The notes under the pieces: generated by a model
The model's database searches: none
The model's input: the letters and a program-made list of their open reading frames with translations, nothing else
Told to the model about the DNA's origin: nothing
Shown here: in pieces, positions 1 through 64,000 of the stretch
Layout of the letters: each line of letters begins with the position of its first letter
How positions within the stretch are numbered: position 1 is the first letter of the stretch
Origin: Ignavibacteria bacterium
GTDB taxonomy: Bacteria; Bacteroidota; Ignavibacteria; Kapaibacteriales; UBA961
DNA: 64,000 bases
Reading direction: 5' to 3'
Assembly: GCA_016873735.1 (NCBI GenBank)
Contig: VGWD01000007.1
Coordinates: 1 to 64,000, forward strand
Translations under genes and position numbers: made by a program

Positions 1-800
1 ATGCCAAAGGTTGCGCGGGATTTTCAAGAAAACAATTGGATGAACTCACTGAATATGCCAAAAAATATGGCGCAGGTGGACTCGCCTATCTGAAATGGTC
101 TGCCGAAGGAGAAATACAATCACCGATACTAAAATTCTTGAGTGAAGACCATATAAATTCCATCAAGAATGAACTTGAAGTCGAACATGGCGATCTCGTG
201 CTCATCACGGTCGGTGAATGGGAGCGCGCATGTACCATCGCAGGGGCACTTCGACTCGAAATCGCGCGTCGTTCCGGCATCATGGAAACAGTGAAAGATT
301 TATTCTCCTTTTCTTGGATCACCGAATTCCCTCTTCTTGAATATTCACCTGAAGAGAATCGCTATATCGCAAGACATCATCCATTCACCGCTCCAATGAA
401 TGAGGATGTGCATCTCCTTGATGAAGCTCCTGAAAAGGCACGTGCAAAAGCACATGATCTTGTGATCAATGGCTATGAAGTTGCCGGTGGAAGCATTCGT
501 ATTCATCAAAATGAAGTCCAACAACGCATGTTCGATTTACTTGGATTCACACGCGAAGAAGCTGAAACCAAATTCGGATTTTTACTCAGCGCATTGCAAT
601 ATGGCGCTCCCCCACATGGCGGAATCGCATTCGGTTTCGATCGCTTGTCCATGTTGATCTCCGGCACCGAAAATATTCGCGATGTAATTGCATTCCCAAA
701 AACAACGAGCGCGCTCGCATTGATGGAACAATGCCCAAGCCCCGTCGCCAATGCACAACTCGGTGAATTGGGCATTGCAATCGCAAAAGGAAATGCATAG
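1..800 (+). CDS. aspS: Aspartate--tRNA ligase, C-terminal part (5' end outside window)
   Basis: Class II aminoacyl-tRNA synthetase that charges tRNA-Asp (or tRNA-Asp/Asn) in the cytoplasm. The open frame runs in from the left edge (codon phase starts at base 3), so the gene is truncated by the window; about 265 of the usual 590 or so residues are visible. The visible part starts with GFSRKQLDELT, typical of the bacterial GAD insertion domain, and continues through the catalytic core with RHHPFTAP, GGSIRIH and the class II motif 3 GIAFGFDRL near the end. A TTG at 36 could be mistaken for a start, but the homology continues upstream of it. The stop TAG overlaps the GTG start of the next gene by one base, so the two are probably co-translated. 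Confidence 0.93.
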   Translation, partial: AKGCAGFSRKQLDELTEYAKKYGAGGLAYLKWSAEGEIQSPILKFLSEDHINSIKNELEVEHGDLVLITVGEWERACTIAGALRLEIARRSGIMETVKDLFSFSWITEFPLLEYSPEENRYIARHHPFTAPMNEDVHLLDEAPEKARAKAHDLVINGYEVAGGSIRIHQNEVQQRMFDLLGFTREEAETKFGFLLSALQYGAPPHGGIAFGFDRLSMLISGTENIRDVIAFPKTTSALALMEQCPSPVANAQLGELGIAIAKGNA

Positions 801-1852
801 TGAAACGCATCCTCATCATCATCGGCGCAATAGTGCTTCTGTGTTTAATCATTATTTTTAAACCGGCAAGCAAGACAAAACCGAAAGGTCCGCCAGGTGG
901 ACCCAAAACGCCGACAGCGGTTACATATGCAATCGTTCGTGATACATTATTCACACGATCAATCATCGTGACGGGAAGTCTTGCACCTCATGACATGGTT
1001 CGCATCGCGCCGGAGATAGCAGGAAGAATCATCAGTGTTTCCTTCACTGAAGGTGCAAAAGTCTCTCAGGGACAAGTCTTGACAAAACTGGACGATTCAG
1101 AATTGCAAGCACAATTGACAAAACTCAAAGCATTACTTGCACTCGCCGAGACAAATGCCAAACGCGAACAATCATTATTGCAAGGCGGCGGAACTAGTCA
1201 GGAATTGTTTGAACGCGCCGAAAATACCGTCACCACATTGCTTGCTGATATTTCTGTGGTTAAAGCAGCCATTGCAAAAACAACAATCAGAGCTCCTTTT
1301 GCAGGTACAATCGGCATCAAACAATTAAGCAAAGGAAGTTATGTTTCACCCGGATCGGTGATTACCGAACTTGTGAATACTCAACCCATTCGAATTGAAG
1401 CATCGATTCCTGAACGATATGGAATGAATCTCAAAAAGGGCATGACAATTCAATTTCGACAAGCTGGTGATTCAATGCTTCATGATGGAGTCATTCATGC
1501 AATCAATCCGATGATAGACAATGCAACAAGAACAATAAGCATCATCGCAGTGCATAAGAATTCTCAGAATGAATTCAAACCCGGTGCATTCGCCGAAGTT
1601 ATACTTCCGATGTCACAACCTGAACCAACTATATTGATTCCAACAGAAGCCGCTGTACCGGATATTCGAGGCTTGCGAGTCTTTGTCTTGCGCAATGGTA
1701 AAGCCATGCCGCAACCAATCATAACAGGTATGCGTACGGATGCATCACTAGAAATTGTGAAAGGACTTTCCATCGGAGATTCTCTGATTATCAGCGGAGC
1801 TTCTTTATTGAAACCAAATTCATCGGTTCAAGCCAAACCAAATCGGAATTGA
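800..1852 (+). CDS. RND/MacA-type efflux periplasmic adaptor (membrane fusion protein)
   Basis: Periplasmic adaptor subunit that links an inner-membrane efflux pump to an outer-membrane channel. Residues 1-22 form an N-terminal membrane anchor. A barrel-sandwich/lipoyl half-motif follows (IAGRIISVSFTEGAKVSQGQ, about residues 73-92), then a short alpha-hairpin (about 100-150), the second lipoyl half (IRAPFAGTIG, about 163-172) and the beta-barrel and membrane-proximal domains; 350 residues is a normal length. It starts with GTG one base inside the aspS stop. Adaptors are normally followed by their RND or ABC pump and a TolC-like channel, but here DUF2203 and argD follow, so the partner pump must be encoded elsewhere. 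Family assignment is firm; the substrate is unknown. Confidence 0.85.
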   Translation: MKRILIIIGAIVLLCLIIIFKPASKTKPKGPPGGPKTPTAVTYAIVRDTLFTRSIIVTGSLAPHDMVRIAPEIAGRIISVSFTEGAKVSQGQVLTKLDDSELQAQLTKLKALLALAETNAKREQSLLQGGGTSQELFERAENTVTTLLADISVVKAAIAKTTIRAPFAGTIGIKQLSKGSYVSPGSVITELVNTQPIRIEASIPERYGMNLKKGMTIQFRQAGDSMLHDGVIHAINPMIDNATRTISIIAVHKNSQNEFKPGAFAEVILPMSQPEPTILIPTEAAVPDIRGLRVFVLRNGKAMPQPIITGMRTDASLEIVKGLSIGDSLIISGASLLKPNSSVQAKPNRN

Positions 1853-1853
1853 T

Positions 1854-2267
1854 ATGCAGGAAATCAAGTATTTCACTCCAGAAGAAGCCAATCGCACATT
1901 GCCACTTGTCCGCAGCATCGTGAACGATATTCTTCGCATTGGATCTCAATTACGAACTCGTATCACGGAACTGAAGCAAACGGGAGAAGACCCGCGCAAA
2001 GATGAAACATGCATGGCCTTTTCTGATACGCTGAAAGAATTGCATGCAGAGCTCGAAGAACTTGGATGTGAATACAAAGACTGGAATTTCAATATTGGGC
2101 TCGTTGATTTTCCCGCAATCATAGAAGGACGCGAAATGCTCCTCTGTTGGAGAAGCGATGAAGATGCAATCACTCATTTTCATGGATTCATGGACGGCTA
2201 TGCGGGGAGAAAACTATTACCACATTCATATCTCAATCAAGATCCACTATTGGATGATACAGAATGA
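1854..2267 (+). CDS. DUF2203 family protein
   Basis: Small soluble protein of 137 residues. It opens with the hallmark of DUF2203 proteins, YFTPEEANRTLPLVR (residues 5-19), followed by a predicted helical stretch and the second conserved block with GLVDFPA and LLCWRSDED. No signal peptide or membrane segment. The function of the family is unknown. It starts one base after the stop of the efflux adaptor gene and overlaps argD by four bases (ATGA), so it sits inside a tight aspS-adaptor-DUF2203-argD transcript. Family call is from the two conserved blocks; nothing in the context tells what it does. Confidence 0.75.
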   Translation: MQEIKYFTPEEANRTLPLVRSIVNDILRIGSQLRTRITELKQTGEDPRKDETCMAFSDTLKELHAELEELGCEYKDWNFNIGLVDFPAIIEGREMLLCWRSDEDAITHFHGFMDGYAGRKLLPHSYLNQDPLLDDTE

Positions 2268-3466
2268 AAGAAACATTGATTCAACGCGAACATGAAGTGA
2301 TGTTCCAAAATTATCGTCGACTTCCAATTGAAATCGATAAAGCAATCGGTACGGAAATTTTCGACAAATCCGGAAAACGCTATCTCGATTTTTTAAGTGG
2401 AATCGCCGTCAATGCACTTGGTCATTCACATCCTCGCATCATCAAGGCAATTCAACTGCAAGCCGAACAATATCTTCATGTCTCGAATTTCTTTTATCAA
2501 GAACCACAGATTCGTCTTTCGGAAATGATAAAGGAAAAGTCCGGAATGGATCGGGTATACTACAGCAATTCAGGTGCAGAAAGTTTTGAAGGCGCAATCA
2601 AACTTGCTCGACTTTGGGGCAATGAACATGGCAAACATCATATGATTGCATTCGAAGGTGGCTTTCACGGAAGAACATATGGCCCTCTGAGTTTGATGAA
2701 TAAACCGCTGTATAAAGATGGCATGGGTCCCTTCCTCCCAAATATGAGCGTGATACCATTCAATGATATTGATGCTTTGCGGAAGGCAGTGAATGATGAT
2801 ACTTGTGCAGTCGCACTCGAATTCCTCCAAGGAGAAGGTGGAATCACGCATGCCGATCCCGCATTTGTCACTGAACTCATGAATCTCAAAGACCAATACA
2901 ATTTTCTGATAATCGCCGATGAAGTGCAGTCCGGAGTCGGCAGAACAGGTTCTTTATTCTTTTTTGATAAATATCTCATCAAACCCGACATCATCGTGAT
3001 GGCCAAGGGAATCGGTGGCGGATTACCACTCGGGGCAATTGTCACAACCAATGATTTGGCGAAATTGGTAGATAAAGGCCGTCACGGGACAACTTATGGC
3101 GGAAATTCCCTTGCCTGTGCTGCCGGAATCGTGGTGATGGAAGAATTATACTCGGGAGTCATGGCAAATGCACACGAAATGGGGTGTTATTTGAAGGAAA
3201 CTTTACATGCAATCATGGATGAATTTCCTGATTATGTCAAGGAGATACGGGGTTGTGGATGCATGCAAGGTGTCGTTTTATCGTTCGAATCAGCCATATT
3301 GGTGGAAGAATTGCTCAAAAACGGCATCATTGCCAACTCAACCGCGGTGAAAGTCCTGCGTGTTTTACCTCCCCTCACGATAAGCAAAAAAGATGTCGAT
3401 GAATTTGCCTCGGGGCTTCGACAATCCTTGCAAACCCTTATTGCAATGGGAGTTTCCAAGGGATAA
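2264..3466 (+). CDS. argD: Acetylornithine aminotransferase-like class III PLP enzyme
   Basis: Fold-type I, class III aminotransferase, most likely acetylornithine aminotransferase (arginine synthesis; many also accept succinyldiaminopimelate in lysine synthesis). Features in order: YLDFLSGIAVNALGHSHP (substrate side), NSGAESFEGAIKLAR (PLP phosphate binding), FHGRTYG, then IADEVQSGVGRTG with the PLP-pyridine aspartate, and the Schiff-base lysine K248 in MAKGIGGGLPLGA. The 400-residue length is typical. It overlaps DUF2203 by four bases. No other arginine genes are nearby, so the exact substrate (acetylornithine, ornithine, or another amine) is inferred from overall similarity, not from context. 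Confidence 0.8.
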   Translation: MKETLIQREHEVMFQNYRRLPIEIDKAIGTEIFDKSGKRYLDFLSGIAVNALGHSHPRIIKAIQLQAEQYLHVSNFFYQEPQIRLSEMIKEKSGMDRVYYSNSGAESFEGAIKLARLWGNEHGKHHMIAFEGGFHGRTYGPLSLMNKPLYKDGMGPFLPNMSVIPFNDIDALRKAVNDDTCAVALEFLQGEGGITHADPAFVTELMNLKDQYNFLIIADEVQSGVGRTGSLFFFDKYLIKPDIIVMAKGIGGGLPLGAIVTTNDLAKLVDKGRHGTTYGGNSLACAAGIVVMEELYSGVMANAHEMGCYLKETLHAIMDEFPDYVKEIRGCGCMQGVVLSFESAILVEELLKNGIIANSTAVKVLRVLPPLTISKKDVDEFASGLRQSLQTLIAMGVSKG

Positions 3467-3470
3467 AATC

Positions 3471-3502
3471 TTTGGTCAAATGGCGTATTTCCCGTATTTT
3501 CG
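3471..3502 (+). promoter_or_regulatory. Candidate Bacteroidota-type promoter of ffh
   Basis: TTTG at 3471-3474, 20-base spacer, then TATTTTCG at 3495-3502 (one mismatch to the TAnnTTTG -7 element of Bacteroidota). The predicted transcription start would lie about 20 bases before the ffh ATG. It falls in the short gap after argD. Confidence 0.4.
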
Positions 3503-3531
3503 TGGCTCACTGATTGTCACATGGCACAACT

Positions 3532-4890
3532 ATGTTTGAGAGTTTACAGACAAAATTGGAATCTGCTCTGAAGGTCTTTCGAGGTCAATCGAAGATCACA
3601 GAGGAGAATATCAAGGAAGCATTGAATGAAGTGCGTAATGCCCTTCTCGATGCCGATGTGAACTTTGCGGTTGTGAAAGACTTCATTGAGACTGTGCTGA
3701 GCAAAGCGGTTGGATTGGAAGTGAAAGGAAATATTCTTCCCGGACAGATGATCGTAAAATTGATTCATGATGAACTTGTTGCTCTTATGGGCACTGGTAA
3801 GGCGGAAATCAATTTCTCATCACAACCACCGACGATCATCATGGTTGCTGGTTTGCAGGGTTCAGGTAAGACCACATTCTGCGGTAAGTTGGCATTGCAT
3901 CTCAAGAAGAAGGGTCGCCAACCGATGCTTGTTGCATGTGACATCTATCGTCCCGCAGCGGTTGATCAGTTGAAATTGCTTGGAGAGCAAGTTGCTGTTC
4001 CCGTGTATTCTGCCGAAGGCAAAGATCCTGTACAGATTGCGAAAGAGTCTTTGGGTGAGGCCAGAAAATTTGCTCGTGACATCATCATCGTCGATACTGC
4101 AGGTCGCTTGACCATTGATGAAGAGATGATGCGCGAAGTTGAGAATATCAAAAAAGAAATCAATCCTCGTGAAATCCTGTTTGTCTGCGATGCGATGACC
4201 GGTCAAGATGCCGTCAATACCGCAAAGGCATTTCATGAATCCTTGAGTTTGACCGGCGTTGTGCTTACCAAATTGGACGGTGATACACGCGGTGGTGCGG
4301 CATTGTCCATCAAGCAAGTTGTGGGACAGCCCATCAAATTCGTTGGTATTGGAGAAAAAGTTGAGGCACTCGAGCCATTTCATCCTGATCGTATTGCATC
4401 ACGCATATTGGGCATGGGTGACATCATAACGCTTGTTGAGAAAGCTCAGCAGGAGATTGATGAAAAAGAAGCGGCTCGCCTCGAAGAAAAAATCCGCAAG
4501 AATCAATTCACGCTTCAGGATTTCTTGGAGCAATTGCGGGTGATCAAGAAAATGGGTTCATTGAAGGATCTTCTCGGCATGATCCCAGGAATGGACAAAG
4601 CGATGCGCAATGTACAATTGGATGACAAAGCATTCAATCGCGTGGAGGCAATCATTCTCTCCATGACAGGCGAAGAGCGATATAACCCAAGAATACTGAG
4701 CGGATCGCGCAGAAGGCGAATTGCAATGGGAAGTGGAACATCAATCGCAGATGTCAATCGCTTGCTCTCGCAATTCGAGGATATGCAAAAAATGATGAAG
4801 ACTGTATCGCAAAGTCAAAACAATCCGATGCAACGTCTTCGCGGAATGAAAATGCCGAGTTTCAAAATACCAACCGGCTTCAAACGCTGA
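3532..4890 (+). CDS. ffh: Signal recognition particle protein Ffh (SRP54 GTPase)
   Basis: GTPase that binds the 4.5S RNA and signal sequences of nascent membrane proteins and docks ribosomes to FtsY. The N domain starts MFESLQTKLE; this ATG is chosen over a TTG six codons upstream because Ffh proteins begin here. The G domain has the P-loop GLQGSGKTT (from residue 107), VACDIYRPAAVDQL, the DTAGR box and TKLDGDTRGGAAL. The C-terminal M domain is methionine-rich (LLGMIPGMDKAM, QKMMKTV) and contains SGSRRRRIAMGSG, the RNA-binding helix-turn-helix. At 452 residues it is full length. It is followed 41 bases later by rpsP, as in many bacteria. Confidence 0.97.
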   Translation: MFESLQTKLESALKVFRGQSKITEENIKEALNEVRNALLDADVNFAVVKDFIETVLSKAVGLEVKGNILPGQMIVKLIHDELVALMGTGKAEINFSSQPPTIIMVAGLQGSGKTTFCGKLALHLKKKGRQPMLVACDIYRPAAVDQLKLLGEQVAVPVYSAEGKDPVQIAKESLGEARKFARDIIIVDTAGRLTIDEEMMREVENIKKEINPREILFVCDAMTGQDAVNTAKAFHESLSLTGVVLTKLDGDTRGGAALSIKQVVGQPIKFVGIGEKVEALEPFHPDRIASRILGMGDIITLVEKAQQEIDEKEAARLEEKIRKNQFTLQDFLEQLRVIKKMGSLKDLLGMIPGMDKAMRNVQLDDKAFNRVEAIILSMTGEERYNPRILSGSRRRRIAMGSGTSIADVNRLLSQFEDMQKMMKTVSQSQNNPMQRLRGMKMPSFKIPTGFKR

Positions 4891-4931
4891 AGCACCGGAT
4901 TTATTCACCCTTAACTTGAGTAGGGTATCTC

Positions 4932-5432
4932 ATGGTAAAACTTCGTTTGCGCCGTAAAGGTCGCAAAAAAGCACCAACCTATGACATCGTCGCAGTTGAC
5001 AGTCGTTCACGTCGTGACGGTGATTATTTGGAGCGCATCGGATATTATGATCCGATGAAGCAACCATCAACAGTTTCTTTCCAGCATGACAGAGCAATTT
5101 ATTGGCTCAATAACGGTGCACAGCCTACTGACATCGTTCGCTCACTTATGAGTGCCGATGGCTTATTGCTTCGTCGTCAAATGGAATTTAAAGGCAAAAC
5201 CGGCGAAGAAATTGAAGCGGCAATTGCAAAGCACAGAGACTTGGCAATAGCTCGCTATTTGAAAAAACAAGCAGCTCGCAAAGCTCGCAAGTTGGCAGCA
5301 GCTGCTGCTGCGGCTGCAGCTCCTGTAGATGAAGCAGCTCCTGCGCCAGAAGCAGCACCAGTTGAAGAGCCAATGAATTCAACAGAAGATATACCACCTG
5401 CCGAACCATCAGCAGAGCAACCCGAAGGTTGA
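4932..5432 (+). CDS. rpsP: 30S ribosomal protein S16 with long acidic Ala/Pro tail
   Basis: Small-subunit ribosomal protein S16. Residues 1-85 are the conserved domain (MVKLRLRRKGRKKAPTYDIV, SRRDGDYLERIGYYDP, WLNNGAQPTDIVRSL). Bacterial S16 is usually 80-100 residues; this one has 166 because of a low-complexity C-terminal extension: a basic helix (KKQAARKARKLAA) and then an alanine/proline/glutamate tail. Such tails occur in Bacteroidota S16. The usual downstream partners rimM, trmD and rplS are absent; the gene is followed directly by a strong terminator. Confidence 0.95.
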   Translation: MVKLRLRRKGRKKAPTYDIVAVDSRSRRDGDYLERIGYYDPMKQPSTVSFQHDRAIYWLNNGAQPTDIVRSLMSADGLLLRRQMEFKGKTGEEIEAAIAKHRDLAIARYLKKQAARKARKLAAAAAAAAAPVDEAAPAPEAAPVEEPMNSTEDIPPAEPSAEQPEG

Positions 5433-5450
5433 TACATAATCAATTCAATA

Positions 5451-5487
5451 AAAAAAGGTGTGATCTTTATTGATCACACCTTTTTTT
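5451..5487. terminator. Bidirectional rho-independent terminator between rpsP and channel gene
   Basis: Perfect 9-bp stem GGTGTGATC (5457-5465) / GATCACACC (5472-5480) with a six-base loop, flanked by an A-run before and a seven-T run after. It can therefore terminate rpsP on the + strand and the convergent ion-channel gene on the - strand, whose stop codon lies in the T-run. Confidence 0.9.
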
Positions 5488-6376
5488 ATTGCTTCCTTCT
5501 TTTCAACTCATCTATGATGATGTTCATCTCTTGGTCGAAATTTTGTTTATACTCTTGAAGTCGTAGAAGCAAGGCATCATCTGAATCATGTAACATCTTC
5601 ACTTCCATTTCTTCCTGCAAATGCCTTCTTCGTGTTTCATCCATTTCTGATATGATGATACCGACAAAGAGATTCAAAATGATCAAAGCACCAACAAGCA
5701 CAAAACTACAAAAGTATAAAGGTGATAGGAAAGGATGTGGATGAATGCATTTATACATATTTGCTTTCATGAGCTCGGACCAACCATCACCTGTCATAAC
5801 TTGGAAGAGAGTCAATACTGCCTGTGACAAACTTCCAAAATGCTGTGGATCATTCACGCCGAACAAAAACACTCCAATCACAGCATAGGAATAATACAGA
5901 ATTCCCATGAGCATGAATACTTGCCACAATGTTGGTAAGCTATGAAGCAGGGTTTCGACAATAGTACGAAGTTGTTTGAAGCGTCCAATCAAACGAAGAA
6001 CACGCAATGATTTCAGAGATCTGAAAATACGCAACGTTCTGGCTGCAAGAACTGCCTCATATGTGGATTCATCATGTGTGATGAGCAATGGCAGAAATCC
6101 CAACATCACGATAAAAATGTCAAAGAGATTCCATCCATCCGAAAAGTACAAGCGAAGATCATCTCTATAAGCATAGATTTTTACTAGAATTTCGGTTACG
6201 AAAATATGATGAATGACAATGTTAGTGATATGAAGTGGATCATGAAATGTATTCATCATTATTTTATCTGTTTCTACGCCTACGAGAATGGCGGATAGAA
6301 TAATGACACCGAGAATGAATGTATCGAACCAATTGGATTCATTATGTCTTAACTTGTAGAGAAGGTCAGCAAACAT
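5486..6376 (-). CDS. Single-domain voltage-gated cation channel (BacNav/CavMr-like)
   Basis: Six-transmembrane ion transport protein of 296 residues, the size of homotetrameric bacterial sodium/calcium channels. S1 is about residues 17-34. The voltage sensor S4 (113-131) has six positive charges at every third position (RTLRIFRSLKSLRVLRLI). S5 is about 150-172. The pore loop FQVMTGDGWSE has the filter TGDGWS at 195-200, and S6 (about 220-245) ends GIIISEMDE. The C-terminal 50 residues are strongly charged and heptad-like, matching the tetramerising coiled coil of BacNav channels. The filter differs from the sodium-type LESWS sequence: one acid followed by glycine, closer to calcium-channel filters, so calcium permeation is inferred. 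Single gene, convergent with rpsP. Confidence 0.88.
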   Translation of the reverse strand: MFADLLYKLRHNESNWFDTFILGVIILSAILVGVETDKIMMNTFHDPLHITNIVIHHIFVTEILVKIYAYRDDLRLYFSDGWNLFDIFIVMLGFLPLLITHDESTYEAVLAARTLRIFRSLKSLRVLRLIGRFKQLRTIVETLLHSLPTLWQVFMLMGILYYSYAVIGVFLFGVNDPQHFGSLSQAVLTLFQVMTGDGWSELMKANMYKCIHPHPFLSPLYFCSFVLVGALIILNLFVGIIISEMDETRRRHLQEEMEVKMLHDSDDALLLRLQEYKQNFDQEMNIIIDELKRRKQ

Positions 6377-6454
6377 GAGTAAAACGAATATATAGTATAT
6401 AAAAAGGCACGATCATCATTGTGGCCGTGCCCATTATTTCAAACACAGGGTGTG

Positions 6455-9304
6455 TTATTTACATTGTACGCAACAATCCGGGAATGCATATAAATCAGGT
6501 CGCAAATTGATAAGTCGAACCGATACATCCACACGGCGAACACTGTCCAGATCATAATAACTGTTTTCCGTACGCTTATAACCCGAAACTTCGGGTATCA
6601 CGGAGGTATCGACATATTTGCCTTCGGCCAATACAATCACTCTTGCCTTACGAATCTTTTCATCATATTGATTGACATTGAATCCATCGGTTGGAGTAAT
6701 GACCATTCCTTTGGATTTGATTACGGAAAAGAGTGAATCTTTTGACAACTCATTCATCACGGCTTGATAACCATAGTACGCTCTTAGCTTGGAGAGCGTA
6801 TCATTGTCTTCACCTTTCAATGAAGCACCTGATTTGATGTCAATCGATTGAGCATTGGAGAATTGATAATTGACCGTATCAAAAGCGCTTGAAATATATT
6901 TCACTTCATTATCGGAAATATATGTTCCGTTACCAATCGGACGAATATCAGAATATGCCGTCATGGTAATAATGACTTTCGCGGTATCATTCTTTTCATA
7001 GATTTTCCAGAATTTTTTGAGAAGATCCGATGTGGAGTCCACCATATTCTGAATATTTCTATCGATGATTTTCGCTTTTTCACGATAATCCGCACGACGC
7101 ATTGCCATAAGATCTGATCTATCGATTTCTCCGCGATTTCCCCAATATTTATTACGATAATTCAATTCAATCCAAGAAGCCTCTTTTAAATCACCATCAC
7201 GCAATCTTTGCATATGTTCGGCATAACCTTTGGAGGTGTTCACTTCCCAAAACGCTGTTTGGAAATATGGCACATTTCTTTGAGCACCGAAAACAATCAC
7301 GGAGTCAACAGTAAGACAGCATGGTGATTGCCCATATTGCGCATAAAGTCGGATTGTATCATTCACGATGTTTATACTGCATGAATCCTCAGCTTTGACC
7401 ATAGTTCTTGGAATCCGCAATGGTTCAAAACGTGTCAGACTCGAGGCTATATGCTGAACGGAACTTGCTACAAATGATGTGTCATAAGAATAGGTGGTGT
7501 CTTTATATGCCACCGATTTTGTAAAGACTGATTTTCTCAATGGAGGCATTGAATCAACATATGTCATAGTGTCTCGACCAATGCGCAATTTCTTAATATC
7601 AAGAATTTCCATGCGTTCATTCAATCTCTTTCGAAGTGGTCTGGACTCAAATTGCTCAACCGTGATTGTATCAAACAATCTGGCTACACGCTGTGCCTTC
7701 ACCGGTTTATCCTGAACCAGTGAATCATATTGCTCCTTTCTTGCTTTATCTTTTACGGAAGCTATTGAACGTGTAATCACCATTCCATTATAATTGGTGA
7801 TTACAGGACTTCTATCCTGACATGGTTTGCGATCATAGGCTGAATGTCCGAATGAGGAAAATACAATCCCATCAGGACGATTCATCATGGAATCAGCAGG
7901 AATATGAATGCTATATGTATTTCCTTTCCTTTCGATATTACCGGCATAATTGCTGCTTACTTGAAGCATTGCATCTTTTACTGTTGTATCATTGCTTGCA
8001 TTGTCGATTACTGTAAGATTATATGTGATAGCACATGGTTTGGGTGGCTTTGCACATGGATAAGCAGGGTCGCATGGCTCACATGGAGGACAAGGCTTGG
8101 GTGGCTCAATGCCACAAAAGAATGTGGCTTCCGATCTGTATATATCCAACTTGCCCAATTGTTCCTTCTTTGCCAATTCAGGATTATCCTTTCCATATCT
8201 ATCAGATGAATAGAACATAGATTGTCTGATTGTTTTGCTCGTGGTATTCGGCGCTTGATATCGTACAAATGGGAATAATTCATCATGCTGAGAAGATATG
8301 TCATTTGATGCATTACCCAATGGGAGCATGTCTTCAACAATCATTGTTGCTTGCAAATCCTCTGCACGCAATTGATCCATGGCCAATTTATTTTTGATGG
8401 AATAAAAATCGATATCCATCAATGCATAATAGAGATCATAATTGCCGGCACGATTCGATGAATACAATAAATGAGGAGTTCCATCCAAGCAATACAGAAA
8501 TGGAGAATATTCATTGAATGGTGTATTGATTTCTTTCTTTCCTTGGATAAGGGCAAGATTAACCGGCTTGCTCCATGCATTTGATCCAATGGTACGAAAT
8601 GCAACAAACAAATCGGCATTCCCTTTTCTTTGAATACCATTGAATGTATAGAGTGCATTCTCATATGGCGCAGAGAAACCACCATTGGTGTCAACACGGT
8701 CTGAGCTGTACACAATCATTTCAATACCGGTGGCTGAGTCAACCGCGACAGTTGGATGTGAATCCCATGCGGTGCCATTCAATTCCTCGATATTGCGAAT
8801 GGAATCAAAGTCAGTTTGATAATTACGATGAATCTTTTCGAATAAATCGCTGCCACCTTTGATGTCTGCACCGCTCAATTCAAAAAAACGAGATGTCCTT
8901 TTATCAGGTACACCGGAAGAAGCAAAGACATATCGCTTATAGAATTTGTTCTGATCCGTTTGGATCACCCCACCAATATGCTGTATGGCTTTTCTATTGA
9001 ACAATGTAAAAGAAGCGCCATAAATCGATGTGTCACGCTCAGTTGTGTCAGACAATGGAATCACATAAAGCTGCTCTCTTTTACTTCGATTCGAAGTAAC
9101 AACCAGCGTGTCACCCACATCTCCAATCGAACCAATGATCGCAGGTGCGAAATCATCGGCAGGAGTATTTGTTCCATTTCTGAAAATTTCAGACTTCTTC
9201 TCGATTTTTATATGTTTCGATGGATCTTGTGCTTGTAGTGGTTCAATCAAGAATCCACTCAAACAAATTACTAGTATAAGTATGAATGTTTTCATGATTG
9301 TCAT
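6455..9304 (-). CDS. Large exported protein with PD40-like repeats, Cys/Pro linker and OmpA-like C-terminus
   Basis: 949-residue exported protein; the signal peptide ends about residue 25 (LIEPLQAQ). The first 390 residues contain PD40/WD40-like beta-propeller strands, such as YSSDR and LLYSSNRAGNYDLYYA (about 281-296). A cysteine/proline-rich linker (CPPCEPCDP, about 395-425) joins it to a carboxypeptidase-regulatory-like stretch. The C-terminal 250 residues have a weak OmpA-family pattern (repeated calculation-like blocks with KLRAYYGYQAVMNEL and a late RKARVIV). This resembles the PD40-plus-OmpA envelope proteins of Bacteroidota, but the match is distant. The ATG overlaps the stop of the upstream lipoprotein gene (ATGA); an in-frame ATG three codons later is possible. 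Last gene of a four-gene coupled operon. Confidence 0.65.
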   Translation of the reverse strand: MTIMKTFILILVICLSGFLIEPLQAQDPSKHIKIEKKSEIFRNGTNTPADDFAPAIIGSIGDVGDTLVVTSNRSKREQLYVIPLSDTTERDTSIYGASFTLFNRKAIQHIGGVIQTDQNKFYKRYVFASSGVPDKRTSRFFELSGADIKGGSDLFEKIHRNYQTDFDSIRNIEELNGTAWDSHPTVAVDSATGIEMIVYSSDRVDTNGGFSAPYENALYTFNGIQRKGNADLFVAFRTIGSNAWSKPVNLALIQGKKEINTPFNEYSPFLYCLDGTPHLLYSSNRAGNYDLYYALMDIDFYSIKNKLAMDQLRAEDLQATMIVEDMLPLGNASNDISSQHDELFPFVRYQAPNTTSKTIRQSMFYSSDRYGKDNPELAKKEQLGKLDIYRSEATFFCGIEPPKPCPPCEPCDPAYPCAKPPKPCAITYNLTVIDNASNDTTVKDAMLQVSSNYAGNIERKGNTYSIHIPADSMMNRPDGIVFSSFGHSAYDRKPCQDRSPVITNYNGMVITRSIASVKDKARKEQYDSLVQDKPVKAQRVARLFDTITVEQFESRPLRKRLNERMEILDIKKLRIGRDTMTYVDSMPPLRKSVFTKSVAYKDTTYSYDTSFVASSVQHIASSLTRFEPLRIPRTMVKAEDSCSINIVNDTIRLYAQYGQSPCCLTVDSVIVFGAQRNVPYFQTAFWEVNTSKGYAEHMQRLRDGDLKEASWIELNYRNKYWGNRGEIDRSDLMAMRRADYREKAKIIDRNIQNMVDSTSDLLKKFWKIYEKNDTAKVIITMTAYSDIRPIGNGTYISDNEVKYISSAFDTVNYQFSNAQSIDIKSGASLKGEDNDTLSKLRAYYGYQAVMNELSKDSLFSVIKSKGMVITPTDGFNVNQYDEKIRKARVIVLAEGKYVDTSVIPEVSGYKRTENSYYDLDSVRRVDVSVRLINLRPDLYAFPDCCVQCK

Positions 9305-10179
9305 AATGGATTACAGATTGTACAATAATATGCTTCAGCAAATTTGAATGTCACTCTTCGAAGAGGAGGATTGAGCAACCCTTCACGGATATTTGAAACC
9401 GAAACAAAAAAGTTATTACCATTTTCAGCAGTATAATAAAACACATCTCCCAATCCGAACTCAGCTACATAGGTATTCATATCTTCTGCTGGTAATCTCT
9501 TAAATGGAGGTAGTACTTTAGCAATATCTCTAATTGTGGGCCAACTTGTTGGATAGACATAATTCTGTGGATTTCCATTAGGATTATTGGCAGTAATTGA
9601 AAATGGACTACCAATTTGGACATCACCATATTTAATACCTAGATTTTTTAATTGATCACACCCGGTAAAAAATCTAAGTGTATCATTAGCCAAGTCTTTG
9701 AACTTCATTGCTATTGTATCAGCATTTTCGGTAAGCAATGGGCTGGCTCTAGGAATTCTTACGAATGTTCCTTTGAACCGTAAAAAGACTCTTGACAAGA
9801 ATGGATTTGGATCTATATAAATACTATCAACCAAGATATCACCCGCTTGCAAAGAATTGGGTGGTTCCCTAAAGTTGCATGTAGTTGTATATCCGGGAAG
9901 TGGAAAATTCGTTTCTGTGAATATCCAATTCCCTTTCAAGAATCTGTCATCATTTGGTAATGAACCAGAGGATTTTTCGCTTGATGGAAATCGAAATGTT
10001 GCGATATTGAATGTAGGAGATGTATAATTGATTGAAGTATCAATCCGAGAATCAAATATTGCTATCGTTGCTTCTCTTACTATGGGATCCTTTGACATAG
10101 GGTCCAAAGGTTCAGGAACAAAACATCCATTAAGGCTCAAAAGGAGCAGCATAGTGAATAATACAAAGTATGTTTTCAT
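9301..10179 (-). CDS. Hypothetical lipoprotein
   Basis: 292 residues, beginning with a lipoprotein signal whose lipobox is LSLNGC (Cys at about residue 19), so it should be anchored in the envelope. No family recognised. The body is rich in beta-forming and Asn/Pro/Thr residues and ends with two cysteines (YYCTICNPL). Its start is a TAATG overlap with the preceding gene and its stop is an ATGA overlap with the following gene, so it is translationally coupled on both sides. The AT-richness from 9,540 to 10,170 is slightly higher than that of the flanking genes. Confidence 0.6.
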   Translation of the reverse strand: MKTYFVLFTMLLLLSLNGCFVPEPLDPMSKDPIVREATIAIFDSRIDTSINYTSPTFNIATFRFPSSEKSSGSLPNDDRFLKGNWIFTETNFPLPGYTTTCNFREPPNSLQAGDILVDSIYIDPNPFLSRVFLRFKGTFVRIPRASPLLTENADTIAMKFKDLANDTLRFFTGCDQLKNLGIKYGDVQIGSPFSITANNPNGNPQNYVYPTSWPTIRDIAKVLPPFKRLPAEDMNTYVAEFGLGDVFYYTAENGNNFFVSVSNIREGLLNPPLRRVTFKFAEAYYCTICNPL

Positions 10180-11492
10180 TAGTACATCACTCCTAATCTC
10201 AATTGAAATGTTCCTAATCTGCGAGTTCCGGGTACATTGGTGAATCCAAGCACAGAGTATGCATCTCCAACAGCCACATCACGATAACCAAGATCGATTT
10301 CGAGATCAAGATCGCTCATGATGGGAATATCGACACCCACGCCAAAGCCATAAGTAAGCGGGAAAGACCAATCCATGTTGATGTCTCCATTTGCTTGGGC
10401 ATCTTTGATGCGAATGGTACAATCATCACATTCTAAACCGAGAGACATTGACAATGCCGCAAGGGAGAATGCATCTAATGCAAATCCGAATTCATTGTAT
10501 ACATAGGGTTTCATGCAACCAAAGAGTGCTTTGAGAATGCCATCACCTTCCTTTTCTTCTCTGACGGGTTTATCGGCTTCATCACTATAGACATCCACAT
10601 AAAAGAAACTTTGAGATTTTTTTCCTTTTTGTGAATTCTTGACCGGCACGAGATAATGGCGAGAGGTCAATAATCCAAGGGGACGATTGACAAGTGGCAT
10701 ATCAGAGATAAGCACTTTGGGATCAAAAGCTCCGGTATTGATTGCTTGCATGCCTTGCACGAATGTCAAGCCAAATGCCCAGCGATAATCTTCACCCACC
10801 CTGATTCCGGCTGTGAGATCTCCACCATATTGCAAGCGCCCAAGCTCAGAAGTTCCAAACAATGCATCATTGATGAATCCATCATTATAGGATGAAGTGC
10901 GAAAATGTGATGCAGCCCAGAATTTCGAATAATCTCTGTCGAAACATGCAAGGCCGATGCCGGCATCCAAACCGAGTGCAAGACGCAATGACAAATCCAA
11001 TCCCATATTGAGCGAGAATGGTTCGCAATTACAAGACTTCTTCAAAACATCTTTGATCGGTATGGAGCGGATTTCAGGGATATTCTTTGTAACATGAAAA
11101 CTCTCAACAAGATTGAATCCACCAAGACTATCAGTTTGAATTCCCGGAAACAATGTAGGAATAGTTTCAATATGTTTGATTGGAATATAAACTCCGGGAT
11201 AAACCGGCTTATTGTTCACTTTATCATGGAATGCAAAGACGGTGTCAATCGGATTATTTGCACTATCACGTATGATTTCAACATAATCCACAATACCACG
11301 CAATGTTCTTCCATCGCGATTGGCTTCACCAGATGATTTCTGAAAATACTTTTCAGAGACTTCCGGCTTGATGCGAATCGCATCTTCATAGGATGACATT
11401 TTCTTTTCAAGGTCTGAAGCGATATTTCCGGAAGCGCAACTTGCAAGCATGACAATCATTGCAGAGCAAAGAAGTGAGTATATGGTTCTCAT
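10179..11492 (-). CDS. Lipoprotein with outer-membrane barrel-like C-terminal half
   Basis: 437 residues. It starts with a lipoprotein signal, VMLASC (Cys about residue 19). The N-terminal 150 residues mention no known domain; from about residue 165 (LNMGLDLSLRLALGLDAGIG) the protein alternates aromatic/hydrophobic and polar residues with glycine turns, and it ends FQLRLGVMY, as outer-membrane barrels do. This suggests an outer-membrane barrel or barrel-associated lipoprotein. Four-base overlap with the upstream barrel gene (ATGA) and one-base overlap (TAATG) with the downstream lipoprotein. Product class is inferred from composition, not from a recognised family. Confidence 0.6.
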   Translation of the reverse strand: MRTIYSLLCSAMIVMLASCASGNIASDLEKKMSSYEDAIRIKPEVSEKYFQKSSGEANRDGRTLRGIVDYVEIIRDSANNPIDTVFAFHDKVNNKPVYPGVYIPIKHIETIPTLFPGIQTDSLGGFNLVESFHVTKNIPEIRSIPIKDVLKKSCNCEPFSLNMGLDLSLRLALGLDAGIGLACFDRDYSKFWAASHFRTSSYNDGFINDALFGTSELGRLQYGGDLTAGIRVGEDYRWAFGLTFVQGMQAINTGAFDPKVLISDMPLVNRPLGLLTSRHYLVPVKNSQKGKKSQSFFYVDVYSDEADKPVREEKEGDGILKALFGCMKPYVYNEFGFALDAFSLAALSMSLGLECDDCTIRIKDAQANGDINMDWSFPLTYGFGVGVDIPIMSDLDLEIDLGYRDVAVGDAYSVLGFTNVPGTRRLGTFQLRLGVMY

Positions 11493-12058
11493 TTTCCACC
11501 TCCCAATGGGAAATTGAAATGAATCATTCCGGAAAGCCCTGATAGATGCGGTCTGTCCAAATCGCGCAACATATTATTGGTTGTATATCTGGCAGAGAGC
11601 GTCACAAACCAATCGCAACATGGATTTTCATAATTGATCAGATAACCTGCCTCCAATGTTCCGGGCATTCCAATCTTCCCTTCTTCATCATCACCTGTGA
11701 TGATGGATATCCCTGTTCCCATGCTGAGATAAAGCGGAATATTTGGAGCATCCCAGGGGAACCAGCGGACATTTGCCTGAATATTCACCACATTCGGAAG
11801 CGAGTATATTCGCGGACTGGTATACTCCAAACTATCGATGGGGCCATAATGACCATAATTCACCGTGAACACGGGCCACATATTACAAAAACGATGAACT
11901 CCATATTGGAATTCTCCGTGCAAACCAAGATTGCTTTGCTCGGGATATTGCGTCTGCGGCATGGCTGCACCAAGACCCAAACCGGCGAATGTTTGTGCAT
12001 TCGATATTTGCGTCATAACCAACAGAGCCAATATCATCGATAGGAGCACTTTCTTCAT
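11489..12058 (-). CDS. Small outer-membrane beta-barrel protein
   Basis: 189 residues with a clear Sec signal peptide (MKKVLLSMILALLVMTQISNAQ). The mature part has alternating amphipathic strands with glycine-rich turns (GLGLGAAMPQTQYP, YLSMGTGISIITG) and ends with MIHFNFPLGGGK. It is probably an 8-stranded outer-membrane barrel of the OmpW/outer-membrane-beta-barrel type seen throughout Bacteroidota. First gene of the coupled operon that runs to 6455. Confidence 0.6.
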   Translation of the reverse strand: MKKVLLSMILALLVMTQISNAQTFAGLGLGAAMPQTQYPEQSNLGLHGEFQYGVHRFCNMWPVFTVNYGHYGPIDSLEYTSPRIYSLPNVVNIQANVRWFPWDAPNIPLYLSMGTGISIITGDDEEGKIGMPGTLEAGYLINYENPCCDWFVTLSARYTTNNMLRDLDRPHLSGLSGMIHFNFPLGGGK

Positions 12059-12238
12059 GAAATATCCTAGAATTGACTGTAGAGAAATATATTGATATGG
12101 TCTTCCCGACCCTTGTGTTTATTGTGTTGTCATGATTCCCACAGGTCCCGATAATCAATAAGCAAAGCCCCGGAACAGCTGTTTTGTATCAAGACGAATA
12201 TATGGTAAATAAGAGGTTAGAACAAGTGTGTGGAAAGT

Positions 12239-12269
12239 AAAACAGCCACCTTTTTGGGGTGGGTGTTTT
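12239..12269 (-). terminator. Possible terminator hairpin downstream of TM2 gene
   Basis: Imperfect inverted repeat, AAAACAGCCACC (12239-12250) against GGTGGGTGTTTT (12258-12269), one mismatch, short loop. It lies just past the stop of the TM2 gene in its direction of transcription and ends in a short T-run. The rest of 12059-12276 shows nothing recognisable. Confidence 0.45.
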
Positions 12270-12276
12270 GCTTAAT

Positions 12277-12621
12277 CTATCGTAACATGGCCGAGATTTC
12301 AGATGCAATCTTGGCATTATACTCGAATGTGAGGTTTTTGTGATTTACCAAATCCATGATGGTACCAATCCAACACCAACCACATGTGAACAAATGCACA
12401 ACTCCGGAACCTACTTTGTCAAGAAAAAACCTATGCAAACCGGGAAGAAATACCATCGCAACAATGGTCAATATCAATATCAAACCCGGATCACGCCTTC
12501 TTTGCTGATATGACATAGCAAACCTTCTTGCTTCTTCTTCTGTCAATTGATCAAAAATGGCTTGTACAAACATCAATTCTTGTCCCTCTAAGGAGGGCAA
12601 ATAGGTCATGGCTTGTGGCAT
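12277..12621 (-). CDS. TM2 domain membrane protein
   Basis: 114 residues. After a cytoplasmic N-terminus with an acidic helix (FDQLTEEEARRFAM) come two transmembrane helices in the TM2 arrangement: ILILTIVAMVFLPGLHRFFLDKVGSG and HLFTCGWCWIGTIMDLV (about residues 50-95). The G-x-H-R-F-(Y/F) turn between them is the family signature. TM2 proteins are small membrane proteins of unknown biochemical role. It is four bases downstream of the PH-domain gene and is the last of a three-gene operon with that gene and a small lipoprotein. Confidence 0.8.
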   Translation of the reverse strand: MPQAMTYLPSLEGQELMFVQAIFDQLTEEEARRFAMSYQQRRRDPGLILILTIVAMVFLPGLHRFFLDKVGSGVVHLFTCGWCWIGTIMDLVNHKNLTFEYNAKIASEISAMLR

Positions 12622-12625
12622 GGGA

Positions 12626-13006
12626 TTAACCTAATACATGAGTGGCTAAAACTTTCTGCACATCATATACATTCACTGCCTTGGTGAATTGCTTTTGAAT
12701 ACTAGGCAATTGCTCACCCGAAACCCATATCTTCAATTCAGCGTCAAGGTCAAATGTACCGGCAGTTTCAATGCTAAAACGCGAAATACTCTTGTAAGTT
12801 ACAGATTTGTACTCAAGTTTGCTACCGGTTAATCCTTGTTTGTCAACCAAAATCAATCGCTTATTTGTAAAAATAAACATATCTCTGATCAACTTGAATC
12901 CCAATTCAATGGATTCACCATCAATCAATAAATGCGAATACTCTTTTTGTAATTCACCAGAATCAACAATCGAAGCATTTCCCATTAATCCGGAAAGTAG
13001 GCCCAT
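12626..13006 (-). CDS. Bacterial PH-like domain protein (YvbH/PF08000 type)
   Basis: 126 residues covering one bacterial pleckstrin-homology-like domain. Characteristic strands are GFKLIRDMFIFTNKRLILVDKQGLTGSK and YKSVTYKSISRFSIETAGTFD, followed by DAELKIWVSG and the closing helix with TKAVNVYDVQKVLA. No signal peptide or membrane helix, so probably cytoplasmic. Such proteins are common in bacteria without an assigned reaction; they often neighbour small membrane proteins. Together with the TM2 gene (4-base gap) this suggests they act together at the membrane, which is an inference. Confidence 0.75.
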   Translation of the reverse strand: MGLLSGLMGNASIVDSGELQKEYSHLLIDGESIELGFKLIRDMFIFTNKRLILVDKQGLTGSKLEYKSVTYKSISRFSIETAGTFDLDAELKIWVSGEQLPSIQKQFTKAVNVYDVQKVLATHVLG

Positions 13007-13045
13007 GTATATTTTCCTGTTTAAGTATTGTTGAACTAACTCTAA

Positions 13046-13441
13046 TTACTTCGTAAATGCCACTTGTATGGCATTGTCATTCAATTGTTCTTGTAATTCT
13101 TCATATTTAATGAGCACTGCCGAATCTTTTATGCATTCTCTTGAGCGAATGTCCCATTTTCCTATTTCTGCAATCATCTTCTCATAATCTTCGATGATTG
13201 TTTTGTCTTGAGGATTATTCTTATATCGTTGAATGAGATTGATATATACCTTCACCCATGCTTCATAATCACGAAGGAATTGTTCGCATTCATCAAGTTG
13301 AGGAGTAATGTCTTTATCATTGATCGATGTTCCACCGATATCAACGATTGGCTCACCGGACTTTTTCACTTTTGAATCAGTGCAACCCGTTCCGGTATGG
13401 CAAAGAGAAATCAAGCAAATAATCAGTATCCATTTACCCAT
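13046..13441 (-). CDS. Small lipoprotein, helical (DUF6591-like)
   Basis: 131 residues with a lipoprotein signal and lipobox TGTGC (Cys about residue 20). The mature part contains a helical block, LDECEQFLRDYEAWVKVYINLI, then YKNNPQDKTIIEDYEKMIAEIGKW and a second cysteine in SRECIKD. Similar four-helix lipoproteins with a CxxFLxDYExW motif occur in Bacteroidota; I think of DUF6591 but cannot confirm it. First gene of the operon with the PH-domain and TM2 genes, preceded by a good promoter candidate. Confidence 0.6.
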   Translation of the reverse strand: MGKWILIICLISLCHTGTGCTDSKVKKSGEPIVDIGGTSINDKDITPQLDECEQFLRDYEAWVKVYINLIQRYKNNPQDKTIIEDYEKMIAEIGKWDIRSRECIKDSAVLIKYEELQEQLNDNAIQVAFTK

Positions 13442-13465
13442 GGAACACCCTTAAAAATTCTTGCC

Positions 13466-13497
13466 CAAACATAGCAAGCAAGAGTATTCCCTACAAT
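13466..13497 (-). promoter_or_regulatory. Candidate Bacteroidota-type promoter of lipoprotein/PH/TM2 operon
   Basis: Read on the minus strand: ATTG (13497-13494), 20-base spacer, then TATGTTTG (13473-13466), a perfect TAnnTTTG -7 element. The transcription start would fall about 18 bases before the lipoprotein ATG at 13441. Confidence 0.5.
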
Positions 13498-13568
13498 GAA
13501 ATTCTTTAAAACACTGCTTTTGAGTATATTTTAAGTAGTGATTTCTTCGCTTTTCAGCAATGTTGGAA

Positions 13569-15539
13569 TTATTGTTCTTTTGCTTCGATGATGACTGTTC
13601 TATTATAGAATCTCCCTTCCGGCAATGCATTCGAAGTGCCCTGATATGTACTATTCCCTTTGACGATCAATGGATCAACATTCAATATTGTGCCAACCAC
13701 ACCGGCTCTTTCCAAAGCAAGTTTTGCATTGCGTTCTTGATCGCCGAATGGATCTGTCGCTCCCAAGATGGAAGTGATTTGAATTCCATTGGTGGATTTG
13801 ATTGCATCAATCACTCGCATATTGCGATCATCCAATGTTGCAGCATCGAAGTCGAACAAAATGAGTGAATATCGCTTGATTCGATCAGTTCCCGAATAGT
13901 TTATTGTCTTATCCGCAAAAATGTATTGATAGTGAATGGGGATTGTAATCGACGAAGTATGCGATCTTCCCAAAGTATCCACCACATTATAGCGAAATCT
14001 GAGACTATCTTTGTGCTTCCCTAGTTTTGATGGATCAATATGCAATGATGAGCTGATAAATGTATCGTGTAATCCCAATGATTCGTGAAGATAATTTGTA
14101 TCGGTCATCATGGAAAGCCGCCATCTGTCCACCATTGTTCCTGATATCATGTTCCCATGAACATTCACTTCTTCGGGTTGAACCGATAGCACGGAATCCA
14201 TGATGGTAAGCACTTCAAAGATTTCCGGATTGCTGAATAATAATTCAACTCTTCTGTTTTCGGCAATCCCTTCAGGATATGCATTATTCGAGGGGTTATC
14301 GGGAATTCCTTTTGCTTTGATGATCAATCTGGATGAATCAATATTCCAGATAGTGCGTAGATACAATGCAATCTTCTCCGCCCTTTTAAAAGCAAGCCCG
14401 GTATTTCTTCGTTCTTTTCCTGCTCCTGCACTATTTCCAATGATGGTTATTGTAAGCGATGAATCATTTCGTAGTCGCAATCCTGCAAGATTCAATACAT
14501 GATGATATCTCCCAAGCATATCCAATGGCATCAAAGCTTGTTCATTGAATTGTGTGGATTGCTGTTCATTCAACAATTGATATCGAATCGGAATTTCGGA
14601 AGATTCTTCATCGAAAAACACATAAGGCAGTATGGGCTGAATCACGCGATCAATGCGTTCTGTAAGAACAACTGAATCGACTGATAATCCATTTTGTACT
14701 TTTACAGACATCGTTGTGAGCAAATCAGGCAATGGAGCTATGATTGGTGGTGGTGGAGGCGGAGGTGGTATGATTTCGACATCTGACCAAAGCAAAGACA
14801 AACCGGCTCTTATGCCGATCGCCCTCCAATAAGTGGATTCTGATAATTCCTGCAGCAATGAAAACCCTCTGATTTCAGGAGCTAATCTGAGATTGTTTGT
14901 TCTGTTTAAAGGAAATGCATATGACATACCTGCGGAAACACCGAATATCATCGAGGGAGTGAAAGGAATATCTCCCGATAATTCATTTCGAATACGATTG
15001 AGTCCGTCGAATGTACCGGGGAAAATGGTTTCTCTTTGTGAGAACCGCATCGAAATTGGCATTCCAATCCATAATCCACTCGATAGAGTTGCTCTGCCAA
15101 ATGTCAATGTGGCTTGTGGCTCCAATGCTGCAATGCCAAGTGATGTTTCAAGATCATGCGTTATGGTTGCAAATCCAGATTGCGACATCACATATTGTAT
15201 TTCATCGGAAGAAAAATCTCCACCAAGTCCACTGAATGTGGCACGCAATGCAAACCCAAGATGTTGATTCAGTGCATATGATCCGCTCAATCCAATGGTT
15301 GAACCGAGATTTGTAGCTTGTGAATATTCTGGACAGCAACTCGGAATACCCTTGAAACTGGTAAATGAAGCAGTATGGAGATTATAACCACCCAAAGCAT
15401 GGATGCCGAATGAAAATGGAGAGATATTGACTTGCTCATCACCTATTGGCGCACGAGCATTCTGTCCCAAAATAGGATGATCGGAAATGCACAGACAACA
15501 CAATATAATGGCTATCAACACTCTCATGCGATCAGACAA
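13569..15539 (-). CDS. Outer-membrane barrel protein with two OmpA-like domains
   Basis: 656 residues. Signal peptide about 1-25 (ending ILGQ). Residues 30-250 look like an outer-membrane barrel (GLSGSYALNQHLGFALRATFSGLGGDF, GVSAGMSYAF). A run of eight prolines at about 257-264 makes a linker. Two OmpA-type peptidoglycan-binding modules follow: one at about 355-450 (RNTGLAFKRAEKIALYL ... GIAENRRVELLF) and one at about 555-656 (ILFDFDAATLDDRN ... NAKLALERAGVV ... NRTVII). It probably ties the outer membrane to the cell wall. Only 17 bases after guaA, so it can be the last gene of the mlaE-TPR-guaA transcript. Confidence 0.8.
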   Translation of the reverse strand: MSDRMRVLIAIILCCLCISDHPILGQNARAPIGDEQVNISPFSFGIHALGGYNLHTASFTSFKGIPSCCPEYSQATNLGSTIGLSGSYALNQHLGFALRATFSGLGGDFSSDEIQYVMSQSGFATITHDLETSLGIAALEPQATLTFGRATLSSGLWIGMPISMRFSQRETIFPGTFDGLNRIRNELSGDIPFTPSMIFGVSAGMSYAFPLNRTNNLRLAPEIRGFSLLQELSESTYWRAIGIRAGLSLLWSDVEIIPPPPPPPPIIAPLPDLLTTMSVKVQNGLSVDSVVLTERIDRVIQPILPYVFFDEESSEIPIRYQLLNEQQSTQFNEQALMPLDMLGRYHHVLNLAGLRLRNDSSLTITIIGNSAGAGKERRNTGLAFKRAEKIALYLRTIWNIDSSRLIIKAKGIPDNPSNNAYPEGIAENRRVELLFSNPEIFEVLTIMDSVLSVQPEEVNVHGNMISGTMVDRWRLSMMTDTNYLHESLGLHDTFISSSLHIDPSKLGKHKDSLRFRYNVVDTLGRSHTSSITIPIHYQYIFADKTINYSGTDRIKRYSLILFDFDAATLDDRNMRVIDAIKSTNGIQITSILGATDPFGDQERNAKLALERAGVVGTILNVDPLIVKGNSTYQGTSNALPEGRFYNRTVIIEAKEQ

Positions 15540-15556
15540 AAATCAAACAAACTCTT

Positions 15557-17101
15557 TCATTCCCATTCAATCGTCGCAGGCGGTTTACTGGAAATATCAT
15601 ATGTGACTCGATTGATGCCACGCACTTCATTGATGATGCGATTGCTCATGCGAGCAAGAACTTCATATGGCATCGGAAACCAATCTGCCGTCATGCCATC
15701 AACGCTTGTGACGGCACGCAAGGCACATGTATTCTCATATGTTCTCTCATCTCCCATAACGCCAACACTTTGAACAGGCAACAATACTGCAAATGCCTGC
15801 CAAATGTCATTATACAATCCTGCATTATGAATCTCTTCCAAATAGATTTCATCAGCTTTGCGCAGAATGTCACAACGCTCCTTTGTGACTTCACCCAAAA
15901 CACGAATGCCAAGTCCGGGACCAGGAAATGGATGTCTGTCAATAAACCAATCCGGAATACCTAAAGCTCTTCCCACTGCACGCACTTCATCTTTGAACAA
16001 TTCTCTGAATGGCTCAATAAGATTGAGATGCATTTCTTCTGGAAGTCCGCCAACATTGTGATGAGATTTAATCGTCACGGATGGACCATTCACGCTCACT
16101 GATTCAATCACATCGGGATATAATGTTCCTTGTGCCAAAAATTGTGCATCACCAAAATTCTTGGCTTCATCATTGAACACATCTATGAATGTGACACCGA
16201 TGATTTTTCTTTTTTTCTCAGGATCACTCTCGCCTTCCAGACGTGAGAGAAATAAATCCGATGCATCCACAACATCTATGCTCATCGAAAAATTCTGTCT
16301 GAACAATGTTTCGAGTTTCTTGCTTTCATCCAAGCGCATCAATCCGGAGTCAACATGAATGCAGTGCAATTGATCTCCAATGGCTTTATGAAGAAGCACG
16401 GCAACCACGGTGGAATCAACTCCGCCGGATAAACCACAAATCACGCCACCATTTCCAACTTGTTTACGAATCGCTTCGATTTTTGATTCTATGAGATTTT
16501 CAGGATTCCAATCGGAGGAACAACCACAAATGTCATGAACAAAATTCGACAGCATTTTCACGCCATCTCTTGTATGATGAACCTCAGGATGAAATTGAAC
16601 ACCGCGAATATTTCTTTGAAGATTTCTGATTGCACAAATAGGTGCATTATCTGTATGAGCCATGATTTCAAAACCATCAGGCAATGCAGTGAGCGAATCT
16701 CCATGACTCATCCATACGATTGAATGAGCATCTATCCCCTTGAACAATGCATCTTCTTTGTCGATACGCAATTCCGCTCTTCCGAATTCTCTCTTCGCTG
16801 ATTTGTCTACATTCCCACCATTCATGAAAGCAGTGAGCTGCAATCCATAACATATGCCAAGAATGGGAATATGATATTGCTCGGCATGGGCAAAGACATC
16901 AAATGAAGGAATGGGTGCACCTTCGGTATAAATACTGGAAGGTCCGCCGGATAAAACAATCCCCTTTGGATTCAAAGCTTCGAGTTTTTCTTTGGTGATT
17001 GAAAATGGATGAATTTCACAATAGACTCCAGCCTCGCGTATTTTTCGAGCGATGAGTTGCGTCACTTGTGAACCGAAATCAAGGATGAGAATTGTCTGCA
17101 T
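15557..17101 (-). CDS. guaA: GMP synthase (glutamine-hydrolysing)
   Basis: Converts XMP to GMP using glutamine and ATP. The N-terminal class I amidotransferase domain has the triad C84 (GICYGLQ), H171 and E173 ([11 protein letters not shown]). The ATP-pyrophosphatase domain has the PP-loop SGGVDST at 225-231. The C-terminal dimerisation domain carries [17 protein letters not shown] and ends [17 protein letters not shown], the invariant end of GuaA. At 514 residues it is complete. It lies 21 bases downstream of the TPR gene. Confidence 0.98.
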
Positions 17102-17122
17102 TGAGTACGATTTGAGTAGAGA

Positions 17123-18202
17123 TTATTGCAATACATTGAGCAATATAGTGCTCTTTTGTTCTTCGGTAATTTGTTTCACAATTGGATGCGATTCAAATTG
17201 TGATTTTTCGAATGGTTTGAGGTCTGCATATCCTCTGCGATAGAATTCCAAAGCAGATTGCTTGTCTCCATGTTCAAAAGCCCATATGGCTGTATGCACA
17301 ATGCCCACTGCATACTGTGGATTTGCTTCGGGAATTTGATATATGAGTTCTTTTGACAATTCCAATTCCCCAAGAGATTCCAATATGCGAGAAGATACCA
17401 TGCGAGCTCTTGCAAAAGATGGCTTTATGCCAATTGCTTTTGCAAGCAAATGCAATGCATGATGGGGTTTACCCAATTTGTCATATGCAAGCGCCATTGC
17501 CAACATGGTGGTTTCTTCATCGGGAAATTTGGCAAGTGTTTTCTTGCAGGCATCGATGACATTATTCCAGTTTTTCAGTACTTGCCATGCAGTAATTTCC
17601 GAGGCATGATTCATGTACACATAAGGATATCGTTCTTGCAGTGCAAGGAGAATAGGTATCACTCGTTGCTCAATATCCAAATCCGGTTTTGCACCCTTCA
17701 GCCAAACAAGTGATGAGCAATAGACAGTCAATTCTTTGGGAAGAATATCCATATACTCAGGACCGAGCCCTTTTATTGCTTCTGATAATACACGTTGACT
17801 TTCATCATGCATTCCTTGCCACAATAAGGCATGTCCAAGAATGATGCGAAGTCGTGGATCTGCATGATTACCTAGATATTCTATGAAATAATCTCTGGCC
17901 GGAGGATCATCAATGAATGCTACATACCAAGCTTTGAGATAATCGGAATCGGTGATTTCAAGACCTTGAATCAATGCCATTTCACCTTTTTCCGCTGTTG
18001 ATGCATTATCACGGAAATGAGTGAATGCAAGCGTGGCATAGGCCTCAGGGAAATCTTTCGGTGCAAGACCCAATGCACGCTCAAGTATTCTGCGTGCCTC
18101 GGGCAGACGTGTGCGCGATTCGAGCTCCGTACCAATGTCAATCAATACATCGGCATCATCCCAATGAGAATCGGCTTTTTTGAGTAAGTCTTGTATGGTC
18201 AT
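17123..18202 (-). CDS. Tetratricopeptide-repeat protein
   Basis: 359-residue soluble protein without a signal peptide. Several TPR helix pairs are visible: residues 13-46 (LIDIGTELESRTRLPEARRILERALGLAP), about 115-145 (RIILGHALLWQGMHDESQRVLSEA) and about 225-275 (MLAMALAYDKLGKPHHALHLLAKAIGIKPS). TPR arrays mediate protein-protein contacts; nothing here identifies the partner. It lies 14 bases after mlaE and 21 bases before guaA, so it is part of that transcript. Confidence 0.8.
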   Translation of the reverse strand: MTIQDLLKKADSHWDDADVLIDIGTELESRTRLPEARRILERALGLAPKDFPEAYATLAFTHFRDNASTAEKGEMALIQGLEITDSDYLKAWYVAFIDDPPARDYFIEYLGNHADPRLRIILGHALLWQGMHDESQRVLSEAIKGLGPEYMDILPKELTVYCSSLVWLKGAKPDLDIEQRVIPILLALQERYPYVYMNHASEITAWQVLKNWNNVIDACKKTLAKFPDEETTMLAMALAYDKLGKPHHALHLLAKAIGIKPSFARARMVSSRILESLGELELSKELIYQIPEANPQYAVGIVHTAIWAFEHGDKQSALEFYRRGYADLKPFEKSQFESHPIVKQITEEQKSTILLNVLQ

Positions 18203-18216
18203 GCGTGAATATCGAA

Positions 18217-18996
18217 TTAGAAAATATATCCAAAGATTGCATCCAAAATCAAAATCGTAGCTGCGGAAATCGTGAATGCTTCAACCGTTGAACGACCAAC
18301 ACCTTCAGCTCCGCCTTCGGTACGAAATCCAACATGACATCCCACAAGAGATGTAACACCTCCGAACACCAACGATTTGAATAAACTCTGCACTACTTCC
18401 GAAATTTGGAAAAAGCGTTGAATGGAATCAAAAAATATATCGAAAGAAAAATCAAATTTTAGTGATGTGAGCAGATATGCACCAATCAATGCCACCAAAT
18501 TCGAAAACACTGCGAGCACTGGCATCATCGTAAGTGCGGCTATCACTCGAGGCATGGCGAGATATCTGTTTTTGTCGATGGCCATCATTTCCAATGCATC
18601 AACTTGTTCAGAAACCTGCATAGTTCCGATTTGTGCGGCGATTGCTCCTCCAACACGACCGGCTATGACCAATGCGGTCAAAACAGGAGTCAATTCCGTG
18701 AATACTACAGTGGAAATGGAACCACCAATGAAAGGTCTTGCAATTCCGATGAGATTAAATTTCGCGAAGAGATTGGTTGCCTGCAATGCGGCGATGGCAC
18801 CTGTGAATGCACCAATGAGAACTACCAGAGGGAGGGATTCTGTGCCGACAATGGACATTTGTTCAAGAACAAGCCGTCTATCTTTGGCCAAGCGAGGCAT
18901 ATATCGGACAACACGCATGAGCAGAATAGTGATTTGCCCGATTTGTCTGAAAAATCCGGTCACCTTTCTGCCAAACAAAGCCAATATATCGGTCAT
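18217..18996 (-). CDS. mlaE: MlaE-family ABC transporter permease (lipid transport)
   Basis: Inner-membrane permease of the Mla/Mce phospholipid transport systems. 259 residues with about five hydrophobic segments. Family signatures are LPLVVLIGAFTGAIAALQ, the coupling block VVFTELTPVLTALVIAGRVGGAIAAQIGTM with VSEQVDALEMMAID, and PRVIAALTMMPVLAVFSN. In most genomes the ATPase (mlaF) and MlaD/Mce protein follow immediately; here a TPR gene and guaA follow instead, so the remaining subunits lie elsewhere. Confidence 0.88.
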   Translation of the reverse strand: MTDILALFGRKVTGFFRQIGQITILLMRVVRYMPRLAKDRRLVLEQMSIVGTESLPLVVLIGAFTGAIAALQATNLFAKFNLIGIARPFIGGSISTVVFTELTPVLTALVIAGRVGGAIAAQIGTMQVSEQVDALEMMAIDKNRYLAMPRVIAALTMMPVLAVFSNLVALIGAYLLTSLKFDFSFDIFFDSIQRFFQISEVVQSLFKSLVFGGVTSLVGCHVGFRTEGGAEGVGRSTVEAFTISAATILILDAIFGYIF

Positions 18997-19060
18997 GATG
19001 CACTTGCCATTGTAATTTCATACGAAATTACGGAAACTGCCCTTGCATTCCGAAGTGCAT

Positions 19061-19092
19061 AAAAAAAAAGCCCCGATTCTGCATTCGGGGCT
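19061..19092 (-). terminator. Rho-independent terminator of first LTxxQ lipoprotein gene
   Basis: Perfect 8-bp stem AGCCCCGA (19069-19076) / TCGGGGCT (19085-19092), eight-base loop, followed on the minus strand by a nine-T run (19069-19061). Confidence 0.9.
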
Positions 19093-19114
19093 TGTAAACG
19101 TCGCTTTTGGAATA

Positions 19115-19810
19115 TCAACCATTGATTGGAGTTGATTCACATGGTTTGGTACCTGTAGCTTTCCATTGATTCCAAAGGAGTACTTGCTCAGGTGTGAGTA
19201 TAGCCACGATGGCTGCTTCCAATGTATCATTGCATGCTTTGACAGCTGCCTTCATAGTTTCTACTGCGGCTTTCATGATTTCAGCATTTTTTGCTTTGAA
19301 TGCCACGAGTTGAGCATTGGCTTCATCTCTTGTGATGGTACCTGCTGCAAGTTGTGCTCTCAAAGATTTATGCAAAGCAATTTCTTCTTGGCGAATTGGC
19401 CCTACAACTGATTTGAATTGCTCTCTGGCTGCTTGTTCGCAATCACGCTTTGCATTGATCAATGATTGCAATTGTGTCATTTGATCAGCTGATAATTTCA
19501 AGCAATCGATGACCGCGCGAAGATGAGCACGCTTTGGACTGATGCTATCACCTTTGTGTCCACCATCACGATCATCTTTACCGCGACCACGACCCGGTCC
19601 GCGACCACGATCGCCTTTTGAAGAAAAGCCATCATCATGATTGTCGATGATTGATGCTGCCATTGATTCTGCATCAAATGCAGATGCAAATTCAGTTGAA
19701 TTGTCAACAACCGGAGAAATGGTTGAGAGTTGATCAGTACAGCTAGATGCAAATACTGTCACGAAAACTGCTACAAGCATGTACATGCTTTTTGTGATGA
19801 GTGTTTTCAT
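19115..19810 (-). CDS. LTxxQ/Spy-like periplasmic lipoprotein with conserved cysteines, paralog 1
   Basis: 231 residues. Lipoprotein signal with lipobox FASSC (Cys about residue 24). A charged Gly/Arg/Asp/Lys/His-rich spacer (residues 60-85, with GRGPGRGRGKDDRDGGHKGD) precedes an alpha-helical domain with two LTxxQ-like elements: LKLSADQMTQLQSL and LTPEQVLLWNQW. This is the pattern of Spy/CpxP-type proteins, which are metal- or stress-linked periplasmic chaperones in Proteobacteria. Four cysteines (IDCLKL, KRDCEQAAREQF, VKACNDT, KPCE) are conserved with the neighbouring paralog, suggesting two disulphides. It has AAGGAA 10 bases before the ATG. Function in this organism is inferred only. Confidence 0.7.
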   Translation of the reverse strand: MKTLITKSMYMLVAVFVTVFASSCTDQLSTISPVVDNSTEFASAFDAESMAASIIDNHDDGFSSKGDRGRGPGRGRGKDDRDGGHKGDSISPKRAHLRAVIDCLKLSADQMTQLQSLINAKRDCEQAAREQFKSVVGPIRQEEIALHKSLRAQLAAGTITRDEANAQLVAFKAKNAEIMKAAVETMKAAVKACNDTLEAAIVAILTPEQVLLWNQWKATGTKPCESTPING

Positions 19811-19964
19811 TGTGTATTCCTTATGAACAATAAATGAATTCGATTCCGGATTTGTTGAGCTCTTGTTCAGATTGACGGCTGAATCTTGTGAACCGCTCAG
19901 TCAAATAGTGTAACTCTTACTCTAAGACAATAACATGAACAAGATGATTCGGTTACTAGAAAAC

Positions 19965-19996
19965 AAAAAAAAAGCCCCATCCATTGGACGGGGCTT
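19965..19996 (-). terminator. Rho-independent terminator of second LTxxQ lipoprotein gene
   Basis: Stem AAGCCCC (19972-19978) / GGGGCTT (19990-19996) followed on the minus strand by a nine-T run. The hairpin is almost identical in sequence to the terminator of the paralogous gene at 19061, supporting an origin by tandem duplication of gene plus terminator. Confidence 0.85.
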
Positions 19997-20014
19997 AATC
20001 AAATTTCTGATTTA

Positions 20015-20707
20015 TCAGGGTCTTGTACCGATTGGATTTCTCACATTCGGGCATGGTGACTTTCCTGTTTTTTTCCATTCCAACCACAATGCAAGTTGCT
20101 CACGAGTCAAGATTGATTCAAGACTTGTGAAGAATGTGTCCATGCAAGCTTTGACAGCTGCACGTACTTGTGCTTCAGCTTCTTGTGATGCAGTTCTGAT
20201 TCGCTCATTGATTGCTTTGCTTTTTGCAGCTGCTTCTTCGCGAGTCATTGTACCTGCTTTGACAGCAGCACGAATTGCATCCATCTCTGCTTGCTGTGCT
20301 TTGCGTAATGGTTCAAGAATAGCACGGAATTGCTCACGTGCAGCTTTTTCACAATCACGTTGAGTCATGGAGAACTCGCGCAATTTGCTCATTTGCTCAG
20401 GTGTGAGTTTCAAGCAAGGCAATACGGATTGCCAAGGCACAGGTCTGCTGGATGTGTCACGCCCGCCACCACCGCGAACTGTGTCGCGCTTGCCGGGGCC
20501 ACCACCACGTGGACCATTTTGCTCGATCACATCACCATTTCCATTAAATACGCTCGCATAAGCTGCATCAATGTCAAATGCACCTTGATCAGCAACAAAT
20601 GCTGTTTCGGTTGGACTTGTACATAATCCGTCGCCACAACCACTGATGGTTGCAAGACCAATCACCATAAAGCAAGCGAGCAAAAAGCTCATGATATGCT
20701 TGTTCAT
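20015..20707 (-). CDS. LTxxQ/Spy-like periplasmic lipoprotein with conserved cysteines, paralog 2
   Basis: 230 residues, a paralog of the gene at 19115. Lipobox TISGC (Cys about residue 24), a Gly/Arg-rich spacer (GPRGGGPGKRDTVRGGGGRD), then the helical domain with LKLTPEQMSKLREF near its start and LTREQLALWLEWKKTG near its end. The same four cysteines are kept (LPCLKL, QRDCEKAAREQF, VKACMDT, KSPCP). The upstream region has AAGGAA as ribosome binding site and an inverted repeat with a -7-like element. Role as periplasmic chaperone or stress sensor is inferred from the Spy-like pattern. Confidence 0.7.
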   Translation of the reverse strand: MNKHIMSFLLACFMVIGLATISGCGDGLCTSPTETAFVADQGAFDIDAAYASVFNGNGDVIEQNGPRGGGPGKRDTVRGGGGRDTSSRPVPWQSVLPCLKLTPEQMSKLREFSMTQRDCEKAAREQFRAILEPLRKAQQAEMDAIRAAVKAGTMTREEAAAKSKAINERIRTASQEAEAQVRAAVKACMDTFFTSLESILTREQLALWLEWKKTGKSPCPNVRNPIGTRP

Positions 20708-20726
20708 TTCGTGTTCCTTATAAATA

Positions 20727-20752
20727 GTGCATTAATTCAATGCACAAAATTA
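20727..20752 (-). promoter_or_regulatory. Inverted repeat overlapping a TAnnTTTG -7 element upstream of LTxxQ paralog 2
   Basis: On the minus strand TAATTTTG (20752-20745) is immediately followed by the perfect inverted repeat GTGCATT-AATTC-AATGCAC (20745-20727). The repeat would cover the transcription start and the first bases of the mRNA, as an operator would. No good -33 TTG at the right spacing is visible. Confidence 0.4.
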
Positions 20753-20841
20753 CTTCTATTATCATGCCTGAGTGAGCAAAAAAGAGGTAAAAAATGTTAA
20801 AAAGTGTGAAATACATCGGATTTCTGATGTATTGAACGCTT

Positions 20842-21720
20842 TTATGCCTTTAATGCCTCTGCTCCGCCAACGATTTCCAACATTTCAGTCGTGATGGATG
20901 CCTGACGTGCTTTATTATATGACAATTGCAAAGTGCGAATGAGATCACGAGCATTCGTGGTTGCACTTTCCATTGCCATCATTCTTGCTGCTTGTTCTGC
21001 AGCATTGGATTCAAGCAATCCTTTCCAAACGAGTGTATTCACAAATTTGGGAAGTATTGCATCCATGATATCACCTCGGCTTGGCTCAAAGATATAATCA
21101 TTGATCACAGATGATTGTTGTTTTACTGATTCTACAGGAAGCAATTGTCTTACAGTTGTTTCTTGTTTGATGATTGACTTGAATTCATTGTTGAAAATCA
21201 TCACGCGATCGAATTCTTCATTGATGAAACCATTTGCTACTATGCCTGCGATTTCTGAGGCAGTGCTGAATTGCAATTGTGCAAAAATATCCGGAAATGC
21301 AGCAAGAACAGGTTGTGTACGTTTTGCAAAAAATTGCGTTGATCTTCTTCCAACTGAAACCACGCTCACTTTTGCCTGAGGAAATTCTGCCGGAATTGTT
21401 TGATCGATGTATTGAGAAGCCAATCGCAAAACATTTGTATTGAAGCTTCCGCATAAACCACGATCAGATGAAATAATGATCACGACTATGTGTTTGAATG
21501 TATCGGGTTTGCGGAGAAGAGGATGATAATAATCTTCTGAAGCAGAACCTGCAAGATTGGAGAGAACTTCCGAGAATTTATCGGTATATGGTCTTGTTGA
21601 AAGAATCGCTTCCTGTGCTCTACGCAATTTTGCTGCTGCAACCATGCGCATGGCGGAAGTAATCTTGGCCGTATTTTTTACGGCTGTGATGCGATTTCGT
21701 ATATCTCTCAGTGTTGCCAT
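20842..21720 (-). CDS. atpG: ATP synthase F1 subunit gamma
   Basis: Central rotor shaft of the F1F0 ATP synthase. 292 residues, typical length. The N-terminal helix MATLRDIRNRITAVKNTAKITSAMRMVAAAKLRRAQ and the C-terminal helix SATTNARDLIRTLQLSYNKARQASITTEMLEIVGGAEAL are the conserved coiled-coil pair (quoted here only in part as a match), and SSDRGLCGSFNTN is the conserved central block. It is the last gene of the atp operon and is separated from atpA by hldD (27-base gap to hldD). Confidence 0.96.
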   Translation of the reverse strand: MATLRDIRNRITAVKNTAKITSAMRMVAAAKLRRAQEAILSTRPYTDKFSEVLSNLAGSASEDYYHPLLRKPDTFKHIVVIIISSDRGLCGSFNTNVLRLASQYIDQTIPAEFPQAKVSVVSVGRRSTQFFAKRTQPVLAAFPDIFAQLQFSTASEIAGIVANGFINEEFDRVMIFNNEFKSIIKQETTVRQLLPVESVKQQSSVINDYIFEPSRGDIMDAILPKFVNTLVWKGLLESNAAEQAARMMAMESATTNARDLIRTLQLSYNKARQASITTEMLEIVGGAEALKA

Positions 21721-21747
21721 ATCTATGCTTCAAAATAAAGTGTGATG

Positions 21748-22719
21748 TCAATAATATCGTGTTGTTGTTTGTTCCAGATGGTTCACAACATAATCTGCTA
21801 TGCTATCTTCCAATTCCAGGAACTGATGAGCCGAAGATGAAGATTGCAATTTGTCCATTACGGCTTGTGTATAATATTGATATTGTCCTTTCAGCGAATC
21901 CGGCATGGACACATATCGTATGTCTGACTGTTTACCAAGTGCTTTGAAGACGGCATGTGCAAGATCATTCCATGTTCTTGCTTTTCCCGTACCCAAGTTG
22001 ATGATGCCATGTGATTGTTTGGACTGCAATATCTTCCACATCACTTCGCATGCATCTTTCACATATATGAAATCTCGCATTTGACCACCATCGGGATATT
22101 CGGGAATATCTGATGCGAAAAGTGATATATGGCCATTGTGTTGAACTTGCTTCCATGATTTGAAAATCATACTGGCCATATCACCTTTGTGATATTCATT
22201 CGGACCAAACACATTGAAGAATTTTATGCCGGTAATGGATTGTTCAAGTCCATTTCCCATAATCCATTCATCGAAGAGTTGTTTGGAATATCCATACATG
22301 TTCAAAGGACGTAGTTCGCTCACCGAAGCATCATCATATCCTTTCTCACCTGCGCCATAAGTGGCTGCACTACTGGCATAAATGAAGGGGATATCATGCG
22401 CCAAAGCAAATTGTGCCATGGCGATGCTATATCGATAATTGTTTTCAAGTAGATATTCGGCATTGCGTTCAGTTGTGGATGAGCAAGCACCCATGTGAAT
22501 CAGTGCCGAGATATCATGAGCATCATATATGCCTTCGGAGCATTTTCTTTTGAACACCTCGGGATGTTCAATACCACGAAACTTTTTTGTTACCAGATTA
22601 TTCCAGCGATCATCTTGCTCCAATGAATCAATGATCAGGATATCATTATATCCTTGTTCATTGAGCGTTCTCACGAAACAACTGCCGATGAATCCGGCAG
22701 CTCCGGTGACTGCAATCAT
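21748..22719 (-). CDS. hldD: ADP-L-glycero-D-manno-heptose 6-epimerase
   Basis: Short-chain dehydrogenase-like epimerase that makes ADP-L-glycero-D-manno-heptose for the inner core of lipopolysaccharide. The NAD(P)-binding GAAGFIGS motif starts at residue 6; GACSSTTE, the Y-x-x-x-K catalytic pair in YGYSKQLFDEW, and KFFNVFGPNEYHKGDMASM are typical of HldD and distinguish it from UDP-galactose 4-epimerases. 323 residues is the normal size. Unusual position: between atpA (22 bases) and atpG (28 bases), inside the ATP synthase operon. Confidence 0.9.
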   Translation of the reverse strand: MIAVTGAAGFIGSCFVRTLNEQGYNDILIIDSLEQDDRWNNLVTKKFRGIEHPEVFKRKCSEGIYDAHDISALIHMGACSSTTERNAEYLLENNYRYSIAMAQFALAHDIPFIYASSAATYGAGEKGYDDASVSELRPLNMYGYSKQLFDEWIMGNGLEQSITGIKFFNVFGPNEYHKGDMASMIFKSWKQVQHNGHISLFASDIPEYPDGGQMRDFIYVKDACEVMWKILQSKQSHGIINLGTGKARTWNDLAHAVFKALGKQSDIRYVSMPDSLKGQYQYYTQAVMDKLQSSSSAHQFLELEDSIADYVVNHLEQTTTRYY

Positions 22720-22740
22720 GGGATAAGCTTTCCTGTATTA

Positions 22741-24300
22741 TCAATTGATTCCGCGAATCGCCTTGAATCTTTCTGTGAATGAAGAAAGCACTTCATTCAA
22801 ATCTTTTTTGATTTGATCATTGAGGTCTTTCACTTCAACGATTGAGAACAACAATGCCTTATGCTTTGTCTCCATGAGTTCGAGATATTCAAGTTCGAAT
22901 TCACGGCAAAGTTCAACAGGGATCTCATCGAGATATCCATTGGTAGCTGCGAAAACGAGCGCGATTTGTCGTTCCAATGTCACTGGAGAATATTGTTGTT
23001 GCTTCAGAATTTCCGTCAAGCGTGCACCACGACGCAATTGTTGCATGGTGGACTTATCAAGATCAGAACCAAATTTTGCAAATGCTTCGAGTTCACGGAA
23101 CATGGCAAGCTCAAGTTTCAATGGTCCGGCAACTCGCTTCATGGCTTTGATTTGAGCATTTCCACCTACACGAGAAACAGAGATACCAACATTCAAAGCG
23201 GGGCGAACACCGGCATTGAACAAATTGGATTCTAGATAAATCTGTCCATCGGTGATGGAGATCACATTCGTGGGAATATATGCAGACACATCGCCTGCTT
23301 GTGTTTCGATAACGGGGAGTGCGGTCATGGATCCACCACCTAATGCATCACTGAGTTTGGCGGCACGTTCAAGCAAGCGGCTGTGCAGATAGAAAATATC
23401 TCCGGGATATGCTTCACGTCCCGGCGGGCGACGAAGGAGCAAAGATACTTGACGATATGCAGCTGCTTGTTTTGTCAAATCATCATAAATCACGAGTGAG
23501 TGACGACCTGAATCACGGAAGAATTCTCCCATTGAAGCACCGCAATAAGGAGCGATAAACTGCAGTGGTGCGGGATCAGCTGCATTCGCTGCAACGATGA
23601 TGGTATAGTCCATCGCACCATGCTTTTCAAGTGTCGATACAACATTTGCAACCGTTGAACCTTTTTGTCCGATCGCAACATAAATGCAATACACGGGATT
23701 GATGCCGAGTTTTTTTGCTTCTTCAGTATGGGTGTATTTCTGATTGATGATCGTATCGAGCGCAACAACTGTTTTTCCGGTTTGGCGATCACCGATGATC
23801 AATTCGCGTTGACCACGTCCGATTGGAATCAAAGCATCAATTGCTTTCAAACCTGTTTGCAATGGTTCTGTAACGGGTTGACGTTCAATGACGCCCAATG
23901 CTTTGCGTTCGATTGGCAATGTGTGATTAGTCATTACGGGGCCTTTGCCATCGATTGGCACACCCAATGGATTCACGACGCGACCGAGCAATGCTTCTCC
24001 AACAGGAACGGAAGCGATTTTGCCTGTACGGCGAACTGTGTCACCTTCTTTCACAAGACGGTCATCTCCAAAGAGAATCACACCCACATTGTCTTCTTCA
24101 AGATTGAGCACCATTCCCATCACGCCATTGGGGAATTCCACCAATTCGGATGCCTGAACTTTGGTCAACCCATAAACGCGAGCAACACCGTCACCCACTT
24201 GAAGAACCGTACCAACTTCATAGATGTCGGCTTCATTCTCAAAGCCGGAAAGCTGTCGGCGCAAAATAGCGGAAATCTCTTCTGGTCGAACTTCTGCCAT
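22741..24300 (-). CDS. atpA: ATP synthase F1 subunit alpha
   Basis: Non-catalytic nucleotide-binding subunit of F1. The ATG at 24300 ([10 protein letters not shown]) is chosen over a TTG two codons earlier because GGTGA lies seven bases upstream of it and AtpA proteins begin this way. P-loop GDRQTGKT at residues 170-177; the alpha signature [13 protein letters not shown] is near residue 363. 519 residues, complete. It follows an outer-membrane barrel gene instead of atpH and precedes hldD. Confidence 0.97.
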
Positions 24301-24344
24301 GATCAAATCACCTGTGTATTAAATCAAAAAAATTAGTAGTCATA

Positions 24345-25130
24345 TTAAAAGCGAAAAGCAATTCCTGCCTGTACAAACAGTATGTCGGTTCCTGCATTCG
24401 CATATTCTTCAATTTTTGTCGTACCGAATTGATCCACATCTATCACTTTTTGATAATTGGATCGTGTTCCATAATTGTATCGTGCTTTGATATCAAGCAA
24501 AATACTGCTGGCTTTATTGGGTAATGTGATATTCTCAACAAGTTTTATCATCACACCCGTGCCGATTCCATATTTCCAGAAAACATTGCGTGATGAATAA
24601 ATTTCATCCGTTCTTGTTTCCCATTCTTCTCTTCCATCGCGAACAACTCTTTCTCTATATTCACCATCTGTCGTGGCTGAAAAGATATTCATCCCTCCGG
24701 CGATTTCAGCATAAGGGAAAACCCATTGCGCGAGATTTAATTGCAAACGAGCAAAAAGATCGATCGGCACCACCGAATTTGTATAGATATAATCGTCGTA
24801 AAACTTTGTGTACGAAGCCGGACGTCTGTTCCGATCCAATGTCACATAACCGAGATCCATTCCGAGAACAAGCGATGCATTGAATCCTGTATATCGTGCC
24901 GGAAGAATCGGTTCGAAGGAATATCCTCCTCCCATGAGGAAAGCAAATCCTCCTGTTCCAATATTGCTCTGAAAATCTCCTTGAGGATTTCCGGAGCCCA
25001 TGGACATATAAAACAATCCATTGCGGGGTTTCAATTTCAATTCTTTGATATTTTCGGCATCATTGTTTTGAGCATTCATTTGAAGGCAAAAGAATGCAGA
25101 CAATACAATTACAAAGCATGCATGAACCAT
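24345..25130 (-). CDS. Outer-membrane beta-barrel protein inserted in the atp operon
   Basis: 261 residues. Signal peptide about 1-20 (ending LQMNAQ), then an amphipathic beta-strand pattern with glycine turns (MGSGNPQGDFQSNIGTGGFAF in part, GYSFEPILPARYTGFNASLVLGMDLGY in part) and a C-terminal phenylalanine (QAGIAFRF), the classical barrel-assembly signal. No specific family recognised. It lies 29 bases after atpH and 44 bases before atpA in the same direction. A functional link with ATP synthase is not expected; co-transcription is the only visible connection. Confidence 0.7.
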   Translation of the reverse strand: MVHACFVIVLSAFFCLQMNAQNNDAENIKELKLKPRNGLFYMSMGSGNPQGDFQSNIGTGGFAFLMGGGYSFEPILPARYTGFNASLVLGMDLGYVTLDRNRRPASYTKFYDDYIYTNSVVPIDLFARLQLNLAQWVFPYAEIAGGMNIFSATTDGEYRERVVRDGREEWETRTDEIYSSRNVFWKYGIGTGVMIKLVENITLPNKASSILLDIKARYNYGTRSNYQKVIDVDQFGTTKIEEYANAGTDILFVQAGIAFRF

Positions 25131-25159
25131 TGAAACTATCCCTTAAACAAAAAACTATT

Positions 25160-25720
25160 TCAAGCGCTTAAATGCGCGGCTGATCCTGTCAATTCACGAT
25201 ATAACATATCCAGCTGATGTCTCAATGAGGCATCAATCATCGTATCGGCTATGCGAATGGTGATACCACCTTTCAATGCCGCATCAATTGTGAATGTTGG
25301 CAATACTGTTTTACCTGTTCTTTTTGCAATTGTGTCTATCAGTTTCGAACGCATTGCATCATCAATTTCAACCGCGGAGGTAAATGACACGGGTATGAGC
25401 TTTTTTTCTTCATTGTACATTTCAGTGAATGCTGCAGCAATATCAGGAAGTATGGATTCTCTTCTTTTTTCCGCGATCATGATAAGAAAATTCATCATGA
25501 GGGAAGAAACGGTTGATCCAAAGACTTCTTTCAGGATACTTACTTTCGCATTGTAACGGATGACAGGGCTGTTCAAAACTGCAACCAAATCATCGGTAGC
25601 TCGAACAGTGGTCATGATGGTTTGGAAATCATTGTTGATTGTTTCCAATGAACCATCAGACAATGCCTGATCCATCAATGCGGATGCATATCGTTGTGCT
25701 ATGCGTGTTGAAGATGCCAT
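25160..25720 (-). CDS. atpH: ATP synthase F1 subunit delta
   Basis: Delta (OSCP) subunit that joins the b stalk to the top of F1. 186 residues. Conserved start ARSIAKRYASAL-type block (RIAQRYASALMDQAL) and C-terminal GGITIRIADTMIDASLRHQLDML, which matches the family's GGxxIxIGDxxxDxSxxxxLxxL pattern. It is 21 bases downstream of atpF and is followed by the barrel gene. Confidence 0.93.
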   Translation of the reverse strand: MASSTRIAQRYASALMDQALSDGSLETINNDFQTIMTTVRATDDLVAVLNSPVIRYNAKVSILKEVFGSTVSSLMMNFLIMIAEKRRESILPDIAAAFTEMYNEEKKLIPVSFTSAVEIDDAMRSKLIDTIAKRTGKTVLPTFTIDAALKGGITIRIADTMIDASLRHQLDMLYRELTGSAAHLSA

Positions 25721-25741
25721 AGAGGTGATGCTCGCAACTGA

Positions 25742-26236
25742 TTAATTGTTCGACAATTCATTCACGGTTGCATCGATCAGGGAGCGATGCTGTTCGGCAT
25801 TGACTACTTTGCCGATTACTTTGTCTGTCGCCTGCACGATGAGTGAACCCATCTCTGTACGCAATGATTGCAATGCAATGTCTTTTTCGCGTGCTATTTC
25901 GCGCAAAGCTTCTTCGAGTTTCGCCTGCTTGATACGCTCAGCTTCCTCAGATGCATTACGGATGATGGTTTCTGCCTGAACCTTGCCCTCTTTGAGCATG
26001 TCCATGACTTCACTTTGTGCCTTGGCCAATTTCTCGCGAGTCTCCTGCATGGACTTTTGAGCCAATTCATTGGCTTGTTCTGCTTGATTTATCGAATCAT
26101 TGATTCTTTGTTCACGAGCTTCCAATGCAGCAAGCATTGGCTTGAAGCCAAACTTTCCGAGAAGAAAAAAGAACAAGAAAAAATTGATGAGCGTCCAGAT
26201 TATCAAACCGGGATTCACACTGAGCAAAGCGTCCAT
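25742..26236 (-). CDS. atpF: ATP synthase F0 subunit b
   Basis: Membrane-anchored peripheral stalk subunit. The ATG at 26236 (MDALLSVNPGLIIWTLINF) is preferred over one 14 codons upstream because F0 b proteins begin just before the single transmembrane helix and the usual length is near 160 (164 here). The helix covers about residues 8-28; the rest is one long charged helix (LEAREQRINDSINQAEQANELAQ in part) that dimerises and reaches delta. No clear Shine-Dalgarno is seen. Between atpE and atpH. Confidence 0.93.
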   Translation of the reverse strand: MDALLSVNPGLIIWTLINFFLFFFLLGKFGFKPMLAALEAREQRINDSINQAEQANELAQKSMQETREKLAKAQSEVMDMLKEGKVQAETIIRNASEEAERIKQAKLEEALREIAREKDIALQSLRTEMGSLIVQATDKVIGKVVNAEQHRSLIDATVNELSNN

Positions 26237-26299
26237 ACTATTTCTGTTGATCGTGAGTAAATGTTCTGTGCTTTGCACAAAACGGTTGTTGTAATGCAG

Positions 26300-26325
26300 G
26301 GCAGTCCCACATGCATGGGACCGCC
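26300..26325 (-). promoter_or_regulatory. Intercistronic hairpin between atpE and atpF
   Basis: Stem GGCAGTCCCA (26300-26309) pairs with TGGGACCGCC (26316-26325) with one mismatch and a six-base loop. No T-run follows, so it is more likely an mRNA processing or stabilising element 3' of atpE than a terminator; subunit c is needed in about ten copies per enzyme. Confidence 0.5.
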
Positions 26326-26349
26326 TTGCGAAGATTCATCCCGAACAAA

Positions 26350-26577
26350 TTATTTTGTTGCGAGAAGGATACAAATGATACAAGCCAAAAGTGCAACACC
26401 TTCGATAAGCGCAGCACCGATGATCATTGTTGTACGAGCATCTTTTGCGGATTCAGGTTGACGTGCACCGGCTTCAAGAGCCGCAGCCACGAGTGGTCCG
26501 ATACCTGTTCCAACACCAAACACGGTGATACCAACGCCAAGACCGGCGCCCAACCATGCAAATGCTTCTTTTTCCAT
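26350..26577 (-). CDS. atpE: ATP synthase F0 subunit c
   Basis: 75-residue proteolipid of the rotor ring: two transmembrane helices joined by the polar loop ARQPES. The first helix has the packing glycines GAGLGVGITVFGVGTGIG. The ion-carrying carboxylate is the glutamate in GAALIEGVAL of the second helix. The residues that make sodium-binding rings (a Gln in helix 1 and Ser/Thr after the Glu) are not present (Pro and Gly are found), so proton coupling is inferred. Good ribosome binding site AGGAGAA before the ATG. Confidence 0.96.
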   Translation of the reverse strand: MEKEAFAWLGAGLGVGITVFGVGTGIGPLVAAALEAGARQPESAKDARTTMIIGAALIEGVALLACIICILLATK

Positions 26578-26637
26578 TGTGTTCTCCTAAGAGTAAGATG
26601 AGTGAAAAGATGTTAAAAAATGTAATGATACACTGTC

Positions 26638-27678
26638 TTAATGATGGTCATCGGCATGATCGCCGAGGACAAGCCCTGTAAACACTGCAGTCAACATCGT
26701 AAAAATATATGCCTGCAGGAATGTCACAAGTATTTCAAGAAAATAAATGAATATCGAAAATAATGTCACCACGGGAGACACAGCAACCGTATTGAAGAAG
26801 AAAATGAAACCAATCAATGTGAACAAAATGATGTGTCCGCTGGACATGTTAGCAAACAAACGAATAGCAAGTGCGAATGGCTTTGTGAACACACCCACAA
26901 CTTCAATCGGCACCATGATCGGCGCAAGCCACCAAGGCGCTCCACCAAGCAAATGATGCAAAAATGATTTGAATGCTCCACCTGCTCCCATCGCCTTCAC
27001 GGGAATGATGATATTCACCATCACAAATGCTGTAATCGCCAATCCTGCAGTGGTTCCAATTGCGGATGTCGCGGTATGACCTCCAGGCAATAATCCAACG
27101 AGGTTCATTGCATAAATGAAGAAAAACATGGACAGGAAATATGGAAGATATTTTGAGACCAATCGCTCATTCGGAATATTCGGACGGACAACTGTGTCGC
27201 GAATCATCAATGTGAGCATTTCAAGCGCATTACCAATTCCCTTCGGCGCTCTGTGACTTTTCTTATACGAACGATTTCCAATGATGAACAATCCAATCAC
27301 CACAATCATGGAAATCCATTGAAACATCACAAAATTCGTGGGAGATAAATCCAATTGAACATGAGACCCGTCTTTTTTGACTGCATGGCCGGCATGCAAT
27401 TCATATTTCCCGGATGCCTCCAGCGCATGAACATTCGGATAAAATTCAAAAGAACCATTATCCACGAACATGTACGGAAGATCAGCCAAGTGATAGGAAA
27501 AAAGATAGAATCCACCGTGATCACCAAGATTTTCATTGAACATGGCATTGAAGGTGAACCCTTCGGTTTGCGTATGTTCGCCATGATGACCGGCCTGCCC
27601 ATGCTCACCGGTAGGTGCTTGTTGCATTGAATGTTGTGATGTGGTATCGTGCAGAGTAGAATCTTGCTTCATGTTCAA
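26638..27678 (-). CDS. atpB: ATP synthase F0 subunit a, with His-rich N-terminal extension
   Basis: Stator subunit forming the proton half-channels. 346 residues, longer than the 240-270 of most bacteria because of a 110-residue N-terminal extension rich in His, Gln and Gly (GEHGQAGHHGEHTQTEG); such long subunit a proteins are known in Bacteroidota/Chlorobiota. The core has the essential arginine in PFALAIRLFANMSSGHI and about five hydrophobic helices, and ends with a His/Asp tail. It precedes atpE by 60 bases. Confidence 0.94.
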   Translation of the reverse strand: MNMKQDSTLHDTTSQHSMQQAPTGEHGQAGHHGEHTQTEGFTFNAMFNENLGDHGGFYLFSYHLADLPYMFVDNGSFEFYPNVHALEASGKYELHAGHAVKKDGSHVQLDLSPTNFVMFQWISMIVVIGLFIIGNRSYKKSHRAPKGIGNALEMLTLMIRDTVVRPNIPNERLVSKYLPYFLSMFFFIYAMNLVGLLPGGHTATSAIGTTAGLAITAFVMVNIIIPVKAMGAGGAFKSFLHHLLGGAPWWLAPIMVPIEVVGVFTKPFALAIRLFANMSSGHIILFTLIGFIFFFNTVAVSPVVTLFSIFIYFLEILVTFLQAYIFTMLTAVFTGLVLGDHADDHH

Positions 27679-27704
27679 CTATATGTGATTGCGTGAATCG
27701 TATG

Positions 27705-28064
27705 CTAATCAGTATTCTGTTCTTTTTCTCTCGACTTTATCTTATCCGACAATACGTGGAAGTATATGATCTCTGCAAAAAGATACACGAATACTCCAAT
27801 CGCAAGTGAAAATGAATAAGCCAATTGTGGCATGCCAAGGATTGATAAACACCACCAGGAGACGGCACCCACAATCATGATGCGAAATGACATACTTCCC
27901 AATACAATCGACACAAATTTTTCAAATGGTTTTTGATATGCACGGCGAGCTATGACATAACCGCTGAAGGCATTTACAAAACATACCACTTGTGCCAGTA
28001 TGATCGCATACAGATTCGAATGGGAATCGCTCACACGCTCATTGTTTGTTGTTAGTGGGATCAT
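27705..28064 (-). CDS. atpI: ATP synthase subunit I-like membrane protein
   Basis: 119 residues with three to four hydrophobic helices (LYAIILAQVVCFVNAFSGYV, FRIMIVGAVSWWCLSILG, SFSLAIGVFVYLFAEIIYF) and a charged C-terminal tail. Position between the AtpZ-like gene and atpB, and the size, are those of AtpI, which assists assembly of the c ring. Sequence similarity to AtpI is low, so the name rests partly on context. Its start overlaps the upstream gene by 26 bases. Confidence 0.6.
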   Translation of the reverse strand: MIPLTTNNERVSDSHSNLYAIILAQVVCFVNAFSGYVIARRAYQKPFEKFVSIVLGSMSFRIMIVGAVSWWCLSILGMPQLAYSFSLAIGVFVYLFAEIIYFHVLSDKIKSREKEQNTD

Positions 28065-28293
28065 GCGTATTCGCTTGCATTGCAGCTCTTATGAAATGCG
28101 TCATGCCTGCGACCGCTCCAAAGCACCCAAGCCCGATCGTGAACCAAGGAGTGGTGCCATATTTCCCATCAAGCCACCAACCCAAAAGTCCGCATCCTAT
28201 GACAGCTGCCGCCAATTGTGATCCAAGCCCGACATATGGCGCAAGGTCCCTTTGGACCGAACCGCTTTTCCGTTCAGGTATCTCTTTCGACAT
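28039..28293 (-). CDS. atpZ: AtpZ/AtpI family protein (F1F0 gene 1)
   Basis: 84 residues with two transmembrane helices: GLGSQLAAAVIGCGLLGWWLDG and FTIGLGCFGAVAGMTHFIR, separated by KYGTTPW. The G-x-x-LD-x-x-x-x-T-x-P block is the signature of AtpZ (PF09527), a small protein that works with AtpI in ATP synthase assembly or cation supply. First gene of the atp operon; a promoter candidate lies 40 bases upstream. Confidence 0.85.
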   Translation of the reverse strand: MSKEIPERKSGSVQRDLAPYVGLGSQLAAAVIGCGLLGWWLDGKYGTTPWFTIGLGCFGAVAGMTHFIRAAMQANTHDPTNNKQ

Positions 28294-28333
28294 GAAGGCG
28301 CATCTTAGTGATCGGAATCAGATTTCAAGTCAG

Positions 28334-28363
28334 CAAATTACAGATTTTGCATGGAATAACAAA
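28334..28363 (-). promoter_or_regulatory. Candidate promoter of the atp operon
   Basis: On the minus strand TTTG (28363-28360), 19-base spacer, TAATTTG (28340-28334), one base short of the TAnnTTTG consensus. It lies 40 bases upstream of the first gene (atpZ). Confidence 0.4.
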
Positions 28364-28444
28364 TGAAGTACCCTGCTATTTCAAAGGTTTCGAGAAGAGT
28401 TTATGGAAAGTTATGAACATAAGCCCTCAATTAGGAAATAGGGC

Positions 28445-29293
28445 TTAATAACTCTCGCTTTCATTGGGGAAAGAACCGTTTTGAATGTCTTGGATATACC
28501 GGGATACGGAGTCATTCACACGCTGATGAAGATTGTCATAACGGCGAACGAAACGGGGACTGAAGTCAATGGTAAGACCAATCATGTCGGTATACACCAA
28601 AATCTGCCCATCGCAATGAGGTCCTGCGCCAATCCCAATGGTCGGGATTGATAGAGTCTTTGTGATCGTCTCGGCCAAGTTCATGGGGATTTTCTCCAAT
28701 ACCACTGCAAAAGCTCCTGCTTTTTCCAGTTCTTTGGCATCATTAAGCATTTCATCGGCCTCTTGAGCATTCTGACCACGAGGTCTGTAAGAGCCGAATT
28801 GATTGATGCTTTGAGGTGTCAAACCCAAATGGGCCATCACCGGTATGCCTGCCTCAGTCATGCGACGCACTGCCTCGCATACTCTATGACCACCCTCGAT
28901 TTTCACGGCACTGGCACCGGCCTCTTTCATGAGCCGACCTGCATTTCTGAATGCTTCTTCAGGAGAAACCTGATAGCTCATGAATGGCATGTCTGCCACC
29001 ACCAATGCGCGTTGTACGCCTCTCACAACGGCTTTGGTATGGTAGATGACATCATCCAATGTAACAGGAATGGTGGTTTCATGGCCCTGAACGATATTCC
29101 CCAATGAATCCCCGACAAGGATCACATCTATCCCTGCCTCGTCCAAGATGCGAGCAATAAGTGCATCATAGGCGGTAAGACAAGATATTCTTCTTCCATG
29201 CTTTTTCATCTCCTGAACGCTTCTGGTTGTTACCCTGCGTATGTGAGATGAATGTATGTGACGATCTGCATCATTGCTATCGGGCTTTTCCAT
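28445..29293 (-). CDS. panB: 3-methyl-2-oxobutanoate hydroxymethyltransferase
   Basis: First committed enzyme of pantothenate synthesis: transfers a hydroxymethyl group from methylenetetrahydrofolate to alpha-ketoisovalerate. TIM-barrel enzyme with [15 protein letters not shown] near residue 30, [15 protein letters not shown] (metal-binding Asp), AHLGLTPQS, and the C-terminal hallmark [21 protein letters not shown]. The ATG at 29293 (282 residues) is chosen; the frame stays open 48 codons upstream, but this would run into the neighbouring gene and is not conserved. A weak inverted repeat AAGCCCT/AGGGCTT (28421-28446) sits at its stop codon. Confidence 0.96.
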
Positions 29294-29366
29294 GAGAACC
29301 TCGTGTTTGAACCGCAAAATAGAGATTTCTCCAGCATATTCATCATGGAAATGGCATGTACAAATG

Positions 29367-30908
29367 CTATCGCATGATGCTGAATCCACCCCTGTAGTGC
29401 TTTCCTTCAGCATCGATTGCATGCATGAAATATGCACCGGAAGATGAAATCGGTATGGTCAATGAGGAATGTTGATGCCTGTGATTAGGCTGATGATCAT
29501 GAACAATTCCACCCAATACATCATAAATACGCAAGGAATGCAGTATAGTGGGATCCGGAAATCGCACGATGACTCCATCCGGGATTTGCGTAAAAGTCAC
29601 ATTACTCAATGGTATCTCTTCTTCAGTATCATCCTGAACCTCGGTTGTGATAAGCTCATCACCGGGTTGATATTGACAATAGTAAAAATAGGTTAGCATC
29701 ATTTCATCGGTGGTACCTTCTCCAACCCTGACTTCTTTTGGAGGACTGGATGGATTATGCGGATTTTCGGAAGTGTTATCATATATGACGGTTGATTCCA
29801 GGATAGATCCTTTCGGCACTTTTTGAAGAGTCTTGAATGAATACGCCATTTGCCAATGAAAATCCCAATGAGGAATGTTTATAATTGGAATTGTGTCATT
29901 ATTCGGCAATCGCAATATGATTTTTGTACTTTTTCCAATGAGATGCATATGTGGCATCACGGCAAAAGCAGTTGCATCAATCGGAATGGTCATTTTTTGA
30001 GTGAATGTTTTTTCTAGACCCGCCGGAATTCGAAATGGCTTATTGACGATATTTTGATGATTGAGAAGTGGATCTATGAAGACTTCTCTTGGCGAGACCG
30101 CTTCTGAATAGGTGAATCGTACAGATGTAAAGTCAATTTGACCCTCAGTGCCAGCAGGATAATGCACCTGCAGGATGATCTTTGCTCCCTTTCGAAATCG
30201 TAAACCGAAACCTTTGGGAAAGAAATAGGGTTCTCCTCCTGGTGCATATACTCCTATCAGTTCTGCAGTTTCAGAGCCAACTCCACCGAAACTGGGATAA
30301 CCCGGCTCGATTGTTTGGGCATCCAATTGCAATGGAATGGAGGAGGTATCCTGAAAAACCAATACATGATGGACCATTTCAGGATTGCCCGGCAAGACTT
30401 CTATCGCTGAGATGAATTCATCTTTTGTGGGTGAACCCTCCAAGACAAAACATCGATATTCGTCTTGGCCACCCGCTTTTGCCTGTGATGAATAGCTGGG
30501 CATCTGAGCGGTGAAACTTGGATTTTTGATCTTGGGTCCGGAGGAAAATGTCGGAGGATTGGGCGCAGATGCAAGGTCTCCCGCAGGAGCACCATTGTTC
30601 ACCCATTCCACAAAGGCATTGATATCGGAATCGGATAGCGTTCTTTGATGCGAATATGATCTGAATTTTGTGTCGGCCGGATATGGAGGCATGGATCGAG
30701 TGGTGACAGCTTCCAATACGGAGTTCTTCTTTGCGGCGACTTCATCATAATTCATCAAAGAAAATGGGGCGATGCCACCATATCTATGGCAAGATGAACA
30801 ATTGGAATAGATGATGTTTGCAATGCTCGATGACCATGTGGGATTTGCCCCAAATGATTCAACTGCAACCATACATAGAAAGAGTAGCGCATTTATACTT
30901 AGCTTCAT
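29367..30908 (-). CDS. Cytochrome c / copper type II monooxygenase-like secreted protein with T9SS tail
   Basis: 513 residues after choosing the ATG at 30908, which gives a clean signal peptide ([13 protein letters not shown]). Residues 37-41 are a haem-binding CSSCH, with M73 as possible axial ligand. The rest has the two-domain fold pattern of peptidylglycine/dopamine beta-hydroxylases with all copper ligands: H180-H181, H249 (CuH site); H320-M-H322 and M403 or M404 (CuM site). The C-terminal 80 residues resemble a T9SS type A sorting domain (LRIYDVLGG ... [13 protein letters not shown] ... GGFSIM). Haem plus copper domains together occur in Bacteroidota and Planctomycetes; the substrate is unknown. 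Divergent from the C25 peptidase gene. Confidence 0.8.
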
Positions 30909-30997
30909 TATATGTACCCGTGTTTTGTGTGAACTCTTGTAATTTACGCGAAGTTTCTTGTTAGACAGAATAACTTTTTGAAAGTTTAACAAATACA

Positions 30998-33900
30998 ATG
31001 TCTTCAATAGTCAAACATATAGCCTGTTTTCTTTGTTGTTTAGCGACCGTAATGTCGGCTCAAGCTGAACTTACCACGCTGTGCAAACAAGGCAACATCA
31101 CTCTTACATATTCTTCAGGCAATTCTTCAAGACATCATGAATATGTCACTTTTGCCATGCCCGAAACAGCGGAAGCGATCCTCACGATCAAACCCTTGCA
31201 TATAAGAGCATGGTCGGGAGACACTTCAGGATTGTATTCGGTGATTCGAACATATCCGGAAGCAAAGATAGAACGCCGTTTTGTATATCGAGGAATACAT
31301 GTTGCCCGAGCAGTCATTCAGCCTATATTCAAAGATGAACAAGACAGACTTTTCATTGCCGACTCCTGCACCATCATCATCACTTCAAAGGGATTTGTCT
31401 CCAGTCCTGCATATCGCATTCCTGCAATTGAAAATGGCTTGCTTTCTCATATCATCAATCCTGAGCATATTCCATCAGCTCGAATATCGAAGAAAACCGA
31501 AGAAGTCATAGCGGATCATTGGTATTCTCCACAACAATCTTATGTAAAACTCATCACCAAAAAGGATGGCATCGCGCGATTTCCCTTGAGTAGGGCACTT
31601 GCATTGCAATCAGATTGGAAAGGCAAACCCTCTTCACATCTCGAACTCATATTCAAAGGCAAATCATATGCGATGGGCATCATTGATGCTGATGGCATGC
31701 TCGATGAACAAGACATACTGATATTCGCATCGAGAAGAGCCGAGGGTGATACCACATGGCATAATTATGTCACAGATGAAGCTTCATTCTTTCTCACGTT
31801 GAATAATCAGCCGTCAACTGCTCAACGATACACTGCATTTCCTCCCATCATGCCCATACTTGCCGACTCTTCGGTTAGTGTTCGTTTGCATCATGAAAAG
31901 GATTCCGAGTTTTATGCCGGCGATGTGATCAGTCCGATCGATTATCGCTATCTCTCATCGGACTTTTCAACCGGGAAGAATTTCTTTTGGAATAAAATCA
32001 GCACGGTGCAAAAGTTTCGGACATTCATGGACACGATTCATGTGCCTTCTGCACAAGAAGCGATGTCTGTTGACATTGCATTTCATGGTGCAAATGACAG
32101 ACCCTCAATTGACTTCGAACATCGCTTTGACATTTTTTGGAATGATAATCTCATCACAAGAGATTCTTTTGCGGGATTTGCCGATCATGTGACAACCATG
32201 CAAATTGCTCCAACGTTGATAAAACATGGCGCGAATATTCTGCGCATTGAATCAATTCCCATTTCTGACACGATTGTCACCGAATGCTTCATCAATCATG
32301 TGACAACATCATCGATATCATCCCCCCGTATGCTAAACGGTGAATTGTTTTGTGAAGACTCACTCAGTAATGCAGCATCACTTACTCTAAGAGATCTACG
32401 AACTGCTTCTTTTATCGCGCTCGATACAGCAAGAACTTTCATGATGAATGGCATTGCTTCCCCATCAGGTAAATTATTCACGGCAGATCTGTCACTCACG
32501 CCCGGCCACTTCAAAGGAATCATTGCAGATTCACTTGCATGGATTGAACCTGAGATTCAAACTGTCTCAAAAAGTGTACTGAAAGATTCTGCAAGACAAG
32601 CCGATGTGTTATTGATATCTCATCCTGCTTTCTTGCAAGCTTCCGAGCGCCTTGCCGAGCATAGGCGAAAGCAAGGTCTTACGGTTTCAGTAATCTCTAG
32701 TGAAGACATTTATAAAGAATTCGGTGATGGCTCCAAAGATGCACATGCAATCAAAGACTTCATCCGTCATACACATCGCTCATGGCAATTCCCCGTTCCT
32801 GCTTATGTCATTCTGATGGGCGATGCAAGCTGGGATCCATTGAAACTCACATTCAAAGCACATCAAGAAGATTTTATTCCATCATTTGGTTTTCCCGTCA
32901 GTGATATTTGGTATACCACACCGAGCAATGATTCCATTGATCCTGAGCTCATTCTTGGAAGATTGAGCGTGAGTTCTTCTTCACAAGCGGAACAGGTTGT
33001 AGATAAATTGATTCAATATGACACATTGCAAGCCGGACCATGGATGAAGAATTTTCTCTTTCTCTCCGGTGGTGATGAAGATGATCCATTTTTCCATAAT
33101 CAATTCGATGGCATTGCTCCATTTGTTCTGGATCCTCCTGTTTCAGGTGATACAATTCGCATACGACGCATCAACAAAATTGGTGGAGTGGATGAAAGCA
33201 TTGCAACAAAGATTAGGTCGGCGGTCAATGATGGAACATTGTGGGTGAATTTTGCCGGACATGGTTCGCCCGAATATTTTGAATTGGATGGATGGCGTTC
33301 ACAGGATTTGAATAATCCTCGAAAATATTTCATGCTCACCACCTTTTCCTGCAATTCAGGAGCATTTGCCGAACCAACCACAGTCTGTAGAAATGAGTCT
33401 TATGTTCTCGAGCCGGGCAAAGGAGCAATTGCATCTGTTGGCAATACCTATACCGGAATCACAACTCCTGATTACTATAATTTCGTGAAGATGTATTCTG
33501 CAATGTCAAAGTATGGTTTGCGCAGAATTGGCGATCTTGTTTTTTCGACAAAAATCGGTCAGGGAAATACAACAGACCCTTTCTTCAGAAATTCCATGAT
33601 GCAATTTTGTTTGATTGGCGACCCTCTCACGAACCTTGCGCTTGCACCGCAACCTGATTATTATGTTCGATCTGAAGATGTGCAAGTTAATCTTGTGACC
33701 GCTACCGATGAAACATTCACCATTCAGGGAGTGATTCGCAATCGTGGAATCAAGGATACCATGCCGGTTCAAGTGTATTGCATTCGTTCCTTTGCTGATC
33801 GGAAGGACACGATATCGGTAACCTATCAGGGATTTGCTCGAGAGCAAGTTGTGTCATTCACGTTCCCAACGCTTAATCAATCAGGAATTCATGGAATCAA

Positions 33901-36283
33901 TATCATCATTGATCCTGCAAAATCCATTAATAATGAAGCGATTACAACAAATAATATTCTTGCATTTCCGGTGAATGTTTATGCTGCGACTCTCACGGTG
34001 ATTGATCCTCTACCCGGCTGGAATGTTCAAGCAGATAAACCTCGATTCCGTTTTTTGCTTCCATTGCGTAATCGTGAATTCACTTCCTATGAATTACGCA
34101 TCGAGGCATTGGATGGAACCGTGATTGCAGACTTTTCAGGCATGCAGTCTTCCACGCTCACATTCGGTGAATTGCATGTGGATTGGACTCCGAATATTGT
34201 GCTTGCTCCCGGTGTGAATTCACAGAATTATCTTTTGTATACCAGAACATTCGATACAAAAACATCTCAATACAGCCCATGGGAAGTGACTCCATTTCAT
34301 GCTTTATCATCGTCAATCAATGATACGGCATTCATTCATGTGAAGAAACTCTTTTCATTACCGGAAGCACGCACTATTGGTCTGGCAGAACAAGCTCAAT
34401 CCGGTGCTCTTACACTCGGTGCAAAAATTGTTCCCTTGCTGATTGAATCATGCAATGGCGGTGAAGATTTCCGATATGGCTATCTGCGCTTCGGCAATCG
34501 TACATTCATAGAAAGAGTAGATGGCTCAAAGTGGAATCTTCTTCATCTGAAACCATTCGACAGCATCGGGATCTATAGAGATTTCGATGCCTTTTATGGT
34601 GCTCAGGAAGATAGATATCGTGCAGGCAATAGCGGAGATTTGATTCGCTATTTGAGAGATTCCGTTGCAATTGGAGATCACATTGCAATCAGTGTTTCCG
34701 ATGGGTCTTTCCGTGGTGCTCTTGTAACACCAAATGGCATGGATGGCGATGCTGAATCATTCATGAAAACATTGAAAGCATTCGGCGCGCAACAAATCGA
34801 CTCAATATTTAAAGCACAATCATATCCGGATGGATCTACGATTGCGAATGATGATCGATATCGTATTTCCTATGTAATGTATGGAGTGAAAGGCGGCATG
34901 CCCGGAAGTGCCAAAGAATTATTCGGTGCATACAATGATACATTATCATTGAATGTTGAACACTCCATTGCATTCAAACAAGGAATGTATTCAACCGGTC
35001 CTATAGGTCCGGCAATTGCATGGAAAGAATTATATGTACAAGACTCCTTAAACAATCAAGGTGCTTTGCAATATTATCTTCATGGCTGGAATAGCGGAAA
35101 ACAGAATCGTACATTGATTGATTCCTCATACACAGGGACATTTTCGATCAATGCAATCGATGCATCTCGGTATCCCTATCTTGAAATCGAATCGTTATTC
35201 TCACGTCAGGCCGGCTCTCAAAGCCCCATGTTGAAAACCCTGAATGGTGTATATCTTCCTGCCGCTGAATTGGCTACTGTTCCCTCTTCACTAAAAGTGA
35301 AAGGCACGGAACAAAGACCCGGTGGCCCCATTCGTGGTGACAGCATGTCATGCGAACTCGATATTTATAATCTGTCACTACGCCAAGCTTCCAATCCAAC
35401 AATTCAATTATGCATCACTCAACAACCATTGAGTGGTGGTGGCAGCACTGAGACATCGATAAGCAGTTTGCAGAGCATACCAAAGGATTCACCTATTTCA
35501 TATCAGATGAAAGCATCAACATTTGAATTGTCTGCTATTTCAGAATGGACCGCTCACATCAATTGCGAACAAAATAAAGCAGAATTGTTCTCATTCAATA
35601 ATACGGCTAAGCAACAATTGACTATCGGCGAAGACACCGAACCTCCAACCATAGAAATTCTCGCGGATGGCAAAGTGGTGAGAGAATACGATGTCGTGGC
35701 ACTCAATCCACGCATCACGGTTCGTATTCTCGATAATGCCTATTTGCCGATCGATACGACTAAAACATTCATTCGAACCAATCCATTTGCTGTGAGATCG
35801 GATAGAAATATTCGTGATTATGCATTTGTGCGTGGAACTTATGGAAATGCAATGCGCGCTGAATTTTCCTATGTCCCGGAAAATAGATTGGAAGTTGGAG
35901 AGAATATCATCTATGTGATTACGGAAGATGCATCTGCAAACAAAGACACACTCCGTAGGACCGTCTTGGTTGTGCTCAATAGCTCAATCAATGAATTATC
36001 CAATTATCCCAATCCTGTACTTAGTGGATCACCCATCAATTTCGATCTCACCTATGCTTCGCAAGTAAAGGAAGCCTTGTACACCCTTACAATAGCAGAC
36101 ATTCGTGGCGCTATCGTGCATGCAATGAAGGGGAATGTTTCGATCGGAAGAAATACGATTGCATGGAATGGAAGAAATGCTGAAGGGACACCTATGCCGC
36201 CGGGTGTATATGTGTATCGACTGGACATCACCGGTGATACATTCGTGGAACCGAGCTATGGAAAGATGATCATCATTGAATAA
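30998..36283 (+). CDS. C25 (gingipain/PorU-like) cysteine peptidase with T9SS C-terminal domain
   Basis: 1761 residues. Signal peptide about 1-23 (LATVMSAQA). The N-terminal 500 residues resemble PorU-type prodomains (YSPQQSYVKLITKKDGI). The C25 caspase-like domain spans about 530-885, with the catalytic pair H755 in VNFAGHGS and C785 in TTFSCNSGAF, 30 residues apart as in gingipains. Then a CARDB-like beta domain (about 885-990), a region resembling the interleukin-like EMT inducer fold (about 1185-1310, see findings), and a C-terminal FlgD/T9SS module (YPNPVLSG ... TIAWNGRNAEGTPMPPGVYVYRL). It could be the T9SS sortase PorU or a secreted protease; the great length argues for the latter. Its start is 89 bases from the divergent monooxygenase gene. 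Confidence 0.8.
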   Translation: MSSIVKHIACFLCCLATVMSAQAELTTLCKQGNITLTYSSGNSSRHHEYVTFAMPETAEAILTIKPLHIRAWSGDTSGLYSVIRTYPEAKIERRFVYRGIHVARAVIQPIFKDEQDRLFIADSCTIIITSKGFVSSPAYRIPAIENGLLSHIINPEHIPSARISKKTEEVIADHWYSPQQSYVKLITKKDGIARFPLSRALALQSDWKGKPSSHLELIFKGKSYAMGIIDADGMLDEQDILIFASRRAEGDTTWHNYVTDEASFFLTLNNQPSTAQRYTAFPPIMPILADSSVSVRLHHEKDSEFYAGDVISPIDYRYLSSDFSTGKNFFWNKISTVQKFRTFMDTIHVPSAQEAMSVDIAFHGANDRPSIDFEHRFDIFWNDNLITRDSFAGFADHVTTMQIAPTLIKHGANILRIESIPISDTIVTECFINHVTTSSISSPRMLNGELFCEDSLSNAASLTLRDLRTASFIALDTARTFMMNGIASPSGKLFTADLSLTPGHFKGIIADSLAWIEPEIQTVSKSVLKDSARQADVLLISHPAFLQASERLAEHRRKQGLTVSVISSEDIYKEFGDGSKDAHAIKDFIRHTHRSWQFPVPAYVILMGDASWDPLKLTFKAHQEDFIPSFGFPVSDIWYTTPSNDSIDPELILGRLSVSSSSQAEQVVDKLIQYDTLQAGPWMKNFLFLSGGDEDDPFFHNQFDGIAPFVLDPPVSGDTIRIRRINKIGGVDESIATKIRSAVNDGTLWVNFAGHGSPEYFELDGWRSQDLNNPRKYFMLTTFSCNSGAFAEPTTVCRNESYVLEPGKGAIASVGNTYTGITTPDYYNFVKMYSAMSKYGLRRIGDLVFSTKIGQGNTTDPFFRNSMMQFCLIGDPLTNLALAPQPDYYVRSEDVQVNLVTATDETFTIQGVIRNRGIKDTMPVQVYCIRSFADRKDTISVTYQGFAREQVVSFTFPTLNQSGIHGINIIIDPAKSINNEAITTNNILAFPVNVYAATLTVIDPLPGWNVQADKPRFRFLLPLRNREFTSYELRIEALDGTVIADFSGMQSSTLTFGELHVDWTPNIVLAPGVNSQNYLLYTRTFDTKTSQYSPWEVTPFHALSSSINDTAFIHVKKLFSLPEARTIGLAEQAQSGALTLGAKIVPLLIESCNGGEDFRYGYLRFGNRTFIERVDGSKWNLLHLKPFDSIGIYRDFDAFYGAQEDRYRAGNSGDLIRYLRDSVAIGDHIAISVSDGSFRGALVTPNGMDGDAESFMKTLKAFGAQQIDSIFKAQSYPDGSTIANDDRYRISYVMYGVKGGMPGSAKELFGAYNDTLSLNVEHSIAFKQGMYSTGPIGPAIAWKELYVQDSLNNQGALQYYLHGWNSGKQNRTLIDSSYTGTFSINAIDASRYPYLEIESLFSRQAGSQSPMLKTLNGVYLPAAELATVPSSLKVKGTEQRPGGPIRGDSMSCELDIYNLSLRQASNPTIQLCITQQPLSGGGSTETSISSLQSIPKDSPISYQMKASTFELSAISEWTAHINCEQNKAELFSFNNTAKQQLTIGEDTEPPTIEILADGKVVREYDVVALNPRITVRILDNAYLPIDTTKTFIRTNPFAVRSDRNIRDYAFVRGTYGNAMRAEFSYVPENRLEVGENIIYVITEDASANKDTLRRTVLVVLNSSINELSNYPNPVLSGSPINFDLTYASQVKEALYTLTIADIRGAIVHAMKGNVSIGRNTIAWNGRNAEGTPMPPGVYVYRLDITGDTFVEPSYGKMIIIE

Positions 36284-36286
36284 TGA

Positions 36287-36693
36287 TCACAATGATTCGC
36301 AATATGCTTTGAATGAATCGAGAATAGCTTGCCAACCCGCTCTCTGCATGTCTTCTGAATGTACATGTTCCGGATCAAAAACTTCGGTCACCAACACATG
36401 CTCACCCTCATCCTGAAATGTCACTCTCACTTTTCGCTCATCACCTAAAGTATAGGAAAGAATGGAATTCTCCTGAATTTCATCGAATGTCCCCCATAAA
36501 TCAAAACTTACACTACCGTCTTTGGCAGCCATTGTTTAGGTAAATGTCCCACCAACTTGGAAATCACACACTGCTTTTGGACAATACCAATCAAGCGAGG
36601 CCTGTTTCCAATGAATAATATGCTCGGGAAGTACAAAGCACTCCCAAATAGAAGAAAGGGTTTTGTAATGGATGTAGAAACGGTTGTCGGCAT
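36287..36693 (-). pseudogene. Decayed AHSA1/SRPBCC-domain protein (one frameshift, one nonsense codon)
   Basis: The 81 codons from 36532 down encode the C-terminal half of an activator-of-Hsp90-homology (AHSA1) domain (SFDLWGTFDEI, DERKVRVTF, QRAGWQAILDSFKAY). Upstream in the same frame the N-terminal half is still readable: IWECFVLPEHIIHWKQAS, LDWYCPKAVCDFQVGGTF, then an in-frame TAA at 36538-36536, then TMAAKDGS. Further up, MPTTVSTSITKPF from an ATG at 36693 is in a different frame, so a one-base deletion (or two-base insertion) lies near 36650. Two independent lesions make a pseudogene the best reading; the ORF starting at 36532 is a truncated remnant. Confidence 0.85.
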
Positions 36694-36705
36694 GACAATA
36701 CTCTG

Positions 36706-36749
36706 AAAAAAAAATGCCTTATCATCGGGGGGAAGTGATGACAAGGCAT
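36706..36749 (-). terminator. Rho-independent terminator of tRNA-Gly
   Basis: On the minus strand ATGCCTTGTCATC (36749-36737) pairs with GATGATAAGGCAT (36726-36714) through one G-U pair, with a ten-base loop, followed by a T-run (36714-36706). It closes the tRNA-Gly transcript 37 bases after the tRNA. Confidence 0.85.
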
Positions 36750-36785
36750 GCAGCATAAAGAGGAAGTAACGGCTTGCGCCGTTGA

Positions 36786-36856
36786 GCGGGAAACGAGGGT
36801 CGAACTCGCGACATCAACCTTGGCAAGGTTGCGCTCTACCACTGAGCTATTCCCGC
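36786..36856 (-). tRNA. tRNA-Gly (anticodon GCC)
   Basis: 71-base cloverleaf on the minus strand: acceptor GCGGGAA pairs with TTCCCGC; D-arm GCTC-AGTGGTA-GAGC; anticodon stem CAACC/GGTTG around loop TTGCCAA with anticodon GCC; T-arm with GTTCGAC. The CCA end is not encoded. It has its own terminator and stands alone between lipB and the AHSA1 pseudogene. Confidence 0.95.
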
Positions 36857-36914
36857 AAACCGTATCGAACGGGGAACAAATTTAGAGGTTATCCCCATAT
36901 CTTGCAAACACTTT

Positions 36915-37559
36915 TTATCTAAAGTATTCAATATATGCTTTACGGCATTTTTCTTTTAAATCTTCCATATCTATGTTTTTTCCAAGTTCTCTGTGGATGG
37001 AAGTGACTTCTTTGTCGGGTATTCCGCATGGGATGATCCAATCGAATATTGATAAGTCATTATTGACATTCAAAGCAAAGCCATGGGAGGTCACCCAACG
37101 GGAGCAATGCAGACCAATAGCACAGATTTTTCTCTCTTCTTCAATCCATACGCCTGTCTTTCCTTCAACTCTTCCGGATGCTATTCCATATTCCTCAAGG
37201 ACTTGCATGATAATGTCTTCGATGCTTCTCAAAAACCAATGAAGATCTTGCCTGAATTCTGAAAGATTGAACAATGGATATCCGATGAGTTGTCCCAGAT
37301 TATGAGCGGTTATATCGCCTCCGCGATTAATGGGAATCATTTCGATTCCCTGCGATGTAAGAAGTGAAGGATCAATCTTTACATTTTGCTCGCCACCTTC
37401 CCTGCCTATGGTAAGTACAGGCGGATGTTCACAGAGGATCAATGTACTTGGGCGCACTCCCTTTTGTATGTCACGGACATATGCTTCTTGCCGCGACCAT
37501 GCTTCGCGAAAAGGAATCAAAGACCAATCTTCAATGAGTATCTTGGGCATATAGATCAT
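36915..37559 (-). CDS. lipB: Octanoyltransferase
   Basis: Transfers octanoyl groups from acyl carrier protein to lipoyl domains, the first step of lipoate synthesis. 214 residues. Motifs in order: LILCEHPPVLTIGRE, the central NRGGDITAHNLGQLIGYP (in E. coli RGGxxTxHxPGQ), GRVEGKTGVWIEEERKICAIG with the catalytic lysine K144, the HGFALNVN block, and FDWIIPCGI with the nucleophile C178. A start three codons later (MPKILIED, 37550) is equally possible. Monocistronic, as far as can be seen; convergent with nothing and next to tRNA-Gly. Confidence 0.95.
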   Translation of the reverse strand: MIYMPKILIEDWSLIPFREAWSRQEAYVRDIQKGVRPSTLILCEHPPVLTIGREGGEQNVKIDPSLLTSQGIEMIPINRGGDITAHNLGQLIGYPLFNLSEFRQDLHWFLRSIEDIIMQVLEEYGIASGRVEGKTGVWIEEERKICAIGLHCSRWVTSHGFALNVNNDLSIFDWIIPCGIPDKEVTSIHRELGKNIDMEDLKEKCRKAYIEYFR

Positions 37560-37595
37560 CCAACGTGAAGGACGAATCTACGAAATTGAGGAGTG

Positions 37596-38729
37596 TCACT
37601 GAGCAATGCCAATGACCGTGCAAACATCATCAACGATGGAATCACCTACAATGGTGAATGGTATATCCATCGAAAATGCCCCTTTCCTTTTTGGTGTGAT
37701 CCGAATGGTACAGCTTATAGAACTGTTCTTATTTAATGTTTTGGGAGTAAACACTTCGATAAACAATGCATTGCATGAGGGATTATCGAATGATTGTTTG
37801 GCTTGTATAATACTGCAAGAACCAGATGTATTGTTCACAAATGTGCATATGGCATCAAATGGCACATTGGTTGATGCCGGAAACATTCGAATATCCGTCA
37901 CATAGATTCCGCTTTTCAAAAAGACGCTTGAAGAGCACATTGCCTTATGCTTCACTCTTCCCTTTCCTGAATATGAGATATCAGCTGAGATCTGTGCATT
38001 GATGTTCAAACCCTGGGCCGAAGATTTACTGCGAAGTGGAATCGAGATGCTTGTGCCCGGTTGTAAAGCATAGGGAAATATCAGTTTTGAGAGAAGTTCA
38101 AATTGATCAATATCACCATCAGTAAATTCAATAGAAGAAATGATTGCCGTTTCTGTTCCATAATTATACAGGCGTATGACAGTATCACGCACTTCACCAA
38201 AGGGAATAGAACCAAAGTCCACATCTTCTATCCACACTCTCGTACCACTCAAGACCATCGCCGTGAGCGGAATGAAGACATTCTTCCAGCCATTGATGAG
38301 CAATGTATCCTTGAATTGACCTTCGGATTTGGGATTGAATCGAATGGGTATTGACTTGGAGTATCCCTGCTGTGTTTTTGGAGTCAACACAAAATGTATG
38401 GAATCAGAAGTCAAGGAGAATCCCTGATTCCCATGCTTCAATCTGATGGAATCAATCGGGATGAATAAGGAATCCGAGCCATTTGCAAAGACAATGCTCT
38501 TTACGATTTCTTTGGAGGGATATTCTGTTTCGAAGGCAAGTGAAGTTGGTGACAATATCAATGCTGATCGATGCAATGAATCTTTGGTGACAGAATCCAC
38601 GATTGTTCGGGTGCGATCGGCAGAGACATCATTCACCGGCGTGCAAGATGAAAATGTCCCGATGATGACCATCACCGAGACAAACCATGCGATGATGAAT
38701 CGCTTATCGAAGTGAAATTCTCGCACCAT
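37596..38729 (-). CDS. ASH/choice-of-anchor-type lipoprotein in sigma-factor operon
   Basis: 377 residues. A hydrophobic leader ends in a lipobox GTFSSC (Cys about residue 29). The mature part contains Ig-like beta domains of the ASH/DUF1573 type: ILSPTSLAFETEY ... IPIRFNPKSEGQFKDTLLINGW (about 57-150), then VWIEDVDFGSIPFGEVRDTVIRLYNYGTETA (about 165-195, in part), and a third with TPKRKGAFSMDIPFTI near the end. Such domains act as protein-binding spacers in the envelope. The start overlaps the end of the anti-sigma/barrel gene by 26 bases, so both are likely translated together. Confidence 0.65.
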   Translation of the reverse strand: MVREFHFDKRFIIAWFVSVMVIIGTFSSCTPVNDVSADRTRTIVDSVTKDSLHRSALILSPTSLAFETEYPSKEIVKSIVFANGSDSLFIPIDSIRLKHGNQGFSLTSDSIHFVLTPKTQQGYSKSIPIRFNPKSEGQFKDTLLINGWKNVFIPLTAMVLSGTRVWIEDVDFGSIPFGEVRDTVIRLYNYGTETAIISSIEFTDGDIDQFELLSKLIFPYALQPGTSISIPLRSKSSAQGLNINAQISADISYSGKGRVKHKAMCSSSVFLKSGIYVTDIRMFPASTNVPFDAICTFVNNTSGSCSIIQAKQSFDNPSCNALFIEVFTPKTLNKNSSISCTIRITPKRKGAFSMDIPFTIVGDSIVDDVCTVIGIAQ

Positions 38730-39900
38730 AGGTGATGCCTGCTTTTTGTGTGCTGAACCACTGTCCTTGATAGGAATACAATGTGCTCATACCTTCAATA
38801 CCGCCAATCAATGTGATTGATTTGCTCACATCATATTCCATTCCCAATGTCATTCGAGCCATCGGTCCTGTCTCCATACCACCCGCACCAACTCTGATAA
38901 GTGGACGAATTGCCTGATTTCCCACAAATCGATGCTGCCATCCTATAATGGCCCATGGTGCCAAATATGTTTGATTGTATTGAACGGTGTAATTATTCTC
39001 TGTTCCGGTATAACGTTGAGCAAGTGATTCTTGTCCTACTTCAACAAAGACTGCATCTTGTTCTGTCACATCATAATGGAGTCCGACAGATATATTGTTG
39101 ATGAATGGGTTATTGACCGGAATGACCGTTTGATCAACAAATGAATGTTGTGTAAAACCACGCATGGTGAGTGAAAAGGGGGAATGTTCTTTATCGCTAT
39201 TATCAATCTTTGGTGTTGATTCAAATGCCTTCGGTAGAAATGATTGATCATTCGTCGCTAAAGCACGTTCAGATTGTTGCTCTTGCTTTTGTGAAACATC
39301 AACAATCTCTTGCTGAGCAATCGGCATATCAGAAGGTGCATCCACTTGCTGAGCAATATTCTTCGTTTCAATGGATGTTTGTGCATTGGAAAATGCAGTT
39401 TGCATTGTCTTTGGAGCCATGCTGATTGTTTGCGAAGATGCATTGCTTTCCGATGCGAAATTCGATTGCACGATTTTGGGTGATATAAATGATTGTTGAG
39501 CAATCGCTGTTTCGGACATCTGCTTTGCATCTTGTCGGGATGCAAAGTAAAGTCCTGAAAGAGTTGCACCAACAAGCATGAACATGAGAGGTTGAACCGC
39601 TTTGCCAAGCCAAGTGGTCACGCCTTGCATCATTCCTGTGGAAACAGGATTGTTCACGGAAGCACCAATTGCAATTGCCCCAATCCTGCGCATGATGGAT
39701 TCTTGCATAGCTTCAGGTGGCATGATCAATGTATTATCCATAAATCTACGCATCGTGAAATGATCCTGCATTTCTTGTCGTAAATCCGCCTGCTCAGAAA
39801 GCATCGTGAACAAGGATGGTTGCATCGCTTCCGGCAATTCACCGTCCATGTATAATGTGAGCATTTCCGATGGACTCAAGTGTGAAAATTCCTGACTCAT
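38704..39900 (-). CDS. Anti-sigma factor-like protein fused to a C-terminal outer-membrane barrel-like domain
   Basis: 398 residues. The N-terminal 75 residues are cytoplasmic and match the start of anti-sigma factors (LSPSEMLTLYMDGELPEAM ... LRQEMQDHFTMRRFMDN), but without the His-x3-Cys-x2-Cys zinc motif. A hydrophobic segment follows (about 98-118, LMFMLVGATLSGLYFAS), then a long Gln/Ser/Ala-rich linker (about 120-235). The last 160 residues look like an outer-membrane barrel (FSLTMRGFTQHSF, ISVGLHYDVTEQDAVFVEVG, RPLIRVGAGGMETG, AGITYGARISLR). This order would let one protein span the whole envelope. Ten bases after the ECF sigma gene, which is its likely target. Confidence 0.7.
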   Translation of the reverse strand: MSQEFSHLSPSEMLTLYMDGELPEAMQPSLFTMLSEQADLRQEMQDHFTMRRFMDNTLIMPPEAMQESIMRRIGAIAIGASVNNPVSTGMMQGVTTWLGKAVQPLMFMLVGATLSGLYFASRQDAKQMSETAIAQQSFISPKIVQSNFASESNASSQTISMAPKTMQTAFSNAQTSIETKNIAQQVDAPSDMPIAQQEIVDVSQKQEQQSERALATNDQSFLPKAFESTPKIDNSDKEHSPFSLTMRGFTQHSFVDQTVIPVNNPFINNISVGLHYDVTEQDAVFVEVGQESLAQRYTGTENNYTVQYNQTYLAPWAIIGWQHRFVGNQAIRPLIRVGAGGMETGPMARMTLGMEYDVSKSITLIGGIEGMSTLYSYQGQWFSTQKAGITYGARISLR

Positions 39901-39910
39901 GGCTTTTTAT

Positions 39911-40519
39911 TCAATGTTTATACAAATCATCAATAAAGGGCTGAAGGATCACTCTGATCTTCTGCTTTGCGCGATAAATACGCGTTCTTACTATCGGCAT
40001 TGAGGTCTCGACTATTTCCGCGATTTCATTATAACTGTAGCCATACATTTCTCGCAGAATCAATACTTCTTTGTAATCTTCAGGAAGCATTTCAAGTGCA
40101 GTCGATATTAATCGAGACAATTCTTTCTGTTCATATGGAGTATCCAATGACGGAAACTCAAAATTCTCAATCGTGATTGTGCTGGTATTATATTTCTTCG
40201 CTTTCTCATTCAAACACAAATTGCGGGAAATCTTCAGCAAATATCCCTGAACATTTTGAATCTCCTGTCCGGCAACTCCCGTTTCATAAAAGCGAACGAA
40301 TGTTTCCTGAAAAATATCATCGGTGGCTTGAACATCACCAAGTATCTTCCGTACATAAGAGTAAATTCTTGGTGAATATCGTTTATATAACACGCTCAAT
40401 GCTTGATGTGCACGATTTCCACCCCCACTGAGCATGGCATACAATTGGACATCTGTAAGCTCTGATAACTCGGTGGATGCAGACTTATGGGACCTATTGA
40501 AGGATGAATCCCTGTTCAT
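39911..40519 (-). CDS. ECF-family RNA polymerase sigma factor
   Basis: Alternative sigma-70 factor of the extracytoplasmic-function type, 202 residues from the ATG at 40519. Region 2: ALSVLYKRYSPRIYSYVRKIL and ATDDIFQETFVRFYE (DNA opening and core binding). Region 4: LISTALEMLPEDYKEVLILREMYGYSYNEIAEI (in part) followed by the recognition helix SMPIVRTRIYRAKQKIR. It heads an operon with the anti-sigma/barrel fusion and the ASH lipoprotein. A 10-bp palindrome ACACATGTGT at 40545-40554, 26 bases upstream of the start, may be an operator but is short. Confidence 0.92.
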   Translation of the reverse strand: MNRDSSFNRSHKSASTELSELTDVQLYAMLSGGGNRAHQALSVLYKRYSPRIYSYVRKILGDVQATDDIFQETFVRFYETGVAGQEIQNVQGYLLKISRNLCLNEKAKKYNTSTITIENFEFPSLDTPYEQKELSRLISTALEMLPEDYKEVLILREMYGYSYNEIAEIVETSMPIVRTRIYRAKQKIRVILQPFIDDLYKH

Positions 40520-40567
40520 CGTGAACATCCGCATTAATATGTGAACACATGTGTAAAGAGTTGATTT

Positions 40568-41860
40568 TCAGGGATTTGTTACACTCAATCCCTTCTTGCC
40601 GATATCGGTACGAAAATATCTGTGATGATAATGAATATGCTCCAAACCGTCATATGCATGTTGTATAGCATCGGCAAGTTCTTCGCCTAAACCACAGATT
40701 CCCAAAACCCTGCCTCCTGCCGTGACGATTGTTCCATCTGGCAATAACTTCGTACCAGCGTGAAAAACATGCACATAGGGTTCTTGATTTGCTTTGTCCA
40801 AACCAAGGATCACATGACCTGTTTCATAATCATCCGGATATCCTCCCGAAGCCATCACAACATTACAGGCAAATCCTTTGGATCTGAATTGCATGGCAGA
40901 GTGATCCAATTCGCCGATCGCAGCCGAATGGAGAAGTTTCGCAAGATCCCCACGGAATACACTGAGGACCGCTTGCGTTTCAGGATCGCCAAATCTGCAA
41001 TTGAATTCGACTACGGATGGATTACCGGCATCAATCATGAGTCCTACAAATAAACAACCGACAAATGGATATCCTTCTTCAAGCATGGCCTTAAGCATAG
41101 GAATCACAATATCATCATGAACTCTTTGCATCACTTCTTCTGTGACAATCGGAGCCGGTGCATAAGCACCCATGCCGCCTGTATTTTTTCCAAGGTCTCC
41201 GTCTTTCGCGCGCTTATGATCTTGTGCAGGAGCAAGAAGCACAACATCATTGCCATCGGTGATTGCAAACACAGATGCTTCTTCACCCTTAAGAAAATCT
41301 TCAATCACAATACTGGATCCGGCATCAGCGAAGAGTCCTGCAAAAATTTCATCTATTGCTTCATGTGCTTCATGATGTGTTTCAGCAATGATCACGCCTT
41401 TTCCTGCAGCCAAACCATCGGCCTTGACCACTATGGGAAGGGGTCTGTCATTCACATAGGCATGTGCTTCATGTGCATGCTCTTTGGTGAATCGCTCATA
41501 TCCGGCTGTGGGAATGCCATGTTTTTTCATGAGATCTTTGGAAAATCCTTTTGAGGATTCTATCCGCGCGGCTTTTGCAGATGGACCAAACACTACAATG
41601 TCATGCTTGCGCAAATCATCGGCCAAGCCCTTGACGAGGGGTGCTTCGGGACCAACAACCACCAAGTCTATTTCATGCTGCTTACAAAATGAGACAATCG
41701 TGGCCGAATCATTGAGTGATATCGAATCCACAAGGGTGGCAATGTTCTTCATGCCCGGATTACCTGGGAAGACGAACAATGTTCCCAAAGAAGGAGATTC
41801 ATGTAAGCCGAGGGCAAGAGCATGTTCTCTTCCGCCTGAGCCGATGAGCAGGATATTCAT
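40568..41860 (-). CDS. purD: Phosphoribosylamine--glycine ligase
   Basis: Second step of purine synthesis: joins phosphoribosylamine and glycine with ATP. 430 residues from the ATG at 41860 (MNILLIGSGGREHALALG, the invariant start); an ATG ten codons upstream is in frame but not conserved. ATP-grasp domain with ADGLAAGKGVIIAE and FLKGEEASVFAITDG, then HKRAKDGDLGKNTGGMGAYAP and VVEFNCRFGDPETQ (metal site), and the C-terminal domain with GGRVLGICGLG. Divergent from the VWA lipoprotein gene, with 99 bases between the starts. Confidence 0.97.
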   Translation of the reverse strand: MNILLIGSGGREHALALGLHESPSLGTLFVFPGNPGMKNIATLVDSISLNDSATIVSFCKQHEIDLVVVGPEAPLVKGLADDLRKHDIVVFGPSAKAARIESSKGFSKDLMKKHGIPTAGYERFTKEHAHEAHAYVNDRPLPIVVKADGLAAGKGVIIAETHHEAHEAIDEIFAGLFADAGSSIVIEDFLKGEEASVFAITDGNDVVLLAPAQDHKRAKDGDLGKNTGGMGAYAPAPIVTEEVMQRVHDDIVIPMLKAMLEEGYPFVGCLFVGLMIDAGNPSVVEFNCRFGDPETQAVLSVFRGDLAKLLHSAAIGELDHSAMQFRSKGFACNVVMASGGYPDDYETGHVILGLDKANQEPYVHVFHAGTKLLPDGTIVTAGGRVLGICGLGEELADAIQHAYDGLEHIHYHHRYFRTDIGKKGLSVTNP

Positions 41861-41959
41861 GGTGATGTCCAAATGAGTGTTTCCGAACACAATTTACAAA
41901 ATGTGAAAGAAGCACTATCATGGAAACTTCTCGATTGCATATCCGTTATATTTGGCATC

Positions 41960-43528
41960 ATGAAGATTCGCATACTTCTTTTCATCATGTTATTGCTTCC
42001 GCTGGCCGGGTGCCCTCATACACTCATCAAACAAGTGGAAGAATTACGTCCGCCACCGGGCTATAAACCCATCTATCAAGTCGCGGAAAAATCCATTGAT
42101 TCCGTTCTGAACAATGTCCCTTTCTCGGCCATGAAGGCAGCCGCCTTTGATTCAATGCTCACATTGATTGAATCCGGCAGACTGAATCCCGATAGCATGA
42201 TTGTAATGCCGAGTTCTTCAATCTCAACATCTGTCATGGGAATCGATGATCGCTCTTATCCTGATAGCATTCATGTGAAACTGAGCATTAAAGATGAACG
42301 CGGACATTTTTTAAGAGGTTTGGCCGGACCCAATCGGAGCAAGAAAATCTCCGGTAAAGATTCAGTCTGGCGCATGCTCATTGATTCATGTGCGGTGAAT
42401 CCCCAAAAGTCCCCATGCTCTCAATTTTCGGTGCGAGAAATCAGCGAGGATATTCGCAAGCCGATTGCTTTGTCGATGGTGCTGGATCATTCGCCTTCCA
42501 TGGGTGAAATGCGCGCCCGCAAATTGCAAGAAGCAGTTCGCACCACAATGGATATGCTCACCGATGATGATGCAATTGCAGTGATTAAATTCACATCCAA
42601 GATTCATAGAGAAATTCCGCTTACAAGCAATTATCAAACCTATACTACTCAACTCAAGATTGATGGTCTTCGCGGCATTCAGTCTTCACCAATTTCCATC
42701 AGTTTCCGAAGCAGCAAAGACACCGTCGAAGAAGAACATTATGGCGGCGGAACTGCCATCTATGATGGAGCATTGGCAGGCATTGATGAGTTGAAAAAAA
42801 CCAGCAATACAAGAAAAGTGATGATTGTGTTTTCGGATGGTGGAGACAATGCCTCAAAATCCGATCAAGATTCAGTTATTCGTGAAGCTCGCAAACAGGG
42901 CGTGAATATTTATACCATAGCTTATGGCATCACCGATGAAGAACCCATGCATGATTTGGCTGAACAGACCGGCGGAAAAATGTATCGCATTTATTCTTCA
43001 AAAGAATTTCCATTTGTCCTGGCTGATATTGTCAAAAGCATGAAGAACCATTATCTCATCAGTTATGCTCCTCCCATGTCTTCAGACATTCATGGAGTTT
43101 ACGGCATAGTTTCCCTGCGTACAGACTTGACAAGTTCATTCCATGGCTTCTATGACAAAACAATTCTTCATGCTTGGGATGCCGAAGGAACGATGCACTC
43201 CGCATTGATTGAATTCGAAAGAGGAAGTTCAGCCATTCCTTCAAGCGCAAATCAAGTGGTGATGGATATATTCAATTCATTGAAATCTGCACCAAAAATG
43301 TCAATTGAAATTCGTGGTCATACAGACGATATAGGAAAAGAAGAAGACAATGAGCAATTATCCATTTCTCGCGCGCAATCAGTGGCGGGTGCATTGATTG
43401 CAAAAGGCATCGCAAAATCCAGACTCATCATCACGGGCAAAGGAGAAAGCATGCCGCTTGTCCCCAATGATTCCGAGGAATCTCGAAAGAAAAATCGTCG
43501 CACGGAATTCATCATCAGAAACAAATGA
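41960..43528 (+). CDS. Lipoprotein with VWA domain and C-terminal OmpA domain
   Basis: 522 residues from the ATG at 41960, which starts a lipoprotein signal (lipobox PLAGC, Cys about residue 18); the open frame upstream has no signal peptide. Central von Willebrand A domain (about 165-365) with the metal-binding MIDAS start DHSPSMG, GGGTAIYDGALAGI and FSDGGDN. The C-terminal 110 residues are an OmpA-type peptidoglycan-binding domain (IEFERGSSAIPS, IEIRGHTDDIG, LSISRAQSVAGALI, NRRTEFII). Likely an envelope anchor that uses the VWA domain to bind other proteins. ATGA overlap with the next gene. Confidence 0.85.
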   Translation: MKIRILLFIMLLLPLAGCPHTLIKQVEELRPPPGYKPIYQVAEKSIDSVLNNVPFSAMKAAAFDSMLTLIESGRLNPDSMIVMPSSSISTSVMGIDDRSYPDSIHVKLSIKDERGHFLRGLAGPNRSKKISGKDSVWRMLIDSCAVNPQKSPCSQFSVREISEDIRKPIALSMVLDHSPSMGEMRARKLQEAVRTTMDMLTDDDAIAVIKFTSKIHREIPLTSNYQTYTTQLKIDGLRGIQSSPISISFRSSKDTVEEEHYGGGTAIYDGALAGIDELKKTSNTRKVMIVFSDGGDNASKSDQDSVIREARKQGVNIYTIAYGITDEEPMHDLAEQTGGKMYRIYSSKEFPFVLADIVKSMKNHYLISYAPPMSSDIHGVYGIVSLRTDLTSSFHGFYDKTILHAWDAEGTMHSALIEFERGSSAIPSSANQVVMDIFNSLKSAPKMSIEIRGHTDDIGKEEDNEQLSISRAQSVAGALIAKGIAKSRLIITGKGESMPLVPNDSEESRKKNRRTEFIIRNK

Positions 43529-44184
43529 TAGCATTGTTCTTCATATTTATGTGCATGATCCAATATGCCACAGCTCAAGAGCCGATTCAGGTTGGCAAAA
43601 GAGGAATATTGGAGACTTTTAATATCTCACATGAATCCATGCGATATGCAGTGAAGATATCCAATCCAACAGTGTTTTATATCGATACGATCAGCATCGG
43701 CGGAAATGCACAATCATTCACGCGCATGGGAACCGATAGCATTGAATGGATTGGAAATGGAAGTGGAATATTGAAATTCCATGGACTCGCCCTTGCTGGT
43801 TCGGATAATTTCACGATGATTCATATCAAAGGGATAATATCTGATACGATTGCGCTTGATACTTCTTTCATCCTTCGAATCATAAAGAACAATACTCCGC
43901 TTCCCTATGTGCGATTTAGCATTATGTCTGAAAATATTCCGAATCCTGTCTTGCGCGGACAAGCAACCGAGTGGACCTATGCATTGGATAAACCGGGTAA
44001 AATCACGATTTCCATCATCACGCTTAGCGGACGCATCATTGAAGAATTTGTCTATGCTCAAGACAAAGGAACTCATGTATTTCGATTCATTCCGAATGAA
44101 TTCACTTTTCATCCGGGTGTCTATGGCATGAGGCTCATCACGGAACAAGGAATCTTTCACACCTTGTGGAATGTGTCGCCATGA
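43525..44184 (+). CDS. Exported protein with T9SS-like C-terminal module
   Basis: 219 residues. Signal peptide about 1-17 (MIALFFIFMCMIQYATA). A beta-rich body follows, and the last 85 residues resemble the sorting domain of type IX cargo: NIPNPVLRGQATEWTYAL, KITISIITLSGRIIEEF and GVYGMRL. No catalytic motif is seen. The start overlaps the VWA-OmpA gene (ATGA) and the stop overlaps the next barrel gene (ATGA), so all three are translationally coupled. Possibly a small surface partner of the VWA protein. Confidence 0.6.
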   Translation: MIALFFIFMCMIQYATAQEPIQVGKRGILETFNISHESMRYAVKISNPTVFYIDTISIGGNAQSFTRMGTDSIEWIGNGSGILKFHGLALAGSDNFTMIHIKGIISDTIALDTSFILRIIKNNTPLPYVRFSIMSENIPNPVLRGQATEWTYALDKPGKITISIITLSGRIIEEFVYAQDKGTHVFRFIPNEFTFHPGVYGMRLITEQGIFHTLWNVSP

Positions 44185-45134
44185 GATTCATCATGCTCTT
44201 CATTATTGCCACAAGCACCATGCTTGGCTTTGAGCAAGATTCTCTGCGAAGAGTCCCAAAGCTTGATCTGGAAACATTGTCACCGGATTCTTTTGCCGTG
44301 GAATCAGACATGTCATTTTCCGCAGGTTGGTTTCCCGGCACTTCACCATTTCGCTCCATAGAATTGATCGGCTCGAACGGTCTGTTTGTTCATGATGGAA
44401 TGTTCTTGGGCTCCATGCCGATTCCAGGTTCCACATTCAAAGTACCCGGCTTGACATTCACACAAAGCACCCATTACTCGATTGATGATCGGCTTCCCCT
44501 CGAGGCATTTTCATCTGAAGAGTCCGATGAAGAAGTGATTGAACAAGCATATCAGATGAATGCTCTACGCGTTCGTTTTTCAATCCCCGAAATTGCGTCC
44601 ATCATGCGAATCGGACTCGGCCTTCGAAGTTCAAACAGCATATATTTCGCCGAAGATAAAACCGTGTTTTTGAATCTTCAAGGCACTGTATCTGCATTGC
44701 ATGAATTGCATGCAATCAGCATCAATGAAATGGAATTGATTGGAAATGTTTCGATGGAAGTACCCATCTATGGTGTATTGCTCGATGCATTCGGACAAAG
44801 CACCTATTCGCATTATTCTGTCTTTGCCGGTATGAATATTGGCTATGTTCTTGAATCAGATCTTAAGCATCAATCCATCATCATGGAAGGAAAAGAAGCA
44901 ATTCGCTATCCATCGGGCTCGAATATTCTCACAGTGCAGTCTCGTTCTCTTATCTCTGCAATTGACCGAATGCGTATGTCCGCAGAAACAGGAATCGGAT
45001 GGCAATTCGGCTTCGGACCTCTTCATCTCGGATTTGAAGGATATCTGGCCCTGCCTTTGAATTCAATGCTGAAACAGGGAGAAATGTCCATAATATTCCT
45101 TGGAATACGTGGAATTTTAGGGATATCCTTCTAA
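44181..45134 (+). CDS. Outer-membrane protein, barrel-like
   Basis: 317 residues from the ATG at 44181, which overlaps the preceding stop (ATGA); five extra codons upstream are ignored. A hydrophobic leader (MRFIMLFIIATSTMLG) is followed by a beta-rich protein with barrel-like strands toward the C-terminus (YSVFAGMNIGYVLES, AETGIGWQFGFGPLHLGFEGYL in part) ending GILGISF, with a terminal phenylalanine. No family recognised. Third gene of the VWA-OmpA operon; nine bases later the cystathionine beta-synthase frame opens. Confidence 0.6.
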   Translation: MRFIMLFIIATSTMLGFEQDSLRRVPKLDLETLSPDSFAVESDMSFSAGWFPGTSPFRSIELIGSNGLFVHDGMFLGSMPIPGSTFKVPGLTFTQSTHYSIDDRLPLEAFSSEESDEEVIEQAYQMNALRVRFSIPEIASIMRIGLGLRSSNSIYFAEDKTVFLNLQGTVSALHELHAISINEMELIGNVSMEVPIYGVLLDAFGQSTYSHYSVFAGMNIGYVLESDLKHQSIIMEGKEAIRYPSGSNILTVQSRSLISAIDRMRMSAETGIGWQFGFGPLHLGFEGYLALPLNSMLKQGEMSIIFLGIRGILGISF

Positions 45135-45193
45135 TCTCAATCTTGCGGGCAGAATCCCTATCTTTGTGCATTCACAAATGCATGAAATCCACT

Positions 45194-46555
45194 ATGAATG
45201 TCCATTCGTCAGTACTCGGCCTGATCGGTAAAACGCCGCTTGTCAAACTCAATGCGATCGCAAAAGGCATCCCGGCAACCATCTATGTAAAATTGGAAAG
45301 CCGAAATCCGGGTGGATCAGTCAAAGATCGCATCGGGATAGCAATGCTCGAAGCTGCCGAAAGAGATGGTCTTCTCAAACGGGGTGGCATCATCATCGAA
45401 CCCACAAGTGGCAATACCGGTATTGGTCTTGCACTTGCGGCAACATTAAAAGGATATAAATGCTTATTTGTGATGACAGACAAAGCTTCGCAAGAACGCG
45501 TTCGTTATCTCAAAGCGCTCGGAGCCGATGTGCTTATTGTATCAAGTGCTGCAAAGGCAAGCTCACCGGAATATTATTTCAATACCGCACAAAGACTCGC
45601 ACAAGAAATTCCCAATGCGGTGATGTTGAATCAATATGATTTTTATGCGAATCCTGCAATTCATGAAGCAACCACAGGACCGGAAATTTGGAATGATACC
45701 GATGGCAAAGTGACGCATTTCATTGCTGGCATTGGAACGGGTGGCACAATCACGGGAACATCGCGCTATCTCAAACAGCAAAATCCGAATATCAAAGTAA
45801 TCGCTGCTGACCCCGTTGGTTCTTGCATCAAAACATTCAAAGAGACGGGTCGCGTGGTGGAAGCTCTTCCCTATCTTGTTGAGGGCGTTGGGCAAGAACG
45901 CATTCCGGGTAATCTTGATATATCGCTCATCGATGATGTTATGAACATCAATGATAAAGAATCCTTCAACACCGCTCGTAGACTGGCCCGCGAAGAAGGT
46001 ATCTTCTGCGGTGGTTCAAGTGGAATGAATGTTGCGGCTGCATTGAAACTTGGAAAAACACTCACCAAGGATGATGTGGTCGTTGCTATCATCTGCGATA
46101 CGGGCGAGCGCTATCTCACAAAACATCATTCGGATGAATGGCTCAAAGAACAACATTTATTGGATGATGAACGCCTCACCGTGAAAACTGCGCTTGCCGT
46201 AAAATCCAATTCAAAAGATATTCCTAAGTTGCTCAGCATTTCAACAGATGCAACAGTTGAGCAGGCATTGCAACTCATGCAGGAATTTGAGATTTCTGAA
46301 ATGCCCGTGATTGACAATGGTGTTTCAGTTGGAACATTGCGTGAGAATAAACTCATGGCAAAAGTCATAGCGGATAGATCAGTACTATCTTCCACGGTAA
46401 GCTCGGTTCAGGAAGATCCAATGCCGATTCTTGATGCAGGAGAAGATGTGCATAGTGCGATTGCACTTCTCAAACATCATCATGCAATCTTGGTTTCGGA
46501 TTATGGTTCGCTTTCAGGAGTGCTTTCCAGACATGACATCATCGATTTTCTCTAA
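45194..46555 (+). CDS. cbs: Cystathionine beta-synthase (PLP enzyme with tandem CBS domains)
   Basis: Condenses serine and homocysteine to cystathionine. From the ATG at 45194 (MNVHSSVLGLIGKTPLVKL) it has 453 residues; starts four or more codons upstream are possible. The Schiff-base lysine is K44 in GGSVKDR; the PLP-binding loops are EPTSGNTGIGLALAA and GIGTGGTITG. VEGVGQERIPGNLD favours cystathionine beta-synthase over cysteine synthase. Residues about 335-453 form two CBS domains (LSISTDATVEQALQLM, PILDAGEDVHSAIALL), usual in this enzyme and likely regulatory. Sulfur metabolism links it loosely to the MetH genes downstream. Confidence 0.9.
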   Translation: MNVHSSVLGLIGKTPLVKLNAIAKGIPATIYVKLESRNPGGSVKDRIGIAMLEAAERDGLLKRGGIIIEPTSGNTGIGLALAATLKGYKCLFVMTDKASQERVRYLKALGADVLIVSSAAKASSPEYYFNTAQRLAQEIPNAVMLNQYDFYANPAIHEATTGPEIWNDTDGKVTHFIAGIGTGGTITGTSRYLKQQNPNIKVIAADPVGSCIKTFKETGRVVEALPYLVEGVGQERIPGNLDISLIDDVMNINDKESFNTARRLAREEGIFCGGSSGMNVAAALKLGKTLTKDDVVVAIICDTGERYLTKHHSDEWLKEQHLLDDERLTVKTALAVKSNSKDIPKLLSISTDATVEQALQLMQEFEISEMPVIDNGVSVGTLRENKLMAKVIADRSVLSSTVSSVQEDPMPILDAGEDVHSAIALLKHHHAILVSDYGSLSGVLSRHDIIDFL

Positions 46556-47001
46556 TGACAATCCTTGAAATATTCGGCATCATCATCGCAACCGTGATCG
46601 GCATGGAGTGCATCGCATGGTCATCCCATAAATTTTTGATGCATGGTCCTCTGTGGTTTATACATAAAACTCATCATAGTCCTCGACATGGTCGATTTGA
46701 ATTGAATGATGTGTTTGGAATCGTTTTTGGTATCGCCTCAATATGTTGCATCGCCGTGGGTATCGATGGATTTACTCCCCTCTTTTGGATCGGCATCGGC
46801 ATCAGTGTTTATGGAGTTCTCTATTTTGTGGCACATGATATCATCGTGCATCGCAGAGTGAAACTTGGAATGCGTATGAAAGGACGCTATGCAGAAGCAT
46901 TAAGAAAAGCACATCTTCTTCATCACAAAACAGTCACAAAAGAAGGTGCCGAAGAATTTGGTTTTCTTTTCGTGCACCCCAAACATCTGAATAAGAAATG
47001 A
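46555..47001 (+). CDS. crtZ: Beta-carotene hydroxylase-like membrane di-iron hydroxylase
   Basis: 148 residues, about three to four transmembrane helices, of the fatty-acid/sterol hydroxylase superfamily. The four histidine clusters of CrtZ are present: HKFLMH (25-30), HKTHH (37-41), HDIIVHRR and HLLHH. CrtZ adds hydroxyl groups to the beta rings of carotenoids (beta-carotene to zeaxanthin). The start overlaps the CBS stop by one base (TAATG). No other carotenoid gene is in the window. The assignment to CrtZ rather than to another small hydroxylase is well supported by the HKFLMHG...IHKTHH pattern. Confidence 0.85.
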   Translation: MTILEIFGIIIATVIGMECIAWSSHKFLMHGPLWFIHKTHHSPRHGRFELNDVFGIVFGIASICCIAVGIDGFTPLFWIGIGISVYGVLYFVAHDIIVHRRVKLGMRMKGRYAEALRKAHLLHHKTVTKEGAEEFGFLFVHPKHLNKK

Positions 47002-47652
47002 TTATTTGCCGGGCTCTTTGAAGATGATATCTTCAGGTATGACAAGTAATGATTCATCGAAAGGTTTATTGGCTTCAATCTTCACAGCATAGGTCTTCAT
47101 GGGTATGCCATTCGTGATCGTTTCGCTTTTCAATACCAGATTGCCCCAAACGGAATATGTACCTGAAAAGGGAATCACAGGATGGGCAATGGTCCAAACA
47201 TCACATACATATCCCAAAACTGTATCGGTTTTATTTGTCATCTCAAGACCAATCTCTTTTTTTACGCTATCGGAGATCATTGCAAAATTGATTCCACCTG
47301 CATCGGCGAATTGTCCAACCGGATAGCGCGTTCCCTTTCCCTCCTGCACATCGATTGTCGTCAAAACTCCATTTGCGAAGATACTTTTTGAATGTACTTT
47401 TAAATTGAGATCTTGTTCAACGGCTCGATATCCAACAGACTCCGTTACTTCACGAGCACCATGATTATCAAATGATACCGTGATCTTCGTACGCATACCA
47501 TCCATTTCAGAAAACATGAGTAGTTCACCGGAACGGAGAGTATAACGCTTTGGAAGTTCTTTTTGGGCTACTGTTTTCTTTTTGTTTTTCGGCTTTTGTG
47601 CACTTGCTTCTACCGCAAGAAAAACCAGTAAGATAAACCATATATTTCGCAT
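47002..47652 (-). CDS. Exported hypothetical protein
   Basis: 216 residues with a Sec signal peptide (MRNIWFILLVFLAVEASAQ) and a lysine-rich stretch directly after it (KPKNKKKTVAQKELPK). The body is beta-rich (LLMFSEMDGMRTKITVSFDN, YSVWGNLVLKSETITNGIPM) and reminds me of DUF4412-like periplasmic proteins that end with a conserved IPEDIIF-type strand. I do not recognise it firmly. Nine bases after it the prolyl oligopeptidase gene ends, in the same direction. Confidence 0.55.
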   Translation of the reverse strand: MRNIWFILLVFLAVEASAQKPKNKKKTVAQKELPKRYTLRSGELLMFSEMDGMRTKITVSFDNHGAREVTESVGYRAVEQDLNLKVHSKSIFANGVLTTIDVQEGKGTRYPVGQFADAGGINFAMISDSVKKEIGLEMTNKTDTVLGYVCDVWTIAHPVIPFSGTYSVWGNLVLKSETITNGIPMKTYAVKIEANKPFDESLLVIPEDIIFKEPGK

Positions 47653-47661
47653 GATTAAAGC

Positions 47662-49734
47662 TCACTTCATATTCAAACGACTAAAAATATAACGCCAGAA
47701 AAATGCCTGGTCTTCAATGATCTGCTCGATTGATTTCCCCGTACCATGTCCTGCATCATAATCGACATGCAGCATGATGGGCTTTTGTTGTTCGGGTCTG
47801 GATTGAGCCAATGCAACAAATTTCTTTCCATGCAATGGATCCACCCGCATGTCGAATTCACCCACGCTCACAAGCATTTCCGGAAGCTCCACGCCGGCTT
47901 TGATATTGTGATAGGGTGAATATTGGATCATTGTTCCAAAGTCTTCAGCTTTATCGGGATCACCATATTCAGGAATCCAATATCTCGCAATGCGAAATTT
48001 ATGATAGCGTATCATGTCGAGCAGTGGCACTTGGCAAATAATCGCGCGATAGAGATCGGGTCTTTGGTTTGCAATTGCACCCATAAGCAAACCACCATTC
48101 GATCCACCTCTTGCGACTATCCTCTGCGGATTTGAATACTTATTCGTGATGAGCCATTCGGTTGCGGCGATCATATCATCGAATGTATGTTGTTTTTTCT
48201 TGAGCATGCCATCCAAATGCCAAGCTTCGCCATATTCATTACCTCCGCGTAAACCGACGCGCACATAGATTCCACCACGTTTCAAAAAGGATGCATTATA
48301 TCCCACGAATTCAGGACTCATCCCAATATTGAATCCACCATAGCCGGTTATCAATACGGGATTGTTTCCATCTTTCTTGATATCGTTTTTATGCACGATG
48401 AATATCGGAATCTTCACGCCATCTTTTGACTCAACGAATTCGAGTGATGCATGAATGTCGGAGAGATCCATTGGAATTTCATCCTGATAGAAGAATGTCC
48501 ACTCCAGTGTTTTCCCATTGAGCTTATAGATTTTTTGTGTTGAGGTGAATGATGAAATGGATACATAGACAATATCTTCATCACGATCATAACTCATCGA
48601 AGCGACATTCCCGAATTCAGGCAATGTCAATTCTTTGATGAATGCACCGTTCAAATCATGAACCATGATACGTGACATCACATCTTTTTTATCTTGAACA
48701 AGCAAATATGTACTTGTCACATCATATCCTTCAATGACGGTTTTTCCTTCGGACACGAGTATTGTCGCTTTTTCAAATTCCGGATTATCGAGTGTTGATT
48801 TCGCAATGAAGAAATTCGGAGCATCATGATTGGAAAACCAATAAATATTGTTTCCACGAAATTCAGGATACGATTTGAATTGCTTGCTGGAATATAGTGT
48901 TCTTGGTTTATCTGAACTATCAATCTTTCTGAATGATATTGTATTGCTGTAAAAATCACCGGTGCTCCATACTTGCACCGATTCATCCTCAGGTTCATAG
49001 ATGGATGCGAAGTCTTTGGAGTCATCAGGAGCCAGCAATTTTATGGCTTCAGATGTGGGCTTACCCATCGCATGTTCATACACAGCAAGCGGTATTTGAT
49101 TTTCGATCAATTCTTTTGTTCTTGGCGTGATGAATGCTTTTGTTTCATCCTGCTTCCAAGAAAAACCACTGATGCCAATCAATATCTCACCGATTTGTTC
49201 GCCGGTTTTGGAATCAATGATGCGATAATCAGTGATTTCAGCACCTTTGGTTTGAGTTGCAATGGCAAGTTTCGAGGCGTCCTTATTTATCACCACATCT
49301 GAAATAGATGTCTTTCCTTCCGGATCAAGTTTCATTGGATCAAAGAGCAATTGTTCTTTGCCATCAAGAAGCGTATAATATTTGAATTGTGATTCTCCTT
49401 TTTTTCTTCGAGAGAAAAACACTCTTCCCTTTTTGATTCTTGGTGGCGAGGTGACTTCACGATCAAATAATGTGCGAATCTCATTATTCAAACCTGATAT
49501 ATCCGCTGCGGTTTGTTTGAGATATTCCATCGTTGCATCATGTTGCTGTTTTGTCCATGCAATGACTTCAGGATTCTCTTTATCCTCCAAATGACGATAT
49601 GGATCCGTGAGCATCACGCCATGCAATGTTTCTTTGACAGGCTTCGGGATATTTATTGGAGGCGTGAATTGTTGAGCATTCATGGTCATAGTTGCGAATA
49701 TCAAAAAAAGGAATCTCAGGGTTGTGGAATTCAT
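47662..49734 (-). CDS. Prolyl oligopeptidase family serine peptidase (S9A), exported
   Basis: 690 residues from the ATG at 49734, which gives a signal peptide (LRFLFLIFATMTMNAQ); upstream codons overlap metH. Starts the mature part with PKPVKETLHGVMLTDPYRHLED, the invariant S9A opening. A seven-bladed propeller covers about 80-430. The alpha/beta-hydrolase domain has the nucleophile S545 in ARGGSNGGLL, the acid in VGEFDMRVDP and the histidine in DYDAGHG. Cleaves short proline-containing peptides in the periplasm. 41 bases after metH. Confidence 0.93.
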   Translation of the reverse strand: MNSTTLRFLFLIFATMTMNAQQFTPPINIPKPVKETLHGVMLTDPYRHLEDKENPEVIAWTKQQHDATMEYLKQTAADISGLNNEIRTLFDREVTSPPRIKKGRVFFSRRKKGESQFKYYTLLDGKEQLLFDPMKLDPEGKTSISDVVINKDASKLAIATQTKGAEITDYRIIDSKTGEQIGEILIGISGFSWKQDETKAFITPRTKELIENQIPLAVYEHAMGKPTSEAIKLLAPDDSKDFASIYEPEDESVQVWSTGDFYSNTISFRKIDSSDKPRTLYSSKQFKSYPEFRGNNIYWFSNHDAPNFFIAKSTLDNPEFEKATILVSEGKTVIEGYDVTSTYLLVQDKKDVMSRIMVHDLNGAFIKELTLPEFGNVASMSYDRDEDIVYVSISSFTSTQKIYKLNGKTLEWTFFYQDEIPMDLSDIHASLEFVESKDGVKIPIFIVHKNDIKKDGNNPVLITGYGGFNIGMSPEFVGYNASFLKRGGIYVRVGLRGGNEYGEAWHLDGMLKKKQHTFDDMIAATEWLITNKYSNPQRIVARGGSNGGLLMGAIANQRPDLYRAIICQVPLLDMIRYHKFRIARYWIPEYGDPDKAEDFGTMIQYSPYHNIKAGVELPEMLVSVGEFDMRVDPLHGKKFVALAQSRPEQQKPIMLHVDYDAGHGTGKSIEQIIEDQAFFWRYIFSRLNMK

Positions 49735-49775
49735 ATATATCTTGTTAATCGTGGCAAGCATACTAATCCTGACAA

Positions 49776-52571
49776 TCATGTAAATAGTGACAATTTATTC
49801 AATCGTGCTTTCTGAATGGAAATCAGTTGCTTTTCAGAAGTTCTTCGTGCATAGTCTATTCTAATGCGTTCTTGTTCATCTTTATTCTCTTGCATGAATG
49901 CATCTTTATGATCGGGAGAAATGAGTTGTCCTGCAACGGGTACTGCTCTCGATGCATCAAGCACATAGATTACTGTTCCATCATATCCTGGTGCAATCTT
50001 CACGGATGTATGCACGCGAGAAGTGGTTGCGCCACCAATCATGAGCGGGATTTGCATATTTCTTCTTTGCATTTCTTTTGCGACATGCACCATTTCATCG
50101 AGGGATGGAGTGATGAGTCCTGAAAGACCGATGATATCGGCATTGCATGCAATTGCTTCATCAAGGATGCGCTCTGCGGGTACCATCACGCCGAGATCGA
50201 CCACGCGATAATTATTGCAACCAAGCACGACGCCGACGATATTTTTTCCGATATCATGCACATCGCCTTTGACAGTCGCCATGAGTATTGTCCCATTCGG
50301 CGCGGATGCAATTCCCGCCAATTCTTTTTCGGCTTCCATGAATGGCGTGAGATAGGCCACGGCTTTTTTCATCACGCGTGCTGATTTCACGACCTGTGGC
50401 AAAAACATTTTACCGGCACCGAATAATTCGCCGACGATATTCATGCCATCCATCAGCGGACCTTCAATCACGGCAAGCGGAGAACCACATGCAAGTCGTG
50501 CTTCTTCCATGTCCTCATTCACATGCGCATCGAGTCCTTTCACAAGCGCATGATGTATGCGCTCCGCAATCGGAAATGATCTCCATGCCTGCACTTCTTG
50601 CGACTGAACACTTTCGCCTGAAGATTCCGCCTTGAGTTTTTCTGCATAGTCCACAAGCCGCTCGGTGGAATCAGATCTGCGATTCAAAATCACATCCTCA
50701 ACCAATTCCAAGAGCATTTTAGGGATAACATCATAGATGTCGATTTGTCCCGCATTCACGATGCCCATGTCCATGCCTGCTTTGATGGCATGATAGAGAA
50801 AAGCAGAATGCATGGCTCTCCGCACGGGTTCATTTCCGCGGAATGAGAATGAGAGATTCGATACACCACCTGAAATCTTCGCAAGCGGTAAATGCTGTTT
50901 GATATATGCCGTTGCATTGATATAATCCAATGCATAATTCGCATGTTCTTCAATACCAGTTGCGACTGCAAAAATATTAGGATCGAAGATGATGTCTTCC
51001 GCGGGCAAATGCACGACCTCAGTCAAAATCCGATAAGCGCGTGAGCAGATTTCGATTTTTCGTTCATAGGAATCTGCCTGACCTTTCTCATCAAAAGCCA
51101 TCACGATGACAGCCGCGCCAAAGCGACGCACCTCTTTTGCCACAGCAATGAATGCTTCTTCACCTTCTTTGAGTGAAATGGAATTGACGATGCTTTTTCC
51201 TTGCACGCATTGAAGTCCGGTTTCGATGACAGACCATTTCGATGAATCAATCATGATCGGAACTCGGGCGATATCGGGTTCCGCGGCGATGAGATTCAGA
51301 AGCGTACGCATTGCATGCTCTGAATCCAGCATGCCTTCATCCATGTTCACATCAATGATTTGTGCGCCTGCTTCCACTTGCTGTCTGGCAATACCAAGCG
51401 CTTCATCATACTTATTCTCACGAATCAGTTGAGCGAATTTTGCGGAGCCCGTCACATTTGTTCTTTCACCAACATTCACAAAATTCGTTTCGGGTCTGAG
51501 GATGAATGGCTCCATGCCCGAAAGACACATCAGTGGCTCTTTTGGAGTCGGTATGCGTGGTGACATTATTTTCACTGTATCAGCAATTGCAGAAATATGA
51601 TCTGGCGTTGTTCCACAGCATCCACCGACGATATTGATGAAACCTGCTTCCGCAAATTCTTTCAAGACATCAGCCATCGATTCAGGTGATTCATCATAGC
51701 CACCCATTTCATTGGGGAGTCCGGCATTTGGATATACGCTGATAAAGCAATCCGCGATGCGTGATAATTCAGCAAGGAAGGGTCGCATTTGATCCGCACC
51801 CAAAGCACAATTCAAACCAACACTAATGAGATTCGGACAATGTCTGATCGAATGCCAAAATGCCTCGGTGGTTTGCCCTGACAATGTGCGACCGCTCATG
51901 TCGACAATCGTACCCGAAATCATAACGGGAAGCGAGATATGCAATTCTTCAAATAATGCATCGATCGCATAGATCGCAGCTTTGCAATTCAATGTATCGA
52001 AAACGGTTTCAACAAGAATGATATCAATGCCACCGACGATCAATCCGCGTAATTGTTCCGTATATGCATCCACAACTTTTTGCCATGTGGTTGCGCGATA
52101 TCCGGGATCATTCACATCGGGTGAAAGTGAAAGCGATGTATTGAGAGGTCCGATTGCGCCCGCCGCAAAGCGAGGTTTTTCAGGAGTTGAATATTCCACG
52201 CATGCCTGTTTGGCAAGTTTTGCGGCATTGACATTCAATTCATAGGCAAGCGATTGCAATCCATAATCGGCTTGAGCAATCGAAGTAGAACTAAATGTAT
52301 TTGTTTCGATGATGTCTGCACCTGCGGCCAGATACTGCCTGTGAATGTCCAAAATGATATTCGGCTGGGAAAGCACGAGAAGATCATTGTCTCCACGCAC
52401 ATCATGCTGGTGATTGCAGAGCATGGAATGAAAATCACCGGCAGTTTCACTGCTTCCGCGAAAATCTTCTTCTTGCAAACCATGCCTTTGAATCATCGTC
52501 CCCATCGCGCCATCGATGATCAAGATGCGTTTACTTAATGCAGAGTGAAGTATGTTATAGATTGAATTCAT
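49776..52571 (-). CDS. metH: Methionine synthase (cobalamin-dependent), catalytic core without reactivation domain
   Basis: Transfers methyl from methyltetrahydrofolate to homocysteine through cobalamin. 931 residues instead of about 1,230. Homocysteine domain with zinc ligands C254 (GLNCALG) and C318-C319 (GGCCGTTP); folate domain ([17 protein letters not shown] in part, [11 protein letters not shown]); cap and B12-binding domain with D770-V-H772-D-I-G, H772 being the cobalt ligand. The protein ends with the linker ([20 protein letters not shown]) just where the AdoMet-binding reactivation domain should begin. That domain is a separate gene at 57306. The prolyl oligopeptidase frame opens inside the stop region, so nothing more is missing at this end. 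Confidence 0.93.
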
Positions 52572-52673
52572 GAATGCAAAATTAACAAATTTGAAGGGCT
52601 TTTGGTCGGCAGATATGCTAATTCATGGCAATGGTTCTCATTCCTTCAACACATTGTATTTTCTTGCTTTGCA

Positions 52674-52703
52674 TTGCTCATCACTGAAATAACCGTAATT
52701 TTG
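52674..52703 (+). promoter_or_regulatory. Candidate Bacteroidota-type promoter of DEAD-box helicase gene
   Basis: TTG (52674-52676), 19-base spacer and a perfect TAATTTTG -7 element (52696-52703). This would give a 5' untranslated leader of about 110 bases before the ATG at 52819, as often seen for cold-regulated RNA helicases. The 247-base gap between metH and the helicase holds nothing else I can see. Confidence 0.5.
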
Positions 52704-52818
52704 TACTGCGATTCATTGCTTTGGAATGCTAGTTCGGCCGCTTGCCTGCTGTATCCTCTCCTCATGTTCCTCCTGCCATGCTTCGCGCATGATTCTTATT
52801 TATCCGTACAAGGAACGA

Positions 52819-54282
52819 ATGAACTTTACAGACTTGCCCTTGAGTGAAGGCCTTCAAAAGGCTCTCAAGGCAGAGGGATATACCGTGCCGACTCCTATTC
52901 AGGCAGAAGCAATTCCCTCAATTTTACAGGGTTGCGACATCATCGGATGCGCTCAGACGGGCACGGGAAAAACAGCGGCATTTGCATTGCCGATTTTGGA
53001 ATTGCTGGCTTCAGAGCCCATCATTGACAAAGAAGACAAAAACGATAAAAGACACAAAGGCAGAAAAAAACCAATTCGTGCACTGATTCTCTCACCAACG
53101 AGAGAACTCGCGCAGCAAATCGGTGATAGTTTCACTGCTTATGGTCGATTTACGGGATTAACCAATACCGTCATTTATGGTGGTGTTGCTCAAAGCAAAC
53201 AAGAACAGGCCATGCGTAATGGCGTGGACATTCTCGTTGCAACGCCGGGTCGATTACTCGATTTGATGAATCAACGCATCGTGTCACTCGCATCGGTTTC
53301 CATCGTTGTTCTCGATGAAGCGGATCACATGCTGGACATGGGGTTCATTCATGATATTCGCTGTATCATCGATGCCTTGCCTGCAAAAAGACAATCCCTT
53401 CTCTTCAGTGCAACCATGCCACCGGAAATCGAGCGTCTTGCAAAAGACATGCTCAATGATGCCAAACGCATAGCGGTTGACCCGATTTCCTCAAGTGCGA
53501 AGCCGGTTGAGCAATTGGTGTATTTCGTGGACAGAAAAAAGAAGATTGATCTTCTTCTTCGTTTGATGGACACTTTACCAATGACTGCTGTGCTGGTTTT
53601 TTCACGCACGAAGCATGGTGCGGATCGCATCGCGAAAGATTTGAATAAAGAAGGTGTGCCTAGCGAAGTGATTCATGGCGACAAAACACAGTCATCACGT
53701 TTGCGCGCTCTTAATCGCTTCAAGGAAAAACGCTCTCGCGTCCTTGTTGCAACAGACATCGCAGCTCGTGGTATTGATGTTGAGCAATTGCCTTATGTGG
53801 TGAATTATGATTTGCCCGATGCCGCCGAAACCTATGTACACAGAATTGGTCGTACAGGAAGAGCAGGCCTCACAGGCGTTGCGATTTCATTCTGCTCGAA
53901 TGATCAACAGGATGTATTCAGACAAATCAAAAAAATCGTCGGTAAAGACACCATCAAGTCCATGTCCGTTGAAGAGGCATTTAAACGCACTCCTCAATTT
54001 CAAGGTGGCGAACATCCTTATCCATCTCAGAAAAAGGAAAAGCCACCGATTGAAGATGCTCGCGGACTCAGCAAGGCAGGAATTTCCGTGCAATCGATTT
54101 TGAAGGGTCAAGGTTCAAAAAAACATGAGCGTTCACCCGATATCGAAAGACTTCTCGAGAATGAGTATGAGCCGAGAAATATTCAGGAAGCCATAGCGGC
54201 CCGATTGAAAGCCGAAGGTGTGTCGAAAGACATCATTCTCAGAACAACCGGAATCAATAAAGAGATCTTTCACAAATTGTGA
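52819..54282 (+). CDS. DEAD-box ATP-dependent RNA helicase (RhlE-like)
   Basis: 487 residues from the ATG at 52819 (MNFTDLPLSEGLQKAL), preceded by AAGGA; the frame is open 31 codons further up but that part is not conserved. Q-motif VPTPIQAEAIP, motif I AQTGTGKT, motif Ia PTRELAQQ, motif II DEAD (VVLDEADHMLDMGF), motif III SAT, motif V ATDIAARGID and motif VI HRIGRTGRAG are all present. A basic C-terminal extension of about 110 residues (QSILKGQGSKKHERS) probably binds RNA. Likely helps ribosome assembly or mRNA decay, typical for RhlE. Confidence 0.95.
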   Translation: MNFTDLPLSEGLQKALKAEGYTVPTPIQAEAIPSILQGCDIIGCAQTGTGKTAAFALPILELLASEPIIDKEDKNDKRHKGRKKPIRALILSPTRELAQQIGDSFTAYGRFTGLTNTVIYGGVAQSKQEQAMRNGVDILVATPGRLLDLMNQRIVSLASVSIVVLDEADHMLDMGFIHDIRCIIDALPAKRQSLLFSATMPPEIERLAKDMLNDAKRIAVDPISSSAKPVEQLVYFVDRKKKIDLLLRLMDTLPMTAVLVFSRTKHGADRIAKDLNKEGVPSEVIHGDKTQSSRLRALNRFKEKRSRVLVATDIAARGIDVEQLPYVVNYDLPDAAETYVHRIGRTGRAGLTGVAISFCSNDQQDVFRQIKKIVGKDTIKSMSVEEAFKRTPQFQGGEHPYPSQKKEKPPIEDARGLSKAGISVQSILKGQGSKKHERSPDIERLLENEYEPRNIQEAIAARLKAEGVSKDIILRTTGINKEIFHKL

Positions 54283-54285
54283 AGC

Positions 54286-54311
54286 AAAGCCGTCCTCAGA
54301 ACGGCTTTTTT
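54286..54311 (+). terminator. Rho-independent terminator of helicase gene
   Basis: Stem AAAGCCGT (54286-54293) / ACGGCTTT (54301-54308) with a seven-base loop and a six-T run (54306-54311). Confidence 0.9.
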
Positions 54312-54393
54312 GCTGTTTAATGGCAACTTTTCACTAATAATTGGCGTTATTTGCTAATTCCAAATCGTATTTTTTACTTTTTCAAAGCATATC

Positions 54394-57306
54394 ATGATTG
54401 CTCACAGGCTCATTTTTAGATTAATTATCCTTTTCACAAGCATTTCACTTTTTGGTCAAAACACTGTCATACGGGGAATCGTGGTCGACAGTTCATCCAA
54501 GTCTCCAATACCCGGTGTTCGTGCCGCACTACTGAAAGACGGAGAAAGCAAACCTGTTGCAGGCGGAGTCAGCGAACGATCCGGAATATTTTTCATCAAA
54601 AATGTCACACCCGGCACCTACACATTAAACGTACAATCAATCGGCTATGCGAAATATGCAAAGTCGATCACGATTCCTGCAGGAAAAGACACAATCAAAA
54701 TTGGAACGATTCGCTTGGGCGAATCCGGTTATCTCACTGATGAAGTGGAAGTCACCGCAGTTGCAATGCGTATTGAAATGAAAGGAGACACAACTGAATT
54801 TTCTGCAGATGCTTTCAAGACAGACAAAAATGCTTCAGCCGAAGATCTTGTGCGCAAACTTCCGGGAATGGAAGTGGATGCATCGGGTTCGGTGAAAGCA
54901 CAAGGCGAGCAAGTGCGTCGAGTGCTTGTGGATGGTAAACCATTTTTTGGAAGTGATCCCGCGGCTGCATTGAAAAATTTACCTGCAGAAGTCATCGACA
55001 AAGTGCAATCATTTGATGCGATGAGTGATCAAGCTGCTTTTACGCGCTTTGATGATGGCGACAGAACCAAGACATTGAATATTGTGATGAAAGCCGACAA
55101 GAAGAATGGTCAATTCGGAAAAATCTATGCCGGCTATGGCGATCAAGACCGATATACCGGCGGCGGCACGGTCAATATCTTCAATAAAGATTCCAGAATT
55201 TCCATCATCGGAATGAGCAATAATATCAATCAGCAAAATTTTTCCATTCAAGATATTCTTGGCGTTATGGGTAGCGGAAGCAATACAATGATGCAACGCA
55301 TGGGTTCCATGATGCGCGCCTTCAGCGGTGGCATGGGCGGTGGATCTCGCGGCATGCGATGGATGGGCGGTGGAGGTGGTGGAGCAGGAGATTTCATGGT
55401 GAATCAAAGTGATGGAATCACGCAATCGCATGGACTTGGCGTGAATTATACTGATTCATGGGCGAAAGGACTGAGCGTCACGAGCAGTTATTTTATGAAC
55501 TATAGTGACAATGCAACTACACAAGATGTGAACAGACTCTATTTCCTTGGTGATACTTCAACGCAAAATAATTTCCAGACTAATAAAAACACCTCACTAA
55601 CCGGCAATCATCGTTTCAATGTGCGCATGGACTGGACAATCGATTCCATGAATTCACTATCTATCGAACCCCGACTTACATTGCAATCAACCGAAAGATC
55701 CATTCGTTCCAACAATAGCACATTCGAGACAAACTCCATTCCTGTGAATGCCTCCAATACAGCGACCGATTCGGACAATACGGGATATAATGGAAGCATC
55801 GATTTGTCTTATAGACATCGCTTCGAAACAGAAGGTCGGACACTTTCCGCATCCGTAAGAGCATCCGCAAACAATAATATCGGTTCCGGAAAAAACAATG
55901 CTGTCAATGATTTTTATCGCTCAATCATACAATCATTTTCTGATACTTTACGGCAAGACATGCCCACTGAAGGCGATGGATATAATGCATCGACGAATCT
56001 TGCATTCACCGAAAATCTACATCAAGATGGTCAATTGCAATTGAGTTATAATTATGCGTATAATGAAAACACCAATGACAAAAAAATCTATGATTTCAAT
56101 GTGAATACAGGTGAATATTCTTCGCTTAATCAACGCTTGTCGAATAATACTTTGTCGACCTATGCCACGCAAAGACCCGGCATCACCTATAAATACAATA
56201 TCTCACAAGCCGCAAATATTTCCGTCGGTGTTGATTATCAGATTGCGAGATTAAATGTTGAACAGTATTTCCCAAATGCATTCAGCACATCCAGAACATT
56301 TTATAATCTGCTTCCGAATATTTCCTTTCAAATGCGTGATGGTTTCATGAGCAATGCGCGTTTGAGTTATCGTGTTTCAACTCAGCAACCCTCACTATCG
56401 CAATTGCAGGATGTAATCGACAATACCGATCCCATTCGTCTCTCGACTGGTAATTCAAATCTTGTACAAGAAATCAACAATGAGATTCGTGGAAATTATG
56501 GAACATTTTCCATGATGAGTGGTCGTGCATTTTTCACGATGGCTTCACTCACGCTCATTGATGACAAATTATCTACCGAATCAATCATTGCCACGAGCGA
56601 CACGATTCTTCCCGGAAATATTCGTCTTGGAAATGGCGCTCAGCTCACAAGACCAATCAATATCAGTGGCGCATTCAATGCGAGTTCATTTATCACCTAT
56701 ACATTTCCTTTTGAACCGTTCACGGGTTTCAAGATCAATGTGAATTCCAATCTTGGTGGTTTTTTCTCTCGCACGCCGACTCTCATCAATGGTTTTCGTA
56801 ATGATGCAGACAATATGGCAATCACTCCATCGCTTGCACTTGTGAGCAATATTAGTTCTGATCTCGATTTCTCGGTTTCATGGAGAACTGCATATACCAT
56901 CGTACAGAATTCCATTCGCAAGGAATTGGACAATAATTTTGCGATTCATACTTTGTTTGCTCGCGTCAATTGGATTTTCCTCGGTGGTTTTGTCTTCTCA
57001 GGAGATTTCAATTATACGATCAACAATGGCTTGCAGGGTGATCTGAATCGCAATATTCCACTACTCAGTCTTGGCATTGGAAGGCGTTTCTTTGATGATA
57101 ATGCGGAAGTAAAATTGTCTGTCTATGATGCGCTCAATCAAAATCAAAGCATCAATCGTGCTGTACAAGCGAATTATATCGAGGACTCACGCACGAATGT
57201 ATTGCAACGCTATTTCCTCCTGAATTTCACATATAATCTTCGTGCATTTGGTACACCTCCACCTACACCTCCGGGCGGTGGAATGTTTAAGATGGAAATG
57301 CGATAA
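54394..57306 (+). CDS. Outer-membrane receptor with CarboxypepD-regulatory domain (OMP beta-barrel family 3)
   Basis: 970 residues. Signal peptide about 1-22 (FTSISLFGQ). Residues 24-110 are a carboxypeptidase-regulatory-like domain (VIRGIVVDSSSKSPIPGVRAALL in part, VTPGTYTLNVQSIGY). A TonB-plug-like region follows (DKNASAEDLVRKLPGMEVDASG, VLVDGKPFFGSDP) and then a large barrel. The plug/barrel border carries a striking Met/Gly-rich stretch (about residues 290-332, MQRMGSMMRAFSGGMGGG). This is the architecture of the OMP_b-brl_3 proteins of Bacteroidota, substrate unknown. TAATG overlap with the MetH activation-domain gene. Confidence 0.85.
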   Translation: MIAHRLIFRLIILFTSISLFGQNTVIRGIVVDSSSKSPIPGVRAALLKDGESKPVAGGVSERSGIFFIKNVTPGTYTLNVQSIGYAKYAKSITIPAGKDTIKIGTIRLGESGYLTDEVEVTAVAMRIEMKGDTTEFSADAFKTDKNASAEDLVRKLPGMEVDASGSVKAQGEQVRRVLVDGKPFFGSDPAAALKNLPAEVIDKVQSFDAMSDQAAFTRFDDGDRTKTLNIVMKADKKNGQFGKIYAGYGDQDRYTGGGTVNIFNKDSRISIIGMSNNINQQNFSIQDILGVMGSGSNTMMQRMGSMMRAFSGGMGGGSRGMRWMGGGGGGAGDFMVNQSDGITQSHGLGVNYTDSWAKGLSVTSSYFMNYSDNATTQDVNRLYFLGDTSTQNNFQTNKNTSLTGNHRFNVRMDWTIDSMNSLSIEPRLTLQSTERSIRSNNSTFETNSIPVNASNTATDSDNTGYNGSIDLSYRHRFETEGRTLSASVRASANNNIGSGKNNAVNDFYRSIIQSFSDTLRQDMPTEGDGYNASTNLAFTENLHQDGQLQLSYNYAYNENTNDKKIYDFNVNTGEYSSLNQRLSNNTLSTYATQRPGITYKYNISQAANISVGVDYQIARLNVEQYFPNAFSTSRTFYNLLPNISFQMRDGFMSNARLSYRVSTQQPSLSQLQDVIDNTDPIRLSTGNSNLVQEINNEIRGNYGTFSMMSGRAFFTMASLTLIDDKLSTESIIATSDTILPGNIRLGNGAQLTRPINISGAFNASSFITYTFPFEPFTGFKINVNSNLGGFFSRTPTLINGFRNDADNMAITPSLALVSNISSDLDFSVSWRTAYTIVQNSIRKELDNNFAIHTLFARVNWIFLGGFVFSGDFNYTINNGLQGDLNRNIPLLSLGIGRRFFDDNAEVKLSVYDALNQNQSINRAVQANYIEDSRTNVLQRYFLLNFTYNLRAFGTPPPTPPGGGMFKMEMR

Positions 57307-58232
57307 TGTCCTATCGTCCACAAGCACCTCAAAAGCCGGGCCGACATGTTTTCATGGATATGTCTTTACGCGAATTGTCGAACTATATCGACTGGACTCC
57401 ATTTTTCATTTCATGGGAAATGAAGGGATCCTATCCGGCAATTCTGGAAGATGCAGTCTATGGAAAAGAAGCCACAAATCTGTTCAATGATGCTCATGCG
57501 ATTCTTGATCGCATCATTGAGTCAGGCACATTGCATGCTCATGCGATATGTCAAGTCTTTCCCGTTCAATCCGTGAATGATGATGATGTGGAATTATATA
57601 CCGATGATACCCGCTCAAATGTTCATGCCACTTTGCATTTCTTAAGACAGCAATCTCAAAAAGCATCCACGCTTCCCAATATCTGTTTATCGGATTTCAT
57701 TGCACCGAAGGACTCGGGCATTGTTGATTATATGGGTGCATTCATCGTGACGGCAGGAATAGGATGTGATGCGATTAGCAAGGAATATGAAGCGCTACAT
57801 GATGAATATTCTTCGATCATGGTAAAGGCACTTGCGGATAGACTTGCCGAGGCATCAGCTGAATATTTGCATCAGAAAGTGCGCAAAGAAATTTGGGGAT
57901 ATATCGCTGATGAAGCATTCGACAATTCAGATCTCATCGCTGAGAAGTATCAAGGTATTCGACCTGCGCCGGGTTATCCTGCATGTCCTGATCATACGGA
58001 AAAGCTTACTCTTTTTTCCTTATTGCATGGCGAAGAGATTGGCGTTTCACTCACCGAATCACTTGCCATGATGCCGGCTGCTTCCGTTTGCGGTTGGTAT
58101 TTTGCGCATCCCAAGGCGCAGTATTTCACGGTAGGAAAAATTGAAAAGGATCAAGTCAGGGAATATGCTAAGAGAAAGAATATGAGCATCGAAGAATGCG
58201 AACGATGGCTTTCGCCGATTCTTGCTTATTAA
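57306..58232 (+). CDS. Stand-alone MetH reactivation (AdoMet-binding) domain
   Basis: 308 residues that correspond over their whole length to the C-terminal activation domain of cobalamin-dependent methionine synthase, which reductively methylates inactive cob(II)alamin with AdoMet and flavodoxin. Key elements: the linker APQKPGRHVF, YIDWTPFF with D29 (E. coli Asp946), DETR-like DDTRS, the DYMGAFIVTAGIG strand, ALADRLAEASAEYLHQKVR, and the AdoMet-binding R219-P-A-P-G-Y224 followed by PACPDHTEK; it ends ERWLSPILAY. No other MetH domain is attached. The start overlaps the receptor stop by one base (TAATG). Together with the core at 49776 it makes a complete two-piece MetH. Confidence 0.95.
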   Translation: MSYRPQAPQKPGRHVFMDMSLRELSNYIDWTPFFISWEMKGSYPAILEDAVYGKEATNLFNDAHAILDRIIESGTLHAHAICQVFPVQSVNDDDVELYTDDTRSNVHATLHFLRQQSQKASTLPNICLSDFIAPKDSGIVDYMGAFIVTAGIGCDAISKEYEALHDEYSSIMVKALADRLAEASAEYLHQKVRKEIWGYIADEAFDNSDLIAEKYQGIRPAPGYPACPDHTEKLTLFSLLHGEEIGVSLTESLAMMPAASVCGWYFAHPKAQYFTVGKIEKDQVREYAKRKNMSIEECERWLSPILAY

Positions 58233-58295
58233 TTTCTTAGTGACATAGTAACTTTTTCACTACATTGTCGTTGACATCGAAAACATTCTCAGAAC

Positions 58296-60635
58296 ATGTG
58301 CATGCGTTCAATACTACTCTCGATTCTTTGTTTTTTGATGGCATTCTTGCACTTGCATTCTCAAGAAACCTCTTCTCTTTCAGGAATCATAAGTGATTCC
58401 TTATCCAAAGAAACACTGATTGGCGTAACGGTTCGGATCACAAAAGACGGGGTGACCAAGCGTGGAGCATATACCAATAAATTTGGTTTTTATTCATTGC
58501 CGAATATACCTTCCGGAACATACACCCTTCTTATTTCATCTGTTGGATATGAATCCAAATCATTTCAAGTGAACATCTCCAATCAAGACATACGCCTTGA
58601 TATATCCATGAAACAAAGCGCGAAGAGAACACAAGAAGTTACTGTATCCGCAAATCGCGAAGAAAAGGCCTCGCAATACACGAATACAATGACATTGTCA
58701 ACGGAATTTCTCAAGCAAATGCCGGCAATAGGGGGTGAAGTTGATGTGTTTCGTGTATTGCAATTGATGCCGGGAGTCAAAAGCGTAGGTGAATTATCGA
58801 GCGGACTCTATGTGCGAGGTGGATCACCGGATCAAAATCTCACATTGCTTGATGGAGTGATAGTGTATAATCCCTCACATTTGGGAGGTTTTCTCTCCAC
58901 ATTCAATAGTGATGCATTAAAGGATATCAATTTGCTGAAAGGTGGCTTCCCTGCTGAATATGGTGGCAGATTATCAAGCGTATTGGACATGACCATGCGT
59001 GAAGGCACAAAAGAAAAAATCACCGGCAAAGGTGGAATTTCATTGATTGCATCTCGATTGACCGTTGAAGGTCCCATCAATGAACAATCCTCATTCATGA
59101 TATCCGGAAGAAGAATGTATTTGGATGCAATCACGGCACTTGCTTCAAGTGAAGTTCGGGAGAATAGTCCCACCTATTATTTCTATGACTTGAATGCAAA
59201 AGTGAATTATCAATTGGGGGAGAATGATCGCTTATTCATCAGTGGATATTTTGGTCGGGATGTATTGAATGAACCAGAGTCTGCCAAGGATCAGGGTAGT
59301 GTATTTAATATCGATTGGGGAAATTCCACATTCAATTCTCGGTGGATGCATATTTTTTCTCCGAAGGTATTCACCAATTTCAGTTTGATTTATACCGATT
59401 ATCAATTTGGAACCGAGATTGGTCAATCATCTTCCGGTTCAGGCGGATCATCTACGACATTTTTCTCTTCATTCTCAAAAATCCGAGATTTCATGATGCG
59501 AGGAGACATGCAATATTTTGCAGGAGAAGATCATGTAGTCAAAGTTGGATTTGAGGCTATCAATCATCAATTCTATTCCAATGCAACAGACTCCATCGGA
59601 TCTTCATTCAATGATTTGGTATTGAGAACTCGCTCTCGAGATGCCTTGGAAGCCGCATTCTATGCGCAAGATGAATGGAAGCTGACAAATGCATTATCGA
59701 TGAATATAGGATCAAGAGTATATTATTTCCAAAATGGCAATTATCTCGCTTTCGAGCCACGAATGAGTGGTCGATTTACTGTATCCGATGGATGGAATGT
59801 GAATGCATCTTTTGCGAGAGCTCATCAGTTTTTACATTTGATCATTCGGAATAATATCGCTCTCCCGACCGATTTGTGGTTTCCATCAACGGAAACAATA
59901 AAGCCATCAATGTCTGATCAAATGACAGGTGGCATTGAATATATCAGCAATGATCAAGTATGGCGATTCACTGCTGATGCATATTATAAGAAGATGAGCA
60001 ATCTCTATGAGTATAAAGACACGGCTTCATTTGCATTGGGCTTGCCTTTGGAAGATCAATTTACATCAGGTCGTGGAGAATCCTATGGAATGGAGCTATT
60101 CCTCAATAAACGCATAGGCAATCTCACCGGTTGGCTTGGCTATACGCTTTCATGGACCACGCGAACATTTGCAGAACTCAATCAAGGGAGAACATTTTAT
60201 CCTCGATATGATCGCCGGCATGATCTATCTCTTGCATTGACATACAAACTTGGAGAAAGTTGGGAATTGGGAGCGACTTGGGTCTATGGAACGGGTCAGG
60301 CATTCACGATGCCCACGGGAAAATATGTGGTGCGCGATTTCACATATTTTGGTTTCAGCGGTTGGACAAGATATGCATATGATTATTCACAGCGGAATGG
60401 ATATCGACTTCCCGCTTTTCATAAGCTTGATCTCAATTTCGCGCATACATTCACATGGTTTGGATTGCCGATGGTATTCAATATAAATATTTACAATGCC
60501 TATAATCGGTTGAATCCCTTCGCACAATATGTTGTCAATGAATATGATTCCTCCACCGGTAAAAGCAAACCGGTCGTAAAACAATTGACCTTATTCCCAT
60601 TTTTGCCGACCATTGGTTTGCAATTTTCATTCTGA
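58296..60635 (+). CDS. TonB-dependent receptor
   Basis: 779 residues. Signal peptide about 1-23 (LCFLMAFLHLHSQ); a start two codons later is possible. Residues 25-110 are a carboxypeptidase-regulatory-like domain (LSGIISDSLSKETLIGVTVR, PNIPSGTYTLLISSVGYES). The plug domain follows (about 120-220) with GLYVRGGSPDQNLTLLDGVIVYNPSHLGG and LKGGFPAEYGGRLSSVLDM (in part), then a 22-strand-type barrel ending PTIGLQFSF with a terminal phenylalanine. Followed seven bases later by a DUF4249 lipoprotein, its usual companion. Substrate unknown. Confidence 0.92.
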   Translation: MCMRSILLSILCFLMAFLHLHSQETSSLSGIISDSLSKETLIGVTVRITKDGVTKRGAYTNKFGFYSLPNIPSGTYTLLISSVGYESKSFQVNISNQDIRLDISMKQSAKRTQEVTVSANREEKASQYTNTMTLSTEFLKQMPAIGGEVDVFRVLQLMPGVKSVGELSSGLYVRGGSPDQNLTLLDGVIVYNPSHLGGFLSTFNSDALKDINLLKGGFPAEYGGRLSSVLDMTMREGTKEKITGKGGISLIASRLTVEGPINEQSSFMISGRRMYLDAITALASSEVRENSPTYYFYDLNAKVNYQLGENDRLFISGYFGRDVLNEPESAKDQGSVFNIDWGNSTFNSRWMHIFSPKVFTNFSLIYTDYQFGTEIGQSSSGSGGSSTTFFSSFSKIRDFMMRGDMQYFAGEDHVVKVGFEAINHQFYSNATDSIGSSFNDLVLRTRSRDALEAAFYAQDEWKLTNALSMNIGSRVYYFQNGNYLAFEPRMSGRFTVSDGWNVNASFARAHQFLHLIIRNNIALPTDLWFPSTETIKPSMSDQMTGGIEYISNDQVWRFTADAYYKKMSNLYEYKDTASFALGLPLEDQFTSGRGESYGMELFLNKRIGNLTGWLGYTLSWTTRTFAELNQGRTFYPRYDRRHDLSLALTYKLGESWELGATWVYGTGQAFTMPTGKYVVRDFTYFGFSGWTRYAYDYSQRNGYRLPAFHKLDLNFAHTFTWFGLPMVFNINIYNAYNRLNPFAQYVVNEYDSSTGKSKPVVKQLTLFPFLPTIGLQFSF

Positions 60636-60642
60636 GTGAGTC

Positions 60643-61566
60643 ATGAACAAAATCATTCTTATACTCTTTCTTGCATTGATGCTTACCTCATGCGAACAAG
60701 TCGTGGATTTGGGTTCATTGCCTCATGAAGAAAAATTATTCATTGAAGGCGTATTGTCACCAAATGAAGATATTGAGATTTGTGTTTCTCGCACTCTTCC
60801 GCCTCTCGATACAAGCGGTATATTTCCGAATGGTGATATAGACTCTTTGGCTACAAGAGTCAGCGATATGACAGGAACAATAACAGTTGATGGCGAGGTG
60901 TATGCCTTGAAGCATATTGGATTTGGTCGCTATCGAATATTCAACTCCTCTAATCAGCCAATCAAAGGGAAACCGGGATCTTCATATATGCTCTTCGGCA
61001 AATGGAAAGATGCGGAGATCAGTGCTTCGACAAAGATTCCTCTTGAGCCAACTTCTCGATTTATCAGAGCGATAATCGATACTCAAAGACGCATGCTTAG
61101 TTGGGGTGGAGAATATGTAAAAGTATTGATTGAAACGGAGTCGATGCTTCCACTCGATGAAACATGGTCTCTAAGCATAACCGTTCGAAATGCAATGAAT
61201 TTTGAAGTGAAAGAATTCTTTGATCAAGACCCTTCAATGATACAGGATTCGAGTTTTATTGATTTCGGATATCGCAAGTATATCCTATCGAATAATAGAC
61301 CGCAGATTTCTACATTTATGTTGTATTTGAATGCAGATCCACTACTGAGCAATGCAGAGGTACTGCAAGCGCATGCTGAAACGAAAATCATCATTCGCTC
61401 TTTTGACAAAGCGTGGAAGGCATTCATGGATACCCAATATCTTGGAGAGGGTTTCAGTGGTATTTTCGGTGGCACCGAAACAGGGATTCAATGGAATATC
61501 AAAGGAAAGGGCTTGGGGATTTTTGTAGGAAGACATGAAACGCACATTCCATTCACCTATCTATAA
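60643..61566 (+). CDS. DUF4249 lipoprotein, partner of TonB-dependent receptor
   Basis: 307 residues with a lipobox LTSC at about residue 17 (LALMLTSCEQVVDLG). The first 100 residues match DUF4249: the CExVVDL start, LFIEGVLSPNEDIEICVSRTLPP and the PGSSYMLFGKW strand. DUF4249 proteins are found almost only in Bacteroidota, directly downstream of TonB receptors, and are thought to be surface-exposed companions, as SusD is to SusC. That role is inferred from the family's context. The downstream methyltransferase gene is convergent, with one base between the stops. Confidence 0.85.
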   Translation: MNKIILILFLALMLTSCEQVVDLGSLPHEEKLFIEGVLSPNEDIEICVSRTLPPLDTSGIFPNGDIDSLATRVSDMTGTITVDGEVYALKHIGFGRYRIFNSSNQPIKGKPGSSYMLFGKWKDAEISASTKIPLEPTSRFIRAIIDTQRRMLSWGGEYVKVLIETESMLPLDETWSLSITVRNAMNFEVKEFFDQDPSMIQDSSFIDFGYRKYILSNNRPQISTFMLYLNADPLLSNAEVLQAHAETKIIIRSFDKAWKAFMDTQYLGEGFSGIFGGTETGIQWNIKGKGLGIFVGRHETHIPFTYL

Positions 61567-61567
61567 A

Positions 61568-63001
61568 TCATCTAATAGGTTTCAGCACCACGATGGTTTC
61601 AAGCGTAGGAGTTCCGGGGAACATATCGAGCGCTTGAGTTGATTCCGGAACATAACCTCCTTTTTTCCATTCCCTCAATGCTTTCTCAATCTCATTGATT
61701 GCGCAGAACACATGTATCACGATCATGGGTTTGCGTTTTACGATTGCGGCGATCACGCCTTCCGCAGTGCCTTGTCGGGGCGGATCGAGTAAGATCACTT
61801 CGGGCATATCATCCGCATGTGGAAGGTGAGAGAGCATGGTATCTTTTGTGATGAATGCATCTTTGAAATGCATTGATCCGATATCATGTCCGACTTTCTT
61901 TCTCCGCTCCACCAATTGCTTTGCTGATTCAATTCCCGCTTTTGACGAATCTATGCCATGCACTTCACTGAACATGTCTGCGAGTGCATGGGAGAAAAGT
62001 CCATAACCGCAATAGAGGTCGATGAGTCGGCAAGGATCATTTTCAGGCTTTGCAAAAGCTCGTATTCTATTCACCATCACTTTCATCATTGGCACATTTA
62101 CTTGCGAGAAGGTGAAAGGACTGATGCGGAATTTGATGTCATTGATGGTGAGTGACAATTCGTCGAATCCGAATAATTTTTTGATGCGCATTGTTCCGGG
62201 TTCGAGTGATTTTTGATCGAGATAATAATCCGATCGAGAGGGATCATGATAGACCCATGCAGATACGATATTATGAGAAGTTTTGGCGAGCATGTCGCCG
62301 AGTAATTTCAATTTGCGAACGATTTCACCATTCAATTCTGCAACATTGAAGATCACGGCTATTTCGCCTGTATCACGAATGATAAGGAAATTCAATTGTT
62401 CGGTCAATTCATGATAGGGTTTTGTGAGAAGTTTCTTCCCGATGAGTTCATAGATTTCATAATGATCTTCCGGTTCGATGGCGGATTTTGCGATGGACAT
62501 CACGCCTTTTTTGGGGAAGGTCAAAGATTGTTGATCACCGAATCCCAGCATCAATGAATGACTATTGAAGAACACTTTTCTGCGAGTTGTTGCGCGATAA
62601 GCCCGAGGTTTTGGCGAAGGGATAAGCGGTAGAATCTCACCTTGCAGACCATGTTTTGTCCAGAATTCCGTGAAAGCAGACACTTTCACCATTTGTTCTG
62701 TCATATACGGATATTCCGCAAGGGGCTCGAGTCCATGATGCACGGTATCATTGTCGGGTCTTTCCGGAAGCGCCAGCAAAATCGAACGCGAAAACCCATC
62801 ATCCAACATTGACTTTCGTTTTATCGGCTTTTGAAATCGTGATTGTTCTTCTTCAGCATATCGTTCTTGCTTCGCAGGTTGCATCCCGGCTTTTTTCTTC
62901 ACCGGTTTTCCTTTGCTTCTCAAAGCCACATAAAATGGCACATTCCCTTCCGTCTTTTTTGGTGATCGTATCTTCTTTCCTTGCGAATCTCTCTTTTTCA
63001 T
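61568..63001 (-). CDS. TrmA/RlmD-family tRNA/rRNA uracil-C5 methyltransferase, without Fe-S motif
   Basis: 477 residues from the ATG at 63001 (MKKRDSQGKK); the frame is open 70 codons further but runs through a palindromic repeat. The N-terminal 100 residues are very basic (KKIRSPKKTEG, KPVKKKAGMQ). C-terminal SAM-dependent domain: FSQVN motif, motif I DLYCGYGLF (from residue 328), LLDPPRQGT, catalytic cysteine C433 in IHVFC, and FPGTPTLET near the end. The four cysteines of the Fe-S cluster of RlmD and the TRAM domain are not seen. It is a U5-methyltransferase of RNA by family; tRNA versus 23S rRNA is undecided. Confidence 0.85.
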   Translation of the reverse strand: MKKRDSQGKKIRSPKKTEGNVPFYVALRSKGKPVKKKAGMQPAKQERYAEEEQSRFQKPIKRKSMLDDGFSRSILLALPERPDNDTVHHGLEPLAEYPYMTEQMVKVSAFTEFWTKHGLQGEILPLIPSPKPRAYRATTRRKVFFNSHSLMLGFGDQQSLTFPKKGVMSIAKSAIEPEDHYEIYELIGKKLLTKPYHELTEQLNFLIIRDTGEIAVIFNVAELNGEIVRKLKLLGDMLAKTSHNIVSAWVYHDPSRSDYYLDQKSLEPGTMRIKKLFGFDELSLTINDIKFRISPFTFSQVNVPMMKVMVNRIRAFAKPENDPCRLIDLYCGYGLFSHALADMFSEVHGIDSSKAGIESAKQLVERRKKVGHDIGSMHFKDAFITKDTMLSHLPHADDMPEVILLDPPRQGTAEGVIAAIVKRKPMIVIHVFCAINEIEKALREWKKGGYVPESTQALDMFPGTPTLETIVVLKPIR

Positions 63002-63091
63002 GCTGTCTTTATAGTAATGTGAATGCAAAGATACCGAATAAGTGGCTCTCTGCATTCTTCTCATGTGGAGCATACGAATAGCTCCCCTCGT

Positions 63092-63124
63092 CATGCTTCG
63101 CATGCCACCCCTCATCATGAGGGG
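63092..63124. repeat. REP-like double palindrome
   Basis: Two adjacent hairpins: CATGC-TTC-GCATG (63092-63104) and CCCCTCAT-C-ATGAGGGG (63108-63124, perfect 8-bp arms). Preceding GCTCCCCTCGT (63081-63091) repeats the CCCCTC element. The composition and arrangement look like a dispersed intergenic repeat unit. Only one copy is seen in this window, so repetitiveness is not shown. Confidence 0.4.
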
Positions 63125-63145
63125 AATGAATTCGATTAGAATACA

Positions 63146-63179
63146 AAAAAGGAGTGCCTCTTTCGAGTACACTCCTTTT
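63146..63179 (-). terminator. Rho-independent terminator downstream of decayed T9SS cargo gene
   Basis: Arms AAAAGGAGTG (63147-63156) and CACTCCTTTT (63170-63179), 10 bp, thirteen-base loop, T-run on the minus strand. It lies 52 bases past the stop of the relic that ends at 63232 and fits as its terminator. Confidence 0.75.
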
Positions 63180-63231
63180 GTTGTTGTGGGGGGCTTATGT
63201 TTCATGCTCATACCTCGACTGAAGTCTTGGT

Positions 63232-63486
63232 TTAGCGCGTGATCTGCATCATCGTCACGGATGTCTTGCCGGCTTTTGTGGCGCGGACGATATATGTTCC
63301 GGGTGTAAGTGAAGATGCATCATTTCAATCATTCCGACCATTCTCGGTGGAGGCACTCCTCTGTTCAGGAATCATCACGATATTCAATTCAATCTTTTGG
63401 ATTCAACATCATTTGCTTCAGGGCTGGTGCAGGTTCACTATGCGGTTCAATATCCACATACAGTATCCTCCAGACAATCAAAATAA
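63232..63486 (-). pseudogene. Relic of a secreted protein with T9SS C-terminal sorting domain
   Basis: Reading the minus strand, the last 30 codons before the TAA at 63234-63232 give a classical sorting-domain end (SLTPGTYIVRATKAGK and on to MMQITR). They are cut off upstream by an in-frame TGA at 63327-63325. Before it, in the same frame, comes KIELNIVMIPEQRSASTENG; upstream of about 63398 the reading continues in another frame as YVDIEPHSEPAPALKQMMLN. So at least one nonsense codon (perhaps TGG to TGA) and one or two frameshifts interrupt a former C-terminus. No intact gene for the rest exists upstream, where the Bor-like gene lies in the opposite direction. Confidence 0.7.
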
Positions 63487-63616
63487 GGATGCGAATTAGA
63501 GAATATTTTAACTATTTTGACACCATAAATGCTGTGTAGTACTCTATTGAGTATTACATAATTCTGTTAGCAAGCCAAGTTATGCGGCTTTCTAACATTA
63601 CTTTTTTGGAGTCAGT

Positions 63617-63910
63617 ATGAAAAAGAGTATACTCAATACTATTTTTTCTTTCTGCTTGGTCATGATGCTTTCATCATGCTATTCGCTCACCTACAATGTA
63701 GGTCAAGGTGCGCAAGCTGGAGTATCGGTATCCGCAAAGAATCATTATTTGATTTCCGGATTGGTAGATGTGGGGACATCAAATCCAACGATGATGGCCG
63801 GTGGAGCAAAAGATTATACCGTTAATATTCAGCATTCCTTCATTGATGGATTATTAGCTGGATTGACCGGTGGCTTGTATACACCAACCACCACCACCGT
63901 TACAAAATAA
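63617..63910 (+). CDS. Bor/Iss-like small lipoprotein
   Basis: 97 residues with a lipoprotein signal and lipobox LSSC (Cys about residue 21). The mature part follows the pattern of lambda Bor and Iss serum-resistance lipoproteins: CYSLTYNVGQG, HYLISGLVDVG, GGAKDYTVNIQHSFIDGLLAGLTGGLYTP (quoted in part). Unlike Bor, it lacks the cysteine before the C-terminus. Bor/Iss are prophage lipoproteins in enterobacteria, but homologues occur widely in Bacteroidota chromosomes, and no phage genes are near. GGAGTCAGT lies before the ATG. A strong terminator follows. Confidence 0.75.
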   Translation: MKKSILNTIFSFCLVMMLSSCYSLTYNVGQGAQAGVSVSAKNHYLISGLVDVGTSNPTMMAGGAKDYTVNIQHSFIDGLLAGLTGGLYTPTTTTVTK

Positions 63911-63932
63911 CGCGGTTTTGTATATAATATAT

Positions 63933-63969
63933 GTCAGGGTTCCGAATAACAGAGCCCTGACTTTTTTTT
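63933..63969 (+). terminator. Rho-independent terminator of Bor-like gene
   Basis: Stem GTCAGGG (63933-63939) / CCCTGAC (63955-63961), interrupted loop of 15 bases, followed by an eight-T run (63962-63969). Confidence 0.9.
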
Positions 63970-63981
63970 AGCTGAGGAAAT

Positions 63982-64000
63982 ATGAAATATGTCTTGATCA
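63982..64000 (+). CDS. Start of an unidentified gene, cut by the window end
   Basis: ATG at 63982 with MKYVLI (six codons) and AGGAAA six bases upstream. It follows a terminator, so it may begin a new transcript or be a further small lipoprotein; the product cannot be told from six residues. Confidence 0.4.

Follow-up and report, generated by a model that had tools for sequence, protein, structure and literature searches.

The window, a stretch of 64,000 nucleotides from the 2.26-Mb draft genome of an Ignavibacteria bacterium (order Kapaibacteriales), contains an operon for an anti-sigma factor whose single chain is predicted to end in an outer-membrane-type beta-barrel. This is a second lineage of the kind of device known as Dma in Bacteroides, and its modules are apparently, as far as sequence comparison tells, unrelated to those of Dma. 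Two things are new: this lineage, together with its signature-bearing partner lipoprotein, and a promoter-like element that precedes the sigma gene and is conserved in 7/7 genomes of the genus.

Organization of the operon

Three consecutive open reading frames on the minus strand, at positions 37596-40534 of the window, encode an ECF sigma factor, the anti-sigma protein and a lipoprotein. The sigma factor (39911..40534, minus strand, 207 aa) matches both Pfam Sigma70_r2 (42.1 bits) and r4_2 (55.3 bits) above the cut-offs. It is followed, after exactly 10 bases (39901-39910), by the gene of the barrel-fused anti-sigma factor (38704..39900, minus strand, 398 aa), which overlaps the lipoprotein gene (37596..38729, minus strand, 377 aa) by 26 bases. 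An earlier note on this DNA had described the same spacing and an overlap with the lipoprotein gene, and the coordinates of the frames agree with it. Its position for the sigma gene also stands, but its start does not: an internal ATG at 40519 had been taken, and the frame runs to 40534. The operon is flanked by a purD-like gene upstream and a lipB-like gene downstream, both identified by sequence alone. Among the NCBIfam sigma models, PG0214/GFO_1088 ranks first for the window; it was considered as a link to barrel fusions and rejected, because in the three f24 loci read the anti-sigma factors are short and have no barrel.

Domain structure of the anti-sigma protein

We modelled the 398-residue protein with AlphaFold2 on an alignment of 29 family sequences. 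Residues 10-72 (39685..39873, minus strand) form a helical domain, and the family profile of this region matches short anti-sigma factors from other loci with an hhalign probability of 98.4%. RseA_N matches weakly in 7/29 relatives (best E 2.9e-4) and not in the window protein itself; zf-HC2 also gives weak matches in the anti-sigma domains of relatives, and a Pfam search of the protein up to E 5 gives no FecR match. The protein contains no cysteine and therefore has no zinc motif, in accord with the zinc-less anti-sigma-like start proposed in the earlier note. The single transmembrane helix that the note placed behind this domain is likewise predicted by the model and by hydropathy: the inner-membrane helix comprises residues 92-122 with a hydrophobic core at 102-120 (39535..39627, minus strand; hydropathy peak 1.47, a moderate hydrophobicity), and lies within a long modelled helix of residues 92-130 with middling pLDDT.

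The tether that follows, residues 123-239 (39184..39534, minus strand; pLDDT mostly below 50), is disordered in the model from about residue 131 to 236. With 117 aa, including 17 Gln and 17 Ser, it agrees with the Gln/Ser-rich linker of 115 residues reported before. Across the family the tether measures 105-167 aa (median 123), none of the 29 sequences falls below 105, and its conservation is the lowest of all regions, whereas the barrel is about as conserved as the anti-sigma domain. A floor on length combined with a drifting sequence is what a periplasm-crossing tether predicts, and we take it as support for such a role. The contour length of the tether, about 40 nm, exceeds ordinary periplasm widths and leaves slack. 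This slack argues against a mechanical ruler, in which the tether would report the distance between the membranes or their detachment and stretching would pull the anti-sigma domain; such a ruler would also leave the lipoprotein signature unexplained, and we regard it as improbable, although the length floor and the altered vesiculation of Dma mutants (PMC13088901) are in its favor. Long disordered linkers are also prone to proteolysis, and the tether might be cleaved after export, in which case the barrel half and the anti-sigma half would work independently as two proteins. However, the fusion is retained in every family member read and no split barrel/anti-sigma genes were seen among them, so that we consider cleavage quite unlikely.

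The model gives residues 240-398 (38707..39183, minus strand) as an outer-membrane-type beta-barrel of eight strands at 242-396; the block-mean pLDDT ranges from 76 to 97 and exceeds 87 in most blocks. The closest folds in a search with this domain are OmpA, NspA, OmpW, OprF and PagL; the PDB matches to OmpA, NspA, OprF and OmpW have VIA Z of 13-15 and rmsd of 2.2-3.8 over 115-146 aligned residues, and a Legionella porin reaches VIA Z 16. A PDB sequence search with the whole anti-sigma protein found no meaningful match. In the strands hydrophobic and polar positions alternate, and the conserved charged residues R247, E287, E291, R349, E369 and K386 sit on the polar face while the opposite face is hydrophobic, a pattern that fits a transmembrane barrel. 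The C-terminal residue is Phe in 14/29 members. We are confident that the predicted fold is of the eight-stranded OmpA/OmpW/OprF type, and insertion into the outer membrane is predicted from it. The barrel-like C-terminus of the earlier note is thereby borne out, and structure prediction, which the note had proposed as a check, returns an outer-membrane-type barrel and not a soluble periplasmic domain. A lipocalin-like soluble barrel in the periplasm could be supposed from the presence of avidin and PsbO in the fold list. Yet these rank lower than the outer-membrane proteins, the conserved charges share the polar face across strands opposite a hydrophobic one, and a C-terminal Phe is frequent; a soluble barrel is thus very improbable. 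The outer half of the barrel is as conserved as the inner half, and loops L3 and L4 are above average, which suggests a common partner at this end.

Distribution and paralogues

The barrel-anti-sigma protein is present in 60/61 related genomes, drawn from its genus, its family and its order, and this conservation excludes a chance resemblance. There are up to 26 matches per genome, some of which are pieces of one gene. In a sample of the class, strong matches (E up to 1e-20) were obtained in 57/197 genomes, of which 33 belong to the order and 24 to several other families; in a wider sample of the phylum, matches outside the class cover little beyond the anti-sigma part. The earlier note had suggested looking for the same gene order in related genomes, and the order sigma factor, barrel-anti-sigma protein, lipoprotein is kept in nearly all loci read.

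A second copy in the same genome, on contig 1 (L132:2309-7373), consists of a sigma gene, a barrel-anti-sigma gene, a lipoprotein with the sequence CKSPIDL and a gene for a protein of 831 aa, in which Ig-like and CarboxypepD_reg domains are combined with a type IX secretion tail (PF18962, above cut-off). The 831-aa protein is possibly a target gene of this paralogous operon.

The partner lipoprotein

The lipidated Cys of the window lipoprotein is residue 29, and Ig-like domains follow. NCBIfam choice_anch_D matches it with E 8.7e-11, slightly below the model cut-off; ASH/HYDIN Ig-like matches are below cut-off in this protein and above it in relatives. The lipoproteins encoded by the third genes vary in length and domain content, and several have Ig-like domains of the ASH type. 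Starting at the lipidated Cys, they share the consensus C-x-x-P-x-[DE]-[VIL]-x-x-x-R, with P4 in 19/22, D/E6 in 19/22 and R11 in 17/22 lipoproteins; in the window the corresponding peptide is CTPVNDVSADR (38613..38645, minus strand), in which the Pro stands one position earlier than in the consensus. Mean pairwise identity is 0.35 at residues +2 to +11 and 0.15 elsewhere. Among 36 other predicted lipoproteins in the window and the loci, the signature occurs in five, and all five are third genes of loci of the same family. The signature is therefore specific to the family and not a general sorting signal. It is not absolute, since a few lipoproteins lack the Arg and one family member (L032:721-3040) has as its third gene an exported 301-aa protein, outer-membrane-protein-like by eye, in place of a signature lipoprotein. 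The earlier hint that the neighboring lipoprotein matters has gained support from this family-specific signature.

From these sequence features, the N-terminal peptide of the lipoprotein probably docks on or in the barrel, and the peptide is a concrete candidate for what the barrel reads. When about 47 tests were corrected for, covariation between the signature and barrel residues was not significant; of the five highest-ranking positions, four (S383, P346, Q310 and Y375, all non-significant after correction) are near the outer loops.

A promoter-like element in front of the operon

The element TGTAAC-N18-TCTTTA (40554..40583, minus strand) precedes the sigma gene by about 20 bases. Besides standing upstream of the operon in each of the seven genus genomes, it has a single occurrence in its own genome, where the reversed pattern, used as a control, has nine sites. 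Part of the element overlaps the end of the purD-like gene, and coding constraint may thus contribute to its conservation. Across the order, GTAAC-N15-18-GTTA precedes 10/36 sigma genes, against a mean of 0.1 and a maximum of 1 in 200 shuffles, and never on the reverse strand; these statistics are partly post hoc because the motif was formulated after the sequences had been inspected. A generic enumeration of bipartite motifs gave no signal above shuffles. The form of the element, which resembles a -35 and -10 pair, and its position suggest that the sigma factor may activate its own operon.

Relationship to Dma of Bacteroides

The earlier note had called fusions of this kind poorly described, which was an overstatement: proteins of the Dma family have the same architecture, in which an anti-sigma domain at the N-terminus is followed by a transmembrane helix, a long disordered tether and, at the C-terminus, a beta-barrel, and they have been studied genetically (PMC13088901). 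Dma genes adjoin those of ECF21 sigma factors, and Dma2 lies within a three-gene operon (PMC13088901). In Bacteroides thetaiotaomicron, a dma2 deletion has a phenotype that depends on Das2, and it increases the expression of das2 and its neighbor; this is a functional precedent for the switch proposed below. Dma mutants are changed in vesiculation, and deletion of the third gene, BT_1557, in the dma2 mutant leaves vesiculation unaffected (PMC13088901). Because of this last result, a role of the lipoprotein may not carry over between that system and the present one.

We traced the Dma2 locus through its DUF4943 neighbor in two genomes taken as Bacteroides; the gene order agrees with that of BT_1559 to BT_1555, and prediction makes the DUF4943 protein a lipoprotein. 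A Dma2 orthologue modelled in the same way has an eight-stranded barrel with the same closest folds as the barrel of the window. The window protein thus resembles Dma (Dma1/Das1 and Dma2/Das2) in its anti-sigma domain, transmembrane helix, tether, eight-stranded barrel and adjoining ECF sigma gene, and the three-gene layout is similar to that of Dma2, with a predicted lipoprotein third in both. However, no sequence relationship is detectable in the anti-sigma or barrel domain, the third gene of Dma2 encodes a DUF4943 protein whereas here it encodes the signature-peptide lipoprotein, often Ig-like, and this order, unlike Dma, carries many paralogues.

Profile comparison by hhalign between the two groups gives 4% for the anti-sigma domain and at most 20% for the barrel, whereas positive controls, halves within each family, give 97-100%. 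Short anti-sigma factors match the Dma anti-sigma domain at 6-70%, compared with the near-certain match of the window family described above. In the sigma tree, the sigma factors of the window family and those adjacent to Dma form two separate clades with SH-aLRT of 99 each. On the profile comparison and the separate sigma clades we therefore describe the window protein as Dma-like by architecture and do not file it as Dma.

An alternative possibility is that it is a true homologue of Dma that has diverged beyond sequence detection. The common domain order and strand number, the similar layout with the lipoprotein third and the occurrence of both groups in the Bacteroidota, where the NCBI taxonomy places Kapaibacterium, would be explained by homology. 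Furthermore, a single clade made up of both sigma groups is not rejected by an AU test (p 0.47), and PF13505 is above cut-off on the Bacteroides barrel and matches a few barrels of the window family weakly. Set against these are the low between-group probabilities, the unequal matches of the two anti-sigma domains to short anti-sigma factors and the two well-supported sigma clades, so that homology to Dma has some claim but seems to us unlikely. As the two anti-sigma domains seem to belong to different types, we favor independent assembly. That one layout has been made from apparently unrelated modules suggests that the design of a single chain passing through both membranes arose more than once in evolution.

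Further Dma-like genes adjoin sigma genes in other families of the phylum. In the f21 genomes (L105-L107) the neighbor of such genes is an exported protein of about 320 aa with a type IX-like tail and not a lipoprotein. In genome G077 (L127:1-2476), a sigma gene near the Dma-adjacent clade is followed by a protein of at least 656 residues, cut by the end of the locus.

A possible mechanism and its relation to other envelope-signalling systems

We think it likely that the operon encodes a self-contained trans-envelope switch, with one chain that would extend from the cell interior across both membranes to the outer surface. Residues 1-72 would keep the ECF sigma factor made from the same transcript inactive at the inner membrane, residues 92-122 would anchor the chain as a helix, the disordered tether would span the periplasm, and residues 240-398 would be inserted in the outer membrane as an OmpA-like eight-stranded barrel. 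With the conserved N-terminal peptide of the lipoprotein docked on or in it, the barrel would form a sensor together with the lipoprotein. A change at the outer membrane, such as a ligand, lost lipoprotein binding or envelope damage, might alter this complex and free the sigma factor through proteolysis or a conformational change, and the freed sigma factor would then activate the operon that encodes it, together with a linked surface protein in the case of some paralogues. A sensor of this composition is supported by the signature peptide and by the good conservation of the barrel in its outer half and outer loops, and a role of the anti-sigma protein in outer-membrane sensing is plausible.

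Another explanation is a built-in assembly checkpoint. Here the barrel would be among the clients of the machinery that assembles outer-membrane proteins, and an unfolded barrel would expose its C-terminus to a DegS-like protease, which cuts the anti-sigma factor; the system would then be a one-protein version of the sigma-E response, and the lipoprotein an assembly helper or a target gene. The C-terminal Phe of about half of the barrels, a feature of many outer-membrane proteins, and the resemblance of some members to RseA_N agree with this explanation. However, the many paralogues per genome with their differing lipoproteins exceed the needs of a general checkpoint, and the conserved outer loops suggest a surface partner. 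We therefore give an assembly checkpoint a rather low probability and prefer the trans-envelope switch.

The proposed switch shares with RseA/sigma-E a membrane-bound anti-sigma factor with a possibly similar helical anti-sigma domain, as the weak RseA_N matches in relatives hint, but its periplasmic part consists of the tether and barrel and not of an RseB-binding domain. With FecI/FecR/FecA it has in common that a signal starting at an outer-membrane barrel reaches an ECF sigma factor by way of an anti-sigma factor. In Fec, however, barrel and anti-sigma factor are two different proteins, the former a TonB-dependent transporter, and the window protein lacks the Pfam domain of FecR. In Escherichia coli, the lipoprotein RcsF signals the state of the envelope in complex with outer-membrane barrels (PMC4942254, PMC9907809). 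The combination of a lipoprotein and an outer-membrane barrel as a sensor is common to both systems as a functional analogy alone, since RcsF signals to IgaA and the Rcs phosphorelay without an anti-sigma fusion.

Other loci with related arrangements

Two candidates were rejected as family members. In one (L084:1489-2586), which stands behind an ECF sigma gene, an anti-sigma-like start and a transmembrane helix are fused to a trypsin-like serine protease-like domain; in the other (L083), a long frame ends in a domain similar to a carbohydrate-binding (AMPK-type) module. The genome of the window also has a locus (L005:1093-2691) with an ECF sigma gene, a short anti-sigma factor and a small exported protein that is Spy-like by eye, the same order as that of cirY-cirZ-spy reported from Phocaeicola vulgatus (PMC13114119). 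Two other frames in the window were judged by eye: a 1761-residue protein at 30998-36283 resembles C25-type (gingipain-like) peptidases and has a type IX secretion-like C-terminus, and a lipoprotein-like frame at 41873-43528 is von Willebrand A-like in its middle part and OmpA-like at its C-terminus.
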